A stretch of 64,000 nucleotides of DNA from Niabella sp. (GTDB lineage: Bacteria > Bacteroidota > Bacteroidia > Chitinophagales > Chitinophagaceae): contig JAGIAQ010000005.1 of the NCBI GenBank assembly GCA_017744795.1, positions 3,969 through 67,968 on the forward strand. Reading direction: 5' to 3'. Positions 1 to 64,000 of the stretch are shown here, piece by piece; position 1 is the first letter of the stretch, and each line of letters starts with the position of its first letter. Position numbers and translations under genes: made by a program. The notes beneath the pieces were generated by a model that worked only from the letters and a program-made list of their open reading frames with translations, was not told where the DNA came from and searched no databases.

Positions 1-2
1 CT

Positions 3-941
3 GCTATGGCAGAAGCTTACTGGCTTATAGGTAAACGCATTGTAGAAGAGGAACAAAACGGAAAAGAACGGGCGGAATACGGTGAGGCCCTGCTCAAAAA
101 TCTTTCTATTGCGCTTACGGAAGAACTTGGAAAGGGATTTTCTTACGCTAACTTGCGTAATTTCAGGCAGTTCTACCTTACTTATCCTGACCCCAAGATT
201 TGCTACGCACTGCGTAGCAAATTGAGCTGGACACATCATCGCCTGATAATGCGAGTAGAAAATACTGACGCAAGGGAGTACTATTTGAAAGAAGCTATTG
301 AACAAAATTGGAGTTCACGCCAGCTTGAGCGTAACATTAATACCTTTTATTATCAACGGTTGCTTTCATCGCAAAACAGGCCGGATGCTCAGCAACAAGA
401 ATCCACATCAGAAAAAAGTACAACAAACGACTTTATCAAAGACCCATATGTATTTGAATTCCTGAATATTCCGCAGCCTGTAAATGCAGCCGAAACAGAA
501 ATTGAAACCGCTTTGATTCAAAATCTTCAGCATTTTCTGTTGGAATTGGGTAAAGGCTTTTCATTTGTTGGCAGACAGTTTCGCATTAGTACCGAAAGCA
601 CTCACTTTTATATTGACCTGGTTTTTTACAACTATATACTGAAATGCTTCGTGTTGTTCGATCTCAAAACAACCAGGCTTACACATCAGGATACCGGACA
701 AATGGATATGTACATCCGGATGTTTGATGACCTGAAAAAACAGCCTGAAGATAATCCTACTATCGGCATTATTCTTTGCGCTGAGAGAGATGAGACAGTG
801 GTAAAATATTCTATTCTTAACGAACACAAGCAACTTTTTGCTACAAAGTATATGCCTTACCTGCCAACTACAGAAGAGTTTGCCGCCGAAATAGAACGGG
901 AGAAAATAATATTGAAACAATCTTTAGCTAAAGGCGAATAA
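3..941 (+). CDS. YhcG/DUF1016-family PDDEXK nuclease-like protein, 5' end cut by window
   Basis: The protein has the two-part YhcG layout: an N-terminal helical DUF1016 region starting around 'YWLIGKRIVEEEQNGKE' and a C-terminal PD-(D/E)xK nuclease-like fold with 'HFYIDLVFYN' followed by 'VLFDLKTTRL', where D and DLK are the expected metal and catalytic residues. Family members normally have some 30-40 residues before the YWxIG motif. The frame is open back to base 3, so the ATG at 6 is probably internal and the gene starts outside the window. Members occur near restriction-modification and mobile regions, and their role in cells is poorly defined. It lies 8 bp before moaC but has no evident link to cofactor synthesis. 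Confidence 0.85.
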   Translation, partial: AMAEAYWLIGKRIVEEEQNGKERAEYGEALLKNLSIALTEELGKGFSYANLRNFRQFYLTYPDPKICYALRSKLSWTHHRLIMRVENTDAREYYLKEAIEQNWSSRQLERNINTFYYQRLLSSQNRPDAQQQESTSEKSTTNDFIKDPYVFEFLNIPQPVNAAETEIETALIQNLQHFLLELGKGFSFVGRQFRISTESTHFYIDLVFYNYILKCFVLFDLKTTRLTHQDTGQMDMYIRMFDDLKKQPEDNPTIGIILCAERDETVVKYSILNEHKQLFATKYMPYLPTTEEFAAEIEREKIILKQSLAKGE

Positions 942-949
942 AATAAATA

Positions 950-1429
950 ATGATGTCCGGTCTTACACACTTAAATAAAGACAATCAGCCAACAATCGTG
1001 GACATTAGCGGGAAGAAGATTTCCTACAGAAAAGCGATGGCGCAGGCAATTATTGCTTTGCCGGAGCCGGTTTTTCTGATGCTTCAAAAAGAGGATTTTA
1101 CCACCAAAAAAGGTGCTGTATTTCAAACAGCAATTATTGCCGGCATTATGGCGGCCAAGAAAACGGGGGATCTAATCCCGCTGTGCCATCCGCTGGGGCT
1201 GGATCATTGCGATGTTCATATTCAGGTGAACAACCAGCAGGAAATTGTTATTCATTGCACCGCAACCATTGAAGCAAAAACGGGGGTGGAAATGGAAGCG
1301 CTGACCGGCGCAACAGTGGCGGCGCTCACCGTTTATGATATGTGTAAAGCACTGAGTCATGATATTGTGATAAAAGAAATTAAACTGATGGAAAAAACCG
1401 GAGGGAAAAGTGATTTTAAACGAGCATAA
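950..1429 (+). CDS. moaC: Cyclic pyranopterin monophosphate synthase MoaC
   Basis: MoaC converts the MoaA product 3',8-cH2GTP to cyclic pyranopterin monophosphate, the first stable intermediate of molybdenum cofactor synthesis, in the cytosol. Recognisable family motifs are 'LIPLCHPL', 'KTGVEMEALTGA' and 'TVYDMCKA', followed by the conserved 'KTGGKS' near the C terminus. The length of 159 residues is normal. Two start codons lie in tandem (ATGATG at 950 and 953); either could be used. Its 3' end overlaps the GTG start of mobA by 20 bp, so the two are probably translationally coupled. The partner moaA is not in this window. Confidence 0.97.
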   Translation: MMSGLTHLNKDNQPTIVDISGKKISYRKAMAQAIIALPEPVFLMLQKEDFTTKKGAVFQTAIIAGIMAAKKTGDLIPLCHPLGLDHCDVHIQVNNQQEIVIHCTATIEAKTGVEMEALTGATVAALTVYDMCKALSHDIVIKEIKLMEKTGGKSDFKRA

Positions 1430-2027
1430 TATACCGGCAATAAACGGGTTGGTCTTAGCCGGCGGAAAAAGCCGGAGAATGGGCACAGATAAGGACCTCA
1501 TAAAATGGCATAACAAAGAGCAGCGCTATTATACGGCAGATCTGCTGGGCAATTGCTGTGAAGATGTTTTTATATCCTGCCGTCAAGACCAGGAAAACGA
1601 GATCGATCCCGCGTACAAAGCGCTGCCAGATACTTTTTTAAATATGGGCCCGCTGGGCGGGATCTTATCCGCGTTTCGTTTGCACCGGGATGAAGCCTGG
1701 TTAGTGGTAGCCTGTGACCTGCCGCTGGTGAACGAAACAACGATCCGGTACCTGATGGGGAACAGGAACGCCAATAAAATAGCAACTGCATATAAAAGTC
1801 CCGTGGATGGGTTACCCGAACCGCTGATCACCATTTGGGAGCCGGCCGGTTATCCGGTATTGTTGAATTTTTTGTCGAAAGGCATTACCTGTCCAAGAAA
1901 GGTTTTAATACAGAGCAGCATTCAACTGTTGGAACCCTTGCAGCCCGAAGCACTCATGAATGTAAACACTCCTGAAGAGGCTGTTAAGGCAAAAGCACTG
2001 ATAAACAAAGGGAATAACCAGCCATGA
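1410..2027 (+). CDS. mobA: Molybdenum cofactor guanylyltransferase (MobA-like NTP transferase)
   Basis: The N terminus carries the nucleotidyltransferase signature 'LVLAGGKSRRMGTDK', followed by 'MGPLGGILSAF' and 'VVACDLPLV', as in MobA, which attaches GMP to molybdopterin to form the guanine dinucleotide cofactor. That form is what the YdeP-like oxidoreductase encoded leftward at 4.2-6.7 kb would need. The start is GTG at 1410, inside the end of moaC, with GGAGG about 6 bp upstream, one of the few clear Shine-Dalgarno matches here. It overlaps moeB by 4 bp (ATGA). A MocA-type cytidylyltransferase is a less likely alternative. Confidence 0.9.
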   Translation: MILNEHNIPAINGLVLAGGKSRRMGTDKDLIKWHNKEQRYYTADLLGNCCEDVFISCRQDQENEIDPAYKALPDTFLNMGPLGGILSAFRLHRDEAWLVVACDLPLVNETTIRYLMGNRNANKIATAYKSPVDGLPEPLITIWEPAGYPVLLNFLSKGITCPRKVLIQSSIQLLEPLQPEALMNVNTPEEAVKAKALINKGNNQP

Positions 2028-3076
2028 CGGACGATAATTTTGAAAGATATCATTGCCAGATGGCGCTGCCCGGTTTCGGTAAAAGGGCACAACAGCTCCT
2101 GCAAAATGCCCGTGTATTGATTGTAGGCGCCGGTGGCCTGGGATGCCCGGCAGCACAATATCTTACTGCAGCAGGAATTGGAACAATTGGTATCGTTGAC
2201 GACGACGTAGTAACTGCAGGTAATTTGCATCGTCAGATCCTGTACACACCGGAGGACGTTGGTTTTTCTAAAGTAGCAGTCGCTTCAAAAAGGTTACAGC
2301 AACAAAACCCTTCTGTAACCATAACTCCGTATAATGTCCGGGTTACTTCACTCAATGTAATGGAGTTAATTGCCGGTTATGATCTGATCATCGAAGGCAC
2401 TGATAATTTTGAAACAAAATATTTGTTGAACGATGCCTGCGTGCTTTCAGGAAAGTCATTGGTGTACGGCGCTATTTATCAATACGAAGGGCAGGTGAGT
2501 GTTTGGAATGTGTTACAGGATGACGGAAGTCGCTCACCCAATTACCGTGATGTTTTTCCCGATGCGGAATTTGCGGAATTGCCTAATTGCGTGGAAGGCG
2601 GCGTTATACCTACCCTGGCGGGTATGGTAGGCTGTATGCAGGCTAATGAAGCCATTAAATTCTTTACAGCAAAAGAAAAACTATTAGCCGGAAAATTATG
2701 GATAATGAATGTGCAGGATGGCAGCTCTTACACGGTGACCCTCAAAAAACACACTGCTGTACAAATCACCGGACTGCCGCAAACTATAGCAACTATTGAC
2801 TTCGATAGCCTGCAAAAAATGAGCAGCTATCAATTGATAGATGTGCGCACTGAAGCAGAGCACCGCTGGTTTAACATCGGGGGAAAAAATATTCCATTGG
2901 ACGCCCTGACGAATAATCCCGATGCACTTACTTTAACAACACCTGTTGTTTTTTATTGCGCCTCCGGAAAGCGAAGCGCCGCCGCCGCAAGGCTTATTGC
3001 AAACCGGTTTCCCCAGGCAACCATATTTTCCTTAACAGGCGGTTTGCAATCTTTTAAAGATCTGTCATCCGTGTAG
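2024..3076 (+). CDS. moeB: MoeB/ThiF-family adenylyltransferase fused to a rhodanese domain
   Basis: Residues ~1-240 are an E1-like adenylating domain with the nucleotide loop 'GAGGLGCPAAQYL', 'NLHRQILY' and 'GTDNFETKYLLNDAC'. Residues ~260-350 are a rhodanese domain with active-site 'YCASGKRS'. Such proteins adenylate the C-terminal glycine of a sulfur carrier and then pass on sulfur; MoaD, encoded at 8.3 kb and ending in GG, is the likely partner. The zinc cysteine pairs of E. coli MoeB are absent: the first CxxC position reads 'SPNYRDVFPD' and no second pair is seen. A role with ThiS cannot be excluded. Last gene of the moaC-mobA-moeB run, coupled by an ATGA overlap. Confidence 0.9.
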   Translation: MTDDNFERYHCQMALPGFGKRAQQLLQNARVLIVGAGGLGCPAAQYLTAAGIGTIGIVDDDVVTAGNLHRQILYTPEDVGFSKVAVASKRLQQQNPSVTITPYNVRVTSLNVMELIAGYDLIIEGTDNFETKYLLNDACVLSGKSLVYGAIYQYEGQVSVWNVLQDDGSRSPNYRDVFPDAEFAELPNCVEGGVIPTLAGMVGCMQANEAIKFFTAKEKLLAGKLWIMNVQDGSSYTVTLKKHTAVQITGLPQTIATIDFDSLQKMSSYQLIDVRTEAEHRWFNIGGKNIPLDALTNNPDALTLTTPVVFYCASGKRSAAAARLIANRFPQATIFSLTGGLQSFKDLSSV

Positions 3077-3095
3077 ATACGCTCCGTTTCCGGAA

Positions 3096-4013
3096 TTAAT
3101 CTATAAAGACATCCTGTTTTTTAGGAGTCATATCTATGTGCTTTCCAATCAACTCCAATAATGTGGTCTCTATCATTTCACACATACTGCTAAGCGCAAG
3201 GTCGTTAGTATCCGTTCCAAAAGGTTCTTCTATTTCATCGGCTATAGCCTCAAAGGCAACAAATGTATAGGCTATAAAAACCACTATAAAAGGGGTTAGC
3301 CAGCTAAGACTATCTACCAGGCCAAAAGGCAGCAAAAAACAATAAATGTAAACCGTGCGATGCAATAATACCCGGTAACTGTAAGGTATAGGCGTGGATG
3401 CAATTCTTTCACAACCGCCAATCACATCTGTTATTTTATCAATATTCTCGTCAAAGCGCGCCTGCTGAATAGCATCTATATTGCCTTCCAGCTTGGCTTT
3501 TTGTACCCATTCTCCCAAAAATTTTGTGATCACAATCGGTTTATATTGTTCCTGTTCCACTATTTTGAATTGTGATTCGCTTAGCCGTTTCCTGAGGTCG
3601 TCCTTCGGATCTGTGTCTCTTAATTGGTGTTTTAAGGCATATGTACAGGCAGTAAGCATCTGCACAAATGTTGTAACGGAAGTATCTGTAATCTTTATAT
3701 TAACCAGTGTTAATGCCTGACGAACCAATGAACGGGTTATATTTAATTGAGCGCCCCATAGCTTACGGCCTTCCCAAAAGCGTTCATAACTGGCATTATT
3801 ACGAAATCCCAGGAATAAGGCCAGCACAAATCCAAACAAAGTGAGCGGGGCGGGGTTTAGTGGTACCTTATAAGAAAGAATGTGGCCATGCAGGTATACA
3901 ATTATAATGGAAAGTAAAAACAGCGCCAGCAAGCGCGGCAATAATTTGGGAAGCACGGAGCCCTGCCACACAAAAAGCATCCGGAACCAATGTTCCTTTT
4001 TTCTAATGATCAT
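3096..4013 (-). CDS. Bestrophin-family (UPF0187/YneE-like) chloride channel-like membrane protein
   Basis: The N terminus 'MIIRKKEHWFRMLFVWQGS' and the segment 'LGFRNNASYERFWEGRKLWG' are typical of bacterial bestrophins, pentameric anion (sometimes cation) channels of the inner membrane. Hydrophobic segments lie near residues 25-45, 55-72 and in a C-terminal pair around 'YCFLLPFGLVDSL' and 'WLTPFIVVFIAYTF'. At 305 residues the length is usual. The gene converges on moeB with a 19-bp gap and is transcribed towards it. Nothing nearby explains its physiological role. Confidence 0.92.
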   Translation of the reverse strand: MIIRKKEHWFRMLFVWQGSVLPKLLPRLLALFLLSIIIVYLHGHILSYKVPLNPAPLTLFGFVLALFLGFRNNASYERFWEGRKLWGAQLNITRSLVRQALTLVNIKITDTSVTTFVQMLTACTYALKHQLRDTDPKDDLRKRLSESQFKIVEQEQYKPIVITKFLGEWVQKAKLEGNIDAIQQARFDENIDKITDVIGGCERIASTPIPYSYRVLLHRTVYIYCFLLPFGLVDSLSWLTPFIVVFIAYTFVAFEAIADEIEEPFGTDTNDLALSSMCEMIETTLLELIGKHIDMTPKKQDVFID

Positions 4014-4099
4014 AAAATTATTACTCTTGTTAAATTGAAATTACGATGCTGCTTAGCTGGTTGTTTATGGTGCCAGCTGTAGTACTGCTATGGGCCAGG

Positions 4100-4127
4100 T
4101 TGCGTCGCACTCTTCAGCTGCAGTGCG
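4100..4127 (+). repeat. Dispersed intergenic repeat core (TTGCGTCGCACTCTT)
   Basis: This stretch between the bestrophin and oxidoreductase genes contains TTGCGTCGCACTCTT followed by nnnCTG. The same 15 bases recur in inverted orientation at about 26591-26620, and an 11-base core (TTGCGTCGCAC) recurs at 20358-20368. The small ORF called here on the plus strand (4046-4297) runs through the repeat and into the downstream gene and is not considered coding. The function is unknown. Confidence 0.6.
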
Positions 4128-4226
4128 GCTATCAGCATGCCACGACAGGTTTGATCCTGTTTTTCTTGATTATCCGGGGTACAGCATACAACACAGATGA
4201 ATATAAGCGGTACCGTCATATCTTCA

Positions 4227-6656
4227 TTACCGTTGTAACTGCCCGCGATAAAGCATTTCGTCTACCTTTTCATACACTTCGGGGTTATGTTTCCTGATCT
4301 TTATTTTTACATATTTCGATGCTGGCATATTGCTTTCTTTTACTACATTGTTAACCGATACTAATACATTTGTTTCGGGAAAGTAAGTAACGGTATTTTT
4401 TTCAGGAATGGGGTAAGCAACGATAATGAATAAAGGCGCAACGCGCTCAATGCCGTCATCGTAATTAAACAGGTCTACTTTATCGCCTGTTTTAAAGCCG
4501 GCTTTATCGATGTCCTTTTGGTTCATAAATACTACGCGCCGTTCGTTATGTACTCCCCGGTAACGATCATCCAAACCATAAATGGTTGTATTAAACTGAT
4601 CATGGGTGCGGGTGGTTGCCATCATGTATTCATCAGCAGCCAGGCGATTATCGGGGAGTTCTGTAAGGGTGAACGGCGCACGATAATCGTACTGTTTTGC
4701 AAACCGTTGTTCATCACGGGCGGCATTGGGCAAATAAAATCCGCCTTTTTCCCGTATGCGCTTGTTGTAATCTTCAAAACCGGGAATGCATTGTTCAATA
4801 GCATCTCTTACAGCATCGTAACTATCATGATAGCGCTGCCAGTTCACTACCGCCCGGCTGCCTAAAGTAGCCGTTGCCATGCGGCAAACGATCTGGGTTT
4901 CGTTGATAAGATTGTTCGACACGGGATCCAGCATTCCTGTTGAATGCTGTACCACGCCCATGGAGTTTTCAGTAGAGATCATTTGCACTTCCCCGTTGAC
5001 GACGTCCTTATCGCTGCGCCCATAAGTAGGTAAAATAAGGGCTTCTTTTCCATGTATCAAATGCCCCCGGTTGAGTTTTGTAGAAACACAGGCCAGCAAA
5101 TTCAATTTTCGCAGCGCATTGGCCGTATAGGTCGTATCTGGTGTTGCAGACAAAAAATTTCCACCCATACAAAAGAGGACTTTTACCTTTTCCTCATGTA
5201 TGGCTTTAATGGCCCGAACCACATCGTACCCATGTTTACGGGGCATTTTAAAACCATAGAATTTTTCAAGACGATCCAGCTGCTCATCTGTTGGTTTCTC
5301 ATCAATCAGCATGGTTCTGTTTCCCTGCACATTACTGTGCCCCCTTACCGGGCACACCCCGCCGCCGGGGATGCCTATGCTGCCCTTTAACAACAAAATA
5401 TTCAGAATTTCCCGGATCATATCCACCCCATTGGGCTGCTGGGTAAGCCCCATGCCCCAGCAAATAATAATGCGTTTTTTAAAGGCGATCATTTGCGCCG
5501 CCTCATAGATTGCGGCAGGTGTAAGTCCGGCCTCGGCTGCAAGATCTTCCAGTTTATAGTTGGCAAACTGCTGAGCAAATGAATCGTAGTTTACCGTTTT
5601 TTCTTTTATAAAATGCTGATCCAATACTTCCCCCGGAGACGTTTTTTCAAAATCAAGTAAGAGCAGTTCAACGGCTTTTAAAAAGGCCATGTCTCCATTT
5701 ATTTTTACCGGCAGATAGAGATCGGCAAGTTTTCCTCCATGACCTAAGACGCCTGACAGTTCCTGCGGATTACGAAAGCCCATCAATCCGGCTTCAGGTA
5801 AAGGATTGACCGCTATGATTTTGGCACCGTTTTTCTTTCCTTTTTCAAGGGCGCTCATCATTCTTGGCGCATTGGTTCCGGGGTTTTGGCCTATAATTAT
5901 AATAATATCTGTATCATAAAAATCTTCCAGTTTCACCGTTCCTTTACCGATACCGATTGTGGGGCGTAATGCGGACCCGGATGTTTCATGACACATGTTC
6001 GAGCAGTCCGGCATATTGTTGGTGCCAAACTCTTTTGCAAAAAGCTGGTAAACAAAGGAAGCCTCATTGCTGGTTCTGCCGGAGGTGTAAAAAGCCGCTT
6101 CATCGGGCGTATTTAATGCATTAAGGTGTTCTGCAATTTTTTTGAACGCCTCCTCCCAGCTTATCGGTTGATAATGGGCCGCCCCCTTTGGCAGGTATAG
6201 GGGCTCTGTGAGTCGTCCCAGTTTGCCGATCCGGTAGTCATCCAGTTTTGCCAGATCAAAAACAGAATTGTTTTTAAAGAATGCTGCCGTAAGCTTTTTA
6301 GTGGTGGCTTCCTCCGCCAGGGCCTTTGCACCGTTCTCACAGTATTCGCCAACCGGGGATCGCTCATCATCCGGATCAGGCCATGCGCAACTGGGACAGT
6401 CAAAACCTTTAAACTGATTCATTTTCAGCAACGCCCTGTTTCCTCTGAAAAAGGTTTTTTCTTCTATGAGGTCTTTCATTGCTGCCATAACTGCAGGTAC
6501 ACCAGCCGCCCAAACTTTTGGCGGTGTTACCGTTAAATTTAAAAGCTGAAACGGATTTTCAGCATCCGGCTCTTTTTTTATCTCCTTTATAGTTGTTTTT
6601 CTTTCTTCTATGTCGCTATGAGGATATTCTTCCATAATCAAATTTTTTATTGACAA
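4227..6656 (-). CDS. FdhF/YdeP-family molybdopterin oxidoreductase (formate-dehydrogenase-alpha-like)
   Basis: This 809-residue protein matches the YdeP-like branch of the bis-MGD oxidoreductases. An N-terminal cysteine set ('FDCPSCAWPDP', 'EYCENGAK') could hold an iron-sulfur cluster. 'SNMCHETSG' around residue 220 contains the probable molybdenum-coordinating cysteine, and 'IIIIGQNPGTNAPRM' and 'PGGGVCPVRGHSNVQGNRT' belong to the cofactor-binding domains. No signal or Tat motif is seen, so it is probably cytosolic. The substrate is uncertain: family annotation says formate, but few members are characterised. It overlaps the small gene upstream by 10 bp and is the last gene of the leftward fdhD group, which supplies sulfuration of the cofactor. 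Confidence 0.9.
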   Translation of the reverse strand: MSIKNLIMEEYPHSDIEERKTTIKEIKKEPDAENPFQLLNLTVTPPKVWAAGVPAVMAAMKDLIEEKTFFRGNRALLKMNQFKGFDCPSCAWPDPDDERSPVGEYCENGAKALAEEATTKKLTAAFFKNNSVFDLAKLDDYRIGKLGRLTEPLYLPKGAAHYQPISWEEAFKKIAEHLNALNTPDEAAFYTSGRTSNEASFVYQLFAKEFGTNNMPDCSNMCHETSGSALRPTIGIGKGTVKLEDFYDTDIIIIIGQNPGTNAPRMMSALEKGKKNGAKIIAVNPLPEAGLMGFRNPQELSGVLGHGGKLADLYLPVKINGDMAFLKAVELLLLDFEKTSPGEVLDQHFIKEKTVNYDSFAQQFANYKLEDLAAEAGLTPAAIYEAAQMIAFKKRIIICWGMGLTQQPNGVDMIREILNILLLKGSIGIPGGGVCPVRGHSNVQGNRTMLIDEKPTDEQLDRLEKFYGFKMPRKHGYDVVRAIKAIHEEKVKVLFCMGGNFLSATPDTTYTANALRKLNLLACVSTKLNRGHLIHGKEALILPTYGRSDKDVVNGEVQMISTENSMGVVQHSTGMLDPVSNNLINETQIVCRMATATLGSRAVVNWQRYHDSYDAVRDAIEQCIPGFEDYNKRIREKGGFYLPNAARDEQRFAKQYDYRAPFTLTELPDNRLAADEYMMATTRTHDQFNTTIYGLDDRYRGVHNERRVVFMNQKDIDKAGFKTGDKVDLFNYDDGIERVAPLFIIVAYPIPEKNTVTYFPETNVLVSVNNVVKESNMPASKYVKIKIRKHNPEVYEKVDEMLYRGQLQR

Positions 6657-7000
6657 TTTAAAGATGGATTGGGGTAGTTGTCACTTTGATCTTCTGTTGT
6701 GTTATCGATGCAAACAAAATCCTTTTCTACCAGCAGGTCTACGACTCCTGCCCGTCCTTCAAAACCTATTTTTTCTGTATTCACCAATTCTTCAATCATT
6801 GGTTTAGGTAATTTCAGTACAATCTGATTTTCAACAAGCGCAGCCGACATCTCATTATCATCGGTGCTTTCTATCGTATAAATAAACAGGCCGTTTGTAA
6901 ACTGTGTAAAGCTTTTCACAAAACCATGCTGTCCCAGATCAGCAACCTCTGATTTGGTAAGCCGGAACCTTACGGAATTATCTTTAATTCTGATCTTCAT
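6647..7000 (-). CDS. Small conserved protein between fdhD and the oxidoreductase, function unknown
   Basis: A 117-residue protein beginning 'MKIRIKDNSVRFRLTKSEV', with 'LVEKDFVCID' and ending near 'YPNPSLNCQ'. No membrane segment, signal peptide or catalytic motif is apparent. It overlaps fdhD by 17 bp and the oxidoreductase by 10 bp, so the three are almost certainly one translational unit. I recall similar small proteins beside Bacteroidota formate dehydrogenase-like genes (a DUF of unknown function) but cannot fix the family number. The tight coupling suggests an assembly or maturation partner of the oxidoreductase; this is inference from position only. Confidence 0.8.
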   Translation of the reverse strand: MKIRIKDNSVRFRLTKSEVADLGQHGFVKSFTQFTNGLFIYTIESTDDNEMSAALVENQIVLKLPKPMIEELVNTEKIGFEGRAGVVDLLVEKDFVCIDNTTEDQSDNYPNPSLNCQ

Positions 7001-7850
7001 TTAAATTAGGTATTTGTATAAAACGACTTTGATGATAAATATTGAACCGGTCTTTTTTCAGGAACCCCAAAAGTGTAATGTCTGATTCCCGGGCCAGTGT
7101 TACGGCCAAAGTTGAAGGCGCTCCAATGGCCGCCACAACTGCGATGCCAGCCATTACTGCTTTTTGGATCAGTTCAAAACTTGCCCTGCCGCTTAAAAGC
7201 AAAATATAATTTTTCAAAGGAAGGTTGCCATTCGCAAACGCATGGCCTACCAATTTGTCCAGGGCATTGTGACGCCCTACATCTTCTCTTAAAAATAACA
7301 GTTCGCCCTTGACAGAAAAAAGCCCTGAGGCGTGAATGCCTCCCGTAGCTGAAAATTCATCCTGCGTTACCCTTAGTTTTTCGGGCAACGAATAGAAAAT
7401 TTCAGGAGCAATGGTCAACCGATCCTGATCCAATTTTCCAAAAGGGCTAATCGTCCTGATCGACTCAATGGAGGTTTTGCCACAAACACCGCAACTGGAA
7501 GTGGTGTAAAAATTACGGTCTGATCGCAATAACTGTGGTGCAACTTCTTCTTTCAATTCAACTAATACTACATTTTCACCCAGGTAACAAACATTGTCAA
7601 CCTGTTCAAATGATGTAATAATACCCTCCGTAAAAAGGAAGCCGAGGGCAAGGTCGAAATCTTTTCCAGGCGTTCGCATCGTTACAGAAATGGTAGATTG
7701 TTCTTTTTTTTTCTGAATGCTGTAACTGATTTTTATCTCAAGGGGTTCCTCAACAGACAGCGTATCGGTATAAGAACGAACGAAGCTCCCGCTCACTTTT
7801 TTGACGGGCATTTTTTCAACAGAAGCCAGCTCTACCCCGTTCATTTCCAT
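6984..7850 (-). CDS. fdhD: Formate dehydrogenase accessory sulfurtransferase FdhD
   Basis: FdhD transfers sulfur from a cysteine desulfurase to the bis-MGD cofactor of formate dehydrogenases. The catalytic cysteine loop is visible as 'SSCGVCGKTS' near residue 120, followed by 'ATGGIHASGLF', 'REDVGRHNALDKLVGHA' and 'SGRASFELIQKA', all family signatures. The length (288 residues) is normal. It overlaps the small downstream gene by 17 bp, and the target oxidoreductase is in the same run, which strongly supports the assignment. It lies about 50 bp after moaE. Confidence 0.96.
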   Translation of the reverse strand: MEMNGVELASVEKMPVKKVSGSFVRSYTDTLSVEEPLEIKISYSIQKKKEQSTISVTMRTPGKDFDLALGFLFTEGIITSFEQVDNVCYLGENVVLVELKEEVAPQLLRSDRNFYTTSSCGVCGKTSIESIRTISPFGKLDQDRLTIAPEIFYSLPEKLRVTQDEFSATGGIHASGLFSVKGELLFLREDVGRHNALDKLVGHAFANGNLPLKNYILLLSGRASFELIQKAVMAGIAVVAAIGAPSTLAVTLARESDITLLGFLKKDRFNIYHQSRFIQIPNLNEDQN

Positions 7851-7903
7851 ACTTACATTTTTTAGGTTGAATCAACTACCATAAAATTAAAAAAAATATC
7901 AAT

Positions 7904-8320
7904 TCACGCATGCGCAGCAACCCACTCTTCCCCATCTTCGAAAACCTCTTTTTTCCATATCGGCACCGTTTGTTTTAATGTGTCAATAACATAGCGGCAG
8001 GCATCAAATGCCGCTTCCCTGTGTGGTGCATTTATTGCAATAATAACGGCTATATCGCCCACCTGCAGGGTTCCCGTTCGGTGGTGGATGCATACGTTTT
8101 TTACCGCAAATAGCTGTATTGCAGTTTCTGCGATTTTCTCCATCTCTTTTATGGCCATGGGCTCATAACATTCATATTCAAGGCGTATAACAGCTTTGTC
8201 TTTTGTTTTATTTCTTACAATTCCCGTAAACGTCACTAATCCGCCGCAGGCGTTATCAGCGGTTGCATGGATGCATGCTGTAACATTTAATGTCGTATCT
8301 GAAATTTTTACTTCAATCAT
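7904..8320 (-). CDS. moaE: Molybdopterin synthase catalytic subunit MoaE
   Basis: MoaE forms the large subunit of molybdopterin synthase, which puts two sulfurs from thiocarboxylated MoaD onto cPMP. Family features are 'HHRTGTLQVGDIAVIIA', 'HREAAFDACRYVIDTLKQ' and the active-site region 'PIWKKEVFEDGEEWV'. 138 residues is typical. It starts 12 bp after moaD, so the two subunits are expressed together. The sulfur supply is probably the rhodanese-fused MoeB encoded at 2.0-3.1 kb. Confidence 0.96.
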   Translation of the reverse strand: MIEVKISDTTLNVTACIHATADNACGGLVTFTGIVRNKTKDKAVIRLEYECYEPMAIKEMEKIAETAIQLFAVKNVCIHHRTGTLQVGDIAVIIAINAPHREAAFDACRYVIDTLKQTVPIWKKEVFEDGEEWVAAHA

Positions 8321-8332
8321 AAACTGCTCCTT

Positions 8333-8575
8333 TTAGCCGCCGCTTACAGGAGGAATAATTGCTATTACGTCTCCCTGATTCAGCCGCTCTTTGTCGTCAG
8401 CATATTCCTCGTTTTTCGCGATCATATAGGATTGTAATTTTTTTAGTTCAGGATATTTTGATTCCAATTGCTGTTTGAAATCAGCCACCGTCATCGGATC
8501 ATCTAATTCAATGTTCAAAAAAGGAGCTTTGAAAAACTCTTTTACAATTCCAAAAGCCAGTATGCTTATTTTCAT
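8333..8575 (-). CDS. moaD: Molybdopterin synthase sulfur carrier subunit MoaD
   Basis: An 80-residue ubiquitin-like protein ending in 'IIPPVSGG'. The terminal GlyGly is the site that is adenylated and thiocarboxylated by MoeB. The start 'MKISILAFGIVKEFFKA' is typical of MoaD. It directly precedes moaE on the minus strand and follows the TauE-like gene by about 20 bp. A ThiS identity is less likely given its position next to moaE. Confidence 0.95.
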   Translation of the reverse strand: MKISILAFGIVKEFFKAPFLNIELDDPMTVADFKQQLESKYPELKKLQSYMIAKNEEYADDKERLNQGDVIAIIPPVSGG

Positions 8576-8596
8576 TTTTAAAAGTACAAAGAATGT

Positions 8597-9346
8597 CTAT
8601 AAATGCTTTACCAATACTTCTACTCCTGCAAAAAATACTAATAGGGCCGTTAACCGTTTTACAATTAAGGGGTTGAAGGTTACCGACATTCTTGATCCTG
8701 CCTGTCCGCCGATAAAGACTGCAAGGCATAGTAAAAGAATTCTTACATAATTTATATTGTCGGGAAGGTGGGTCAGCTGACCCATAATTCCGGAAACCGA
8801 ATTTACCAGTATAAATACACTTGCAGTGGCCGCTATTTTCTTGGGAAGATCCCATTTCATTAAATTTAAAACCGGTGATAGAAAGATTCCGCCGCCTATT
8901 CCCACCAAACCAGACAGGAAGCCTATTGCTCCGCCCAATGCACTGTTTTTCAGAAAAGAATTGTTCCCGGAATGTTCAATGTCAGCAACAGAAAGGGGCG
9001 TGGTCTTTATCCAAAGCAAAAGGGCTGCAATAATCAGGCTGCAACCCAGGATAATAAAATAGATATTTTGACTGATGCGTAAAATGGCCCCGAAATAGGC
9101 CATTGGTATGCTTAACACAACCAGGGGAACAATTTTTTTCCAGTTTACCTGGTGGTTTTTCACATAAATATAAACCCCGCCGCAAACGACAATAATATTG
9201 CAAATAAGGGCAATAAGCCGCAGCTCCTTAAAAGGTAGTGCATACATTGCCAGTACCGCCAGATAGCTTGAGCCGCCGCCAAATCCTACCGATGAATAAA
9301 TAAACGCGATGAACGCGAAAAAGATCACTAACTCCCAATGGGGCAT
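8597..9346 (-). CDS. TauE/SafE (DUF81) family sulfite/sulfonate exporter-like membrane protein
   Basis: A polytopic membrane protein with the duplicated glycine-rich family motifs 'YSSVGFGGGSSYLAVLAMY' near the N terminus and 'GLVGIGGGIFLSPVLNL' in the second half. TauE/SafE proteins are thought to export sulfur-containing anions. The ORF can start at 9418, but the internal ATG at 9346 ('MPHWELVIFFAFIAF') matches the usual family N terminus, gives ~249 residues, and is preceded by a promoter-like TATATTTT, so I chose it. It is first of the leftward moaD-moaE-fdhD group, which may reflect the sulfur chemistry of cofactor synthesis (inference). Confidence 0.88.
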   Translation of the reverse strand: MPHWELVIFFAFIAFIYSSVGFGGGSSYLAVLAMYALPFKELRLIALICNIIVVCGGVYIYVKNHQVNWKKIVPLVVLSIPMAYFGAILRISQNIYFIILGCSLIIAALLLWIKTTPLSVADIEHSGNNSFLKNSALGGAIGFLSGLVGIGGGIFLSPVLNLMKWDLPKKIAATASVFILVNSVSGIMGQLTHLPDNINYVRILLLCLAVFIGGQAGSRMSVTFNPLIVKRLTALLVFFAGVEVLVKHL

Positions 9347-9418
9347 AATTGACAAAATATAAACTAAAGTAGCTATAAAAATAATACTCCCATTTAAAAT
9401 CCTCAATGATTCGTTCAC

Positions 9419-9681
9419 TGTTTGCTTAGATCTTTTAACCTGGATATATTAATTGTTACAGGATGCGGTCATAAAGAAGAAAATTGAATCCATCTCATTC
9501 AGTCTTCGATGGCAAAGGGGACCCTGTGGAAGCCGTTCGGTCAGGTTTGGCTACAAAGATTTATATTAACAGTCAGAAACGGGAGAAGGTACCGGCACCA
9601 ATGGTATAAAGGATGTTTCCAATACCGGTGATTTTAAGATCGGAATGCAGGGAGGAACCAGCTTTGTTTCAATAGTAATAA
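9419..9681. other. Intergenic segment, possible decayed coding remnant
   Basis: About 260 bp separate the divergent TauE-like and sialidase genes. One frame on the plus strand reads as a protein-like stretch ending 'GDFKIGMQGGTSFVSIVIND' just before the sialidase start, but it has stops upstream and no start codon of its own. It may be a remnant of a lost gene. No terminator or repeat was seen. Confidence 0.3.
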
Positions 9682-10863
9682 ATGATAAAAATGGCGGCAA
9701 CAGAAAAAAGAACACGAACGTTTAAGCGTTTATTGATTTGGGAAGCACTGGTGGGAGTGCTATTGATCCTAAGCGGATGTAGTGCGCGGTTGCAATCGGC
9801 AAGAGAACAGGCAACAATCGTTTTTGCCCCGGATGCCGTATATAGATCTACCCGGATACCGGCACTGGTATACACAAAGCGCGGCTCATTGCTTGCCTTT
9901 TGTGAAGGCCGCATCGGCACCGCCAGCGACTGGGCCGATATGAACCTGATCATGCGCCGCAGCACTGACGGCGGACGCAGCTGGACACCGATCGTGATCA
10001 TCGATTCCATGAAAGGCGGTCCTGTGGGGAATCCTACGCCGATTGTAGATGCAAACGGAACCATTCACCTGCTTTATCAACGGGATTATGCAGAAGGTTT
10101 TTATACCTTTTCGGAAGATGATGGTAGAACCTGGGCAAGGCCGGTGAATATTACCGCAACCTATAATGCATTCAGGCCGGAGTATAACTGGAAGGTGCTG
10201 GCGCCGGGCCCCGGCCATGGTATTCAGCTGAAAAGCGGGCGTTTACTGAGCGCTGTATGGCTGGCCAATTCATCAAAAATAAAACCGCGCAGAAGTCATT
10301 CCCCATCCTGTGTAGCTACTATTTACAGCGATGATCATGGCAAAACATGGAAACGGGGCGCTATTATCGCAGACAGCTCGGCGGCCGTTGCTAACCCCAA
10401 TGAAAGTATGCCCGTGCAGCTGGCGGATGGAAGCGTGCTGATGAGCATCCGGAGCCCTTCGAAACAATTGAGAAGGGCATTTAGCACAAGCCCTGCCGGC
10501 ATTGGCGATTGGACGCGCCTGCGGTTTGCGGATGCTTTATTTGACCCTACGTGTATGGCTTCCATTATTGTGCTGTCTAAACGGAAGTTCAGCAGCGGGG
10601 GAGCCTTGCTGTTTGTGAATCCGGACAGCCGGAATATTGAAAAACATCCGCGCAGCAATCTTTCCGCAAAGCTGTCGTTTGATAACGGGGAGACCTGGAG
10701 CTTTAATAAAGTGATTGATGCAGGCCCTTCGGGCTACAGCGACCTTGCCGTGGATGAAAAGGGGACTGTGTATTGCCTGTATGAGTCGGCAGCAAAAGAC
10801 CGTGATTTTAATTACCGGCTGGTATTAAAAAAAATGCCGGCAGGATGGTTTCAACAAAAATAA
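9682..10863 (+). CDS. Secreted lipoprotein exo-alpha-sialidase (GH33-like, BNR/Asp-box repeats)
   Basis: The protein cleaves terminal sialic acids from glycoconjugates if its family assignment holds. A lipobox ('LLILSGC', Cys33) indicates export and lipid anchoring. The arginine motif appears as 'STRIPALVY' (variant of FRIP, Arg58). Four Asp-box repeats are visible: 'STDGGRSW' (~94), 'SEDDGRTW' (~144), 'YSDDHGKTW' (~215) and 'SFDNGETW' (~332). Candidate catalytic residues are Asp83/86 in 'ASDWADMN', Glu241 in 'NESMPVQ' and Tyr352 in 'SGYSDLAV', with Arg257 and Arg324 completing a triad. An internal start at 9691 is also possible. It is coupled to a NanM-like gene 5 bp downstream. Confidence 0.92.
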   Translation: MIKMAATEKRTRTFKRLLIWEALVGVLLILSGCSARLQSAREQATIVFAPDAVYRSTRIPALVYTKRGSLLAFCEGRIGTASDWADMNLIMRRSTDGGRSWTPIVIIDSMKGGPVGNPTPIVDANGTIHLLYQRDYAEGFYTFSEDDGRTWARPVNITATYNAFRPEYNWKVLAPGPGHGIQLKSGRLLSAVWLANSSKIKPRRSHSPSCVATIYSDDHGKTWKRGAIIADSSAAVANPNESMPVQLADGSVLMSIRSPSKQLRRAFSTSPAGIGDWTRLRFADALFDPTCMASIIVLSKRKFSSGGALLFVNPDSRNIEKHPRSNLSAKLSFDNGETWSFNKVIDAGPSGYSDLAVDEKGTVYCLYESAAKDRDFNYRLVLKKMPAGWFQQK

Positions 10864-10868
10864 GCCGG

Positions 10869-11912
10869 ATGAAAATAAAAGGATTCGTAGTATTAATAGT
10901 GATACAGCTACTGCTGAAAACAACCGCTGCGCAGCAATTTGCGATCGAGCAATGGAATGTATTGCCTGATAGTACTGGTTTTGCGGGTTCCTTTGCAGGA
11001 CTGATCAATGACCAGCTGGTGGTGGCCGGCGGCAGCAATTTTCCGGGAGGCGGGGCACCCTGGCTGGGGTCGAAAAAAGTATGGTACGATCAGGTGTTTT
11101 TGTTTGACAATAAAACGGCAACATGGAAAAAGATCGGTAACCTGCCGCTGCCTCTTGGTTATGGCGTTTCCGTTTCATTGCCGGAAGGATTGCTTTGCAT
11201 AGGAGGCAGCAATGCGGCAGGGCATAGCGCTGCCGTATTGCTGCTGCAGCTAAAAGCCGGAAAGCTGCAAACAGATACATTACCACCCTTGCCGCTGCCG
11301 CTGGCGAACACTTGCGGTGCGTTGGTAGGAGATAAGATTTATGTGGCGGGGGGCATCACAGCGCCAGACGCAAAGAGTACTTCTGCAGCTTTTTTTGAGC
11401 TGGATCTTTCGAAGGGGTTAAAGAACGCAAAATGGAAAGCGTTACCTGCCTGGCCGGGTCCCTCGCGCATGTTGGGCGTAGCGGCAGCCGTTGACAATTG
11501 TTTTTATTTGTTCAGTGGCGCTCAGCTGGCTAACGGGCAAAGGGTGTATCTCCGTGACGCCTATCGTTTTTCGAAAAGATCCGGATGGATGAAAATAGCT
11601 GACCTGCCGCATCCGGTGCTGGCCGCGCCCACACCATTGCTGCATGATAAGCAGCATATTTTTCTTTTAGGGGGTGATGATGGCAGTAACGCCGGGAAAG
11701 ACCTGCGGGAAGCGCATCCCGGCTTTAGCAAACAGCTGCTGGCTTATGATTACAGGAAAAATAAATGGTCGGTGTTACCCGCTAAGATGGACGTGCCGTT
11801 TGTCCCGGTAACAACCACCGCCGTTTTGTGGAAAGGGCAATGGGTGGTTCCCGGGGGTGAAATAAAGCCAGGCATTCGTACGCCTATGGTGTTGCGGATT
11901 TTTAAAAAATAA
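10869..11912 (+). CDS. nanM: NanM-like N-acetylneuraminate epimerase (cyclically permuted mutarotase, Kelch repeats)
   Basis: NanM-type proteins are periplasmic Kelch beta-propellers that speed conversion of alpha- to beta-sialic acid after sialidase cleavage. Kelch features include 'VVAGGSNFPGG', 'LLCIGGSNAAG', 'IYVAGGI' and 'IFLLGGDDGSN'. The start at 10869, 5 bp after the sialidase stop, gives a clear signal peptide ('MKIKGFVVLIVIQLLLKTTAAQ'-like, cleavage near AAQQ); the longer ORF from 10845 overlaps the sialidase and adds only a short leader. Co-transcription with the sialidase is almost certain. No sialic acid transporter, aldolase or kinase gene lies nearby. Confidence 0.9.
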   Translation: MKIKGFVVLIVIQLLLKTTAAQQFAIEQWNVLPDSTGFAGSFAGLINDQLVVAGGSNFPGGGAPWLGSKKVWYDQVFLFDNKTATWKKIGNLPLPLGYGVSVSLPEGLLCIGGSNAAGHSAAVLLLQLKAGKLQTDTLPPLPLPLANTCGALVGDKIYVAGGITAPDAKSTSAAFFELDLSKGLKNAKWKALPAWPGPSRMLGVAAAVDNCFYLFSGAQLANGQRVYLRDAYRFSKRSGWMKIADLPHPVLAAPTPLLHDKQHIFLLGGDDGSNAGKDLREAHPGFSKQLLAYDYRKNKWSVLPAKMDVPFVPVTTTAVLWKGQWVVPGGEIKPGIRTPMVLRIFKK

Positions 11913-12065
11913 TCGTCATAACAGGCAGCGCTAAATCCCATAACAGCCGATTATAAAGATGAAGCCGGAGGCTAAAAGTACTCCCTCAGTGTTTCTGTGT
12001 TTCAGTGGCTTTTTCGGCCCTGCGGGCCATAGCTTCTTTTCTGCAGGGAACATATTTGTGTTATT

Positions 12066-12806
12066 TTAAATTCTCCCGATCCTTAAAAGTAACGGAAAGC
12101 GCACCTCCTTTTTTGCTCCATCATTCCAAAGTTGTTTAAGTTCCGCGTGTAATTTCTCAACCGGATTATACCCGTTTTGCCGGATAAAATGCTTAACAGC
12201 TGACCAGGTATTTAAATAACCGATCAAATGCTCCAGCATCCAGTGCTGGCGGTTTTCAAATTGCGGCGTTTGCAGCTCCTCAAAAGGGAATGGAATAGTT
12301 GTGTAGCTCTCGTCAATATATTTTCGTTCTTTGTCCCAATAGGTTCCGACAACATTCGTGTAGAAGTCGGCAATTATAGGATCTATTTCTTCAGAGATCT
12401 TAATGTTGCCATAGCCCGTTACACAAAGCAACGCATCTTTAGTTGCGGTCCGTCTTACTTCTGCATAGAATTGCTCAAAGTCGAACCAATGAATCGCCTG
12501 CGCCACAATAATTAAATCGAACAGTTGGTTGCTGAAATCAGTTTTTTCTGCCGGTTGCACCGAATAGGAAATAGTATCAGCCAGTAGTGCATGGTCTATC
12601 TGCGACTGGCTGATATCTGTTGCAAAAACATGCTCAAAGGTTTTTGCTAATTCATACGCGATCTGCCCGTTCCCGGTTCCGCAATCCCAGGCATTTTTTT
12701 TAGCTGGAACAATGGAATTTATATAATCAAAAAAGGCTGCTGGATAACCAGGCCGGTACTTTGCGTATTGATCAGATTGTGTTGAGAAGTTGTCTTTTGT
12801 TGCCAT
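12066..12806 (-). CDS. Class I SAM-dependent methyltransferase
   Basis: A 246-residue cytosolic methyltransferase with SAM-binding motif I 'WDCGTGNGQIAYELA' near residue 41, the acidic loop 'FATDISQSQID' and motif 'LFDLIIVAQAIHWFDFEQF'. The N terminus 'STQSDQYAKYRPGYP' is typical of a UbiE/TAM-like subgroup that annotation pipelines often label trans-aconitate or generic methyltransferase. The substrate cannot be told from the sequence. It stands alone on the minus strand between the sialidase pair and a GNAT gene. Confidence 0.9.
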   Translation of the reverse strand: MATKDNFSTQSDQYAKYRPGYPAAFFDYINSIVPAKKNAWDCGTGNGQIAYELAKTFEHVFATDISQSQIDHALLADTISYSVQPAEKTDFSNQLFDLIIVAQAIHWFDFEQFYAEVRRTATKDALLCVTGYGNIKISEEIDPIIADFYTNVVGTYWDKERKYIDESYTTIPFPFEELQTPQFENRQHWMLEHLIGYLNTWSAVKHFIRQNGYNPVEKLHAELKQLWNDGAKKEVRFPLLLRIGRI

Positions 12807-12857
12807 AGCGTATCCGGCTAATTAGTTCTTTTCTTAGATCGCATCATTAATTTTCTA

Positions 12858-13361
12858 TCAGGCAATCCGCTTGCCTACTATATTTAATCCCCGTTCCTGA
12901 CCGTCTAAAACAGCAATATTGGGCAGCATCGCCCAATCTTCAAATCCAAAGTGTTTGAATAGTTTCAGGCTTGGCTCGTTATGTGCAAAAATAAATCCAA
13001 GCAAGGTTTTTATTCCAAATGCCGGAGCCTGTTCAATACAATATTGTAGAATGCTTTTTCCCAGGCCCTTCCCTCTTTGTGCTGCATCCAGGTAAATACT
13101 TATCTCTACCGTGGCATCATAGGCAGGTCGCCCATAAAAGGATTGAAAACTAACCCAGCCAACTATTTCCCCGGCATTGTTTTCTATAACCCAAAGCGGT
13201 CGTTTATCCGGGCTGTGCTCGTCAAACCATCTTTGTTTGCTTTCAACCGAAACCGGCTCTGTGTCGGCCGTAACCATTCTTGATGGAATGGTGGAATTGT
13301 ATATCGCTACAATGCGCTCCAGGTCCGCTTTCTTCGCATCTCTATATATCAGGCTGGCCAT
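12858..13361 (-). CDS. GNAT N-acetyltransferase, phosphinothricin/methionine-sulfoximine acetyltransferase-like
   Basis: A single GNAT domain of 167 residues. The acetyl-CoA pyrophosphate loop is 'AAQRGKGLGKSIL', and 'PSRMVTADTEPVSVESKQRWF' with 'PLWVIENNAGEIVGWVSF' and 'FYGRPAYDATVEISIYL' resembles PAT/MnaT enzymes that acetylate small amino-acid analogues. The substrate is inferred only from this resemblance. The gene precedes the methyltransferase by about 50 bp on the same strand and may be co-transcribed with it. Confidence 0.88.
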   Translation of the reverse strand: MASLIYRDAKKADLERIVAIYNSTIPSRMVTADTEPVSVESKQRWFDEHSPDKRPLWVIENNAGEIVGWVSFQSFYGRPAYDATVEISIYLDAAQRGKGLGKSILQYCIEQAPAFGIKTLLGFIFAHNEPSLKLFKHFGFEDWAMLPNIAVLDGQERGLNIVGKRIA

Positions 13362-13424
13362 AAATTTGATAAATTAAGCTGTTTTGCAGATGCAATATAA
13401 ATAAGATAAACGCCCGGATACAAA

Positions 13425-13456
13425 TTTGATAGAACAAATACTATCCTTTATTTTTA
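13425..13456 (+). promoter_or_regulatory. Bacteroidota-type promoter before the DUF5916-like gene
   Basis: TTTG at 13425-13428 is followed after 20 bp by TATTTTTA at 13449-13456, one mismatch from the Bacteroidota -7 element TAnnTTTG. The spacing fits the -33/-7 arrangement, and the TTG start codon lies about 20 bp further on. Confidence 0.55.
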
Positions 13457-13477
13457 CGACGAGGAAAACCTACGATC

Positions 13478-15646
13478 TTGCGAATATTTATTTTGCCCTG
13501 CTTATTGCTTTTTGCAATAAGTTCATATGCTCAAAAAAAGAACAGTAATTACACGCTGCACATGCACCGTTCTTCTTCTGCCATAACGATTGACGGTGTT
13601 ATGGATGAGGAAGGGTGGAAGCAGGCCGACGTTGCCGGCGATTTTTTTATGGTATTGCCCATGGACACCAGCCATGCAAAAGTGCATACTGAAGTTCGAA
13701 TGACCTATGACAATGAGAACCTCTACCTGATGGCAACCTGTTATCATGATGGGCATAAATACATGGTAGAATCGCTGCGGCGCGATTTCAGTTTTCTAAA
13801 GAACGATAATTTTCTATTGTTTATGGATCCTTTTGACGATCAGACCAACGGCTTTTCCTTTGGTGCCAATGCTGCGGGCGCGCAATGGGATGGTACAATG
13901 TATGAAGGCGGAAAAGTCGACCTGAGCTGGGATAACAAATGGACCTCCGTTGTAAAAAATTATCCGGATAAATGGATATTCGAAGCGGCCATTCCTTTTA
14001 AATCCATCCGCTATAAAAAAGGCATTACCGAATGGGGAATTAATTTTAGTCGCCTGGATATTACTGCCGCTGAAAAATCGAGCTGGGCGCCGGTGCCCCG
14101 GCAGTTTCCCACGGCATCGCTTGCCTACACCGGGACGTTGATATGGGACGAACCGCCGCCAACTGCAGGCTCCAATGTCTCCATTATTCCCTATGCACTC
14201 GGCGGTATTTCCAAAAATTATGAAAAGAAGCAACCAACGGAATATAAAAAGAATATCGGCGGCGATGTGAAAATTGCGGTGACCTCTTCTTTAAATCTGG
14301 ACCTGACCGTAAACCCGGATTTTTCCCAGACAGATGTGGATCAGCAGATCGTTAATCTGGACCGGTATGAATTATTCTTTCCCGAAAAACGACAATTCTT
14401 TTTAGAGAACGCGGACCTTTTTGCCAACTTTGGGTATGCCAATATACGGCCTTTCTTTTCGCGACGTATTGGTTTGAATGCGCCGATTCGTTTCGGGGCA
14501 AGACTAAGCGGTAAACTCAATAAAGACTGGCGCATCGGTTTTATGGACATGCAAACGGGCAGTGTAGCGGAGACAGGGTTGCCGGCACAAAATTTTGGCG
14601 TTATAGCGTTGCAGCGGCGCGTGTTTGCCCGGTCCAACATCGGGTTCATCTTTGTTAATAAGCAATCCCTCAACTACACACCTGGCGCGGATTCCAGCAA
14701 ACCGGTTTATTCATTATACAATCGTAACGCAGGCCTGGAATATAACCTGGCATCTGCCAATAACCAATGGACCGGCAAGTTGTTGTTTTTAAAATCGTTT
14801 AACGACGGACCCAATAAAAAAGATTGGGTGCACGCTGCCAATCTTCAGTACTTAACCCGTAAGTGGCTGTTGCTTTGGCAACAGGAATATGTGGGCAATA
14901 ATTACAATGCGGAAGTAGGCTATGTACCCCGCAGGAGCTATTTCCGCATGTATCCGCAGGCAGGCTATTTATTCTTTCCAAAAGCAGGCAAGTTCATAAG
15001 TCACGGGCCAAAGGTGATTGCATCTGCTTATTTCAATGAATCGATGCATCGTACCGATGACGAATACACCTTTCAATACAACTTCAACTTTCGCGATCAG
15101 AGCACCGCCGATATTTTGGTCGCCCGTGATTTTGTACAATTATTAACTCCTTTTGATCCTACCAATTCGGGCAAAGATTCACTGGCAAAAGGCTCACAGC
15201 ACAACTGGGTTGTTTACGGGGCCGATTATTTTTCACGACCGCAACAATTATTTACGTATTCATTATCTGCCCGGTTTGGCGGTTATTACGCAAACGGCAA
15301 ACGAACGACTATTTCAGGAGAATTGGGCTATCGATTCCAGCCATACGTCGGTATTAATATTAAGGCCAGCTATAATAAACTGGATATGCCGGCACCCTGG
15401 AATCAAACATACTTCTGGCTCATCGGACCAAGGATAGATGTAACCATGACGAATAAAATTTTCTTTACAGCGTTCATGCAGTACAACCAGCAAACGAAGA
15501 ATATCAATCTTAATACCCGTTTTCAATGGCGGTATAGCCCGGCTTCAGATTTCTTCCTGGTGTATAGCGATAACTATTTGCCCGAGCCCTTCTCCGTTCG
15601 CAATCGCGCTGTGGTATTGAAATTTAATTATTGGTGGAATCTTTAA
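13478..15646 (+). CDS. DUF5916-type outer-membrane protein with N-terminal CBM9-like domain
   Basis: A 722-residue exported protein. The signal peptide is 'RIFILPCLLLFAISSYAQ'. An N-terminal carbohydrate-binding-like (CBM9/DOMON) domain begins at 'ITIDGVMDEEGWKQAD', and the DUF5916 signature 'FFPEKRQFFLENADLF' follows near residue 300. The C-terminal half is rich in alternating aromatic strands and ends in a terminal-leucine beta-strand, consistent with an outer-membrane barrel. The start is TTG at 13478; no in-frame ATG gives the signal peptide, and an AGGAAA lies 10 bp upstream. The ligand is unknown, though members are common in polysaccharide-degrading Bacteroidota. Confidence 0.9.
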   Translation: MRIFILPCLLLFAISSYAQKKNSNYTLHMHRSSSAITIDGVMDEEGWKQADVAGDFFMVLPMDTSHAKVHTEVRMTYDNENLYLMATCYHDGHKYMVESLRRDFSFLKNDNFLLFMDPFDDQTNGFSFGANAAGAQWDGTMYEGGKVDLSWDNKWTSVVKNYPDKWIFEAAIPFKSIRYKKGITEWGINFSRLDITAAEKSSWAPVPRQFPTASLAYTGTLIWDEPPPTAGSNVSIIPYALGGISKNYEKKQPTEYKKNIGGDVKIAVTSSLNLDLTVNPDFSQTDVDQQIVNLDRYELFFPEKRQFFLENADLFANFGYANIRPFFSRRIGLNAPIRFGARLSGKLNKDWRIGFMDMQTGSVAETGLPAQNFGVIALQRRVFARSNIGFIFVNKQSLNYTPGADSSKPVYSLYNRNAGLEYNLASANNQWTGKLLFLKSFNDGPNKKDWVHAANLQYLTRKWLLLWQQEYVGNNYNAEVGYVPRRSYFRMYPQAGYLFFPKAGKFISHGPKVIASAYFNESMHRTDDEYTFQYNFNFRDQSTADILVARDFVQLLTPFDPTNSGKDSLAKGSQHNWVVYGADYFSRPQQLFTYSLSARFGGYYANGKRTTISGELGYRFQPYVGINIKASYNKLDMPAPWNQTYFWLIGPRIDVTMTNKIFFTAFMQYNQQTKNINLNTRFQWRYSPASDFFLVYSDNYLPEPFSVRNRAVVLKFNYWWNL

Positions 15647-15653
15647 GAGTTTG

Positions 15654-16181
15654 TCAGGTGTTGAGTATTTTTTCATATGCCTTTCGCGCAGCGCCACGAA
15701 AAAAGACTTCCCCGCAATAGGTATATCCCAATTTTTCCAGTATTCTCAGCATGGCAGTATTGTCAAAATTGGTATCTACTTTAATACTGGGCACACCTTG
15801 TTGTAAACAGATGTCTTCTACTGCTATCATGATTTTGGTAGCCAGCCCTTTTATATTGCGTTCCTGTGAAACCGCCAGCCGGTGAATAACAGCATAAGAT
15901 CCATCCGTAAGCCATTTGCCCTCCAACGCTTCATATGCCGGTTCTATGTCAAAGATCAGTGCAACATAGGCAGTAATGTCACCTTGTTCATCTTCGCACA
16001 CATACCCGTATCCTTTTTCGATATCACGATTAACAACGGTTGGGTTAGGGTATCCGTCCTGCCATTGCGCGCTTCCTTCAACCTTTCTTTTTTCAATAGC
16101 CTGTTGTAAGATGGACCAGATTGAGTCTGCATCAGCTGTTGAAGCCTTGCGTAATTGTATGCTGTTATCTTTTATTGTCAT
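15654..16181 (-). CDS. GNAT N-acetyltransferase
   Basis: A ~175-residue GNAT domain with 'HRLAVSQERNIKGLATKIM' as the acetyl-CoA binding region and a typical C-terminal 'NTAMLRILEKLGYTYCGEV'. The ORF track extends to 16391, but the first 70 residues do not resemble GNAT proteins and would run close to the opposing lipoprotein gene. The ATG at 16181 ('MTIKDNSIQLRKASTAD') is where family homology begins, so I chose it. It converges on the DUF5916-like gene with a 7-bp gap. The substrate is unknown. Confidence 0.88.
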   Translation of the reverse strand: MTIKDNSIQLRKASTADADSIWSILQQAIEKRKVEGSAQWQDGYPNPTVVNRDIEKGYGYVCEDEQGDITAYVALIFDIEPAYEALEGKWLTDGSYAVIHRLAVSQERNIKGLATKIMIAVEDICLQQGVPSIKVDTNFDNTAMLRILEKLGYTYCGEVFFRGAARKAYEKILNT

Positions 16182-16314
16182 GAAGCGATTATGGGTTGTT
16201 GCAATACTCGGTAAAAAAATTGAAAACTTCTTTAACCACATTTTTAAAATCCAATATTGATCCCATTTTTCTGCGCGTACATCCCATTTATAAATAGTAG
16301 AAAGACGTAGTTTA

Positions 16315-16322
16315 TAAATTTG
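16315..16322 (+). promoter_or_regulatory. -7 promoter element TAAATTTG
   Basis: A perfect match to TAnnTTTG lies 15 bp before the ATG at 16338. Transcription would begin near 16328, after the TTG at 16320 that the ORF track used, which argues against that start. Confidence 0.5.
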
Positions 16323-16337
16323 AGTAAAATTTACTTT

Positions 16338-16616
16338 ATGAAATATGTACTGTCGCTGATTATAGCCGTTCTGTTGGTTTCCTGCATGCATAATAATGAT
16401 ACAAAGATTTCCGTATCAAGGCACGATAATCAGCTAATTGTTAAAGCAGAGCGATGGGAGAATGGGTTTAAAAAAGTGGATTATGAACAAAGCTTTCCCG
16501 CGGAACGACTCACAAAAGAGCAGCAGAATGTATTAGTGAATCATATTTTAGATTCGCTTCACCTGCGCCCGGGCCTGAAGGTGGAAGGGGAAACGCGTGT
16601 GCATATAAAGGATTAG
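16338..16616 (+). CDS. Small lipoprotein, function unknown
   Basis: A 92-residue protein with a classical lipoprotein signal, 'MKYVLSLIIAVLLVSC', predicting lipid attachment to Cys16 and export. The remainder is charged and without recognised domain. The ORF track begins at a TTG (16320), but the ATG at 16338 gives the canonical lipoprotein leader and sits just after a -7 promoter element. No operon partner: the GNAT gene is divergent and fic is convergent. Confidence 0.8.
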   Translation: MKYVLSLIIAVLLVSCMHNNDTKISVSRHDNQLIVKAERWENGFKKVDYEQSFPAERLTKEQQNVLVNHILDSLHLRPGLKVEGETRVHIKD

Positions 16617-16691
16617 ATGATTATCAGTTTTAGGATGCCACGAATGCACGAATAGCGCCATGACCTAATCGCGCGTTCGCCGCAAAATATT

Positions 16692-17648
16692 TTATGGCAT
16701 TTTCTTATATCTGGTCAGTTTTTTATCACCCCATTTTTGAAGCAGGCCTTGCTCCACTGCCGCCTTCAGGTCCCTGCTTGCAGAAGCGGACGACAACTCT
16801 TTAAAATGCTGCATATAATCCTTGCGGGAAAAAGTTCCTGTTAGCTGTTCGAGGAAAAGCTGCATTCGTTGCCCACCGGTTAGTCGCTTTGAAGCAGTTT
16901 TAAGCAGATCGTCCAGGGCTTTGTCAATGATCTGTAACAGGTATTCGATAAAACGGGTCGATTTTCCTTCTTTATCGGAAACAGCAAGCGACCGGTAATA
17001 TGCTTCCTGGTTTTTTGCAATAAGGGTTTCAAAAGGAAGAAACTGGAATACAGGGAAGCTATTCATTAAGATGAGTGTTTGCCATAAACGCCCCATTCTG
17101 CCATTGCCATCAGCAAACGGATGAATGAATTCCATTTCATAATGAAATACACAACTTTTGATAAAAACCAATTCTGACGGGTCTTTCAGGTATTTAAACA
17201 GTTCTTTCATTAATCCCGGAACCCGCTCTCCCGGCGGCGCTACATGCGTTACCTGCGATCCTTTTACAATGCCTACGCCCTTTGTACGATAGTTTCCCGA
17301 GTTTGGGATCAATCCTTTCATTAATAATCGATGTGCTTTAAGAAAATCTTTTTCTGAAGAATAGGAAAGGGTATGCAGTTGCTCATAAACAGACAATGCA
17401 TTCATTACTTCTGTAACGTCTTTTTGCGGGCCGATCACCCGTTTGTTTTCCAGCAAGGCTGTTACCTGGTCTTCGGATAAGCTATTACCTTCAATATGCA
17501 GCGAGGCGTGAATGGTTTTGATCTGGTTTTGTTTTCTTAAAGTAGGATTCGCGGGTACCAGGTACTGCGCGTTTACGGCCCCAACTTTTTCGGATATGGA
17601 TGCAATAAGCACTAGTATGCGGGGCGTAATTTCGTATGGAGGTTTCAT
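16692..17648 (-). CDS. Fic-family protein (AMPylase-like) with inhibitory helix and C-terminal winged helix
   Basis: The catalytic Fic motif 'HPFADGNGRMGR' (residues ~176-187) is complete, so the enzyme should transfer AMP (or another NMP) from a nucleotide to a hydroxyl on a target protein. Near residue 49, 'SLHIEGN' matches the class II inhibitory motif (S/T)xxxE(G/N), which blocks ATP binding by the Glu until relieved. The C-terminal ~70 residues look like a winged-helix domain ('LKAAVEQGLLQKWGDKKL'). Length is normal (318). Two tandem palindromes directly upstream suggest autoregulation through that domain (inference). Targets are unknown and no separate antitoxin is seen. Confidence 0.93.
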   Translation of the reverse strand: MKPPYEITPRILVLIASISEKVGAVNAQYLVPANPTLRKQNQIKTIHASLHIEGNSLSEDQVTALLENKRVIGPQKDVTEVMNALSVYEQLHTLSYSSEKDFLKAHRLLMKGLIPNSGNYRTKGVGIVKGSQVTHVAPPGERVPGLMKELFKYLKDPSELVFIKSCVFHYEMEFIHPFADGNGRMGRLWQTLILMNSFPVFQFLPFETLIAKNQEAYYRSLAVSDKEGKSTRFIEYLLQIIDKALDDLLKTASKRLTGGQRMQLFLEQLTGTFSRKDYMQHFKELSSASASRDLKAAVEQGLLQKWGDKKLTRYKKMP

Positions 17649-17652
17649 TTTT

Positions 17653-17676
17653 TGATACTATCATTTGATACTATCA
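17653..17676 (-). promoter_or_regulatory. Tandem palindrome, candidate fic operator
   Basis: The 11-bp palindrome TGATACTATCA occurs twice, at 17653-17663 and 17666-17676, centre-to-centre 13 bp, beginning 5 bp upstream of the fic start codon. Two identical dyads on nearly the same helical face just before a start codon are typical of an operator bound by a dimeric or tandem regulator, possibly the Fic protein itself. Confidence 0.65.
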
Positions 17677-17750
17677 AAAATAGCATATTTCCTCAAAATG
17701 CACTAACCGTTCGGCTCATTGGGAAATGTTAATAGGTCAGGAAGTTGTTT

Positions 17751-17830
17751 TGCTCCGTCAGGAGCAATGTGTTTATAGTAGGTTGAATGCAGAAGATCAG
17801 GGCTCCATGGGAGCCTCGTGTTTATCAGCA
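17751..17830 (+). repeat. Two tandem hairpin repeats (GGCTCC-n-GGAGCC + TGTTTATAG type)
   Basis: Unit 1 is TGCTCCgtcaGGAGCA (17751-17766) followed by ATGTGTTTATAGTA. Unit 2 is GGCTCCatgGGAGCC (17801-17815) followed by TCGTGTTTATCAG. They are 50 bp apart. The same design recurs at 45739-45765. They appear to be a dispersed Bacteroidota intergenic repeat rather than a riboswitch. Confidence 0.6.
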
Positions 17831-17865
17831 CCTAGCTAAGTCCAATAGCTTCCATCTATAATAAC

Positions 17866-17889
17866 ATAAATTATATCGATATAATTTAT
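17866..17889 (+). promoter_or_regulatory. Perfect 24-bp palindrome, candidate katG operator
   Basis: ATAAATTATATCGATATAATTTAT is identical to its reverse complement. It ends 13 bp before a TAnnTTTG -7 element, covering the position where the -33 element would be, and lies ~80 bp before katG. The AT-rich dyad recalls PerR/Fur-family boxes; the regulator is not in the window. Confidence 0.65.
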
Positions 17890-17902
17890 CGGGTAAATGT
17901 TC

Positions 17903-17910
17903 TAAGTTTG
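17903..17910 (+). promoter_or_regulatory. katG -7 promoter element TAAGTTTG
   Basis: An exact TAnnTTTG match 56 bp upstream of the katG start. No TTTG is present at the expected -33 distance, where the palindrome lies instead, which fits a promoter that needs or is blocked by a regulator. Confidence 0.5.
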
Positions 17911-17939
17911 GTTTATTGTTTGCAGCAATAGTATTTTAA

Positions 17940-20246
<2,307 letters not shown>

Positions 20247-20258
20247 TCTTTTCATAGA

Positions 20259-20304
20259 TAAACCTATGGGGTTTGCCCAGCCGGCAGCCTCATGGGTTTT
20301 TTTA
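20259..20304 (+). terminator. Rho-independent terminator of katG
   Basis: AAACCTATGGGG pairs with CCTCATGGGTTT (one G-U wobble and one mismatch) across an 18-nt loop and is followed by a run of T. It begins 12 bp after the katG stop codon. Confidence 0.7.
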
Positions 20305-20357
20305 TTTCAGTGATTCGATTATTAGGTAGCCGGCTTTTGCACTTCTATCAGCTTTAC

Positions 20358-20660
20358 TTGCGTCGCACACTTCGGCGTCAATGCTGCTATCATCTTTGCT
20401 TGGAGCCTGTCCCGCCGAAGGCCTATCGTGTGGACACATCTTTTGAGAATAATTAAAATAATTTGATTCAGAATTTAGGTCGTGACGAATCGACCATACC
20501 CTATCCATCCTAAGAGTGCCCGAAGGGCATAATGTACATAGCCCCTGGCGCAGCCAGGGGTAACAGATACGTAGAGGGAGCGGCCCTGAAAGGGCCGAAC
20601 GTGTTTGTTGAACGTAGCCGAAAGGGTGGTCGGACACTTCGGCGTCAGTGCTGTTATCAA
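20358..20660 (+). repeat. Multi-hairpin intergenic element flanked by a ~30-bp direct repeat
   Basis: Three tight hairpins occur in series: TGCCCgaaGGGCA (20517-20529), CCCCTGGCgcaGCCAGGGG (20542-20560) and CGGCCCTgaaAGGGCCG (20581-20597). The block is bracketed by two similar ~30-bp segments containing 'ACACTTCGGCGTCA' followed by 'TGCTGyTATCA' (about 20366-20395 and 20632-20660). Overlapping ORFs on both strands lack protein-like features. It looks like a dispersed repeat or structured RNA, not a gene. Confidence 0.6.
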
Positions 20661-20731
20661 TTTACCGGCATAGAAGAGTTAGGGGATAGTTCTTGGTTAT
20701 CTATACAACTGTTCCTTTCCTCTTTTCTTTT

Positions 20732-20761
20732 TCCACTTTTTTCAGTCGATAAAAAAGTGGA
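20732..20761 (+). repeat. T/A hairpin 1 (11-bp stem, 8-nt loop)
   Basis: TCCACTTTTTT - 8 nt - AAAAAAGTGGA is a perfect stem-loop. Two further stem-loops with the same layout (T-rich left arm, 8-nt loop, A-rich right arm) occur at 21239 and 22214. The sequence from here to 21369 holds no gene I can support. Confidence 0.7.
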
Positions 20762-21196
20762 GCAAAAAATCTCGTCCGCAAAAAGGCAAATCCTGCCTGA
20801 AGCCTTGGAGGGAGGGATGCTTTATCCCGAACGGCAGGAACGGAAAAATCTACGCTTCAGGCTTTGTTCCGCTTTGTGCGGAACACCATTCCGCTTGATT
20901 TTCCCTTTTGCTGTTTTGCGGACCGCTTTCTAACAAAATTTTCCGGTGCGGCGTATTTTCGTTTCATCGGGAAACGCTTTAATCTAGCCATTTCTGAACG
21001 GAATAGTAACTACTGCCATCAGCAATTTTCGGTGTGCCTCTTTTTTACGCAGCGAATTATTGTTCGTAAACAAATCGGACCCGTAAAAAATCAGCACCGT
21101 AATGTTTGTGCAACAATCAGGAAGCGGAGTGTGCGACCTGACCTATCATTGAGGCTTTGCTATAACTTTTCATAATGAATGTACATGTGCGTGGGT

Positions 21197-21268
21197 GGTC
21201 AAACGGGCGGAGCCATTCGTTTGACCGAGCCTTTTTGGCAACCTTTTGTGGCGACAGACAAAAGGTTG
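21197..21268 (+). repeat. Two adjacent hairpins (GGTCAAACG stem; T/A hairpin 2)
   Basis: GGTCAAACG pairs perfectly with CGTTTGACC (21197-21226, 12-nt loop). Just after it, CAACCTTTTGT pairs with ACAAAAGGTTG (21239-21268, 8-nt loop). The second belongs to the same set as 20732 and 22214. They could act as terminators for the leftward gene at 21370 or be dispersed repeats. Confidence 0.6.
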
Positions 21269-21369
21269 GGCAATAAATAAATTGATAATTGTTTACTGTC
21301 GTCTTATTGATTTTTGCTTCATAAATCAAAAACTCAGAATAGTGTTTTTTATTCCTTATTTTTCTTTCT

Positions 21370-21945
21370 TCACTTCCCCGTATCCACTACCACCCGTATC
21401 TCAACCGGTTGAAGGGCGGCAGCGGCTTCCTTCTTTGGTTCCGGTTTTAAGATCGGTTGCAGTTTTGCATCCAGGTAATGAGTCATATCAGGATCATCGG
21501 TGAAAAAGGCTTCCGCCTGTTGCCGGTAGGCTGCATCAATAGGAGCGGGCAGCAGGTGGGTGCTGTTGTTGCGGTCGTACAGCAACATACCGTTTTTATG
21601 TACCCAGCTAAAAAACAAGTTGCCTTCGTTTAGCTGGCGCAATACAAAACCCAATGGATGAATGACCATATTTGCCGTTCCAAAATGCGCGATCATTTCC
21701 TGTATTTCCGCCCGCTTTTCTTCATCCACCACTATGGCGCTTGGGGTGATGATGAGCAGGTTGCAGGTGAAGCGCCGCTCTTCCGCCGGCTGCTTTTTTA
21801 CAAAGGCGCTTCGCGTGGCACTTACACTGGTTTTGCAACCATAGCAGTAAATGATGAGCGCGTTCAATTGTGCCGCGATTAATTTTTTAATACAATGCAG
21901 GGCGTTTTGTTCTTTGCCATTGAGCTGACTGATATAATTTTTCAT
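21370..21945 (-). CDS. Nucleotidyltransferase-like protein lacking a HEPN domain, function unknown
   Basis: A 191-residue protein. Residues ~10-130 resemble the nucleotidyltransferase-like half of Bacteroidota proteins that are normally followed by a HEPN domain: 'ALIIYCYGCKTS', 'RFTCNLLIITPSAIVVDEEKR' and 'NLFFSWVHKNGMLLYDRN'. The expected C-terminal HEPN domain is absent and replaced by a charged, Pro/Ala-rich tail ('LKPEPKKEAAAALQ'). The classical GSxxxGxxxxxSDxD NTase motif is not intact, so catalysis is uncertain. It follows the gene at 22336 on the same strand, with ~390 bp between them. Resemblance is by memory of motif order, so confidence in function is modest. Confidence 0.65.
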   Translation of the reverse strand: MKNYISQLNGKEQNALHCIKKLIAAQLNALIIYCYGCKTSVSATRSAFVKKQPAEERRFTCNLLIITPSAIVVDEEKRAEIQEMIAHFGTANMVIHPLGFVLRQLNEGNLFFSWVHKNGMLLYDRNNSTHLLPAPIDAAYRQQAEAFFTDDPDMTHYLDAKLQPILKPEPKKEAAAALQPVEIRVVVDTGK

Positions 21946-22335
21946 GGTTTTATTTTTAAAAGGTGAATAATATATTTTTTGGACTGAAGCAATGCTATTG
22001 CACTGTGTTTTTATTTGTGTTGAAAAGTTGATGCTTTCGAATTAAAGAAACGTCAATTGCAATAATGCCGCTTCGGTCTAATCATAGAAGTACTGAAGCC
22101 GAGCGTCCCGCCATCCCGGTTGCTAAAAGAGGCGGGACATACCACTATATTCTGAAGCTGATAGTAGTGCCCGCCGGAATCAGGCGGTAATTGATTCCGG
22201 CTGCCCTTTTTGCGATCCTTTTTAGGCAAACAAAAAGGATCAGAAAATTAATAACCGGGCTTTTTATACAAAGTCGAACTGTTTCATCTAATGCGCTACT
22301 TCTCCGAAAAGCTTAAACAAGTTTTAAATTGAATA
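21946..22335. other. Non-coding gap with T/A hairpin 3
   Basis: No gene is supported here. It contains GATCCTTTTT - 8 nt - AAAAAGGATC (22214-22241), the third hairpin of the set, and a degenerate palindromic stretch around 22100-22200 with 'GCGGGAC'-type arms. It separates two leftward genes. Confidence 0.5.
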
Positions 22336-22947
22336 CTAAAACTCCGTTAACGCCGGTTTCAGCTCCCCATCCACATGCGTTACCTCCCGCACATCAATGA
22401 GGTGGGCAGCTTCCATCAGCTTGGTAAGGTGAAAATAGATCCGGAGCAGATCCAGGTCACAACCATCCGTATGGCTGGCCAGGGCATACTCCACAATGGT
22501 GTCCATATCCTGCCGCCATTGTTCCGGTTTTTGATAATTAAAAAAGCGATGGAAAACAAGGTAAGGGTTCCGGTATTCTGCTGGCGTTAGCGTTTTGGGC
22601 AGGTATTCCCATTCCGGGCAAAGCGAGCGGGGGCGGGCATATAGGCGTTTATCCGTAAACTGATCCCAGTCTATTTTTAAAGCACTGGTTTCCTTTTGCT
22701 GTGTCAGGCGGCGGGCGGCCAGCAGCACGGAGCCAATGACTTTGAATTTGTTTAGCACTGAAGCCGGATCCTGTTTGTTATAAACTTTCAGGCTTGCGGC
22801 GGCAAACAGCACCTGGAGGATGGTGGTGCGGTAGGAGTAGATGTCTGCATAATTAAAGCATTCTGCAAAAACCTGGCGGGGGTCTGTAACCGTAGTATAG
22901 CACCAGCCAAGGGTTTGGAACGGATCTTTGTTTTTGTGTTTTTTCAT
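22336..22947 (-). CDS. Conserved hypothetical helical protein, function unknown
   Basis: A 203-residue soluble protein starting 'MKKHKNKDPFQTLGWCY'. It is predicted mostly helical, with no signal peptide, membrane segment or recognised catalytic motif. The C-terminal part 'LLRIYFHLTKLMEAAHLID' could form a helical hairpin of HEPN type, but no RxxxxH motif is seen. It precedes the NTase-like gene at 21370 on the same strand. If that protein is a stand-alone MNT-like module, this one is a candidate partner; this is speculation from position. Confidence 0.65.
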   Translation of the reverse strand: MKKHKNKDPFQTLGWCYTTVTDPRQVFAECFNYADIYSYRTTILQVLFAAASLKVYNKQDPASVLNKFKVIGSVLLAARRLTQQKETSALKIDWDQFTDKRLYARPRSLCPEWEYLPKTLTPAEYRNPYLVFHRFFNYQKPEQWRQDMDTIVEYALASHTDGCDLDLLRIYFHLTKLMEAAHLIDVREVTHVDGELKPALTEF

Positions 22948-22981
22948 TTTGTGTTTATTTTAGGTGAGTGTATTAAAACGT

Positions 22982-23205
22982 GCACGTCATACGGCCGGCG
23001 AGGCTTAGCCCAGGCAATTCTGCAATAAGAGCACGTCATCCCGAACGAGCCGGACCCTGCCCAACCAATTCTACAATAAGGACGCGTCATCTCGACGAGG
23101 AGGGCCGCGCCCGACGAGGAGAGATCTCCTGCTAAAAAAAACGTACTGCAACTTAGTTTCACTGCTACGAGAACGAGATTCCTCGCTTCGCTCGGAATGA
23201 CGGTT
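22982..23205 (+). repeat. Tandem ~50-bp units forming the left copy of a large inverted repeat
   Basis: Three related units begin at about 22982 (GCACGTCATacgg), 23031 (GCACGTCATcccg) and 23083 (CGCGTCATctcg), the first two ending in 'AATTCTrCAATAAG'. From 23031 to 23205 the sequence is nearly the reverse complement of 30568-30747 (e.g. 'CGTCATCTCGACGAGGAGGG'). It is a dispersed intergenic element; shorter relatives lie at 26476 and 27727. Spacers are not unique sequences of CRISPR size, so it is not a CRISPR array. Confidence 0.75.
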
Positions 23206-23229
23206 TCATAAGACTACCACCCACAAAAG

Positions 23230-23410
23230 AAGCGTGGGTTGGTCCTTACCGTGTTAAAGGGCTACGACACCCCGAATCCGAATAAGAACGCCCACGCTTG
23301 TATCTTTAAATATATACCATATAAATTAAAGAAAGCATGAGCGATTTACCTTAATCTCGGATTCTTAAAAGGTCGTAGTTTTTAACACGAGAATAAAAGC
23401 AAATGCGCTT
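23230..23410. repeat. Pair of inverted, related structured elements
   Basis: Element A (23230-23299) is closed by a perfect 9-bp stem AAGCGTGGG/CCCACGCTT. Element B (23333-23410) is its diverged inverted copy: reading A in reverse complement and B forward, both contain CGGATTC, GTCGTAG and TTAACACG in that order with 5-7 and 3-4 bp between. The layout recalls paired REP/BIME or MITE-type elements, but an RNA gene is possible. The flanking 23206-23607 otherwise holds nothing recognisable. Confidence 0.6.
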
Positions 23411-23607
23411 GTTGCGATATAAGCATTGCTGAAATATTTTTGATTATGTGCTATTATAAAACATAAAATAATAGGTTAGAGTTAACTTATGTATAGAAAA
23501 ACAGTACTAAAGTATGGATAAACTTTTAATCAACCAAATAAAAGTATATTTTTTTTATCTTTCTCTGCGTTTCTTCCGAATAGATGTATAGAAAAACCTA
23601 ATAATCA

Positions 23608-23829
23608 ATGACTAAACTAGGAGAATATTTAGCCCTAAAATCTGTCAACAAATCAGAAGTAGCTCGCAAAACTGGACTTACAAAGGCAAGAATGAATGAA
23701 CTCACTTTAAATGAACGTAGTCATTTAAGAGCCGAAGAGCTATACTTAATTGCATTGGCAATTGATGTGAAGCCAATTGAATTGTTGGAGTATGTATGTG
23801 AGGGGGTGAAGCTGGTGGGGCAGAGGTAG
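23608..23829 (+). CDS. Small XRE-like helix-turn-helix protein
   Basis: A 73-residue protein consisting almost entirely of one Cro/C1-type HTH: 'VNKSEVARKTGLTKARMNEL' as helices 2-3 and 'LRAEELYLIALAIDVKPIELL' as the closing helices. Such single-domain regulators are common beside mobile or defence genes. It converges on the 4-TM gene, 40 bp away. Local DNA is clearly more AT-rich than that of the housekeeping genes on either side. What it regulates is not evident, though the adjacent orphan pair is the obvious candidate. Confidence 0.82.
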   Translation: MTKLGEYLALKSVNKSEVARKTGLTKARMNELTLNERSHLRAEELYLIALAIDVKPIELLEYVCEGVKLVGQR

Positions 23830-23869
23830 ACACAAAATGACTGTAATTCGGCATATACAATTGAACTGA

Positions 23870-24526
23870 CTACAAGTTGTCTATTTTTTTTGGTTCCAAT
23901 TTTTTATATTCACCAATCATGAAATCATAAAACGATGAAATTATATAAACCACGATCAATAAGAAATTTAAAAGAAAATATAGCGTTATTATTTTATATA
24001 GATTTGTAACAATCCCTCTAATTGTTAAAGGAATATCAATCAAATTTAAATTGAATTCAAATCTTATTTCAGCGATATCGAAAGAGCAATAATTAGTCAA
24101 TAAATTTAACGCTAAAAGTAAAATACAAAGTAGAGCAATCAAAGTTTCATACAGGGTGAGAACTGTTATTTTTTTAAAAAAGTTTATCAACCGTCTATTT
24201 ATGTTAGCTCTTTCTCTAGATTGTCTTGCTCCCTGAAGTACGGCCTCGGTATTTTTAAATTTATCGTAAAGTGCTATTAGAAACGTGAATAGCAATCCGA
24301 TAAACAATGATAAGGCACTTATAATGTAACCACAAAAATTTTCGGAAAAGCTTTTTTGGAAAATAATCGTCATTGATATAGCAATAAAGAGGATCACCCA
24401 TTGCTTTTTTGTAAAATAGAACTTTGGTTTGTTTTTTTCATTTTCTTCCTTCTTGGCACCAATCTCCTTGTACTGATACTCATGAGCTTGATTTATTAAT
24501 TCACGTATATTGCCATTAAAGTTCAT
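23870..24526 (-). CDS. Four-TM membrane protein of an orphan gene pair, function unknown
   Basis: A 218-residue protein with a charged N-terminal ~45 residues followed by four hydrophobic helices: 'WVILFIAISMTIIF', 'YIISALSLFIGLLFTFLIAL', 'TLIALLCILLLALNLL' and 'IITLYFLLNFLLIVVYIIS'. There is no signal peptide or known domain. It overlaps the upstream partner (24516) by 11 bp, so the pair is translationally coupled. A soluble protein coupled to a small multi-TM protein next to an HTH gene is a layout seen in several antiphage systems with membrane effectors; this is inference, as no homologue is recognised. Confidence 0.75.
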   Translation of the reverse strand: MNFNGNIRELINQAHEYQYKEIGAKKEENEKNKPKFYFTKKQWVILFIAISMTIIFQKSFSENFCGYIISALSLFIGLLFTFLIALYDKFKNTEAVLQGARQSRERANINRRLINFFKKITVLTLYETLIALLCILLLALNLLTNYCSFDIAEIRFEFNLNLIDIPLTIRGIVTNLYKIITLYFLLNFLLIVVYIISSFYDFMIGEYKKLEPKKIDNL

Positions 24527-25525
24527 CTAATTGGTTTTTTTCCTCAATTTCGGCTAAAATCTCTTTTAGCACTCTTGCGCAAACGTTTTTTACCTGATCA
24601 AAATTTGGAACGCCTGACTTTTCATTTAATTCTACGCCTTCATTTTTTAAGAATATGGTTGGCCGAATACTTGATATTTGCTCATTAATGTCAAAGTGGG
24701 CTTGACCTTCGTTATTTTTAATAAATACTTTTGCCTTTTCGCCAAGGGGTTTATCCTCAAATTTCTTTTTACCAAGTATTTTTGAAAGGGCGCTTATATT
24801 TTTGCCTTCTGGCTTAACTTTTCCACTTGAAGAGATAGGCTCAATGCTCAAAGTAACCTTAAATCCTTCAATTGAAGAATCAATCTCACTTCTAAGATTG
24901 TTGCCAATTCCTACGATCTGTTTATATTTAAACATAACGAGGTTGGACGTTTCTGTAAACTCCTTAACAACACGATCAGGTACGTAATTGTTAAACACGA
25001 GATCAAAGTAATAATCAGGGCAACTAAACATTTTCTTTATTAGTTCTTTAAAAGGTTGTTGAACTGTTTCCTCCGTATAAGACTGAATTAATAGAACTCC
25101 CCTGAAGCTATCTAATGGTGCATACAAGTAAAAATAATATTTATCCAATACTGCCTTTGTTGAGCTTATCGATTCTCTTTCTTTGTTGTTTTCAATATCT
25201 GCTAGTTGTTTTGTGATACCATATTTCCCTCCATCGATTGTACCTTCTATTATAAAAGAATCAATGTGCGATTTAATTGATGTATTAGGTACGCCATCGC
25301 GCATTTGTTGAATCCCTAGAACTTTTTGAGATTTTTTGTCGTTAACTAATGCAGCGCCGCCTAATGTTTTTAGAAAATCTTGGAAAAGTTGATTGAAAAG
25401 ATGATTGTCATCGGCTGTTCCTTCTGCCAAGAATTTTTTTCGCAAAAATGTCTAAAAGAGGGGTCTTCATCAGTCGCGGGGCGTAATTCTATCAAATAAG
25501 CATTTAATATTGGGTTTAATGGCAT
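24516..25525 (-). pseudogene. Orphan cytosolic protein, reading frame broken near its start (frameshift)
   Basis: The ORF track gives 309 residues from a TTG at 25445. A better start is the ATG at 25525 ('MPLNPILNAYLIELRPATDE'), but it is in another frame. The two frames meet at a run of seven A, and a -1 shift there (A-AAA-AAT is a plausible slippery site) yields one protein of ~335 residues running from '...DPSFRHFCEK' into 'FLAEGTADDNHLFNQLF'. It is therefore a mutation, a sequencing error or programmed frameshifting. No membrane segment; segments 'SFIIEGTIDGGKYGITKQ' and 'FYLYAPLDSFRGVLLIQSY' look conserved-type but unassigned. It is coupled to the 4-TM gene downstream. Confidence 0.65.
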
Positions 25526-25835
25526 ACTAATTAATAATTTAAGTTAATAATGTTTTTTTTAATAATCGCGCCAGCAGCATATAGTACTACAAAGCACAAC
25601 AATGTCGAAGTAATACTTAATTGGGATGCAAACAGTTGGTTTTAATAATGCAGATTAGTTTGATATCTTTCAGTATAAGTAATTGCTCTTCATGATAAAT
25701 ATATAAAAAATACATATTGCTTCAAAACTTTATGTATGAAACGTTTTCTAAGCTTTCATAATCTGTTGTCAATAGCGATAAAAAGAATAGCATCAATATA
25801 GTAATGGAATGAGTAGTCATTTATATGCAAATCGA
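25526..25835. other. AT-rich gap, nothing recognised
   Basis: About 310 bp of very AT-rich sequence between the orphan pair and the secreted protein gene. It presumably contains the promoter of the leftward orphan pair. No hairpin or ORF of note. Confidence 0.4.
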
Positions 25836-26396
25836 TCACTTCAAAATCTTTAGTTCATCAATTTTATTCTTTGCCGCTGTAAATGCTTCATCTATTGCAT
25901 CTGCATTGTCAATGAACAAAGTGTTATCTGAGCCATATTTTTCTAAGGTAATGTACCATTTGGCCTTTCCCTTCTCTACATAATAACCTACCTGAAAACC
26001 ATCATCCGTTACAAATTTGTTTTCCATATAATCAGGGTTGGCTGCAATGTCATTACCAACTTCTGCCTTTAGTGCCTTTACAGCTTTTAAAACTTCAATC
26101 AGATCGCTATATTCAATTGAGGCCGTAGTATTGCTGTATTGCCCTTTCTTTACAATCTGATAAAAATACCCATTTATAGTACCGCTGGAAATTTTGCGTA
26201 CCCTTGTTTCTGCTCCAATATAAGAAGTTTTCATGTTGGGTAATTTGGTGTCTACAAATCGCATGAGGCTACCCGTTTTTGAGGCGAAAGCATCCATTTT
26301 GGTTTTAAATGTTTCTCCTTCTTTTTTTACTTCTTGTCCATAGGAAGTTATAGCAGTGAGAATAATTGCAGTAATAGTTAATAGTTGTTTAGGCAT
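25836..26396 (-). CDS. Secreted hypothetical protein
   Basis: A 186-residue protein with a signal peptide ('MPKQLLTITAIILTAITSYGQ', cleavage after the YGQ region). The mature part is of mixed charge with 'TSYIGAETRVRKISSGTINGYFYQI' -like beta-rich content and a helical C terminus. No family is recognised. It is probably periplasmic or surface-exposed. It stands alone on the minus strand in the AT-rich accessory region and has no evident functional link to its neighbours. Confidence 0.75.
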   Translation of the reverse strand: MPKQLLTITAIILTAITSYGQEVKKEGETFKTKMDAFASKTGSLMRFVDTKLPNMKTSYIGAETRVRKISSGTINGYFYQIVKKGQYSNTTASIEYSDLIEVLKAVKALKAEVGNDIAANPDYMENKFVTDDGFQVGYYVEKGKAKWYITLEKYGSDNTLFIDNADAIDEAFTAAKNKIDELKILK

Positions 26397-26475
26397 GGTA
26401 TCAATAATTTATTTGGGACGAAGTTTTGTCTTTTGTCTCTTAATTTTTTACGGGAAGCCGTAAGGTTGTAAAATA

Positions 26476-26675
26476 CTGGAACAAGATTCCGGAGAGATCC
26501 CTCCGCTTACCCGCTGGGGCGGGCTCGGTCGGGATGACAATAACATGAACGCTCGTCGATGACGGGGCGGGGCGTTGCTCCTTCATATTCCACAGCACAA
26601 GAGTGCGACGCAAGACTGATGCCCTATGCACCCCAGCCTGGCCAAAAAATATTTAGGAATCAATGTATGTTTTTC
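26476..26675. repeat. Composite repeat block between 25836 and 26790 genes
   Basis: It contains a degenerate relative of the 23031/30568 element (GAGAGATCCCTCCG ... CGGGATGAC), an inverted copy of TTGCGTCGCACTCTT (26591-26620), and ATTTAGGAATCAAT (from ~26650), which recurs at the 3' end of the second dinD gene (29613 onward). No gene is supported in 26397-26789. Confidence 0.5.
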
Positions 26676-26789
26676 CTATTTTTAATGCAACGAAAAAGCC
26701 CTTAAATAAACCTTTTAAAACCACTTAGCCCCAACACCATAAATAAGGAAAACCCAATTCTTTTTTTATAACCTAAAAAACAAAGCAAA

Positions 26790-27296
26790 ATGACAAATGC
26801 TACCTTTAACCGTGTGGATGCCACACTGACCCCCGAAGCCGTACAAACCGTAAAAGACCACATTGCCGCCATTCAGCAATCGCTGCCGTTTTTGGTGGGC
26901 CTTACGGGCACAGAGCGCATGGCGCTGCCAAAAATTAATGTGGGCAACAAAGTGTTTACGGAGGATGCCATACAGGCGGCTGTAAACAATACGGCGCTGC
27001 TGCCTTCGTTTGTAAGCGTGGATGAAATGAAGAAAGACCTGTCGCTTTATCACAGTCTGGATGAGCTGGTGCTGCTGGTGCAGCAACTGGCGGAAAAACT
27101 GTCGGACACGCAATTGCTGGCGGGCAGCGAGGCCTATACCAGCGCGCTGGCTATTTACAAAATTTTTGGGGCAGCTGCTGACGCCGGAGTGCAGGGCACT
27201 AAAACCCTGCATGAGCAGTTGAAGCAACGCTTCGGCGGCCAGGGTAAAACGGGGGTACCCCTGCCTGAAGGTAACGGCCGGGTACCTAATTCCTAA
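26790..27296 (+). CDS. Conserved hypothetical protein, helical
   Basis: A 168-residue soluble protein beginning 'MTNATFNRVDATLTPEAVQ'. It is predicted largely helical and alanine/leucine-rich, with a glycine/proline-containing tail ('RFGGQGKTGVPLPEGNG'). It lacks a signal peptide, membrane helix or enzyme motif. I recall similar ~170-residue proteins as multi-copy hypotheticals in Chitinophagaceae but cannot name a family. Codon use and GC are higher than in the AT-rich block just upstream. A strong terminator follows, so it is a single-gene unit. Confidence 0.75.
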   Translation: MTNATFNRVDATLTPEAVQTVKDHIAAIQQSLPFLVGLTGTERMALPKINVGNKVFTEDAIQAAVNNTALLPSFVSVDEMKKDLSLYHSLDELVLLVQQLAEKLSDTQLLAGSEAYTSALAIYKIFGAAADAGVQGTKTLHEQLKQRFGGQGKTGVPLPEGNGRVPNS

Positions 27297-27372
27297 ACCG
27301 TTGATGCAATTTTCTAAACTGATTAAGGAAAAACCTAAACTGGTTTAGCAAAAAACTTAACCAACCCACCTG

Positions 27373-27396
27373 AAAGCTTCGCCCGCGAAGCTTTTT
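27373..27396 (+). terminator. Rho-independent terminator after the 26790 gene
   Basis: AAAGCTTCG - CCCG - CGAAGCTTT is a perfect 9-bp stem with a 4-nt loop, followed by a T-run, 77 bp after the stop codon. Confidence 0.85.
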
Positions 27397-27652
27397 TCTA
27401 TACCGGGGATATAAGAAACCTTTGATGTTCAAGCTTCTGGGTGGGGGGCACCACCTGCGCAGGCTGGCCGGTTTTGAAAAAAGCTTAAACAGTTTGGGGT
27501 TTTGCTTCGCGCGTTTAGGTAAAAGCTAAGCGGGTAAAGGTAAAGGGTACGGGGGGCTAGCTAAAGGGTGGGTGTGCCTGCCTAAGAGGTGCCCTGCCGG
27601 GAGCGTTTGGTGGGTTAGTGTGGGTGGGGGTAGTCTCGTGCAAGTCCTGCTG

Positions 27653-27694
27653 GTCCCACAAGTCCCACTAGCATGTGTGACAAGGGCGACCTGT
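27653..27694 (+). repeat. Left direct repeat flanking the dinD pair
   Basis: GTCCCACAAGTCCCACTA, 7 variable bases, then TGACAAGGGCGACCTGT. A matching copy lies at 29677-29719 on the other side of the two dinD genes, and a related inverted sequence at about 59329-59385. The 27397-27845 gap holds no supported gene; the ORF at 27572-27766 crosses this repeat. Confidence 0.7.
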
Positions 27695-27818
27695 AGGACG
27701 ATGAATTGGTGTTTAAAGGATAAGATTCCTCTTTCGCCTTGCGGCGGAAATCGGAATGACGATTGAAATGGGATTGGTTTTTATAAGGTGGACGCCTCCT
27801 GTATTCGTTAAACTTTAT

Positions 27819-27845
27819 TTTTAACTTTACCTAAAATGTATAACC
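27819..27845 (+). promoter_or_regulatory. dinD leader, copy 1
   Basis: TTTTAACTTTACCTAAAATG... : 27 bp directly before the ATG are identical to those before the second dinD (28749-28775), and identity continues 11 bp into the coding region. TAACTTTA is one mismatch from the TAnnTTTG -7 element. The flanking DNA differs, so the block is either conserved by function or a recent conversion. Confidence 0.6.
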
Positions 27846-28700
27846 ATGAAAAAAGACAAAACACAACAAGCATTATCAGTGTTTGAACAAATTAAGCACA
27901 CGGATGAAAACGGCAATGAATTTTGGATGGCGAGGCAGCTTGCCAAAACACTTGATTATACTGATTTTAGAAATTTTTCCGGCGTAATTGAAAAGGCCTG
28001 GGAGGCCTGTAAAAACAGCGGGCATAACCCTTTAGAACACATCGTTGAAACCAACGAGGTGTTAATTGCCGGGCAGGGAGCAAAACAAACTTACTCAAGC
28101 TATAAACTATCCCGTTATGCCTGTTATTTAATTGTACAAAATGCAGATCCGTCCAAAGAAGTAGTGGCACTTGGCCAAAGTTATTTTGCCGTACAAACAA
28201 GATTGCAGGAAATAACGCAGATGGAAGCCTATAACCGCCTTAGCACCGAAGATGAAAAAAGGCTTTTTCTGCGTAATGAAATGACTAAGCACAATATCCA
28301 TTTAGCTGCTGCCGCCAAAAATGCCGGAGTAATAACTTCTCTTGACTATGCCATTTTCCAAAATCATGGTTATATGGGTTTGTACGGGGGGCTTGATGCT
28401 AAAGGCATACATAAGAGAAAAGGGCTTGCGAAAAGCCAGCAAATACTTGACCATATGGGAAGTACCGAACTGGCTGCCAATTTGTTTCGTGCCACGCAAA
28501 CAGAAGAAAAGTTGCGAAAGGAAAACATTCAAGGTAAGCCAAAGGCCAACCAAACTCATTTAGAGGTAGGCAAAAAAGTACGCCAAACTATTAAAGAACT
28601 TGGAGGAACCATGCCTGAAAACCTGCCTACGGCCAGCAGCATTAAAAAACTGGAAACAGCGGCTAAACCAAAACAATTAAAACCCAAGCGGAAAAACTAG
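27846..28700 (+). CDS. dinD: DNA damage-inducible protein DinD-like, copy 1
   Basis: 284 residues with the DinD/BRO-N-type start 'VFEQIKHTDENGNEFWMARQLAKTLDYTDFRNF'-like region (FWxARxLxxxLxYxxxxNF), 'SYKLSRYACYLIVQNADPSK' and 'LGQSYFAVQTRLQEI', ending in a KilA-C/DinD tail. In E. coli DinD is SOS-induced and inhibits RecA strand exchange. Here the role is inferred from homology; no LexA-like box is recognised. It is one of two tandem paralogues, separated by 75 bp, each preceded by the same 27-bp leader. The basic tail ('KPKQLKPKRKN') suggests nucleic-acid contact. Confidence 0.9.
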   Translation: MKKDKTQQALSVFEQIKHTDENGNEFWMARQLAKTLDYTDFRNFSGVIEKAWEACKNSGHNPLEHIVETNEVLIAGQGAKQTYSSYKLSRYACYLIVQNADPSKEVVALGQSYFAVQTRLQEITQMEAYNRLSTEDEKRLFLRNEMTKHNIHLAAAAKNAGVITSLDYAIFQNHGYMGLYGGLDAKGIHKRKGLAKSQQILDHMGSTELAANLFRATQTEEKLRKENIQGKPKANQTHLEVGKKVRQTIKELGGTMPENLPTASSIKKLETAAKPKQLKPKRKN

Positions 28701-28748
28701 TTTGAATTGCACCCACTGCTCTTCACAGCCGCCGGCCATCAATAATTA

Positions 28749-28775
28749 TTTTAACTTTACCTAAAATGTATAACC
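28749..28775 (+). promoter_or_regulatory. dinD leader, copy 2
   Basis: Identical over 27 bp to 27819-27845, up to the start codon of the second dinD gene, and identical through the first 11 coding bases (ATGAAAAAAGA). This suggests each copy has its own promoter. Confidence 0.6.
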
Positions 28776-29618
28776 ATGAAAAAAGAATTGATCACCGAAT
28801 TATTACAAAAATTTGAAGCTGCCTGTTATGAAATAAAGGGCGTGGAATGCTGGAGCGCCCGGGAGCTGCAACCCATTTTGGGCTATAGCCGCTGGGAAAA
28901 CTTTTCTAATGCGCTGGATAAAGCACGTAAATCCTGCGAAGCCGCCGGGGAAACGGTGACGGACCATTTTCGTGATGTCACGAAAATGGTCATATTGGGA
29001 AGTGGATCTCAACGCGAAGTTCAGGATATTGCCCTTACACGTTACGCCTGCTACCTGGTAGCGCAGAACGGCGATCCGGCCAAACCGGCCATTGCTTTTG
29101 CACAAACTTATTTTGCGGTGCAAACCCGCAAGCAGGAAATTATTGAACAGCGCCTGCTGGAAGTAGCAAGGGTATCGGCCCGGGAAAAACTGACAAAATC
29201 GGAGAAAAAGCTGTCGGGCATTATTTACGAACGCGGGGTGGATGAGCAAAGTTTTGCGCTGATTCGCTCCAAGGGAGACCGGGCATTGTTTGGCGGCTTT
29301 AGCACGGCGGATATGAAAAAGAAACTGAGCGTGCCTGCTAATAGAGCCCTGGCAGATTTTTTGCCTACGCTTACCATAAAGGCCAAGGATTTTGCTACGG
29401 AGCTAACCAGTCATAACGTAGTGGAAAAAGACCTGAAAGGCAGCCAGCAAATATCAAAAGAACATGTAGACAATAATAAAGCGGTAAGGGATATGCTTAA
29501 TGAGCGGGGCGTACAACCGGAAACATTGCCCCCGGCGGAAGACATAGCCAAACTGAAACGAAAGCTGGATGGCGATGCAAAAAAGATATTGAAGGATACC
29601 CGGAAAAAAAACATTTAG
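28776..29618 (+). CDS. dinD: DNA damage-inducible protein DinD-like, copy 2
   Basis: 280 residues. The N-terminal module 'ECWSARELQPILGYSRWENF', then 'ALTRYACYLVAQNGDPAK' and 'IAFAQTYFAVQTRKQEI', and the C-terminal 'SKEHVDNNKAVRDMLNERGVQPE' are all DinD-like; this copy is closer to the E. coli protein than copy 1 in the last motif. The two paralogues differ substantially along the protein while their leaders are identical, so this is an old duplication or two separately acquired genes. Its stop codon lies in a sequence (ATTTAGGAATCAAT) repeated at ~26650. Confidence 0.92.
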   Translation: MKKELITELLQKFEAACYEIKGVECWSARELQPILGYSRWENFSNALDKARKSCEAAGETVTDHFRDVTKMVILGSGSQREVQDIALTRYACYLVAQNGDPAKPAIAFAQTYFAVQTRKQEIIEQRLLEVARVSAREKLTKSEKKLSGIIYERGVDEQSFALIRSKGDRALFGGFSTADMKKKLSVPANRALADFLPTLTIKAKDFATELTSHNVVEKDLKGSQQISKEHVDNNKAVRDMLNERGVQPETLPPAEDIAKLKRKLDGDAKKILKDTRKKNI

Positions 29619-30139
29619 GAATCAATTTATATTTTTCTTGTGTTGGAGTAGCGGTGGCTTTTTGCCCGTCCCGCTAGTCCCACAAGTCCCACTAATTATA
29701 TGCGACAAGGGCGACCTGTGCGACAGGCAGCTTATTTTGGGCTATGGATGCCGAAAAGCTGTTGTTTAATTATTAACACTTCTGAGCCGGTTCTTGCAAT
29801 TGGTTTACACAGGATAACGCACATACATCCTGCGAAGCCATAGGGAACGCGACCGCAGACCATTCTGTTGATCTCAACGAGATGGTTACACGGGAGAAAT
29901 TGTGAAGGACGGGGCTGACCAAAAAGCAGGGAGTTAACAATTAGCCGGAAATCCGAAAAGACGGGAAGGTGCTGTTTTTCAATATCTTAAGACTTGCCGC
30001 TTCACCGCCTTACCGGCCCACAAAATACTTTTTAGTCACCCCCGTCATATCCGGAAGCCGTTCGCGTCTTGTAGTTCAGACCTTCATAAACAATGCAACC
30101 CTGCTGCTTTCCTTACCCTAAAAGTTTAATTTTGCTGCC
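29619..30139. repeat. Non-coding repeat region with the right direct repeat of the dinD pair
   Basis: 29677-29719 repeats the left copy at 27653 (GTCCCACAAGTCCCACTA ... GACAAGGGCGACCTGT). A second repeat at about 29930-30020 ('GCCGGAAATCCGAAAAGACGGG' like, ending CACCGCCTTACCGGCC) resembles 54768-54860. No gene is supported. Confidence 0.55.
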
Positions 30140-30490
30140 ATGAACAAACAACGGGAATGGCACTTGATTGCCCTGCACCCCAATGAATTGAACTTTAACG
30201 AAGAAGGCCTGGCTGAAATAAAAGTAGCGGGCAAGCAACTGTGTATTGCACGGGTGAAGGAACGGCTTTTTGCCTGTGCTGCCAAATGCCCCCACGCCGC
30301 CCACCCGCTGGTAAACGGCTATGTAAACGTGCAGGGGGATATTGTTTGCGCACTGCACCGCTATAAATTCAATTTAGAAACGGGCAGAAACACAACGGGC
30401 GAAGGCTATCCACTGAAAACCTACCCTGTGGAAGAACGGGAAGATGGGTGGTATGTGGGTATTGAAAAAGGATCCTGGTTTGGGTTTTAG
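30140..30490 (+). CDS. Rieske [2Fe-2S] ferredoxin-like protein
   Basis: A 116-residue single-domain Rieske protein. The cluster ligands are Cys50 and His52 in 'AAKCPHAAHPL' and Cys70 and His73 in 'DIVCALHRYKF', giving the CxH-x17-CxxH pattern. There is no signal or membrane anchor, so it resembles the soluble ferredoxin component of aromatic-ring dioxygenases or the NirD-like small proteins. No oxygenase or reductase gene is beside it, so its electron partner is unknown. Confidence 0.92.
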   Translation: MNKQREWHLIALHPNELNFNEEGLAEIKVAGKQLCIARVKERLFACAAKCPHAAHPLVNGYVNVQGDIVCALHRYKFNLETGRNTTGEGYPLKTYPVEEREDGWYVGIEKGSWFGF

Positions 30491-30567
30491 GATTCAGGGA
30501 GGCCCGCAAATGGCGCACATGAACTTGATGATCAAAGGGCTGGCGGAAGCAATCTTATTTCCATAAT

Positions 30568-30747
30568 ACCGTCGTCCCGAACGAAGCGAAGCGGAGAGAG
30601 GGATCTCGTTCTCATAGCAGTTAAGTAAGTTACAGGATGTTTTTAAGCTCGAGATCTCTCCTCGTCGGGCGGGGCCCTCCTCGTCGAGATGACGCGTTCT
30701 TATTGGAGAATTGCCTGGGCAAAACCCTCCTTATCGGGATGACGCCT
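30568..30747 (-). repeat. Right copy of the large inverted repeat
   Basis: Reverse-complementing this segment gives a sequence nearly colinear with 23031-23205, including 'CGTCATCTCGACGAGGAGGG', 'GACGAGGAGAGATCTC' and 'GAGAACGAGAT'. The two copies face each other across ~7.4 kb containing the HTH gene, the orphan pair, the dinD genes and the Rieske gene. It is probably a dispersed intergenic element. Confidence 0.75.
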
Positions 30748-30814
30748 TAAAAATATAGTAACCGGGAAACAAGCTACCTCCGCCTGATCCGTTTACAAAA
30801 CAAGCCGACAAGAA

Positions 30815-31291
30815 CTATACTCTTTTATGAACATAGTAATGGTGTATACCCCGGCAGGTAAAAAATATTCCGGTCAACCCTAATAAGGATCTTACAGGGT
30901 TTACAACCTGCCATTGTAGGAGGGCACTCCTCATTTCCGCTGCAGTTGCCTTGCTTGTTAATGAAAAAATAAGTACATCCCGCGGAATGAAATAATATAA
31001 AGTCAGCAAAAAGATACAGGCGTAAAGAACGAAGGAAAGTGAAAAATAAAGACGCAGCCGCCGGTCTTTCCAGAATAGTATAATTAATGAAAGTACCAGC
31101 AACTGGTTTATGGGCGCAACCAAACTGAAAAAAGTTCTCGGGTCAAGATGACTATAATAAATCCTTGCCGTTTCAACGGACCGGGGAATATCGGCACTCC
31201 AGATGCGGGCATCTATCAGTGTATAGTAGACCGTAACCATCATCAGGCCGGAGGCGGTGATAACGGATAAATAAAGAATTATTTTTTTCAT
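30815..31291 (-). CDS. Four-helix membrane protein, DUF1772-like
   Basis: A 158-residue integral membrane protein with hydrophobic stretches near residues 4-24 ('ILYLSVITASGLMMVTVYYTL'-like), 55-72 ('FFSLVAPINQLLVLSLIIL'), 80-98 and 130-147. The C-terminal 'WQVVNPVRSLLGL' matches the WxxxNxxR pattern that I associate with DUF1772/anthrone-oxygenase-like proteins. Function is unknown in most bacteria. It is an isolated leftward gene at the edge of the repeat-rich region. Confidence 0.7.
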   Translation of the reverse strand: MKKIILYLSVITASGLMMVTVYYTLIDARIWSADIPRSVETARIYYSHLDPRTFFSLVAPINQLLVLSLIILFWKDRRLRLYFSLSFVLYACIFLLTLYYFIPRDVLIFSLTSKATAAEMRSALLQWQVVNPVRSLLGLTGIFFTCRGIHHYYVHKRV

Positions 31292-31484
31292 GGCGGATCA
31301 GCTTTAAGTAAAAAAAGAAGTATTGCTCTTAGAAAGACGTTTATACCGCCGGAATACTTTAAGCTGGTCTGAATTTTAGGGCTTAATTTGGCCCGCAGGC
31401 TGCCTGGAAATACGCAGATGGCAATGTTTTAGTATTTTACTGTCTGTTTGGGTATTAAAAACAGGGTCAGCCAAAAAACTGATT

Positions 31485-32723
31485 ATGGATAAATATGCAG
31501 ATCGATATTATATGCGTATCAAAATGGTATTGCTTTGCTGGCTTCTTGGCACTCAGTACAGCAGCTTTGCACAACAGGATCTGCCGTTTCAATACGTGCG
31601 GATGGATTCGTCGAATAAATGGATCGCTGCCGCGTTTGATCAGCGTATTGTTGACAGTGTCCATATCGTTGGCTTAGGCGAGGCTACGCACGGAGCGCAG
31701 CAAACTTCTGCAATAAATGTAGCAGTTGTTAAATATTTGATCGGTAAAAGAGGATTCCGGCAGCTTTTATTCGAATATCCGAATGCCTCGCTCGCTGTTT
31801 TAAATTATTATCTGACGGAAGAAAAATTTAAGAACATTGATACACTTAATTTGCTGACAGCGGAAGCCAGAGCGGGTTCTGTAACTGACCGCTCTTTTTT
31901 TGAGCTGATGCAATGGTTAAAGCAATTTAATCTGACGCACCCGAAGGATATGGTTCAGTTAAAAGGTTTTGACATTTCCGGAGCAGGCAGATCATTTGTA
32001 AACTATTTTAGATCAAACTTTAACACCCTGCTTGACAGTATAACAAAATTAAATGTTGCCAGGTCGATGAGGGAAATGAGTAGCATAGACCACGCAGAGC
32101 AATTGATTATTGAATGGTTCTATAAAAATCAGGATACAGTGCAACGGCGGCTAAAAAAGTATTATCCGGATTTGCTATATAACGTGCGCAATGCAGCCTG
32201 GGCGCTGCAACACACCGAGCGGCAAAAGGTTAATTTTTATGGAGCCTCGGCATTCAGAGATAGCATTATGGCGGTTAATATTAATGAACTGGCTTCTTCA
32301 ACTAAAACGATTGTCTGGACACATAACTTACATGTTACTACAGCGGACAATGTTGTGTCCATGGGAAATTATTTAAAAAAATTACGTTCTGACTCTTATA
32401 CAATAATTACCGATTTTACTAGATCGGGAAAGGTTTATGTTGCTACAAAAAGCAATGAGCTTGCGGTTAAAAGCGTAGTTCCCTCAAAAGAAACAGCCTC
32501 TTATAAATTGGCTGATAAATACAAATTGCCGGCAGGAGTAGTGTTTTACAATGATCTTATACCTGTGAAAAAAATTGGGGTTTTGTTTAATTCCATTGAC
32601 AAGTTTGGAAATAATATAATACTTGGGAAAGGACATGGGTTTGATGCAATGATCCTATTGGATTTATTAACCGCTGCAGAGCCGTTTTTACTAGACATTC
32701 AAGGACCGGTTACGGAAAAATAA
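31485..32723 (+). CDS. Secreted erythromycin-esterase-family protein
   Basis: The family motif 'IVGLGEATHGAQQTS' near residue 60, 'FRQLLFEYPNAS' and 'IVWTHNLHVT' around residue 275 contain the conserved Glu and His residues of erythromycin esterase-like hydrolases. A signal peptide is present ('MVLLCWLLGTQYSSFAQQ'), unlike the cytosolic Ere resistance enzymes, so macrolide resistance should not be assumed. The ATG at 31512 would give a cleaner leader than 31485. Followed by a bidirectional terminator shared with pgl. Confidence 0.88.
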   Translation: MDKYADRYYMRIKMVLLCWLLGTQYSSFAQQDLPFQYVRMDSSNKWIAAAFDQRIVDSVHIVGLGEATHGAQQTSAINVAVVKYLIGKRGFRQLLFEYPNASLAVLNYYLTEEKFKNIDTLNLLTAEARAGSVTDRSFFELMQWLKQFNLTHPKDMVQLKGFDISGAGRSFVNYFRSNFNTLLDSITKLNVARSMREMSSIDHAEQLIIEWFYKNQDTVQRRLKKYYPDLLYNVRNAAWALQHTERQKVNFYGASAFRDSIMAVNINELASSTKTIVWTHNLHVTTADNVVSMGNYLKKLRSDSYTIITDFTRSGKVYVATKSNELAVKSVVPSKETASYKLADKYKLPAGVVFYNDLIPVKKIGVLFNSIDKFGNNIILGKGHGFDAMILLDLLTAAEPFLLDIQGPVTEK

Positions 32724-32763
32724 AAAGGGAATAGAGGTTTCAATACGCTCTACTCCCTCTTTT
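32722..32763. terminator. Bidirectional terminator between the esterase-like gene and pgl
   Basis: AAAAAGGGAATAGAG pairs with CTCTACTCCCTCTTTT around an 11-nt loop with minor mismatches. A-rich on one side and T-rich on the other, it fits termination of both converging genes. Confidence 0.75.
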
Positions 32764-32777
32764 AAAAAGTTCTTACC

Positions 32778-33500
32778 TTACTCCCCCGTAACCGCCGCTG
32801 CATCCAGCATCCAGATCGTTTGCCCTTTTGCTGGATTTACGCCCTGCACCGGAAACAGGTGTTTGGCATTTTTGACAAATATCTTTTTAAGTACGGGGTA
32901 TTTATTGGCATCGCCTACAAGCAGCATCACTTGTTTGCTTTTATTGATAAGCGGGTAGGTAAAGCTGATCCGCCAGGTCTGTTTGCTTTCGACCCAAACC
33001 TCTTTTACCAGCCGTTTTTGTTCGTTCAAAAGGGTAGTGCCGGGGAATAAGGATGCGGTATGGCCATCATCGCCCATGCCCAAAAGCGTCAGATCAAATG
33101 ATGCATTCCTGCCCAGCACGGTTTTTACACTGGCTTCGTATGCCGCTGCGCAGGCAGCAGGCTCCCCTTTGGTAGGGGTAATAAAAATATTTTTCTTCGG
33201 AATTTTTACATGATCCAGCAGTGCTATCTTGCTCGTTTTATAATTACTTTCATCACTGGTATGCGGCACAAAACGTTCGTCGCTCCAGAAAATAAACACT
33301 TTTTTCCAATCGATATTGCTGCTGAACTCCGGCTGCGCCAACAGTTCAAACAGGCGCTTGGGCGTGCTGCCGCCGGAGAAGGCAACGGTAAAGCGATCGT
33401 TAGCCGCAATGCTTTTTGCACAGGCATCTACAAAATAATAAGCCGCTGCCAGGCTCAATGCTTCTTTATCTTTCCAAATTAATTTTACGGGATTACTCAT
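32778..33500 (-). CDS. pgl: 6-Phosphogluconolactonase
   Basis: Hydrolyses 6-phosphogluconolactone, the second step of the oxidative pentose phosphate pathway. Family motifs: '[16 protein letters not shown]', '[16 protein letters not shown]' and '[17 protein letters not shown]'. The ORF extends to 33530, but the ATG at 33500 overlaps the zwf stop as ATGA and begins the family-like sequence '[13 protein letters not shown]', so I chose it. 240 residues is the usual size. Translationally coupled to zwf. Confidence 0.95.
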
Positions 33501-35035
33501 GATTTTATATTTTTTCTGCGTTCTGTACAAGGAGTGCGGTCCTGCTGGCCGGGTGTCGGCAGTTCCACCCAGTTAAAACCATCTTTTTTTATCAGTTGCG
33601 CTGCTTTTTTGGGGCCGCAGCTTCCGGCGGTATATTTCTCCAAACCTTTTTTCCCATCTTTCGCCCATTGGTTCAAAATAGGCATTACAAGGGTCCAGGC
33701 GGTTTCTACCTGGTCGGCGCGCATAAACTGTGCAGCATCGCCTTCCAACGCGTCTAACAAAAGCGTTTCGTATGCTTCCGGTGGCTGTTCGGCAAAGGAT
33801 TCTTTATAAGTAAAATCCATTTCCACCGGCTTTAGTTTCATATAGGGACCGGGTACTTTTCCTTCAAACAATAATAAAATTTCCTGCTCCGGCTGAATAC
33901 TGATGAGCAGCTGGTTGGAGGTTACATCATCTTTAAAAATTTTATGCGGCGAATCTTTAAAGCTGACTACAATAAGCGAGGATTGTTTGTTCAGGCATTT
34001 ACCGGTTTGTAAATAAAAGGGAACACCCTTCCAGCGCGGATTATCGATAAAGAACCGCGCTGCCACATAGGTTTCAGTGGTCGAGTTTCTGGCGATATTA
34101 TCTTCCTCCAGGTACCCCCGCTGCGGCTGGCCATTTATTTCCCCGGCGGTATACTGCCCGCGCACCACGTCTTCGGCAATGGTTTTGGGTGTAAACGGGC
34201 GCACACTTTTTAAAACTTTCACCTTTTCATTGCGAATGTCTTCTGCACCCAACCCGATCGGGCTTTCCATAGCTACTACAGAAAGCAGCTGCAGCAAATG
34301 GTTCTGGATCATATCGCGCAGCGCGCCGGCTTTATCGTAATAGCCACCGCGGGCGCCCACGCTTACCTCTTCGGCTACGGTTATCTGTATATTTTCGATA
34401 AAGTGGTAATTCCACAGCGGTTCAAAAATATAATTGGCAAAACGAAAGGCCAGCAGGTTTTGTACCACTTCCTTACCCAGGTAATGATCAATGCGGCAGA
34501 TCTGTTTTTCTTTAAAATTACTTTCCAGCAATCTGTTCAAAGCCTTTGCTGAAGCGAGGTCTGAGCCAAAAGGTTTTTCTACAATGATGCGGTCTTTGTT
34601 GGCCTGGGGCGCCAGTTTGTATTTGGAAAGGGAAGTGGAAATAGTCTCGATAAACCGTGGCGCCACAGAATAATAAAACAGCCGGGTAGCCCGTGTGCCC
34701 CAATCTTTGTCGTTTTGACCTAAAATGGTTTTTAGCCGGGAATAGATATCGGCCTGGGTAAAATCACCCTGCACAAAATGCAGTTTTTTTATAAACTGCT
34801 TCCATTGTTTCGGATCGGCTTTTCCGCTTCTTGAAAAATTATTAATGCCCTCCAGCATATGTTTATAAAAAGCGGTCTCGGGAAGGTCCTGGTAATCTAC
34901 CGCATAAATAACAAATTGCTGCGGCATATACCCGTAAATAAAAAGATTGTAAAAGGCCGGGATCAACTTGCGCCAGGCCAGATCCCCCGAACCGCCAAAA
35001 ATGATAATATTGGCGGGCGTTTTTTTGAAATCCAT
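33497..35035 (-). CDS. zwf: Glucose-6-phosphate 1-dehydrogenase
   Basis: Oxidises glucose 6-phosphate with NADP to 6-phosphogluconolactone. The nucleotide-binding start '[21 protein letters not shown]' and the substrate-binding '[16 protein letters not shown]' with catalytic His are present, as are '[19 protein letters not shown]' features. 512 residues is normal. It overlaps pgl by 4 bp. gnd lies upstream on the same strand with a 200-bp repeat-containing gap, so the three probably act as one pathway unit, perhaps with a separate zwf promoter. Confidence 0.97.
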
Positions 35036-35089
35036 GCGGGTTGAAATTTATTAATGGTGAACTTCTTTAAACTTATTTTCAAACCACAT

Positions 35090-35218
35090 AGATTCATAGA
35101 ATTCATAGTATTCATAGTATTCAAGGCTGCATAGTCTCCCCGCCATGGCGGGGAACATAGCTACTGTGTTTTTATATTTCTTGCGATCTATCATATCCTA
35201 TGTGCCTATGTGGTTAAA
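35090..35218. repeat. gnd-zwf intergenic inverted repeat with inner palindrome
   Basis: Outer arms AACCACATAG (35092 on) and CTATGTGGTT (35207 on) are inverted copies. Between them are about four tandem 'ATTCATAG'-like units (35093-35125) and the perfect 16-bp palindrome CCCCGCCATGGCGGGG (35138-35153). It matches a common style of Bacteroidota intergenic repeat. Confidence 0.65.
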
Positions 35219-35237
35219 TGTTCAAACAACCTCGATA

Positions 35238-36656
35238 TTATTCCACATCAGAAGGTTTATAATCCCAATCGGTATGAAAGATCCCTTCCTTATCGATGCG
35301 ATGGTAGGTATGCGCTCCAAACAGATCGCGCTGCGCCTGTATCAGGTTCGCAGGCAACTGTGCCAGGGTATAGGCATCAAAATAATTTAAGGTGGAGGCA
35401 AAGGCTGCGGCCGGCATACCCGCATCCATGGCGGTTTTCAGGAACTGCACCACGGCGCCGCGCTTGCTTTTTAATTCGTCTACAAATTGTGATGAACCGA
35501 TGATGTTGGAAAGATCGGGTTGCTTTTCGTAAGCGGTGAACAGATCATTTAATAACGCAGAGCGGATGATACAGCCCCCTCGCCAGATCTTTACTACTGT
35601 TTTAATATCGGTTTCGTATTTGTAGGTTTCTGAGGCCTTTTTTAACAGCTCCAGCCCCTGGCCGTAAGCGATCATAAAGGCGAAAACAAGCGCGTCCCGG
35701 CAGGCGGTTTTTAATGCTTCAATGTCTACGCCGGTCTTTTTGTTCTGATGGTCATATTGTTTTGAATAGGCCACCCGTGCGTCTTTCATTGAAGAAAGAT
35801 ACCGCATGGAAACAGAAACATCGATGGTGGACAGTGGAACATTCAGTTCCAGCGCGCTTTGCGAGGTCCACAGGCCGGTACCCAGCTGCTCGGCTTTATC
35901 AAGGATCATATCAACCAGATCATTACCGGTTTCGGGGTCTTTCTTTTTAAAGATCACTGAAGTGATTTCGATAAGGAAGGACTGCAGCGGGCCTTTATCC
36001 CAGTCTGCAAACAGGTTGGCAAATTCTTCGTTGGTGACGCCTTCGTTCTTCAGCAAGCCATACACTTCACTGATCAGCTGCATAATGGCGTACTCAATAC
36101 CATTATGTACCATCTTTACGTAGTGCCCGGCTGCCGTGTGGCCCATAAAGGCCACGCAGGGCGCGCCCTCGGCCTTTGCGGCAACGGCTTCCAGGATATC
36201 TTTTACCAGGTTATAGCTTTCTATATTGCCGCCGGGCATCATGCTGGGGCCAAAGCGTGCGCCATCCTCACCGCCGGAAACGCCCATGCCAATAAAATGA
36301 ATACCGGAATCCTGCAGAGCGAGGTATCTTCTTTCGGTATCAATAAAATGGGAATTGCCGCCATCGATCAGAATATCACCTTTTTGCAATTGCGGTACCA
36401 GCTCATTGATCACTGCATCTACAATTTTACCTGCCGGCACCAGTAGCATGATGATCCTGGGTGTTTGCAGTTTTGCAATTAATTCCGCAGAAGAAGCGGC
36501 GGTGGTAACGGGTTTGCCTTTACCGGCGTCTTCCATGATTTGCCGTTGTTTTTCATCGCGATCGTAACCACATACTTCAAAACCATGATCAGCAACGTTT
36601 AATACCAGGTTTCTGCCCATAGTTCCAAGGCCGATCATTCCAAATCTTGCTGCCAT
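35238..36656 (-). CDS. gnd: 6-Phosphogluconate dehydrogenase, decarboxylating
   Basis: Converts 6-phosphogluconate to ribulose 5-phosphate with NADP. Motifs: 'GMIGLGTMGRNLVLNVADHGF' at the N terminus, 'GMGVSGGEDGARFGPSMMPGG', 'HNGIEYAIMQLI' and 'GTGLWTSQSALE'. The ORF extends to 36785, but those extra 43 residues are unlike the family; the ATG at 36656 gives 472 residues, the expected size. A -7-like TACCTTTA lies shortly upstream. It heads the gnd-zwf-pgl set. Confidence 0.96.
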   Translation of the reverse strand: MAARFGMIGLGTMGRNLVLNVADHGFEVCGYDRDEKQRQIMEDAGKGKPVTTAASSAELIAKLQTPRIIMLLVPAGKIVDAVINELVPQLQKGDILIDGGNSHFIDTERRYLALQDSGIHFIGMGVSGGEDGARFGPSMMPGGNIESYNLVKDILEAVAAKAEGAPCVAFMGHTAAGHYVKMVHNGIEYAIMQLISEVYGLLKNEGVTNEEFANLFADWDKGPLQSFLIEITSVIFKKKDPETGNDLVDMILDKAEQLGTGLWTSQSALELNVPLSTIDVSVSMRYLSSMKDARVAYSKQYDHQNKKTGVDIEALKTACRDALVFAFMIAYGQGLELLKKASETYKYETDIKTVVKIWRGGCIIRSALLNDLFTAYEKQPDLSNIIGSSQFVDELKSKRGAVVQFLKTAMDAGMPAAAFASTLNYFDAYTLAQLPANLIQAQRDLFGAHTYHRIDKEGIFHTDWDYKPSDVE

Positions 36657-36819
36657 AAAAGATTTTTTATTTAAAGGTAATAAGGCATTAACGAAATCAT
36701 AAAAGAAATTTCGCAGCCATACAATTTTAACGGGGATGCGGCGTTTTACGATGAATTTCGTTACTTTCACAAAAGGAAACGGCATTAGTTACTCGATTAA
36801 TTGAACGAAAAGATTAGAA

Positions 36820-37905
36820 ATGTTTAGCAGCAAAGCATTATTCAGAATGGCCTTGTTGATGGTTGTGTTGTATTCCTGCGGCACTTCCCAACCGGCACGG
36901 CGAAACGTGTTATCCCCCGGAAACCCCGCCACGGGCGCAACACAGCCCGCCGATAACCGATCGGGAAAGCATCCCAATCAAACTGTTTTTAAAAAACCCG
37001 AGCAGGTAACCCGGCGGCAGCAAAAAGAAGAAGAGCGTCAGAAGATCAATACAACGGTGGAACGCCGGGATGAACCCGCTACAGATACCAGGGACACGGC
37101 AGCAGCTAATTCGGCGTACAAATCGCCCTCCTATTATAAATACATTACAGACAGTATTCAGCGAACTTCCGCCAAAGCTTCTTATTATAAATCCACAGAG
37201 AGTCTTTTTAAGCAAATGGCGGTAGTGCCCAATCCGCAAAATCCCGCAGTTAATTCACAATGGTATACTACCGTAAATTTTGATGCGCGCAAACCCAATT
37301 TTATCATTTTGCATCATACCGGGCAAACCAGCGCGGAACAAACGCTGTTCACCTTTTCTATTACGCGTACGGGAGTAAGTTCCCATTTTGTGGTGGGTCG
37401 CGATGGAGTGGTGTACCAGATGCTGAATGAATATATGCGTGCCTGGCACGCTGGTAAAAGCCGCTGGGGCGCTATTACCGATATGAATTCCTGCAGCCTG
37501 GGTATTGAAATAGATAATGATGGGGATGAACCCTTTGCCGAACCTCAGGTTCAGGCTTTGATAAAACTGCTGAGCTACCTGAAAAATAAATTTGGTATCC
37601 CACAGGCGAATTTTATCGGCCATGCGGATATTGCGCCCGGCCGTAAGGATGATCCCTGTAAATATTTTCCCTGGAAACGCCTGGCAGAAGCGGGCTTTGG
37701 GTATTGGTATGATTCTACCAACCTGCAGCAACCCCCGGCAGACTTTAACGCCCTGCTGGCCCTGCGGGTGATTGGCTATGATGTCAGCAACCAGGCAGCG
37801 GCTATTAAATCATTCAAACTGCATTTTGTTCAGACAGATACCACACCGGTACTCTCGGATTACGACAAAAAGATCCTTTATAACGTGTACCTGAATTATA
37901 TGTAA
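36820..37905 (+). CDS. Lipoprotein N-acetylmuramoyl-L-alanine amidase (Amidase_2/AmpD-like)
   Basis: A 361-residue lipoprotein: 'MALLMVVLYSC' gives a lipobox at Cys20. Residues ~30-150 form a low-complexity, charged linker. The amidase domain spans ~155-290, with zinc ligands His165/166 in 'IILHHTGQT', His268 in 'FIGHADIAPGR' and Asp278 in 'DDPCKYFPW'; 'SSHFVVGRDGVVYQM' is typical. It should cleave the MurNAc-L-Ala bond in peptidoglycan from the outer-membrane side. A short helical C-terminal extension follows. Diverges from gnd. Confidence 0.93.
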   Translation: MFSSKALFRMALLMVVLYSCGTSQPARRNVLSPGNPATGATQPADNRSGKHPNQTVFKKPEQVTRRQQKEEERQKINTTVERRDEPATDTRDTAAANSAYKSPSYYKYITDSIQRTSAKASYYKSTESLFKQMAVVPNPQNPAVNSQWYTTVNFDARKPNFIILHHTGQTSAEQTLFTFSITRTGVSSHFVVGRDGVVYQMLNEYMRAWHAGKSRWGAITDMNSCSLGIEIDNDGDEPFAEPQVQALIKLLSYLKNKFGIPQANFIGHADIAPGRKDDPCKYFPWKRLAEAGFGYWYDSTNLQQPPADFNALLALRVIGYDVSNQAAAIKSFKLHFVQTDTTPVLSDYDKKILYNVYLNYM

Positions 37906-37985
37906 GAGAAAGGGGTTTAAATCTGTGAGAACAAAAACATCATAAATTCAATAAGTATCCGCCAAATCATTTAATTTTAAAAAGA

Positions 37986-38025
37986 TAATTTTGTACCTCT
38001 CCGTTTTTAACAGGGAGGTTTTTTA
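37986..38025 (+). promoter_or_regulatory. -7 element TAATTTTG and leader hairpin before the GH63-like gene
   Basis: TAATTTTG at 37986-37993 matches TAnnTTTG. Directly after it, ACCTCtCC pairs with GGGAGGT (37995-38018) followed by six T. The hairpin may terminate transcription from the amidase gene, or lie at the very 5' end of the next transcript. The start codon is 18 bp on. Confidence 0.45.
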
Positions 38026-38043
38026 TTTAACGAAACGATATTA

Positions 38044-40660
<2,617 letters not shown>

Positions 40661-40662
<2 letters not shown>

Positions 40663-40696
40663 GACCTGTGAGGTTTCCAAAAACCTCACAGGTCTT
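40661..40696 (+). terminator. Perfect 16-bp hairpin overlapping the GH63-like stop codon
   Basis: AAGACCTGTGAGGTTT - CCAA - AAACCTCACAGGTCTT. It starts with the last two bases of the TAA stop. There is no clean T-run after it (ACATAAAAAAAGC). This exact arm sequence is familiar as a widespread Bacteroidota intergenic repeat, which may double as a terminator. Confidence 0.65.
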
Positions 40697-41362
40697 ACAT
40701 AAAAAAAGCATCGCGTTTTTGTTTCCATCCCGGTTTCCCGGTTTGTCACTTACTAACCCGATGCTTTTTAATAGCTTCTGCTTTGTCGCCGCTTCAATTT
40801 TGCCGCAGGGCATTGCTCTCAACAAGAACAACACTTTTAGCGCTGCAAAATACACAGCAACTGGCAAGGCTTCCGCTGTTTTTTTGCTTACCATTCCGGG
40901 CGACCGGCAACACCTGGGGCTAAGCGCTTCGATGCATTGCTGCATTTTTGCAATTTATCCTTCGCTGCGCTGTCTTTCCTTTCCTGAATAAGCAGGAGAC
41001 AACTGCTTCTGACGGTATCCCAATCCTGCTATCCGGCTTTGCGTTTTTACGGCTCTGCCTCGTACCAGTGGCGATTGAAATCCTTTTTGCCAAAGAGCGT
41101 GTCATTGCTTCTTGTGAAAAATGCTACTACAATCTTTTCAGAACATAATTGCTTTCATCAATTGCACTTTGAAGATACTAATCAGAAATGCCCTTTTCCA
41201 AATTTTCCGGGCGGTTGTTATGCAGTTCTTGTGAACAGGATAATGCACCATTTTGGCCCTTTATCCACCCTAATGAACATTTGTAAACAGGTTGTTGACA
41301 TAAAAATACACAATGCCATATGATCGAACTAATACAGTATACGCAGCACAGGCTCTCTCCTG
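40697..41362. other. Non-coding gap, repeat-like sequence
   Basis: About 670 bp without a credible gene. Overlapping ORFs on both strands (e.g. 40668-40991 plus, 40637-40945 minus) have Cys- and Phe-rich translations typical of non-coding DNA. The sequence resembles degenerate intergenic filler seen in this family rather than any known element; no transposase remnant was found. Confidence 0.45.
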
Positions 41363-41395
41363 TTTTTCAATTGACAAGTACAGTCAATTGAAAAA
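41363..41395 (+). promoter_or_regulatory. 13-bp inverted repeat in the M13 gene promoter region
   Basis: TTTTTCAATTGAC - 7 nt - GTCAATTGAAAAA is a perfect inverted repeat. It is followed by TATATTTTTA (41399-41408), a -7-like sequence, and by the start codon at 41427. Its position over the presumed -33 region makes it an operator candidate. Confidence 0.55.
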
Positions 41396-41426
41396 TGTAT
41401 ATTTTTATAGAAACCTGACACGCAAA

Positions 41427-43460
41427 ATGAACCGCTTTATCAAAATGGGAATAGGAATGGCAGGGGCGGGTCTTTTATTTGCAGCTATAGCTATTCTAGC
41501 CTCAAAAAAGCGACAAGCTGTTACTCAGTCAATTAAAGATGCTTCACTGAAGCCAGGCAACGATTTTTATAACTATGCCCTCGGTATAGAGGTTCAAAAT
41601 AGCCCTTGGGGTAAAGATGTGCTTGGGAATAATTTTGCCCTCCTACAGGGTTTCAATGCGAAGGCCTTAAAAGCAATACTGGAAAAAGCCCGGGCCAACA
41701 AAAATGCGCTGACTGGTTCAGTGGAAAAGCGCGTTGGTGATTTTTATGCGGCAGGAATGGATACAGCAAGTATTGAGAAACTTGGCTACACACCCATTAA
41801 ATTTGAACTTGCCGCTATTGACACCATAAAGACCTTGCCAGGACTGGTAAAAAAAATAAATTACCTCCGCACCAGCGGCATCGCTTACCCGCTTTACGGG
41901 TTTTCTGTGGCAACGGATCCAAAAAATGCCGGAGTCATGATCCCTTTTCTGGAGCAGGGTGGTACCACATTAGCAAACAGGGATAATTATTTAAAAAATG
42001 ATAAATACTCGGTTGAACTTCGCAACAGGTATTTAAAACTAATCTCCACGCTTTTTGGTTTAACCGGCACTTCTCCTCACAAAGCGTCAACCAATGCTGT
42101 AATTGTCTTTAATATAGAAAAACAATTAGCCGCGGCCCAGCTGAGCCCGGTAGAATTGCGCGATGTAAATAAAACATATAATAAATTTTACCTGGACAAT
42201 TTTTCCAAAATCACGCCGGGGTTAGACTGGAGAACAATCCTGGCCGAACTGGAAGTAAAAGAACAGGATAGTGTTTTAGTAAGTATACCAGCTTTTTTTA
42301 CAGCGGCGGCCGACCTGCTGAAAAGAGTTCCGCTTGAGGATTGGAAGCTGTATTTGAAATGGAACATTCTGAAAGAAGCCGCCCCCTACCTGAGCGCTCC
42401 ATTTGTAAAAGCAAATTTAGCCTTTACCCCGATACCTGATAAAGGGATAGGTATACCCCGTGAAGAATGGCTTTCGTCTTTAACGGACGGCAGCATCGGA
42501 GAACTTCTTGGACAGTTATACGTAAAGGAATATTTTAAACCGGCAACAAAAGCCAAGGTGGAAGGGTTGGTAGCAAATCTGAGAAAAGCATTTGAAATAC
42601 GAATAAAAGGGCTCAACTGGATGGGGGCCGCTACCAAACAAAAAGCGCTGAACAAGCTGGCGGCCATCCGCCTTAAGATTGGTTACCCTGATAAATGGGA
42701 AAATTACGAGGGACTGGAGATAAACCGACGCACATTTTTTAAAAATGTACAAAACGTTCGCAGCTGGCAATATCGTTTAATGATCGGCTGGCTGGGAAAG
42801 CCGGCAGACCGGGGGCGCTGGGAAACCACAGCGGCAACAGTAAATGCTTATTACAACCCGATGCAAAATGAGATTGTTTTTCCCGCAGGGATCCTTCAGC
42901 CACCCTTCTTTGACCTCAATGCAGATGATGCGGCGAACTACGGGGCAATTGGCACGTTGATCGGGCATGAAATGGCGCACGCATTTGATGATAATGGCAG
43001 TAAATTCGATGCAGATGGCACACTCAGCGACTGGTGGACAAATGAGGACCGGGAAAAATTCGAGGCCAAAGCAGCGGAGCTGGCAAAACAATTCGACAGC
43101 TATGTGGTGCTGGATAGCATTCATGTAAATGGAAAACTAACGCTGGGGGAAAATATTGCTGACATCGGCGGTTTGAATGCGGCCTATGCGGCCTTTAGGA
43201 TGACCTCCGAAGGAAAGTCAACCCAAAAAATTGCCGGTTTTACTCCCCTTCAGCGTTTTTTTCTTTCTTGGGCGCAGCTCTGGAGAGAATATATGAGTTC
43301 GGAGTACTTGGCACAAATGGTTCTTGCGGACCCGCATCCACCGGGCCGGTACAGAACCATTGGCCCATTGGTAAATATGGATGTCTGGTACACGGCTTTT
43401 GATGTAAAGCCGGGAGAGAACTTGTATAAAAAGCCAAAGAACCGGATCTGCATCTGGTAG
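41427..43460 (+). CDS. M13-family metallopeptidase (neprilysin/PepO-like), divergent copy
   Basis: The zinc motif 'IGHEMAHAFDDNG' (~residue 513), the third ligand in 'GENIADIGG' and 'NAYYNPMQNEIVFPAGILQPP' define an M13 endopeptidase. The ATG at 41427 gives 677 residues, exactly the length of the next gene; the track start at 41313 adds an unrelated leader. In place of a cleavable signal peptide it has a hydrophobic segment ('MGIGMAGAGLLFAAIAILA') that may anchor it to the inner membrane. The N-terminal region around 'NYALGIEVQNSPWGKDVLG' departs from the 'YASGTWVKNNPVPAKETRWG' of its paralogue. Tandem duplicate of 43581. Confidence 0.93.
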   Translation: MNRFIKMGIGMAGAGLLFAAIAILASKKRQAVTQSIKDASLKPGNDFYNYALGIEVQNSPWGKDVLGNNFALLQGFNAKALKAILEKARANKNALTGSVEKRVGDFYAAGMDTASIEKLGYTPIKFELAAIDTIKTLPGLVKKINYLRTSGIAYPLYGFSVATDPKNAGVMIPFLEQGGTTLANRDNYLKNDKYSVELRNRYLKLISTLFGLTGTSPHKASTNAVIVFNIEKQLAAAQLSPVELRDVNKTYNKFYLDNFSKITPGLDWRTILAELEVKEQDSVLVSIPAFFTAAADLLKRVPLEDWKLYLKWNILKEAAPYLSAPFVKANLAFTPIPDKGIGIPREEWLSSLTDGSIGELLGQLYVKEYFKPATKAKVEGLVANLRKAFEIRIKGLNWMGAATKQKALNKLAAIRLKIGYPDKWENYEGLEINRRTFFKNVQNVRSWQYRLMIGWLGKPADRGRWETTAATVNAYYNPMQNEIVFPAGILQPPFFDLNADDAANYGAIGTLIGHEMAHAFDDNGSKFDADGTLSDWWTNEDREKFEAKAAELAKQFDSYVVLDSIHVNGKLTLGENIADIGGLNAAYAAFRMTSEGKSTQKIAGFTPLQRFFLSWAQLWREYMSSEYLAQMVLADPHPPGRYRTIGPLVNMDVWYTAFDVKPGENLYKKPKNRICIW

Positions 43461-43580
43461 TTGCGCCAGTCTGGGAGAACAAACCCTTGTTCATCAACAG
43501 GTGCCCGGTTTGAAAATTTAAAAAGGGGAAGCACTGCTATTTAAAAATTATTTATTTTCACGACCAAATTAAGTAGTTAT

Positions 43581-45614
43581 ATGACCAAAATTTCAAAAAC
43601 CGGCAGTTTGGGCCTCTGCCTTATGATCGCTTGCACAACCACTTTTGCACAGCAACAAAAAAAATTCATCGATCCGGCCAATATGGATCGTTCCGTAAAA
43701 CCCGGCAATGATTTTTATGAATACGCCAGCGGTACCTGGGTTAAAAACAACCCCGTACCGGCAAAAGAAACCCGCTGGGGCAGCTTTAACGTACTGCGCG
43801 ATTTTAATATCAACGCCGTAAAATCAATCCTGGAAAAAGCCAGCGCCAACAAAAATGCACCTGCGGGATCCGTTGAAAAACGCGTGGGCGATTTTTATGC
43901 GGCCGCCATGGACAGCGCAGCTATTGAAAAACGCGGCTACACTCCCATAAAAGCTGATCTGGCCGCTATTGACGGCATTCAGTCGGTTGCGGATGTTTTA
44001 AAAACCATCAATTATTTACGCCGGAGCGGAACGGCTTCTCCGCTTTACGGATTTTATGTGGGCCAGGACAGAAAAAATGTGGAAGTGATGATCCCCCAGC
44101 TGAGCCAGGGCGGAACGTCATTGCCCGACCGCGATAATTACCTGAAAGACGACAAACGTTCTGTAGACATAAGAGCGGCGTATGCAAAATATATTACCAC
44201 GCTTTTTAATTTAACGGGTACTGATGAAACCGCTGCTACTGCAAATGCCGCCACTATTTTCGCAATTGAAAAACAATTGGCGCAGGCACAATTAAGCCGC
44301 GTGGAAATGCGCGATGCTTACAAAACCTACAATAAATTTGCTGTTGATGATCTTTCCAAAACCACACCAGGACTGGATTGGAAGGCCACCCTGGCGGACC
44401 TGAATGTAAAAGGTCAGGATACAGTGTTGGTGAATAACCCTGCGTTTTTGGTTACGGCCGCGCAATTGCTGCGTTCTGTGCCATTGGCCGATTGGAAGGT
44501 GTATTTAAAATGGAGCATATTAAAGAATGCCGCTGGCGGGCTGAGCTCCCCCTTTGTAAAAGCAAATTTTGCGTTCACCCAGGCGTTGACCGGCCAAAAA
44601 ATACAAACGCCGCGCTGGCAGCGGATGTCGTCCTTAACAGATAACAGCATCGGAGAACTGTTGGGGCAGCTTTATGTAAAAGAATATTTCAAACCCGCGG
44701 CAAAAGTTCGCATGGAAGAGCTGGTGGCAAACCTGAGAAAAGCATTTGCGCTCAGGATAAAAAGCCTGGATTGGATGTCGGAAGAAACCAAGCAAAAAGC
44801 ATTGGCAAAACTGGCGGCCTTCCATCCAAAAATTGCTTATCCTGATAAGTGGGAAAACTACGACGGCCTGGTGATCAACCGGAATACTTTTTTCGAGAAC
44901 AACCGGAATGTGGATGCATGGGGTTATAATTTTATGATCAATAAGCTGGGAAAACCTGTTGACCGCACCCGCTGGGGGATGACGCCGCCAACGGTAAACG
45001 CTTATTACAACGCTACCCTCAATGAGATCGTTTTTCCTGCAGGCATTTTACAGTTCCCGTTCTTCGATCCCAACGCGGATGATGCAGTGAACTACGGCGG
45101 CATTGGCGCCGTTATCGGGCACGAAATGTCGCACGGTTTTGATGATAACGGCAGCAAATACGATGCGGATGGAACGCTTAGAAACTGGTGGACCGATGAA
45201 GACCGCAAAAAATTTGATGCAAAGGCCGGAGCGCTGGCCAAGCAGTTTGACGGATACACTGTACTGGATACCCTGCACGTAAATGGAAAACTGACGCTGG
45301 GTGAAAATATCGGAGACCTGGGTGGTTTGAACGTAGCTTATCAGGCGTTTAAAATGACCAAAGAAGGACAATCGAATCAAAAGATCGACGGCTTTACACC
45401 CGATCAGCGTTTCTTCCTGGCCTGGGCGCAGGTTTGGCGTGGTAATATCCTGCCGGAATCTGCAGCGCAATTGATTTTGACAGATCCCCATTCCCCTGGT
45501 GAATACAGAACAATTGGCGCTATCGTAAATATGGATCCCTGGTACAAAGCCTTTGACGTGCAGCCGGGCGAAAAATTGTACAAAAAACCCGAAGACCGGA
45601 TCAGGATCTGGTAG
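43581..45614 (+). CDS. M13-family metallopeptidase, canonical copy
   Basis: A 677-residue secreted zinc peptidase. Signal peptide 'LGLCLMIACTTTFAQQ', then the family N terminus 'GNDFYEYASGTWVKNNPVP', the zinc motif 'VIGHEMSHGFDDNGSKYD' (~513-517), 'GENIGDLGGLN' with the third ligand and the C-terminal 'RIRIW'. It is highly similar to the gene 120 bp upstream over the whole length, so the pair arose by tandem duplication. Cuts oligopeptides in the periplasm or at the surface. A strong terminator follows. Confidence 0.95.
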   Translation: MTKISKTGSLGLCLMIACTTTFAQQQKKFIDPANMDRSVKPGNDFYEYASGTWVKNNPVPAKETRWGSFNVLRDFNINAVKSILEKASANKNAPAGSVEKRVGDFYAAAMDSAAIEKRGYTPIKADLAAIDGIQSVADVLKTINYLRRSGTASPLYGFYVGQDRKNVEVMIPQLSQGGTSLPDRDNYLKDDKRSVDIRAAYAKYITTLFNLTGTDETAATANAATIFAIEKQLAQAQLSRVEMRDAYKTYNKFAVDDLSKTTPGLDWKATLADLNVKGQDTVLVNNPAFLVTAAQLLRSVPLADWKVYLKWSILKNAAGGLSSPFVKANFAFTQALTGQKIQTPRWQRMSSLTDNSIGELLGQLYVKEYFKPAAKVRMEELVANLRKAFALRIKSLDWMSEETKQKALAKLAAFHPKIAYPDKWENYDGLVINRNTFFENNRNVDAWGYNFMINKLGKPVDRTRWGMTPPTVNAYYNATLNEIVFPAGILQFPFFDPNADDAVNYGGIGAVIGHEMSHGFDDNGSKYDADGTLRNWWTDEDRKKFDAKAGALAKQFDGYTVLDTLHVNGKLTLGENIGDLGGLNVAYQAFKMTKEGQSNQKIDGFTPDQRFFLAWAQVWRGNILPESAAQLILTDPHSPGEYRTIGAIVNMDPWYKAFDVQPGEKLYKKPEDRIRIW

Positions 45615-45640
45615 GAGATTTTAGATTGTATTTAATCGAG

Positions 45641-45684
45641 AGGCGGTGAGATGCTGGTCGAAGACCATCGTCTTACCGCCTTTT
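45641..45684 (+). terminator. Terminator after the M13 pair
   Basis: AGGCGGTGAGATGCTGGTC - GAA - GACCATCGTCTTACCGCCT forms a 19-position stem with wobbles and one mismatch, followed by TTTT. Confidence 0.75.
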
Positions 45685-45738
45685 CGCGTGGGTGTATGAC
45701 AAATTCACCTTCCGTTGAATTCAGGTGGAGTGTGTTAT

Positions 45739-45845
45739 GGCTCCCAGAGGAGCCCTGTGTTTATAGCGTCATCGTGATGAGACGCATCGGCGCCGTAGGA
45801 CGCCGCGTAAACATGGGGCATTCCCTCCGGCGGAGTAGCTCAATT
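45739..45845 (+). repeat. Hairpin repeats of the GGCTCC-GGAGCC/TGTTTATAG type
   Basis: GGCTCCcagaGGAGCC followed by CTGTGTTTATAG (45739-45766) is the same unit as the two before katG (17751, 17801). Degenerate units follow, with GGCGCC-gta-GGACGCC (~45789) and CCCTCCGGCGGAG (~45823). No gene is supported in 45685-45895. Confidence 0.6.
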
Positions 45846-45854
45846 CCATTCTCA

Positions 45855-45887
45855 TTTGATCACATTGCCCGATTTTGTCTACATTTA
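45855..45887 (+). promoter_or_regulatory. Promoter of the HAD phosphatase gene
   Basis: TTTG (45855-45858), 21 bp, then TACATTTA (45880-45887), one mismatch from TAnnTTTG. The ATG at 45896 is close behind, so the transcript would be nearly leaderless. Confidence 0.5.
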
Positions 45888-45895
45888 TCGGCGCT

Positions 45896-46699
45896 ATGGT
45901 AAAATTGATTGTTACAGATCTGGATGGTTCCTTACTAAATGATAAAAAAGAGCTGCCTGCTGATTTTTGGGAAATAGAAAAAACGCTGCGGGAACGGGGC
46001 ATTGTATTTTGCATTGCAAGCGGGCGGCCGCACCACAACCTCGTCAATTTATTTAAACCCATAAGTAGCCATACCTATTTCTTGTCGGATAACGGCAGTT
46101 ATGTTACTTATGGGAAAGAAACACTTTTAGTTAAAACGCTTGATCATCAAATAGTTGAAACGCTCGTTGCCGCCTCTCGCGGGCTCAATGAGGTGTACCC
46201 GGTGCTTTGCGGAAAGGATAAAGCCTATATGGAAGATCACAACGAAGCCTTACTGGGTCAGGCCTTACAATACTATCAATCCTACCAGATCGTGGATGAT
46301 CTTACAAAAGTTACGGAACCCATCCTGAAAGTGTCATTGTGCGATTTACAAAACGCTGAAACCAACAGTTACCCGCATTTCAAAAAATATGAAAAGGACT
46401 ATAAAGTAGCCGTAGCCGGTGAGCGTTGGCTCGATTTTACAGCTTTTGATGCCAATAAGGGCGCAGCAGTAGAACTATTGCAACAACGACTCGGCGTTGG
46501 TTACGACGAAACAATGGTGTTGGGCGATTATTTAAACGACCTGGAAATGATGGGCGTCGCCCGGTATAGTTTTGCCATGAAAAATGCGCATCGGGGGATC
46601 ATTGCTGCCGCCTCTTTTATCACCGGCTCAGATAATAATCACAATGGAGTATTGAGGGCCGTCAGCGAATTGCTTCAGCTAAACCATAATTTTTCGTAA
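45896..46699 (+). CDS. HAD-superfamily IIB (Cof-like) phosphatase
   Basis: A 267-residue cytosolic phosphatase. HAD motif I is 'IVTDLDGSLLND', motif II 'CIASGRPHHNL', motif III lies at 'DANKGAAVELLQ' and motif IV at 'VLGDYLNDLEMMGVA'. The C2-type cap of Cof proteins fills the middle. Substrates are usually sugar phosphates or nucleotides such as FMN and cannot be told here. The track starts at a TTG (45875), but the ATG at 45896 begins the family sequence 'MVKLIVTDLDG' and follows a promoter. Confidence 0.93.
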   Translation: MVKLIVTDLDGSLLNDKKELPADFWEIEKTLRERGIVFCIASGRPHHNLVNLFKPISSHTYFLSDNGSYVTYGKETLLVKTLDHQIVETLVAASRGLNEVYPVLCGKDKAYMEDHNEALLGQALQYYQSYQIVDDLTKVTEPILKVSLCDLQNAETNSYPHFKKYEKDYKVAVAGERWLDFTAFDANKGAAVELLQQRLGVGYDETMVLGDYLNDLEMMGVARYSFAMKNAHRGIIAAASFITGSDNNHNGVLRAVSELLQLNHNFS

Positions 46700-46800
46700 A
46701 ACTTAAAAAAAGAACGGCCTTATACACAATAAAAGGGCAGCTAAAAGCGATATTAAGTGTTGTATATGATTTGCTTGCGGCTAAACTTTTTTTTGAGGTA

Positions 46801-47970
46801 ATGAAATCGGCTGTCTTTATTTTTTTTATGATTTGCTCCCTGTTCGCCAACGCGCAGGCGCCGCGGTTGCAGCAGCAATTCAGCTGGTCACAGAATAACC
46901 GGATCATTCAAACTGTTGCGATCAGCGCCAAAGGCGATAAACTTGTTTTTGTAAAACGGGTCAATCCTAATGATTCAATAGCACTGAAAAACCGGTTGGA
47001 TGAGGATCGTACAACGGAGAATTTGCTGCCCGGCAAAAATGATTCGCTTCATTCGGGAGATCCGGTCGTAAGCCTGGTCAACACAGCAAACAAGCATTTA
47101 ACCCTGATCGATTATGGGTGGTCGCCGCATTTTTCGCCGGAGGGGGGCAGGGTGGTCTATGCGCATCAATCACTTCCTGTTGCCGGTAAAAAGATCACTG
47201 CCGCTGCATTAAAAGGAAATGATATCAAAATATTTTCGATAAAAGAAGGGAAAGCTCAAACGGTAGCCGCGCCGCAGGCCAGAGGCTTTTTGCTGGACCC
47301 GGTATTTACTGATTCTTCCACCCTGTTTTATAAAACCGGGGACGCAGTGAACGGTCCGTACGCCGGGGCTATTGCGTTGAACAGGCTCAACCTGCTGACA
47401 AAAAAAACGGAATTGCTGCGGAGTGCAAAGATCCGGCACCGGCTCTACGACCTGGTGGGGAATATCTATGGAACGGGTAATAATTATTCTTATATAGTAT
47501 ACAGCCCGCAGGACTCCACCTCGGGGCTGGCAAGCGAGTATGAGCACCTGTTGCTGCATGATAAGGATACCGTGCAGGATTTTGGAATCAGGCGTTTTAC
47601 CAACCTGGAATTTAAATTTGCCCTGCTGCCGAAGAAAACATTGGTGTACCTGGATGATAATCATTTGATGACAGATGACACCAGTTATATCGTGTATTTT
47701 GAAAAGGGGAAAACGGTATCTAAAAAACCGATCAATTTTGAATTTTCAAAGGCATGGTTAAGCCCCGATGGAACGTATATGGCTTACCTGGATAGTAGTG
47801 CCGCCTGTTATGTGCTGCGCTTAAGCGATTTTTCCCGAACCCCCGTACCTCTCCCCAAAAAAGAAATATATTCCCTTACCTGGTCCGACAACGGACAGCG
47901 ACTGGCAATTGTTCAGGAACACCCCAAAATCCCCAAAACGGATATGTTGTATTTGTTTACGGTAGAATGA
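46801..47970 (+). CDS. Secreted WD40/TolB-like beta-propeller protein
   Basis: A 389-residue exported protein with signal peptide 'MKSAVFIFFMICSLFANAQ'. The repeats 'TVAISAKGDKLVFVKRV', 'YGWSPHFSPEGGRVVYAHQS', 'AWLSPDGTYMAYLDS' and 'LTWSDNGQRLAIVQEHPK' are of the PD40/TolB propeller type, suggesting a periplasmic binding scaffold. The start at ATG 46801 follows GAGGT and gives the leader; the track start at TTG 46771 is rejected. Converges on the toxin-like gene with ~50 bp between. The binding partner is unknown. Confidence 0.85.
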   Translation: MKSAVFIFFMICSLFANAQAPRLQQQFSWSQNNRIIQTVAISAKGDKLVFVKRVNPNDSIALKNRLDEDRTTENLLPGKNDSLHSGDPVVSLVNTANKHLTLIDYGWSPHFSPEGGRVVYAHQSLPVAGKKITAAALKGNDIKIFSIKEGKAQTVAAPQARGFLLDPVFTDSSTLFYKTGDAVNGPYAGAIALNRLNLLTKKTELLRSAKIRHRLYDLVGNIYGTGNNYSYIVYSPQDSTSGLASEYEHLLLHDKDTVQDFGIRRFTNLEFKFALLPKKTLVYLDDNHLMTDDTSYIVYFEKGKTVSKKPINFEFSKAWLSPDGTYMAYLDSSAACYVLRLSDFSRTPVPLPKKEIYSLTWSDNGQRLAIVQEHPKIPKTDMLYLFTVE

Positions 47971-48021
47971 TTCCAACGGAGGAATTATAAAGCGATGATA
48001 ATGAGCCCTCACGGGTAGGTT

Positions 48022-48641
48022 TTATCTTTTATCTGGTATCCTTGCGGTTATATCGGGTAAAAAAACGATAAACCAATCTGGTAAATTTTGCCTTGGCAAG
48101 AAATAAACGATTATACCCTTTTCAATTTTCGCTAATTCCAGATGTTCGATCTCTGAGGTATCCATGATCAGCACCGTGTCAAAAACTTTAAATCGCATAT
48201 TCAGCTGTAGGAGATTGCCGTAAAAGTTGTCGCGCAATGTTAACTCATCCACATGATGCCCTCCTTCTGTAGCACGTATAAGTACCCGGTTGGAAGACAA
48301 TTCGGGGCTACGCAAACCCAAAAAAACAAGATGAATGTTGTAGCCGGCTCTTTTAAATCGATCTACAATTTCCCAACTTTCGTCTTTTGAAAAATGCCCT
48401 TCATAAGCAAAATCTTTTTTACTATTTAGCGCCTCTTCAGCCAAAGAAAGAAAAACGTGGTCAACGTACACAGAAGCTTGCCAGTTTAGCTCTTTTTGAA
48501 CTTTTAGTCCTGGTTTCCACAACCGGCTTTTAATAGTTTATCACCATCGAAAACACTCGTTATTTTCCGTGGAAAATAAGAATTGCCTACAGATGATTTT
48601 CCGGCACCATTTGACCCTGTAATAATGTACAATCCGGGCAT
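48022..48641 (-). pseudogene. Zeta-toxin-like P-loop kinase, frameshifted after the Walker A motif
   Basis: The ORF track shows only the C-terminal 166 residues from a TTG. Another frame starts at ATG 48641 with 'MPGLYIITGSNGAGKSS', a Walker A loop, and runs to '...SVFDGDKLLKAG' before a stop. A single -1 shift at an AAAA run (48528-48531) joins it to the rest, which carries zeta-type motifs: 'VDHVFLSLAEEAL', 'YEGHFSKDES', 'NIHLVFLGLRSPELSSNRV' and 'ATEGGHHVDE'. Zeta kinases phosphorylate UDP-sugar or other targets. No good slippery heptamer exists, so a loss-of-function mutation or sequencing error is likely. The upstream gene is the probable antitoxin. Confidence 0.8.
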
Positions 48642-48646
48642 AGGAA

Positions 48647-48904
48647 TTATCCCAGATTATATCTGATACGCAATAATTGCGCTTCGTCAGGACTTAGGTA
48701 TTTAATTATTGAGAATGCAGTGCGTGATTTATTAGGCTGCACAAGGCTTATTTTACCGTCAGGATATTCCAGGAAACATTTATCATCCTCCAAATCTCTG
48801 CTGTTGATCATAAAAGGCAATCCTTTAGATAACCTTGCTGTTCTTAAATTTCTTACAGCCTGATTGGCTCTCTCCACAACAATTTTAGTGTTTCCCAGTG
48901 CCAT
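48647..48904 (-). CDS. Probable antitoxin of the zeta-like toxin
   Basis: An ~85-residue basic protein ('MALGNTKIVVERANQAVRNL...') ending 5 bp before the ATG of the zeta-like kinase and on the same strand. Small size, position and the partner's family point to a toxin-antitoxin operon. The sequence 'LPFMINSRDLEDDKCFLEY' resembles small proteins found upstream of Bacteroidota zeta-like kinases, by my recollection. The ORF track starts 15 codons earlier (48949); the ATG at 48904 is preferred because the extra residues look like leader sequence, but this is uncertain. Confidence 0.7.
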   Translation of the reverse strand: MALGNTKIVVERANQAVRNLRTARLSKGLPFMINSRDLEDDKCFLEYPDGKISLVQPNKSRTAFSIIKYLSPDEAQLLRIRYNLG

Positions 48905-48981
48905 AATAGTTGATTTAAGTATTTTTAAAATGGAGTGATTTTTGTTCATCCTGTAGCCGGCACATCCCGCATCTCAGGAAA

Positions 48982-49368
48982 TCATTTCTTCCTTAACGAT
49001 GGCTCAATGGAGTTCTTCCATTTTTTAAATTCGTCGTCATTCAATATCTTTTTCAAACGGGCATCCCGATCTGCAAAAAGTGCTTCATTCTGTTTCCGGA
49101 CGCTTTGGTAATCCTGCTGCTGCAGTCCCTGGGCCAGTGGGGAGGAAGGGCCCTGAATATTATTACGGAGTTTTTCCTGGGCAGTATAGAAATCGGTAAA
49201 AACACTTTCCAGGCTGCTTTTTTTCGATTTGTCCGGCTTAATCGCCTCATCAAATTTTTCTAAAGTAGCGGATACTTTATCGCTGACAGATTCCTTTTGC
49301 GCCTGTGCTGGTTTGCAAACACTCAGAAAAAGTCCTATTGCCAGGATCAGTCTCAATCTTGCTCTCAT
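48982..49368 (-). CDS. Exported Spy/CpxP-like small protein
   Basis: A 128-residue protein with signal peptide 'LILAIGLFLSVCKPAQAQ' and a highly charged, helical mature part ('KFDEAIKPDKSKKSSLESVF', 'DARLKKILNDDEFKKW') reminiscent of Spy/CpxP-type periplasmic proteins, where a terminal 'L..EEF..W' helix is common. It is the last gene of the run sigma factor - TM protein - CpxP-like - this gene, so it probably belongs to that envelope-response unit. Not a firm family assignment. Confidence 0.7.
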   Translation of the reverse strand: MRARLRLILAIGLFLSVCKPAQAQKESVSDKVSATLEKFDEAIKPDKSKKSSLESVFTDFYTAQEKLRNNIQGPSSPLAQGLQQQDYQSVRKQNEALFADRDARLKKILNDDEFKKWKNSIEPSLRKK

Positions 49369-49446
49369 GTTACTAAATTATATTAAAAACCAGGAGTTAT
49401 CTACCCATAGAGGCTTTTTGCCTGTGCATAGGTTGCAAGGCAGCCA

Positions 49447-49932
49447 TTATTTAGGCGGCGGCCCGCCCCCGGGGCGTCCGGGACGTCCCTGCCGGATCAT
49501 TTTTTTCATTAATGAATCATATTTGGGCATTTGCTCTGGTGTGCAGATCTGTCTGGTTTCTTTAAGATGCTTAAAAATATTGATCTCAACTCCCTTTTGA
49601 AGGGTGGCAATGGAGTCTGCCAGGATATTAACGGCGCTGTCCGAAACGGAAGTCTCTTTGGTAAGGTCAAAAATCTCCTGTTTTATTCTGCGGATATGCT
49701 CCATATCCGCCTTGGCGGTGGCCCAGTGCTTTTCTTTCAATACGTTAAACTGTTTTATCTGATCATCAGAAAAACCTACTTCTTTTCGCAGGACGTTGGT
49801 AAATCCGTCTTTTTTATGCTCATCCGGACCTTTCTTTAAAAAAACAAAAGTGTACACCAGTAAAGCGATATTGGTAATTAACAGGATGATAATTACAAAT
49901 AATAAGGACTTGCTTCGCGATGTAGGGTTCAT
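49447..49932 (-). CDS. Membrane-anchored periplasmic sensor-like protein (Spy/CpxP, heavy-metal-sensor type)
   Basis: 161 residues: a single N-terminal TM helix ('LLFVIIILLITNIALLVYTFVF'), then a helical periplasmic domain with 'LRKEVGFSDDQIKQFNVLKEKHW' and 'TPEQMPKYDSLMKKM', the usual layout of Spy/CnrX-type sensors, and a glycine/proline-rich tail ('GRPGRPGGGPPPK'). It starts 6 bp after the anti-sigma candidate. In CnrYXH-like systems such proteins sense metals or misfolding and act on the anti-sigma factor; this is the inferred role. Confidence 0.82.
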   Translation of the reverse strand: MNPTSRSKSLLFVIIILLITNIALLVYTFVFLKKGPDEHKKDGFTNVLRKEVGFSDDQIKQFNVLKEKHWATAKADMEHIRRIKQEIFDLTKETSVSDSAVNILADSIATLQKGVEINIFKHLKETRQICTPEQMPKYDSLMKKMIRQGRPGRPGGGPPPK

Positions 49933-49938
49933 TTCTTT

Positions 49939-50265
49939 TTATCTGTTTAAATCGTAACTGGTATAGGATGCCAAAATAGAGTTTTCGTTCTGCAGGATCT
50001 CGGCTGTAGAATTAGAGCTGATGATCGTTTCCTCCTGTTTGGCGTTCGAATGGATCATGAAAAATAAGTTGGTGCCGATAATTGCAATAAAGCAACAGGC
50101 GATCACTATCGGCCGGGCAATAAAAGAACCCGCTTTGGTCCAGAAATTAGCCTCTTCATTGTTCAGCCGCGCCATGACTCTTGTGTACATAAAAGGGCGA
50201 GCCTCAGCCTTTTGGATACCATCAAAGCTGTTTAATATGTCTTCTATGTTGTTATTGTTATCCAT
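49939..50265 (-). CDS. Single-TM anti-sigma factor candidate
   Basis: A 108-residue protein: a cytosolic N-terminal ~60 residues ('NIEDILNSFDGIQKAEARPF', 'YTRVMARLNNEEANFWTKAG'), one TM helix ('PIVIACCFIAIIGTNLFFMI') and a short periplasmic tail. Position directly after an ECF sigma gene and the one-TM layout are typical of anti-sigma factors. No ZAS zinc motif is seen, as in the short CnrY type. ATG 50265 is preferred to the upstream 50277. Confidence 0.75.
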   Translation of the reverse strand: MDNNNNIEDILNSFDGIQKAEARPFMYTRVMARLNNEEANFWTKAGSFIARPIVIACCFIAIIGTNLFFMIHSNAKQEETIISSNSTAEILQNENSILASYTSYDLNR

Positions 50266-50323
50266 GTGTAAACACATTTTAGAATAATCTGATCACAATT
50301 TATTTTAAAAATTACAGTACTGT

Positions 50324-50932
50324 TTAGTCATTTGACGTTTTTTTTTCTGTTTTCTTTTCGGGGCTGTAGTGATATCCCTTTTCTAATATTTTCCGGAGAT
50401 TGTTTTTGGCCCGGTGCAGCAGGGATTCGATAGACGAAACCGATGTTTGCAGCACTTCGCTTACCTCCTGGTAACTTAACCCCTCCACCTTATTTAAAAT
50501 AAAAGCAACTCTTTGATTTTCAGGTAGTTGATCGATTGCCTGAAAAAGGATCGACGCATTTTCTTTTTTATCATACACCACGCCGGGATGTTGAAAATCC
50601 GGCGGGTTAATGACAATTTCGCTATCGTCGCCAAAAATGCTGCGGATAAATCCAAACCGTTTCTTCCGCTTTTTCTTGCGCTCAAAATCCAATGACTTGG
50701 TGGTCGCAATGCGGTAGATCCACGTGGAAAGTTTGGATTCTCCTTTAAAAGCTCCGATGGACTGGTACACCTGCACAAATACATCCTGGGCGATGTCTTC
50801 GGCATCTTCTTCACTCTTTACTATGGACAGGCAGGTGTTATACACCATATTCTGGTAGCTGTCAACCACGTGTTTAAACGCAGTTTCGCTACCTGCCTTA
50901 AGTTCCTGTACCAGTTTTTCTTCATTGAGCAA
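50324..50932 (-). CDS. ECF-type RNA polymerase sigma factor
   Basis: A 202-residue sigma-70-family factor. Region 2: 'YQNMVYNTCLSIVKSEEDAEDIAQDVFVQVY' style sequence with 'STWIYRIATTKSLDFERKKKRKKR'; region 4: 'LPENQRVAFILNKVEGLSYQEVSEVLQTSVSSIESLLHRAKNNLRK'-type HTH. The basic tail is lysine-rich. It heads a leftward operon with an anti-sigma candidate and two Spy/CpxP-like exported proteins, so it probably directs an envelope-stress or metal response. An outer-membrane barrel gene lies just upstream on the same strand and could be a target or part of the unit. Confidence 0.95.
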   Translation of the reverse strand: MLNEEKLVQELKAGSETAFKHVVDSYQNMVYNTCLSIVKSEEDAEDIAQDVFVQVYQSIGAFKGESKLSTWIYRIATTKSLDFERKKKRKKRFGFIRSIFGDDSEIVINPPDFQHPGVVYDKKENASILFQAIDQLPENQRVAFILNKVEGLSYQEVSEVLQTSVSSIESLLHRAKNNLRKILEKGYHYSPEKKTEKKTSND

Positions 50933-51076
50933 TGTAAATAACAGTTATTCCGGCACGATATTACTAAAAAAAAACGGTGTGGGCGCATACATTACTATTC
51001 CCTGCAAAACATTTTAACAGCAATGCCTCCAAAATCAATCGTCGCGCCCTTGCGCCTTTGCGGTTAGGCAAAAAGG

Positions 51077-53932
51077 TTAAAACATTCGTCCGCCACCACC
51101 GCCGAAGCCACCCCCTCCAAAGCCACCACCGCGGGGCATACCGCCACCGGGAGGTCCGTCGCGCCATTCGCGGTGCCGGAATTCGCCATCAGAAGAAGAG
51201 GCCTTGGCTTTACCAATATTTTTCAGCTTATAGGTAAACGTAAGCATGAAATATTGCTGCAACACGCGGGTGTTGGCATCGGTAATAGAGTTATCAGCCG
51301 TTCCGATGGTTCGGGTAATACTCTGATTTTGCTTCAGGATATCGAAGGCCGACAGTCGCAGTTCGGCAGCCTTGTTTTTCAGGAATTTTTTACCAACGGC
51401 AGCATTCCAGAGCCAGAAACGCGTGTTATAGCCTTGTGATAATCCGCTGTAGATCTGTGAAGTAAGGTCGTTCTGGATAAACCAACCGCTTTTGGACAAC
51501 AGGTTCAATTGTACACCCGGTGCCTGGTTGAAATAATTGGTTCTGGAAACAGATCCCTTACTATTCAGGTTGTTGCTGGAATTATTGTAATTGGTATTGT
51601 AGGACAAATTGAAATCAACATACTCGCTTATATTGCTGCTAAGGGTAATGCCGCCGCTGTAATTATTAGTAGTGGTATTGCCAATGTTGTTATTGAAAGA
51701 GCCAGGCGTTGTGGCATAGCTATAACCACCGGTAAGGTTCAGGTTTGTTTTTATAAATTTAAGCGGCATAGAGTAAATAAAGAACGAGTTCAGGCTTTTG
51801 TATCCGTTTAAATTGATCGGTTTTGTGTAGGTAATACCTTCTTTAAGAGTAGTGGCGTTAACAATATAATCATTGGCGGTCCTGAACATGATGTTCGCAA
51901 TAAAGCTCTTGCTGGTTTTGGTATTGGTGTAGGTATAACGCAATGCTCCAAAGTTAGTATAGGATTGTTTCAGATTGGGATTACCTGCAGAAATGTATAA
52001 TTTATTGGTACTGTCCACAATGTCCTGCAACTGGCTGATGGACGGGAAATCAGTGCTGGCGCGGTAAAACACCCGGATATTGCTATACAAACCGATCTTT
52101 TTCATCCAGCGCAGATTAGGCAAAAAGGAGGTAAAAGACTGTCCCACAGAGCCCGGGATCGGATATACCCGATCACTGATCAGCCTTGAGTTCTGAACGT
52201 TCACACCCACAAAAAACTGGTTGTCGCGGCCCCGGCCCAGCCGGTAGTTGATGCCGCCGTTATTGGTAAGGATCTGGTTTTTGAAGGTATTGGATAAGCC
52301 CGGATCGAAAAGAGTATACTCTGTTCCGTCATAATCGTAGGTTTTCTTGTCGGCCTGGTTCTTTTGCACGCCTGTGGTGTATTCCAGCTCCAGCATCCCT
52401 TTTTGTCCAATGGGTTCGGTATAAGAAAGACGGCCACTGATGTTGGTACCCTTGGTTGGGTTATTTATATAGCGATTTGCATCAGTAATAGAATTCTTTT
52501 TGTAGTCGATGGTGTATTGCTGGTTGTAACTATAGCCTTCATTTTCTGAATAAGTTGTTTGAAAAGAAGCCGACAGGGTCCGGCCTCTTTTGCCAAAGGA
52601 GTGGCGGTACATTAAATTGTTACCGATATTATAACCATCTCTGTGATAACTTCCGTTGGCTGATTGATAGTTTATGGAATCGCCCTTATTATCTATAGAT
52701 TGCGTGAGATCGTTGCTGGTTCCGTTATAATTCTGTATCCCGATCGAGGGAATAATAAAAATACTATTGCTGGAATCGATCTGGTATTCCAGTCGCATAT
52801 TGAACCGGTGGTTGTTGTTGTTAGATGATGATGTGCTGTTGTCGTACGTAAACTGGGTAGAGTCAGTTCCAAGGATCGTTTGTTTTACGCTATTGGAAGT
52901 GGTGAGGTTATTGGCATTATTAAATACATAACTGGCGCTTACATTAATCTTCTTTCCCCATTTGTCGCTATAATTAAGGGCAAACATATTTACCTTATTA
53001 ATGCCCTGGGCCTGCCCGGAGTTTCCGCCGCCTCCACGACCGCCGCGGCCGCCACCGCCTCCACCCAGCACACCCAGCAGGTCCTGGTCGCTGAAGTTTT
53101 TGGCATTGATATTATTGAAGTTGCCCACAACGGAGATCCGCCGGTCGCCATTGAAGATATTGATATTACCACCGGCGTTATAGGTATTATTCGTACCCAG
53201 GCCCCCAAATATTTTTCCAAACTGTGCATCGCGCATACCGCCGCCTCTGGTAACAATATTTATTGCTTTAACCGAGTTTCCATCGTCAAAGCCCGTCAGC
53301 TGGGCCTGGTCGCTCATGCGGTCGTACAACTGGATCTTATCAACCACATCCGCCGGCAGGTTCCGGATGGCCATCGTAGCGTCATCGCCAAAAAAATCTT
53401 TCCCGTCTACGGTCACTTTTTTTACCTGTTCGCCATGGCCCGTCACGTTACCGTTCTTATCAACCGTTATCCCTGGCATTTTCTTGATCAGGTCTTCAAC
53501 AGTTGCGTCCGGATTGGTTTTGTACTGGCTGGCAGCGAACTGGGTGGTATCTCCTTTTTGAACCACCGGCGGCGCCGAAGCCACCACCACCACGCCGGCC
53601 AGGGTTGTGGTTTTCTTGGGAATATAAACATCGCCCAGGTCAAGATCAGGCATGCTGTCTTTGAGCGCCACATTTTGTTCCAGGTTTTCAAATCCCACAG
53701 AAGTAGCTTTTAGGATATAACTGCCTTTTGAAAGATTGCTGAATAAAAACTTTCCCTCTTTATCGGAAACCGTGGTTGCCTTTATGCTTGAGTCGGCGGC
53801 GTTCTTTAATTGAACAGTGGCGCCGCTAACGGTGGAGCCTTCCACAGGATCCATCAATGTTCCTCTTATAGATTGAGCGTTCGTAACAAAGCCCGTGATC
53901 ATCAACACAAATAAAATCCAAAAATGCCGCAT
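51077..53932 (-). CDS. Large outer-membrane beta-barrel protein (TonB-receptor-like, CarboxypepD_reg domain, Gly-rich segments)
   Basis: 951 residues from ATG 53932, which gives the signal peptide 'MRHFWILFVLMITGFVTNAQ'; the track start at 53953 adds 7 residues. A CarboxypepD_reg domain ('SIRGTLMDPVEGSTVSGATVQL') is followed by a plug-like domain ('DGKDFFGDDATMAIRNLPADVV', 'TGFDDGNSVKAINIVTR') and a long C-terminal barrel of the OMP_b-brl_3 type. Glycine runs occur after the plug ('LGGGGGGRGGRGGGG') and at the C terminus ('GGGGFGGGGGRMF'). No clear TonB box was seen. The ligand is unknown. Precedes the sigma gene by 144 bp. Confidence 0.9.
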   Translation of the reverse strand: MRHFWILFVLMITGFVTNAQSIRGTLMDPVEGSTVSGATVQLKNAADSSIKATTVSDKEGKFLFSNLSKGSYILKATSVGFENLEQNVALKDSMPDLDLGDVYIPKKTTTLAGVVVVASAPPVVQKGDTTQFAASQYKTNPDATVEDLIKKMPGITVDKNGNVTGHGEQVKKVTVDGKDFFGDDATMAIRNLPADVVDKIQLYDRMSDQAQLTGFDDGNSVKAINIVTRGGGMRDAQFGKIFGGLGTNNTYNAGGNINIFNGDRRISVVGNFNNINAKNFSDQDLLGVLGGGGGGRGGRGGGGNSGQAQGINKVNMFALNYSDKWGKKINVSASYVFNNANNLTTSNSVKQTILGTDSTQFTYDNSTSSSNNNNHRFNMRLEYQIDSSNSIFIIPSIGIQNYNGTSNDLTQSIDNKGDSINYQSANGSYHRDGYNIGNNLMYRHSFGKRGRTLSASFQTTYSENEGYSYNQQYTIDYKKNSITDANRYINNPTKGTNISGRLSYTEPIGQKGMLELEYTTGVQKNQADKKTYDYDGTEYTLFDPGLSNTFKNQILTNNGGINYRLGRGRDNQFFVGVNVQNSRLISDRVYPIPGSVGQSFTSFLPNLRWMKKIGLYSNIRVFYRASTDFPSISQLQDIVDSTNKLYISAGNPNLKQSYTNFGALRYTYTNTKTSKSFIANIMFRTANDYIVNATTLKEGITYTKPINLNGYKSLNSFFIYSMPLKFIKTNLNLTGGYSYATTPGSFNNNIGNTTTNNYSGGITLSSNISEYVDFNLSYNTNYNNSSNNLNSKGSVSRTNYFNQAPGVQLNLLSKSGWFIQNDLTSQIYSGLSQGYNTRFWLWNAAVGKKFLKNKAAELRLSAFDILKQNQSITRTIGTADNSITDANTRVLQQYFMLTFTYKLKNIGKAKASSSDGEFRHREWRDGPPGGGMPRGGGFGGGGFGGGGGRMF

Positions 53933-54140
53933 AATATTAGTTAATAGGTACATAAGGGCATTGGACGCTTAAAAAACAGTAAACTTTCGTATTTTATTTT
54001 TGTTATCATGCAAAATTGAAGCGATGATGCACGTTTTTATATGCAAATACGCATGAAACGGGCTGATTTGCATATAAAACATGTCTTTTAAGCGCAGTTT
54101 AAAAAAATGTCGTTTATTTTGCAGGACTTAAAAATTGACC

Positions 54141-54710
54141 ATGGAGTATAATAAGTTAGTAGCAGTTAGTGGATTACCCGGCTTGTTTGAGCTGATCAGC
54201 AGTAAGAATGATGGCGCTATTGTGCGTTCGTTGACTGACCAGACCACCAGGTTCGCCTCTTCCCGTATTCATCAGTTCTCGCATCTGGAGAGTATTGAAA
54301 TTTATACGGTGCGGGATAATGTGAACCTTGTGGATGTTTTTGACGCCATGAAAGCCAGCAGCACAGCGCTTCCTGATGTAAAAAGCGACAAAGCGATCAA
54401 AACCTATTTCCAGGAGGTTTATCCTGATATGGATTTTGAAAGGGTGTACACATCTGATATGAAAAAAATGGTGAAATGGTTCGACATTTTACAGAAGGCA
54501 GGAGTGGACATTAAGCTTACAGCGCCTGAAGCTGAAGAAGAAGCGGAGGTAAAAGAAGAAGTGGTTGAAGCAGAACCAAAGAAAAAGGCTGCTGCTAAAA
54601 CAAAAGAAGCAAAAACAGCGACGGCTGAAGAAAAAGCGCCTGCAAAAAAGACGGCCGCCAAAAAAACCGCTGCAAAAAAATCAGCTGAAGACGGAGCCGC
54701 TAAAAAATAA
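54141..54710 (+). CDS. DUF5606-family protein with histone-H1-like Lys/Ala tail
   Basis: 189 residues. The N-terminal ~130 residues match the Bacteroidota DUF5606 family: 'LVAVSGLPGLFELISSKNDG', 'IHQFSHLESIEIYTV' and 'FDILQKAGVDIKL'. From ~135 on the protein is low-complexity, first acidic ('EEEAEVKEEVVEAEPKKK') and then lysine/alanine-rich ('AKKTAAKKTAAKKSAEDG'), like histone H1/HU-tail repeats, which suggests DNA or RNA contact. Function is unknown. The ATG at 54141 is preferred over the TTG at 54135. A terminator follows. Confidence 0.88.
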   Translation: MEYNKLVAVSGLPGLFELISSKNDGAIVRSLTDQTTRFASSRIHQFSHLESIEIYTVRDNVNLVDVFDAMKASSTALPDVKSDKAIKTYFQEVYPDMDFERVYTSDMKKMVKWFDILQKAGVDIKLTAPEAEEEAEVKEEVVEAEPKKKAAAKTKEAKTATAEEKAPAKKTAAKKTAAKKSAEDGAAKK

Positions 54711-54730
54711 AAATTAATATAAAATAGTTG

Positions 54731-54762
54731 CGCGCTCCGCTTTGCCGGGGCGCGTTGTTTTT
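54731..54762 (+). terminator. Terminator after the DUF5606 gene
   Basis: CGCGCTCC - 8 nt - GGGGCGCG (one G-T pair) followed by TTGTTTTT, 20 bp after the stop codon. Confidence 0.8.
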
Positions 54763-54767
54763 ATTGC

Positions 54768-54860
54768 AGAGGGCGGCTAAAAAGCCGGGAATACGGGAAG
54801 ACGAAAAGATCTTGTTATCAATCGCTCAAAGCTTATCGTCTCACCGCTTTACCGGCCGGG
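54768..54860 (+). repeat. Dispersed repeat (second copy at ~29930-30020)
   Basis: Both copies share a 'GCCGGrAATnCGnGAAnACG'-like start, a mid-region with TATC and an end of 'CACCGCyTTACCGGCC'. It sits between the DUF5606 terminator and the M3 gene. Confidence 0.45.
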
Positions 54861-54889
54861 AAGTATTTTTATAAGTTACATTTTCTATT

Positions 54890-56611
54890 ATGAATTTAAA
54901 TGCAAATATTCAGCCGCAGGAACGCCGCTTCCTGGTAAAAGACTTTAAAGTAACCGATTGGGCCACACTTGAGCCTTATTTTAAGGAGTTGGCAGACCGT
55001 CGGCTTACGGCTAAAGCCGATTTGGATACCTGGTTGCAGGATATCAGCGAACTGGAAGCGGTGGTAAGTGAAGACGCCTGCTGGCGCCAGATCAATATGA
55101 CGCGGGATACCACCGACGTAGCGCTGGCGGAATCTTTTACATTTTTCATGACGGAGATCCAGCCCAAGATGCAGCCCTATGCCGATCAGCTGAATAGAAA
55201 ACTGATCGACAGTCCGTTTTCAAAGGAACTGACGGCGCCTGAATTTTTTACCTATTTGCGTAATGTAAAAAAGAATATCGACCTGTTTCGCGAAGCAAAT
55301 ATCCCGTTGCAATCTGAATTAGCGGTGGAAGCCCAGCAGTTCGGAATGATTGCGGGAAAAATGACGGTGACCGTAAACGGACAGGAATTTACCTTGCAGC
55401 AAGCGGCAAAGTTTTTGGAGAACCCGGACAGAAAATTAAGGGAAGAAGTGTATAGAAAGATCGGCGACCGCCGGTTAGAAGATAAAACAGCATTGGATGA
55501 ATTATTCAGTTCGCTGCTGAAAAAGCGCCACCAGGTAGCACTAAATGCGGGGTATGATAACTACCGCGATTATCGTTTTGCGGAACTCGGCCGGTTTGAT
55601 TATACAAAGGAAAACTGTTTCCAGTTTCATGAAGCCGTAAAACAGCATGTGTTGCCATTGGTAGATGAGATCTACAAACAAAAAAAAGCAAAGCTGGGGT
55701 TAGACACATTGCGTCCCTGGGATATAGATGCCGAGCCCGCAGGCATTGAGCCCCTGCATCCCTTTACCACCGGAAGCGATCTGATTGAAAAAGCGATCCA
55801 TTGTTTCACGGATCTGAAACCTTTTTTTGGAGATTGTCTGAAAACCATGAATGCAATGGGGCGACTGGATCTGGAAAGCCGCAAAGGAAAGGCTCCGGGC
55901 GGGTATAATTGTCCGCTGGCGGAAACCGGTGCTCCGTTTATTTTCATGAACGCTGCAGGCACTATGGATGATGTAACCACTATGGTGCATGAAGGGGGCC
56001 ACGCCATTCATTCCTTCCTGGCGCATCCGTTGCAACTGGCGGCTTTTAAGGAATACCCTACCGAAATAGCAGAAGTGGCCAGCATGAGTATGGAATTGTT
56101 CAGCATGGATTACTGGACCGAATTCTTTAAAACACCGGAAGAATTAAAACGGGCGCATGAGCAACAGCTGGAGCGGGTATTGACGATCTTCCCCTGGATT
56201 GCAACTATCGATAAATTCCAGCATTGGATCTACGAAAATCCGAATCACAGCATCGAAGAACGACGTGCAATGTGGAGAACAATCCTTGAAGAGTTCACCC
56301 CTGCAACCCTTGATACAACCGGACTGGATGATTACCGTAATTACAATTGGCAGCGTCAGCTGCATTTGTACGAAGTGCCTTTTTATTATATCGAATATGG
56401 GATTGCGCAATTAGGCGCCATCGGTCTTTGGCAACAGTTTAAGAAAAACAAAGATCAGGCTTTAAACAACTACATTAATGCGCTGAGCCTGGGTGGAACC
56501 CGCACACTGCCGCAGCTGTTTGAAGCGGCCGGGCTGCGGTTTGATCTTTCGCCCGACCACATCAAAGGACTGATGGCGTTTGTAAAAGGAGAACTGGATA
56601 AACTGAAGTAG
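54890..56611 (+). CDS. M3-family oligoendopeptidase (PepF-like)
   Basis: A 573-residue cytosolic zinc peptidase. The catalytic motif 'TMVHEGGHAIHSFLAH' (HEGGH near residue 366) and downstream 'YPTEIAEVASMSMEL' with the third ligand Glu identify an M3 enzyme of the oligoendopeptidase F type, which cuts short peptides. 'VTVNGQEFTLQQAAKFL' and 'RKLREEVYRKIG' in the N-terminal half are typical. No signal peptide. It is a single gene: an intergenic inverted repeat follows, then an oppositely oriented lipoprotein. Confidence 0.95.
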   Translation: MNLNANIQPQERRFLVKDFKVTDWATLEPYFKELADRRLTAKADLDTWLQDISELEAVVSEDACWRQINMTRDTTDVALAESFTFFMTEIQPKMQPYADQLNRKLIDSPFSKELTAPEFFTYLRNVKKNIDLFREANIPLQSELAVEAQQFGMIAGKMTVTVNGQEFTLQQAAKFLENPDRKLREEVYRKIGDRRLEDKTALDELFSSLLKKRHQVALNAGYDNYRDYRFAELGRFDYTKENCFQFHEAVKQHVLPLVDEIYKQKKAKLGLDTLRPWDIDAEPAGIEPLHPFTTGSDLIEKAIHCFTDLKPFFGDCLKTMNAMGRLDLESRKGKAPGGYNCPLAETGAPFIFMNAAGTMDDVTTMVHEGGHAIHSFLAHPLQLAAFKEYPTEIAEVASMSMELFSMDYWTEFFKTPEELKRAHEQQLERVLTIFPWIATIDKFQHWIYENPNHSIEERRAMWRTILEEFTPATLDTTGLDDYRNYNWQRQLHLYEVPFYYIEYGIAQLGAIGLWQQFKKNKDQALNNYINALSLGGTRTLPQLFEAAGLRFDLSPDHIKGLMAFVKGELDKLK

Positions 56612-56686
56612 TTAAACCATTGAGGCATTAAGACGCATTAAGCAGTTTTCTATTTTCTAAATATCCTTAACTTCTTAATGGTTTAA
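56612..56686. repeat. Inverted repeat between the M3 gene and the small lipoprotein
   Basis: TTAAACCATT (56612-56621) and AATGGTTTAA (56677-56686) are perfect inverted arms; inner GCATTAAG/CTTAATG-like arms extend the pairing. It may terminate both converging genes. Confidence 0.55.
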
Positions 56687-56699
56687 TAGTGACTAATTA

Positions 56700-56882
56700 T
56701 TACCGGTATTCATAATGTCCGCGTACCCAATGGGTGCCGCCATAATACCCGGTTACCCAGTGGCCCGGTACCCAAACCTGCCGGTGGGGGCCATAGGAGT
56801 AGGCTCTTACGGTACAGGAGTTCAGGGTGGTTATAAAGAATACCACAATCAATCCCCAAAAAAATGTTTTAAAAGTTTTCAT
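56700..56882 (-). CDS. Small lipoprotein with WxxGHW/Y repeats
   Basis: A 60-residue protein with a lipoprotein leader ('FFWGLIVVFFITTLNSC', lipidated Cys ~23) and an aromatic-, glycine- and histidine-rich mature part with 'VWVPGHWVTGYYGGTHWVRGHY': two W-x-x-GH-(W/Y) repeats. Such short YXW-type repeat proteins are frequent in Bacteroidota envelopes; the function is unknown. Too short for firm assignment but the leader and repeats make it credible. Confidence 0.75.
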   Translation of the reverse strand: MKTFKTFFWGLIVVFFITTLNSCTVRAYSYGPHRQVWVPGHWVTGYYGGTHWVRGHYEYR

Positions 56883-57133
56883 AGCATTTATTTTAACGGT
56901 TAATAAAGCGTACTTAATCCTATGGAATCTTTTGGGTTAAAAAAGTTTAAAGCCAGATTTTCCATAACCGTTAAAATCATTTTAAAAAGCAGCCATTTCA
57001 TATTTAGGGTTAGTTTGATTGGTGAAAAATGGCATCAAAAAATTTATCGCAATTGTAATGGCTAATTGTAAAAAAACATTCTTATATTAGATACGTTGGC
57101 AAACAATTTGCGCCATTTTTAAAAACATATTAA

Positions 57134-57649
57134 ATGAAAAAACTATTCTTTTTTCTTGTGGGTATTTCCCTGGTTATCGGCGCTGCCGCTCAAAATGATA
57201 TGAAGAAAAAGCCGGCAAGTCCGCCTGCCACTGTTTCAAAAACCATTAAATCAGGCGTGTCTGTTAAGATCGATTACAGTCAGCCTTCGGTAAAAGGCCG
57301 TACCATTGGTAAAGACGTGGAGCCCATGGACGGAAAGGTTTGGCGTGCGGGGGCCAATAAAACCACCTTATTTGAGATCAGCAAGGATGCTACCATCAAT
57401 GGCAAACAACTTACAGCAGGCAAATACGGCTTGCATGTACTTACCAATAATGGTGACTGGACCTTTATCTTTAATAAAAAATGGGATCAGTGGGGCACAG
57501 AGTACACCGAGGCCGATGATGCCCTGCGGGTAACGGTAAAAAGCACTAAACCCGCAAAATTTGCCGAAAAGCTGACCTATGTAATCGGTAACGACGGAAA
57601 AGTATCGCTTTCATGGGGCGATCATGAAGCAGTGTTTACTGTAAAATAA
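57134..57649 (+). CDS. DUF2911-family exported protein
   Basis: 171 residues. Signal peptide 'MKKLFFFLVGISLVIGAAAQ'; the mature part is the DUF2911 domain, with 'VKIDYSQPSVKGRTIG', 'GKVWRAGANKTTLFEISKD', 'LTAGKYGLHVLTNNGDWTFIFNK' and 'WGDHEAVFTV' toward the end. The domain is probably a periplasmic beta-sandwich of unknown function, very common in this phylum. It is preceded by ~250 bp without features and followed by a terminator, so it is monocistronic. Confidence 0.93.
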   Translation: MKKLFFFLVGISLVIGAAAQNDMKKKPASPPATVSKTIKSGVSVKIDYSQPSVKGRTIGKDVEPMDGKVWRAGANKTTLFEISKDATINGKQLTAGKYGLHVLTNNGDWTFIFNKKWDQWGTEYTEADDALRVTVKSTKPAKFAEKLTYVIGNDGKVSLSWGDHEAVFTVK

Positions 57650-57673
57650 ATAGTTAAAGAACTTTTTGGAGCG

Positions 57674-57700
57674 GGCCGTCTGTAAGGGACGGCCTTTTTT
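57674..57700 (+). terminator. Terminator after the DUF2911 gene
   Basis: GGCCGTC - 7 nt - GACGGCC followed by TTTTTT, 24 bp after the stop codon; it also marks the left border of the aryl-polyene cluster. Confidence 0.88.
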
Positions 57701-57741
57701 CATGGAAAAAATAAACCGGTTTTCCCGTTAAATTTGCAGCA

Positions 57742-58968
57742 ATGAACCGAGTAGTGATAACCGGACGTGGCATTTACTCCTGCCTGGGCAAGAGCCTGCA
57801 GGAAGTAAAGGACTCGTTGTATAAGGGAAAATCGGGGATCATTTTTGACCCCGTGCGTAAGGCCTTCGGATACCGTTCGGCCCTGACGGGCTTTGTGGAG
57901 CGTCCTTCTTTAAAAGGGCTATTGGACCGCCGTTCGCGCATCATGTTGCCGGAGGAAGGTGAATATGCCTATATGGCAACGGTGGAAGCGTTAAAAGAAG
58001 CGGGTTTAACGGAGGAAGACCTTGTCAAAATGGAGCCCGGCATCCTTTATGGCAACGACAGTTCCGCAAAAGCGGTCATCGAATCCACCGATCTGATCCG
58101 CGAAAAAAAAGATACCCAACTAGTGGGTTCTGCGGCCGTGTTTCAAACCCTGAATTCTACAGTGACCATGAACCTGGCTACTATTTTTAAGCTTAAAGGG
58201 ATCAATCTAACTGTTAGTGCGGCCTGTGCCAGCGGCTCGCACGCCATTGGGCTCGCCTATATTTTAATAAAGATGGGGCTGCAGCAATGTGTCATAGCCG
58301 GTGGCGCGCAGGAGATCAATCACCTGTCTATGGGCACTTTTGACGCGCTGGGGGCTTTTTCTGTCCGGGAGGAGGTGCCGGAAAAAGCCTCCCGCCCCTT
58401 TGATAAGGACCGGGACGGGCTCATCCCCAGCGGCGGGGCGGCCACGGTGATCCTGGAAAGCCTGGAATCTGCCCAAAAACGCGGCGCCAATATAATCGGA
58501 GAGATCATTGGCTATGGGTTTTCCTCAAATGGAGAACATATCTCCAACCCAACCGTAGCAGGTCCGGCTAAATCCTTGCGCATGGCCTTGCAGGATGCAG
58601 GGGTTGACCCAGGGGAAATCGACTATATAAATGCTCATGCCACCAGCACTCCTGCCGGTGATGCCAGTGAGGCAAAAGCGATCAATGAAGTATTTGCAGG
58701 GTGTAATACGCCCGTAAGTTCCACAAAATCAATGACCGGCCACGAGTGTTGGATGGCCGGGGCCAGTGAGATCGTATATTCCAGTATTATGATGGAGCAT
58801 AGTTTTATAGCACCCAATATCAATTTTGAGAACCCCGATGCCGATTCTGCATCGCTGAATATTGTGAAAACGACCGCTAATAAAAATATAGACGTATTTT
58901 TGTCGAATTCTTTCGGGTTTGGAGGCACCAACTCCACCCTTATTGTTAAAAAGTGGAATCTGAGCTAA
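57742..58968 (+). CDS. Beta-ketoacyl-ACP synthase (KAS II-like) of an aryl-polyene/flexirubin-type cluster
   Basis: 408 residues with the complete KS triad: the active Cys in 'VSAACASGSHAIG', His in 'NAHATSTPAGDAS' and His in 'KSMTGHECWMAG'. It should condense acyl units on the ACP encoded directly downstream. Association with a second, more divergent KS, dehydratase, thioesterase, LpxL-like acyltransferase and methyltransferase matches aryl-polyene/flexirubin clusters rather than housekeeping fatty acid synthesis. The stop overlaps the ACP start (TAATG), giving translational coupling. Confidence 0.93.
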   Translation: MNRVVITGRGIYSCLGKSLQEVKDSLYKGKSGIIFDPVRKAFGYRSALTGFVERPSLKGLLDRRSRIMLPEEGEYAYMATVEALKEAGLTEEDLVKMEPGILYGNDSSAKAVIESTDLIREKKDTQLVGSAAVFQTLNSTVTMNLATIFKLKGINLTVSAACASGSHAIGLAYILIKMGLQQCVIAGGAQEINHLSMGTFDALGAFSVREEVPEKASRPFDKDRDGLIPSGGAATVILESLESAQKRGANIIGEIIGYGFSSNGEHISNPTVAGPAKSLRMALQDAGVDPGEIDYINAHATSTPAGDASEAKAINEVFAGCNTPVSSTKSMTGHECWMAGASEIVYSSIMMEHSFIAPNINFENPDADSASLNIVKTTANKNIDVFLSNSFGFGGTNSTLIVKKWNLS

Positions 58969-59228
58969 TGCTAAGCATGGAAAAAATAATAGAAACAACA
59001 AACGACTTCCTGGTTGAGGAATTTGAGGCCGATGCAGAACGGATCCAGCCGGAAGCGCATCTTAAAGAAGTATTGGACCTGGACAGTCTGGATTATATTG
59101 ACCTGGTGGTAGCCCTTGAAAGCAACTTTCATTTTAAAGTACAACCCGGCGATTTTGTGCCATTGGTTACTTTTAACGATTTCTATAATTACATTCAGGA
59201 GCAGGTTCAGAAAAAAGAAGCGGCTTAA
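58968..59228 (+). CDS. Acyl carrier protein
   Basis: An 86-residue ACP. The phosphopantetheine serine is in 'DLDSLDYIDLVVALE'. The track start (GTG 58953) lies inside the KS gene; the ATG at 58968 shares one base with the KS stop codon (TAATG), the usual coupling signal, so it is preferred; ATG 58977 is a third option. It carries intermediates of the pathway, and the acidic helix 2 fits interaction with the neighbouring KS. A repeat and new promoter follow before the acyltransferase. Confidence 0.93.
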   Translation: MLSMEKIIETTNDFLVEEFEADAERIQPEAHLKEVLDLDSLDYIDLVVALESNFHFKVQPGDFVPLVTFNDFYNYIQEQVQKKEAA

Positions 59229-59442
59229 TTATTGAGCCGGCTGCAATGCAGGTCTCAGCGAACTTGCCACGCTCGCTTGTGCGCCTGTGCAGGGAGGATC
59301 AAAACTGTGCAAATCCGGGCGACATTGCGGGACAGACAGACATATTACTATTTGTCACCTAAGTCGCCCTTGTCCCACAAAAGTTCGCAAATACATTATA
59401 AGAGGCTTCTTATATTTGAACATTTTAATGTAATTTAATTAA
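59229..59442 (+). promoter_or_regulatory. Cluster-internal gap: inverted copy of the dinD-flanking repeat and a -7 element
   Basis: At about 59329-59385 the reverse complement reads 'GTGGGACAAGGGCGAC', related to the repeat flanking the dinD genes. Downstream, TATATTTG (59411-59418) is an exact TAnnTTTG match 25 bp before the acyltransferase ATG, so the rest of the cluster may have its own promoter. Confidence 0.55.
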
Positions 59443-60336
59443 ATGTCAAGCTGGGACGGACGCTCAAAAGCCAATACAACCGGTTACCGCATCTTTATTG
59501 CTTTACTGAAATGGGGCGGCACGGCGCCTGCTTATTTTTTATTACGTTTTGTGGCGGGGTATTATTTTTTGTTCAGCCGCCAATCGAACCGGGCTTTAAA
59601 TTATTATTTCAGGGAACGACTGCATTTTTCGGGACTGCAGGCCATCCGGCTGCGCTACCGTAATTACTATTGGTTTGGACAGGCACTGATCGATCGCATT
59701 GTGCTGATGAGCAGTATTAAAAATAAACTCAGTTTTAATTTTGAGGGGGAGCATCATCTGCACCAAATAGTCGCTTCCGGTAAAGGCGGTTTATTGCTCA
59801 GCGCCCATATTGGTAATTGGGAAATTGCCGGTCATTTATTAAAACGATTGAACACCCGGATCAACATTGTTATGTATGACGGGGAGCAGCAGCAGATAAA
59901 AGAATACCTTAATAGCGTAACGGGTGAACGCAATGCGAACATCATCGTCATTAAGGACGCTCTTTCACATATCTATGCAATTATGGACGCGCTGAATAAT
60001 AATGAGCTGGTCTGTATGCACGCCGATCGCTTTTTGCCGGGCAATAAAACATTGAGCACCTTGTTTTTGGGCGAAAAAGCATTGTTCCCTGCCGGGCCGT
60101 TTGTGATGGCCGCAAAGCTGAAAGTGCCGGTGTCCTTTGTTTTTGCGATGAAAGAAACCACAAGCCGGTATCATTTTTTTGCAACACCCGGCATTATTTA
60201 CAGTGATCGGAACGAGAAAGGCGCTCCGGAGGATATTCTTGCTGGTTTTGTGGCAGCCGCAACGTCGAAAATAGAGACCTATCCCGATCAATGGTATAAT
60301 TATTACCCCTTTTGGAAAGAAGACAGTAAAAATTAG
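59443..60336 (+). CDS. LpxL-like acyltransferase of the cluster
   Basis: 297 residues of the HtrB/LpxL lysophospholipid acyltransferase superfamily. The catalytic HX4E motif is 'SAHIGNWEIAGH', followed by 'CMHADRFLPGNKTLS' and 'FLGEKALFPAGPFVMAAKLKVPV'. The N terminus has a membrane-associating hydrophobic stretch ('APAYFLLRFVAGYYFLF'). In aryl-polyene/flexirubin clusters this enzyme probably joins the polyene chain to its lipid anchor or partner at the inner membrane. A lipid A role is less likely given the neighbours. Confidence 0.9.
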   Translation: MSSWDGRSKANTTGYRIFIALLKWGGTAPAYFLLRFVAGYYFLFSRQSNRALNYYFRERLHFSGLQAIRLRYRNYYWFGQALIDRIVLMSSIKNKLSFNFEGEHHLHQIVASGKGGLLLSAHIGNWEIAGHLLKRLNTRINIVMYDGEQQQIKEYLNSVTGERNANIIVIKDALSHIYAIMDALNNNELVCMHADRFLPGNKTLSTLFLGEKALFPAGPFVMAAKLKVPVSFVFAMKETTSRYHFFATPGIIYSDRNEKGAPEDILAGFVAAATSKIETYPDQWYNYYPFWKEDSKN

Positions 60337-60412
60337 CGGCTCCATGATAAAATGGTGCAAGTTTCTGTAATTTTAGCGCGTTGGCCTTTGGAATGCCAAT
60401 CGTTTATTGACA

Positions 60413-60829
60413 ATGAGCATAGCTGTAGATATTTTACCCTATATCCCGCAAAGGGCCCCCTTTGTAATGGTGCAAACGCTGGAGCAGTGTGATGCTGCCG
60501 GAGCGGTTACCCAATTAATGGTATCGGATGATAATGTCCTTGTAGCAGGAGGGGTATTTACAGAGCCGGGCCTTGTGGAAAACATTGCGCAAACCGCTGC
60601 CGCACATATGGGCTATAGTTGCCGGCAGGAAAATAAACCGGTTCCGGTGGGCTTCATCGGCGCCGTACAGCAATTAAAAATAACGCGTTTGCCCAAAACC
60701 GGCGAACGCTTAACAACGGCTATTGTGATCAAAAATCAGATCTTTAATGCAACTATCGTTGCGGGTACCGTTTCTATACGGGACGAGGTGATCGCATCCT
60801 GCGAAATGCGCATTTTTACTGCTGAGTAA
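60413..60829 (+). CDS. 3-Hydroxyacyl-ACP dehydratase-like hotdog protein (FabZ/ApeP-like)
   Basis: 138 residues from ATG 60413 ('MSIAVDILPYIPQRAPFVMV'); the track start at the upstream TTG (60407) is less likely. 'IPQRAPFVMVQTLEQ' corresponds to the FabZ 'PHRPPFLLVD'-type motif, and 'GGVFTEPGLVENIAQTAAAHMGY' to the hotdog helix with an active-site Glu. The catalytic His of FabZ is replaced near 'QRAPF', as in other aryl-polyene dehydratases. It would remove water in each elongation cycle to build the conjugated double bonds. Confidence 0.88.
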   Translation: MSIAVDILPYIPQRAPFVMVQTLEQCDAAGAVTQLMVSDDNVLVAGGVFTEPGLVENIAQTAAAHMGYSCRQENKPVPVGFIGAVQQLKITRLPKTGERLTTAIVIKNQIFNATIVAGTVSIRDEVIASCEMRIFTAE

Positions 60830-60845
60830 TTAGGGGAAACAGATA

Positions 60846-61271
60846 ATGAAGGAGTTAAAAAATATAGTAGAGGTTTTAATTCGCTTTAACGAGGCGGATC
60901 CGCTGGGCATTGTATGGCATGGCCATTATATCCGCTATTTTGAAGACGGGCGCGAAGCTTTTGGAAAAGAATACGGCCTGGGTTATCTCGATTTTTTCGC
61001 AGAAGGAATTGTGGTGCCCATTGTCCATGCCGAATGTAACTACAAGCAGTCACTTCGGTTTGGCGATACCGTGCTGGTAGAAACGATTTATCAGCCCTGC
61101 GAAGCGGCAAAGATCATTTTTAATTATAAGCTGTATCATGGCACCACAAAAAAACTGGTGGCTACCGGAACCACCACGCAGGTCTTTCTTGAAAAAGACG
61201 GCCAGACGCTCTTATTAAATAATCCGCCTTTTTTTGAAGACTGGAAGAAAAAGCATCTTGCCAGCATATGA
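60846..61271 (+). CDS. Acyl-CoA/ACP thioesterase (YbgC/4HBT-like)
   Basis: 141 residues with the 4HBT signature 'RFNEADPLGIVWHGHYIRYFEDGREAFG', in which Asp of 'ADPLGIVWH' is the usual catalytic residue. It may release or edit chains in the polyene pathway. The 3' end overlaps the next KS gene by 4 bp (ATGA), and it follows the dehydratase by 16 bp, so it is firmly in the cluster operon. Confidence 0.93.
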   Translation: MKELKNIVEVLIRFNEADPLGIVWHGHYIRYFEDGREAFGKEYGLGYLDFFAEGIVVPIVHAECNYKQSLRFGDTVLVETIYQPCEAAKIIFNYKLYHGTTKKLVATGTTTQVFLEKDGQTLLLNNPPFFEDWKKKHLASI

Positions 61272-62416
61272 AGAAAGTGTACGTTTTATCACAGAATATT
61301 TTCTCGCCCCTTGGTACCACTGCTAAGGAGAATTTTGATGCCCTTTGTAAAAATGAATCGGGCGTTCAGGTATACCACGATCAGCAAAAAAGCGCTGTTC
61401 CCTTTTGCGCCGCATTATTTAATGCTCCGGTTTTTCAATCGCGCAACGAGGCCTTTACTCTTTTTGAAGAAATACTGACAGCTTCTATTGAGGATGCCGT
61501 AGCACTTGCCGGAATTGACACCAGGGCTGCTGATACTGTGTTGGTGCTTTCCTCCACCAAAGGAAACATCAGTATGTTGGAGCAGCAGCCGGTCACGGAC
61601 GCACTGAAGCAGGAGATAGGTTTAACTGCTTCTGCGCAAAAAATCGCCCGGCATTTCGGTTTTCAGCATCCGCCTGTTATTGTTTCACATGCCTGTATTT
61701 CAGGTACATTGGCAATCATCACCGCCAAACGTCTGCTGGACGCGGGTAAATTTAAGACCGTAGTGGTGGCCGGGGCGGATGTGATCACCCGTTTTATTCT
61801 TTCGGGCTTCCAGTCCTTCCAGGCGGTAAGCGATGAATTATGTCGCCCTTTTGATGCCGGCAGAAAAGGCATCAACCTTGGGGAGGGCGCTGCAACGCTG
61901 GTGCTTTCTACTGATGCGGCCGTAAACATGGAGCCTGTTTTGATCAGCGGCGGTGGGGTAAGCAATGATGCCAATCATATTTCGGGCCCTTCCCGGACGG
62001 GGGAGGAGTTGTTTATGGCAATTGACCGTGCCCTGAAAGAAGCGGGTGTGCCTGCTGCTGCAATTGATTTTATTTCAGCACACGGAACAGCAACGCTTTA
62101 TAATGATGATATGGAGAGCCGCGCAATGAATCTGGCAGGGTTACAGGAAGTGCCGGTAAATAGTCTTAAAGGCTATTACGGTCATACCCTGGGCGCCGCA
62201 GGATTACTGGAAGCGGTGATCAGTATTGAATCGCTGCGTAACAATACGATCATTCCAACCAGGGGATTTGAAGTGCCCGGAACGGTGATGCCTTTGAATG
62301 TTTGCCGGGAGCTGATCAAAAAGCCGCTTCACGCCTGTCTCAAAACAACCTCAGGATTTGGCGGCTGCAATGCAGCGATTATCATTGAAAAAAAGTTTAA
62401 CAGTTTTAAAGTTTAA
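61268..62416 (+). CDS. Second beta-ketoacyl synthase, divergent (aryl-polyene cluster)
   Basis: 382 residues; more divergent than the first KS. Active Cys in 'VSHACISGTLAI', His in 'SAHGTATLYNDDMES', second His in 'KGYYGHTLGAAGLLEAVIS'. In aryl-polyene clusters one KS elongates and a second, like ApeC/ApeO-type proteins, works in a heterodimer or in early steps; which role this one has cannot be read from sequence. Coupled to the thioesterase gene by ATGA. Confidence 0.92.
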   Translation: MKKVYVLSQNIFSPLGTTAKENFDALCKNESGVQVYHDQQKSAVPFCAALFNAPVFQSRNEAFTLFEEILTASIEDAVALAGIDTRAADTVLVLSSTKGNISMLEQQPVTDALKQEIGLTASAQKIARHFGFQHPPVIVSHACISGTLAIITAKRLLDAGKFKTVVVAGADVITRFILSGFQSFQAVSDELCRPFDAGRKGINLGEGAATLVLSTDAAVNMEPVLISGGGVSNDANHISGPSRTGEELFMAIDRALKEAGVPAAAIDFISAHGTATLYNDDMESRAMNLAGLQEVPVNSLKGYYGHTLGAAGLLEAVISIESLRNNTIIPTRGFEVPGTVMPLNVCRELIKKPLHACLKTTSGFGGCNAAIIIEKKFNSFKV

Positions 62417-62421
62417 ATGTT

Positions 62422-62823
62422 ATGTCAACAGTTCAACAATTTGAAGACCTTGAAATCTGGAAACAGGCCCGGGAGCTGTCAAAAATAGTTTATGACTATA
62501 CTGTTAAAGAGAATTTCGTAAAGGATTTCAAGTTAAAGGACCAGATAAGAGGAGCTTCCGGTTCTGCGATGGATAACATCGCAGAAGGTTTTGAAAGAGG
62601 TTCCCGACTTGAATTTATAAATTTTTTAGCCTATGCAAAGGGCTCCTGCGGTGAAGTAAAATCGCAATTGTATAGAGCTTTTGATCAATCTTATATAAAC
62701 GAAGAAGAACGATTGCGGGCATATAATCAATATAATAAACTGTCAGCCGGGATTTCTAATTTGATTTCTTATTTAAACCAGTCTCCAATAAAAGGAACCA
62801 AATTTAAAGGGAGATTGAGCTGA
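62422..62823 (+). CDS. Four-helix-bundle protein (23S rRNA intervening-sequence type)
   Basis: 133 residues of the S23/four-helix-bundle family, with the typical 'FEDLEIWKQARELSKIVYDY', 'LKDQIRGASGSAMDNIAEGFERGS' and 'EFINFLAYAKGSCGEVKSQL'. Such proteins are encoded in rRNA intervening sequences and as free-standing genes in many Bacteroidota; function is unknown. It lies 5 bp after the second KS, inside the biosynthetic cluster, and is more AT-rich than its neighbours, so it may be an insertion. Its own start follows an AT-rich stretch 'AAAGTTTAAATGTT'. Confidence 0.93.
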   Translation: MSTVQQFEDLEIWKQARELSKIVYDYTVKENFVKDFKLKDQIRGASGSAMDNIAEGFERGSRLEFINFLAYAKGSCGEVKSQLYRAFDQSYINEEERLRAYNQYNKLSAGISNLISYLNQSPIKGTKFKGRLS

Positions 62824-62891
62824 TAAGTCTCCATTTGGAAAGAACCTCTATTTCGATTGGTAAACTCCAAAACTTTTAAACATTAAACTTA

Positions 62892-63974
62892 ATGATCGAT
62901 TTTTACAAAAAAGAGCACCTTTCGGCCATGCAGGCAAAGCATATGGCACAGGTTATTGCGCATGGGCCAATTATTTTCCAGGTAGCACGCGTGTTGAGGG
63001 ATAAAAATATTTTAGGGGTGATCGATGCTGCGCACAAAGAAGGTATTGTTTTAGAAGACATTTGTAAGCAAACAGGCGTGCCGGAATATGGAGCAAGGGT
63101 ATTGCTGGAAGCCGCACTGGGCATGCAATTGGTAAAATACACAGAAGATGAAAAATTTGTGCTGACCAAAACAGGGTATTTCATTTTGCATGACCCGCTT
63201 ACGAATGTGAACATGAGCTTTGTACATGATATTTGTTATAAGGGTATGTTTCATTTGGAGGAATCGGTTGATGCTGGTAAGCCTGAAGGATTAAAAGAAT
63301 TAGGGAACTGGAATACTGTATATGAAGGATTATCGCAGTTGAATCCGCGTCAGCAGAAAAGCTGGTTTGAATATGACCATTTCTTTTCAGATATCGCATT
63401 CCCCCTGGTGTTGAAACATATTTATAAACCGGAGAATCATATAAAACGTTTGTTGGAAATAGGCGGCAATACCGGCAAATGGGCATTGGCCTCCACCGCA
63501 TTTGATAAAGACGTGCATATTACAATTATGGATTTGCCGGGTCAGGCCGATATGGCGAAAGAAAATATTGAGCAATTGGGATTGAGCGACCGGGTAGATT
63601 TTTATCCTGCGAACGTACTGGATGCTTCCGTCGTTTTCCCAACAGGTTATGACGGCGTATGGATGAGCCAGTTCCTGGATTGTTTCTCAGAAGATGAAAT
63701 TGTCTCGATCATGCAGCGTTGTGGACAGGCATTGAATGCAGACGGATCGGTTTATATCCTGGAAGCATTTTGGGATAACCAGCGTTTTGAAACCTCTGCA
63801 TTCTGCATTCAGCAACTATCCATTTATTTTACGGCGATCGCCAATGGCAATAGCCAGATGTATGATTCACGTGTATTTAAAAAATGTATCACAAGGGCGG
63901 GCTTTGAGATCGTGGAAGAGATCAGTGGCATCGGGTTAAGCCACACGCTCTTAAAATGTAAAAAGAAAAGCTAA
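62892..63974 (+). CDS. Class I SAM-dependent methyltransferase (O-methyltransferase-like) of the cluster
   Basis: 360 residues: an N-terminal winged-helix dimerisation domain ('EDICKQTGVPEYGARVLLEA') and a C-terminal SAM domain with motif I 'LLEIGGNTGKWALAS', 'ITIMDLPGQADMAKENI' and 'VWMSQFLDCFSEDEIVSIM'. It resembles plant-type/antibiotic O-methyltransferases; in flexirubin/aryl-polyene clusters a methyltransferase modifies the aryl head group. It starts ~68 bp after the four-helix-bundle gene, and the cluster probably continues beyond 64000. Confidence 0.9.
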   Translation: MIDFYKKEHLSAMQAKHMAQVIAHGPIIFQVARVLRDKNILGVIDAAHKEGIVLEDICKQTGVPEYGARVLLEAALGMQLVKYTEDEKFVLTKTGYFILHDPLTNVNMSFVHDICYKGMFHLEESVDAGKPEGLKELGNWNTVYEGLSQLNPRQQKSWFEYDHFFSDIAFPLVLKHIYKPENHIKRLLEIGGNTGKWALASTAFDKDVHITIMDLPGQADMAKENIEQLGLSDRVDFYPANVLDASVVFPTGYDGVWMSQFLDCFSEDEIVSIMQRCGQALNADGSVYILEAFWDNQRFETSAFCIQQLSIYFTAIANGNSQMYDSRVFKKCITRAGFEIVEEISGIGLSHTLLKCKKKS

Positions 63975-64000
63975 ATTTGATATTTCGATTGATGAAAGGC

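What the first reader, a model, noticed from the sequence alone, without database searches (positions are those of the whole stretch)
23230..23410. Inverted pair of homologous structured elements
Element A has a perfect 9-bp closing stem. Its reverse complement shares CGGATTC, GTCGTAG and TTAACACG, in order and at similar spacing, with element B, which lacks the strong stem. Conserved inner blocks with a variable stem suggest a REP/BIME- or MITE-like unit acted on by a transposase elsewhere, or a structured RNA.
Basis: seen in the sequence. Interest (0 to 1): 0.6.

Follow-up and report, generated by a model that had tools for sequence, protein, structure and literature searches.

The report
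Bistable two-arm RNA switch of Bacteroidia
The two 'inverted elements' are the two arms of one bacterial RNA, found in 1-8 copies per genome in many Bacteroidia and in no RNA database searched here, whose arms are built to pair both with themselves and with each other and so probably switch a neighbouring gene on or off.

Summary
Window 23224-23411, minus strand, encodes a structured RNA of about 170-190 nt: B arm, short linker, A arm, U-run. I found homologues in 145 of 399 genomes of the family and 74 of 295 of the class, up to 8 copies per genome; this genome has five. Rfam gives no match.

They change freely between loci, but block A stays the reverse complement of block B. They form three inter-arm helices of about 9, 7 and 8 bp, with G.U but almost no A.C mismatches, so the minus strand is the RNA. 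Each arm also has its own covarying stems. Two registers covary and exclude each other at the arm bases: two hairpins, the second an intrinsic terminator, or one long hairpin with the terminator strand sequestered.

The RNA has a TAnnTTTG promoter box, usually diverges from a small Cro/C1-type HTH gene, and is followed about 60 nt later by a co-directional gene that lacks its own promoter box. Best reading: a bistable attenuator leader (or terminated sRNA). A natural paranemic-crossover RNA fold is not excluded. Not REP, BIME or MITE. The trigger and the target function are unknown.

The parts
23224..23411 (-). The structured RNA (covariance-model extent); the true 5' end is probably about 15-20 nt further up (plus-strand 23412-23430)
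   Evidence: R2 match 141 bits, E 5e-27; homologues
23358..23389 (-). Core of the 5' arm (element B): H1b TTAACACG 23382-23389, H2b GTCGTAG 23373-23379, H3b CGGATTC 23358-23364 as read on +
23250..23280 (-). Core of the 3' arm (element A): H3a CGGATTC 23274-23280, inner stem GGG/CCC, apical H2a GTCGTAG 23262-23268, H1a TTAACACG 23250-23257
23230..23299 (-). Intrinsic terminator hairpin: outer stem AAGCGTGGG/CCCACGCTT of arm A
   Evidence: Perfect 9-bp stem; z-scores -3.9 and -5.1 in two genomes; outer stem 97.5% paired with covariation
23225..23228 (-). U-run after the terminator stem
   Evidence: U-run of 4 or more in 100 of 106 loci
23289..23343 (-). P3, the alternative (antiterminator-type) hairpin: CGCUCAUGCUU (23333-23343) with AAGCGUGGGCG (23289-23299), enclosing the linker hairpin
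   Evidence: P3 is 94% paired and covaries in distant members; it uses the same bases as both outer stems
23304..23331 (.). AT-rich linker with its own small hairpin; in many homologues it shrinks to 4-6 nt
23209..23224 (-). P5 partner: imperfect second copy complementary to the 3' terminator strand, just beyond the U-run
   Evidence: Matched energy -15.0 against -12.1 mismatched (sd of mean 0.28) over 106 loci
23412..23460 (-). Promoter region of the RNA
   Evidence: TAnnTTTG upstream in 59 of 106 loci, 4 on the opposite strand, 6.9 in shuffles; the window's own box is weak
23608..23829 (+). Divergent 73-aa Cro/C1-type HTH gene (HTH_26)
   Evidence: Pfam E 5e-10; divergent small gene in 79 of 93 loci, median spacer 175 bp
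23489..23502 (+). First copy of ATGTATAGAAAAAC, candidate operator between RNA and HTH gene
   Evidence: Exact repeat; function inferred
23584..23597 (+). Second copy of ATGTATAGAAAAAC, next to the HTH start
   Evidence: Exact repeat; function inferred
22336..22947 (-). Nearest plausible co-directional gene downstream of the RNA (203 aa, no Pfam or NCBIfam match), separated by REP-like palindromes in this genome
   Evidence: co-directional downstream gene in 86 of 92 loci

Best explanation
Elements A and B are the 3' and 5' arms of one minus-strand RNA, not two copies of a mobile repeat. Shown by comparison: a promoter box, then arm B, linker, arm A and a U-run; each arm folds on itself; and three further helices (H1, H2, H3) join the arms. 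Also shown: the outer strands can pair in a second, mutually exclusive register, P3 plus H1-H3, a long hairpin. Inferred: the RNA is a two-state transcription attenuator. If the B hairpin forms, arm A folds as an intrinsic terminator and the transcript ends. If the third strand pairs back with the second (P3), the terminator strand is sequestered and RNA polymerase reads on into the co-directional gene, typically about 60 nt downstream. The fast-changing, locus-specific H1-H3 blocks set the balance and keep several copies in one genome from cross-pairing. The divergent HTH protein probably controls the shared promoter region. What tips the switch is not known.
For: RNA and strand: arms of the same locus pair far better than arms of different loci, at -13.9, -11.4 and -12.6 against about -6, -9 and -6 kcal/mol. 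This is 9-15 sd beyond permutations, while control pairings show little or nothing. Inter-arm pairs count 833 Watson-Crick, 21 G.U and 6 A.C. TAnnTTTG lies upstream of 59 of 106 loci, against 4 on the other strand; U-run in 100 of 106. TAnnTTTG is the sigma-A box in flavobacteria (PMC9723704). Two registers: two-hairpin register 93% paired with 23 of 34 pairs changed on both sides; long-hairpin register 81% paired with 37 of 56; both beat 500 of 500 shuffles and all slid controls. The inner stem AGGN/N'CCU occurs with all four Watson-Crick pairs. Long hairpin is the predicted fold in 73 of 85; mean arm-arm energy -56.5 against -47.5 for two hairpins. Leader role: downstream gene on the same strand in 86 of 92 loci, median gap 59 nt; only 1 of 54 such gaps has a promoter box; P5 just before the start codon. 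Orthogonality: five copies here, cognate -33 to -40 against -7 to -20.
Against: No expression or probing data. The downstream genes fall into some 30 unrelated families, which is odd for one cis switch. In another family of the class (f75) the 3' gap is usually 130-370 nt. The long hairpin could itself end in the U-run, so the sign of the switch is uncertain. Gene calls are my own ORF picks, not curated. In this window the downstream gene is about 278 nt away, behind REP-like palindromes.
Confidence: 0.5

Rival explanations
1. A free-standing trans-acting small RNA gene, about 170-190 nt, with its own promoter and terminator, controlled by the divergent HTH protein; the downstream gene is a bystander.
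For: Own TAnnTTTG box in over half of the loci and a strong terminator in nearly all; regular divergent HTH gene at about 175 bp, also in a second family; copies without a close downstream gene exist.
Against: 86 of 92 downstream genes run in the same direction, mostly at a short distance, and nearly all lack a promoter box; the P5 complement lies beyond the terminator; nearly every base is paired, leaving no conserved single-stranded seed.
Confidence: 0.3
2. A stable architectural RNA whose core holds inner stems and inter-arm helices at the same time, a paranemic-crossover-like fold, serving as a protein-binding or dimerisation scaffold rather than a switch.
For: The two-hairpin stems and H1-H3 use different columns and can coexist; the combined structure is 87% paired with 43 of 56 pairs changed on both sides. 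Inner stem of about 4 bp plus about 7 bp between arms makes about 11 bp, one A-form turn (inference).
Against: P3 covaries too and cannot coexist with the outer stems; energy models without pseudoknots prefer the long hairpin.
Confidence: 0.12
3. A DNA element: inverted operator, recombination or cruciform site read by a protein.
For: Nested inverted repeats; the P3 core CTCACG...CGTGGGC is highly conserved; Cro/C1-type HTH gene next door.
Against: G.U against A.C asymmetry and strand-specific promoter box and U-run point to a single strand; compensatory, unconserved blocks are not protein sites; no phage, plasmid or viral-contig copies found.
Confidence: 0.06
4. REP/BIME or MITE repeat mobilised by a Y1 (RAYT) transposase.
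For: Multiple copies per genome; Y1 transposase genes exist in this genome.
Against: No copy on Y1 contigs; low copy number, high divergence, fixed gene context.
Confidence: 0.02

Closest known systems
Transcription attenuators with alternating terminator and antiterminator strands (trp-leader type)
   Same: Consecutive strands that can pair with the neighbour on either side; an intrinsic terminator shortly before a gene
   Different: No leader peptide or ligand site is apparent; switching strands carry three locus-specific covarying blocks; downstream genes are unrelated to one another
Kissing-loop RNAs such as RNAI/RNAII of ColE1 plasmids (from general knowledge)
   Same: 7-nt apical loops fully complementary; loop sequence varies between copies so that cognates pair and non-cognates do not
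   Different: The partners are two arms of one transcript, and two further helices pair the internal loops
Paranemic crossover (PX) RNA of RNA nanotechnology
   Same: Alternating intra-arm and inter-arm helices of about 4 and 7-9 bp
   Different: Described as a designed motif, the CASP15 example having no natural homologues (PMC10376919, PMC10168427); three-dimensional fold untested here
OLE, ROOL and GOLLD ornate RNAs
   Same: Multiple covarying loop-loop contacts in bacterial RNAs
   Different: Homo-oligomeric large RNAs, unrelated; no paranemic arrangement is mentioned in the paper (PMC12286853)
Flavo-1 and other Bacteroidetes candidate RNAs (Weinberg 2010, PMC2864571)
   Same: Structured RNAs of Bacteroidetes of unknown function
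   Different: No Rfam match to the family, strict or permissive

Membership tests
Rfam families (release 15, 4227 models, including Flavo-1, 6S-Flavo, Bacteroidales-1) | Score at or above the gathering threshold | tested here: not met
   No match over the RNA, and no credible weak match; only tRNAs elsewhere
Transcription attenuator | Intrinsic terminator upstream of a co-directional gene | tested here: met
   Terminator stem with U-run in 100 of 106 loci; co-directional gene in 86 of 92
Transcription attenuator | Conserved mutually exclusive antiterminator pairing | tested here: met
   P3 94% paired and covarying, sharing columns with both outer stems
Transcription attenuator | Condition-dependent read-through | not testable with these tools
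   Needs RNA-seq, Term-seq or in vitro transcription
Riboswitch | Conserved ligand-binding nucleotides outside helices | tested here: inconclusive
   The most variable parts are the junction blocks; conserved bases lie mainly in outer strands
REP/BIME with RAYT | Many near-identical palindromic copies and a Y1 transposase gene flanked by the same repeat | tested here: not met
   Five diverged copies; Y1 loci carry no copy
IS110 bridge RNA or seekRNA | Two internal-loop hairpins next to an IS110 transposase | tested here: inconclusive
   Neighbouring genes examined are HTH, R-M and various others; no specific IS110 search was run
Paranemic crossover RNA | Intra- and inter-arm helices that can coexist by columns | tested here: met
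   Combined structure, 56 pairs, 43 with changes on both sides
Paranemic crossover RNA | Both helix sets formed at once in three dimensions | not testable with these tools
   Needs probing, crystallography or cryo-EM

The most novel reading that the evidence does not exclude
The RNA is a natural paranemic-crossover fold: two arms zipped side by side by three inter-arm helices while each keeps its own inner stem, with locus-specific 'barcodes' that make each of a genome's copies recognise only itself, used as a switchable module in front of accessory and defence genes across Bacteroidia.
Probability: 0.2. Interest if true: 0.9.

Novelty: new variant of a known kind. Interest (0 to 1): 0.72.

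Why it matters
A structured RNA present in a quarter of sampled genomes of the class, in up to 8 copies, has no Rfam entry. Its architecture, with arms complementary to themselves and to each other through fast-evolving but closely compensated blocks, is unusual and directly testable. If it is an attenuator, it is a generic switch placed in front of many unrelated accessory genes, and it often shares its promoter region with an HTH regulator that precedes restriction-modification or other defence genes. If the paranemic fold is real, a motif known from RNA nanotechnology would have a natural example.

Tried and rejected
Considered and dropped: a tRNA-like fold (no Rfam match); REP/BIME or MITE; a guide RNA of IS110 type (no transposase seen next to it in the neighbourhoods examined); a plus-strand transcript leading into the HTH gene, my first reading, dropped because folding, G.U bias, promoter box and U-run all favour minus. 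An upstream hairpin P0 looked real, but the likely start site lies inside it and its statistical support is weak. Searches that found nothing: plasmids and phages by blastn, viral contigs by two constant-region patterns. A padloc scan failed on a bad coordinate and was not repeated. Pfam and NCBIfam name few of the downstream genes. Literature searches found no earlier description, but only open-licence papers are held.

Full report
CHECK. The three-block pattern occurs exactly twice in the window, at minus 23250-23280 and plus 23358-23389, with none expected. The 9-bp stem is perfect. Element B has a long AU-rich stem, but on the minus strand.

ONE MODULE. A pattern search of 101 related genomes gave one more genome, of the same genus, carrying the whole A-linker-B arrangement in a different gene context. 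Loci fetched by the neighbouring HTH protein contained the same arrangement with altered blocks. One scan of 84,980 species genomes with a constant-region pattern gave 28 loci; those with named organisms are Niastella, Chitinophaga, Niabella, Terrimonas, Puia and similar genera of Chitinophagaceae. A covariance model of 36 members hit 145 of 399 genomes of the family and a further dozen of the order outside it. A second model including divergent members hit 74 of 295 genomes of the class, with up to 8 copies per genome, and 18 of 198 in the phylum sample, which was drawn partly from the same genomes. This genome has five copies. Rfam has nothing.

INTER-ARM HELICES. Each block of arm A is the reverse complement of a block of arm B in the same locus, although blocks differ between loci; one locus (L012) has TTCCTAAG where the window has GTCGTAG, matched on both sides. 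Matched arms pair at -13.9, -11.4 and -12.6 kcal/mol against -5.9, -9.0 and -5.9 mismatched, and control combinations show little or nothing. Helices average 8.6, 7.3 and 7.9 bp, with 833 Watson-Crick, 21 G.U and 6 A.C pairs, four of the A.C lying in chance extensions. The strand bias says RNA from the minus strand.

TWO REGISTERS. On 69 distinct members the two-hairpin register is 93% paired, 23 of 34 pairs with changes on both sides. The long-hairpin register is 81% paired, 37 of 56. Both exceed all 500 shuffles and all slid controls. They share bases at the arm ends: CGCUCACG pairs either with the 5' strand of arm B or with CGUGGGCG of arm A (P3). So the element looks bistable by design. 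The long hairpin is the predicted minimum in 73 of 85 members. Stems of the two-hairpin register and helices H1-H3 occupy different columns and could coexist: the combined structure has 87% of cells paired and 466 doubly changed cells against 174 in shuffles. That is the topology of a paranemic crossover. I cannot tell coexistence from alternation without experiments. The alignment was made by a model of the two-hairpin register, so its counts lean towards that register; the arm-swap test does not depend on it.

CONTEXT. In 93 loci the gene downstream of the U-run is on the same strand in 86 of 92, median gap 59 nt; the gene on the other side is divergent in 79, median spacer 175 bp, and most of these cluster as small HTH proteins of several subfamilies. 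Behind the HTH gene, 9 of 20 proteins examined have restriction-modification domains, and others have SIR2 or PAPS-reductase domains. The same divergent HTH arrangement recurs in another family of the class. TAnnTTTG precedes the RNA in 59 of 106 loci but only 1 of 54 downstream genes. A complement to the terminator's 3' strand lies beyond the U-run.

MECHANISM. Shown by comparison: a strand-specific structure with terminator, alternative pairing, and a leader-like position. Inferred: attenuation of the downstream gene, HTH control of the shared promoter, and block divergence serving to keep copies apart (cognate -33 to -40, non-cognate -7 to -20 kcal/mol among the five copies). Unknown: the trigger, and why so many unrelated genes carry it. 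The confidence of 0.5 applies to the attenuator role. That it is a structured RNA with inter-arm pairing I hold at above 0.95.

LIMITS. ORF calls are mechanical. Absence from the literature was checked only in open-licence papers.

Noticed in passing
window 22990-23205: REP-like palindromic stretches (CGTCATCCCGAACGAG ... CTCGGAATGACGG) lie between the RNA and its downstream gene; a relative (L008) has the same stretch at the same place.
   Followed up: partly
window 27846-28700 and 28776-29618: Two adjacent paralogous proteins that look like DinD/BRO-type DNA-damage-inducible proteins (from memory, not tested).
   Followed up: no
window 24516-25445: 309-aa protein with a weak initiator Rep winged-helix match (Rep3_C), in the minus-strand gene pair that faces the HTH gene.
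   Followed up: partly
loci L092, L026 and the 18-member cluster: A recurrent family of Chitinophagaceae proteins, some with C-terminal HEPN domains, lies directly downstream of the RNA in many genomes.
   Followed up: partly
L125, L153: In other families the RNA directly precedes DNA methyltransferase genes that look like type III restriction-modification Mod subunits (L125 tested in Pfam; L153 by eye).
   Followed up: partly
window 34354-34364: A second exact CGCCCACGCTT, the terminator strand, without the rest of the element.
   Followed up: no
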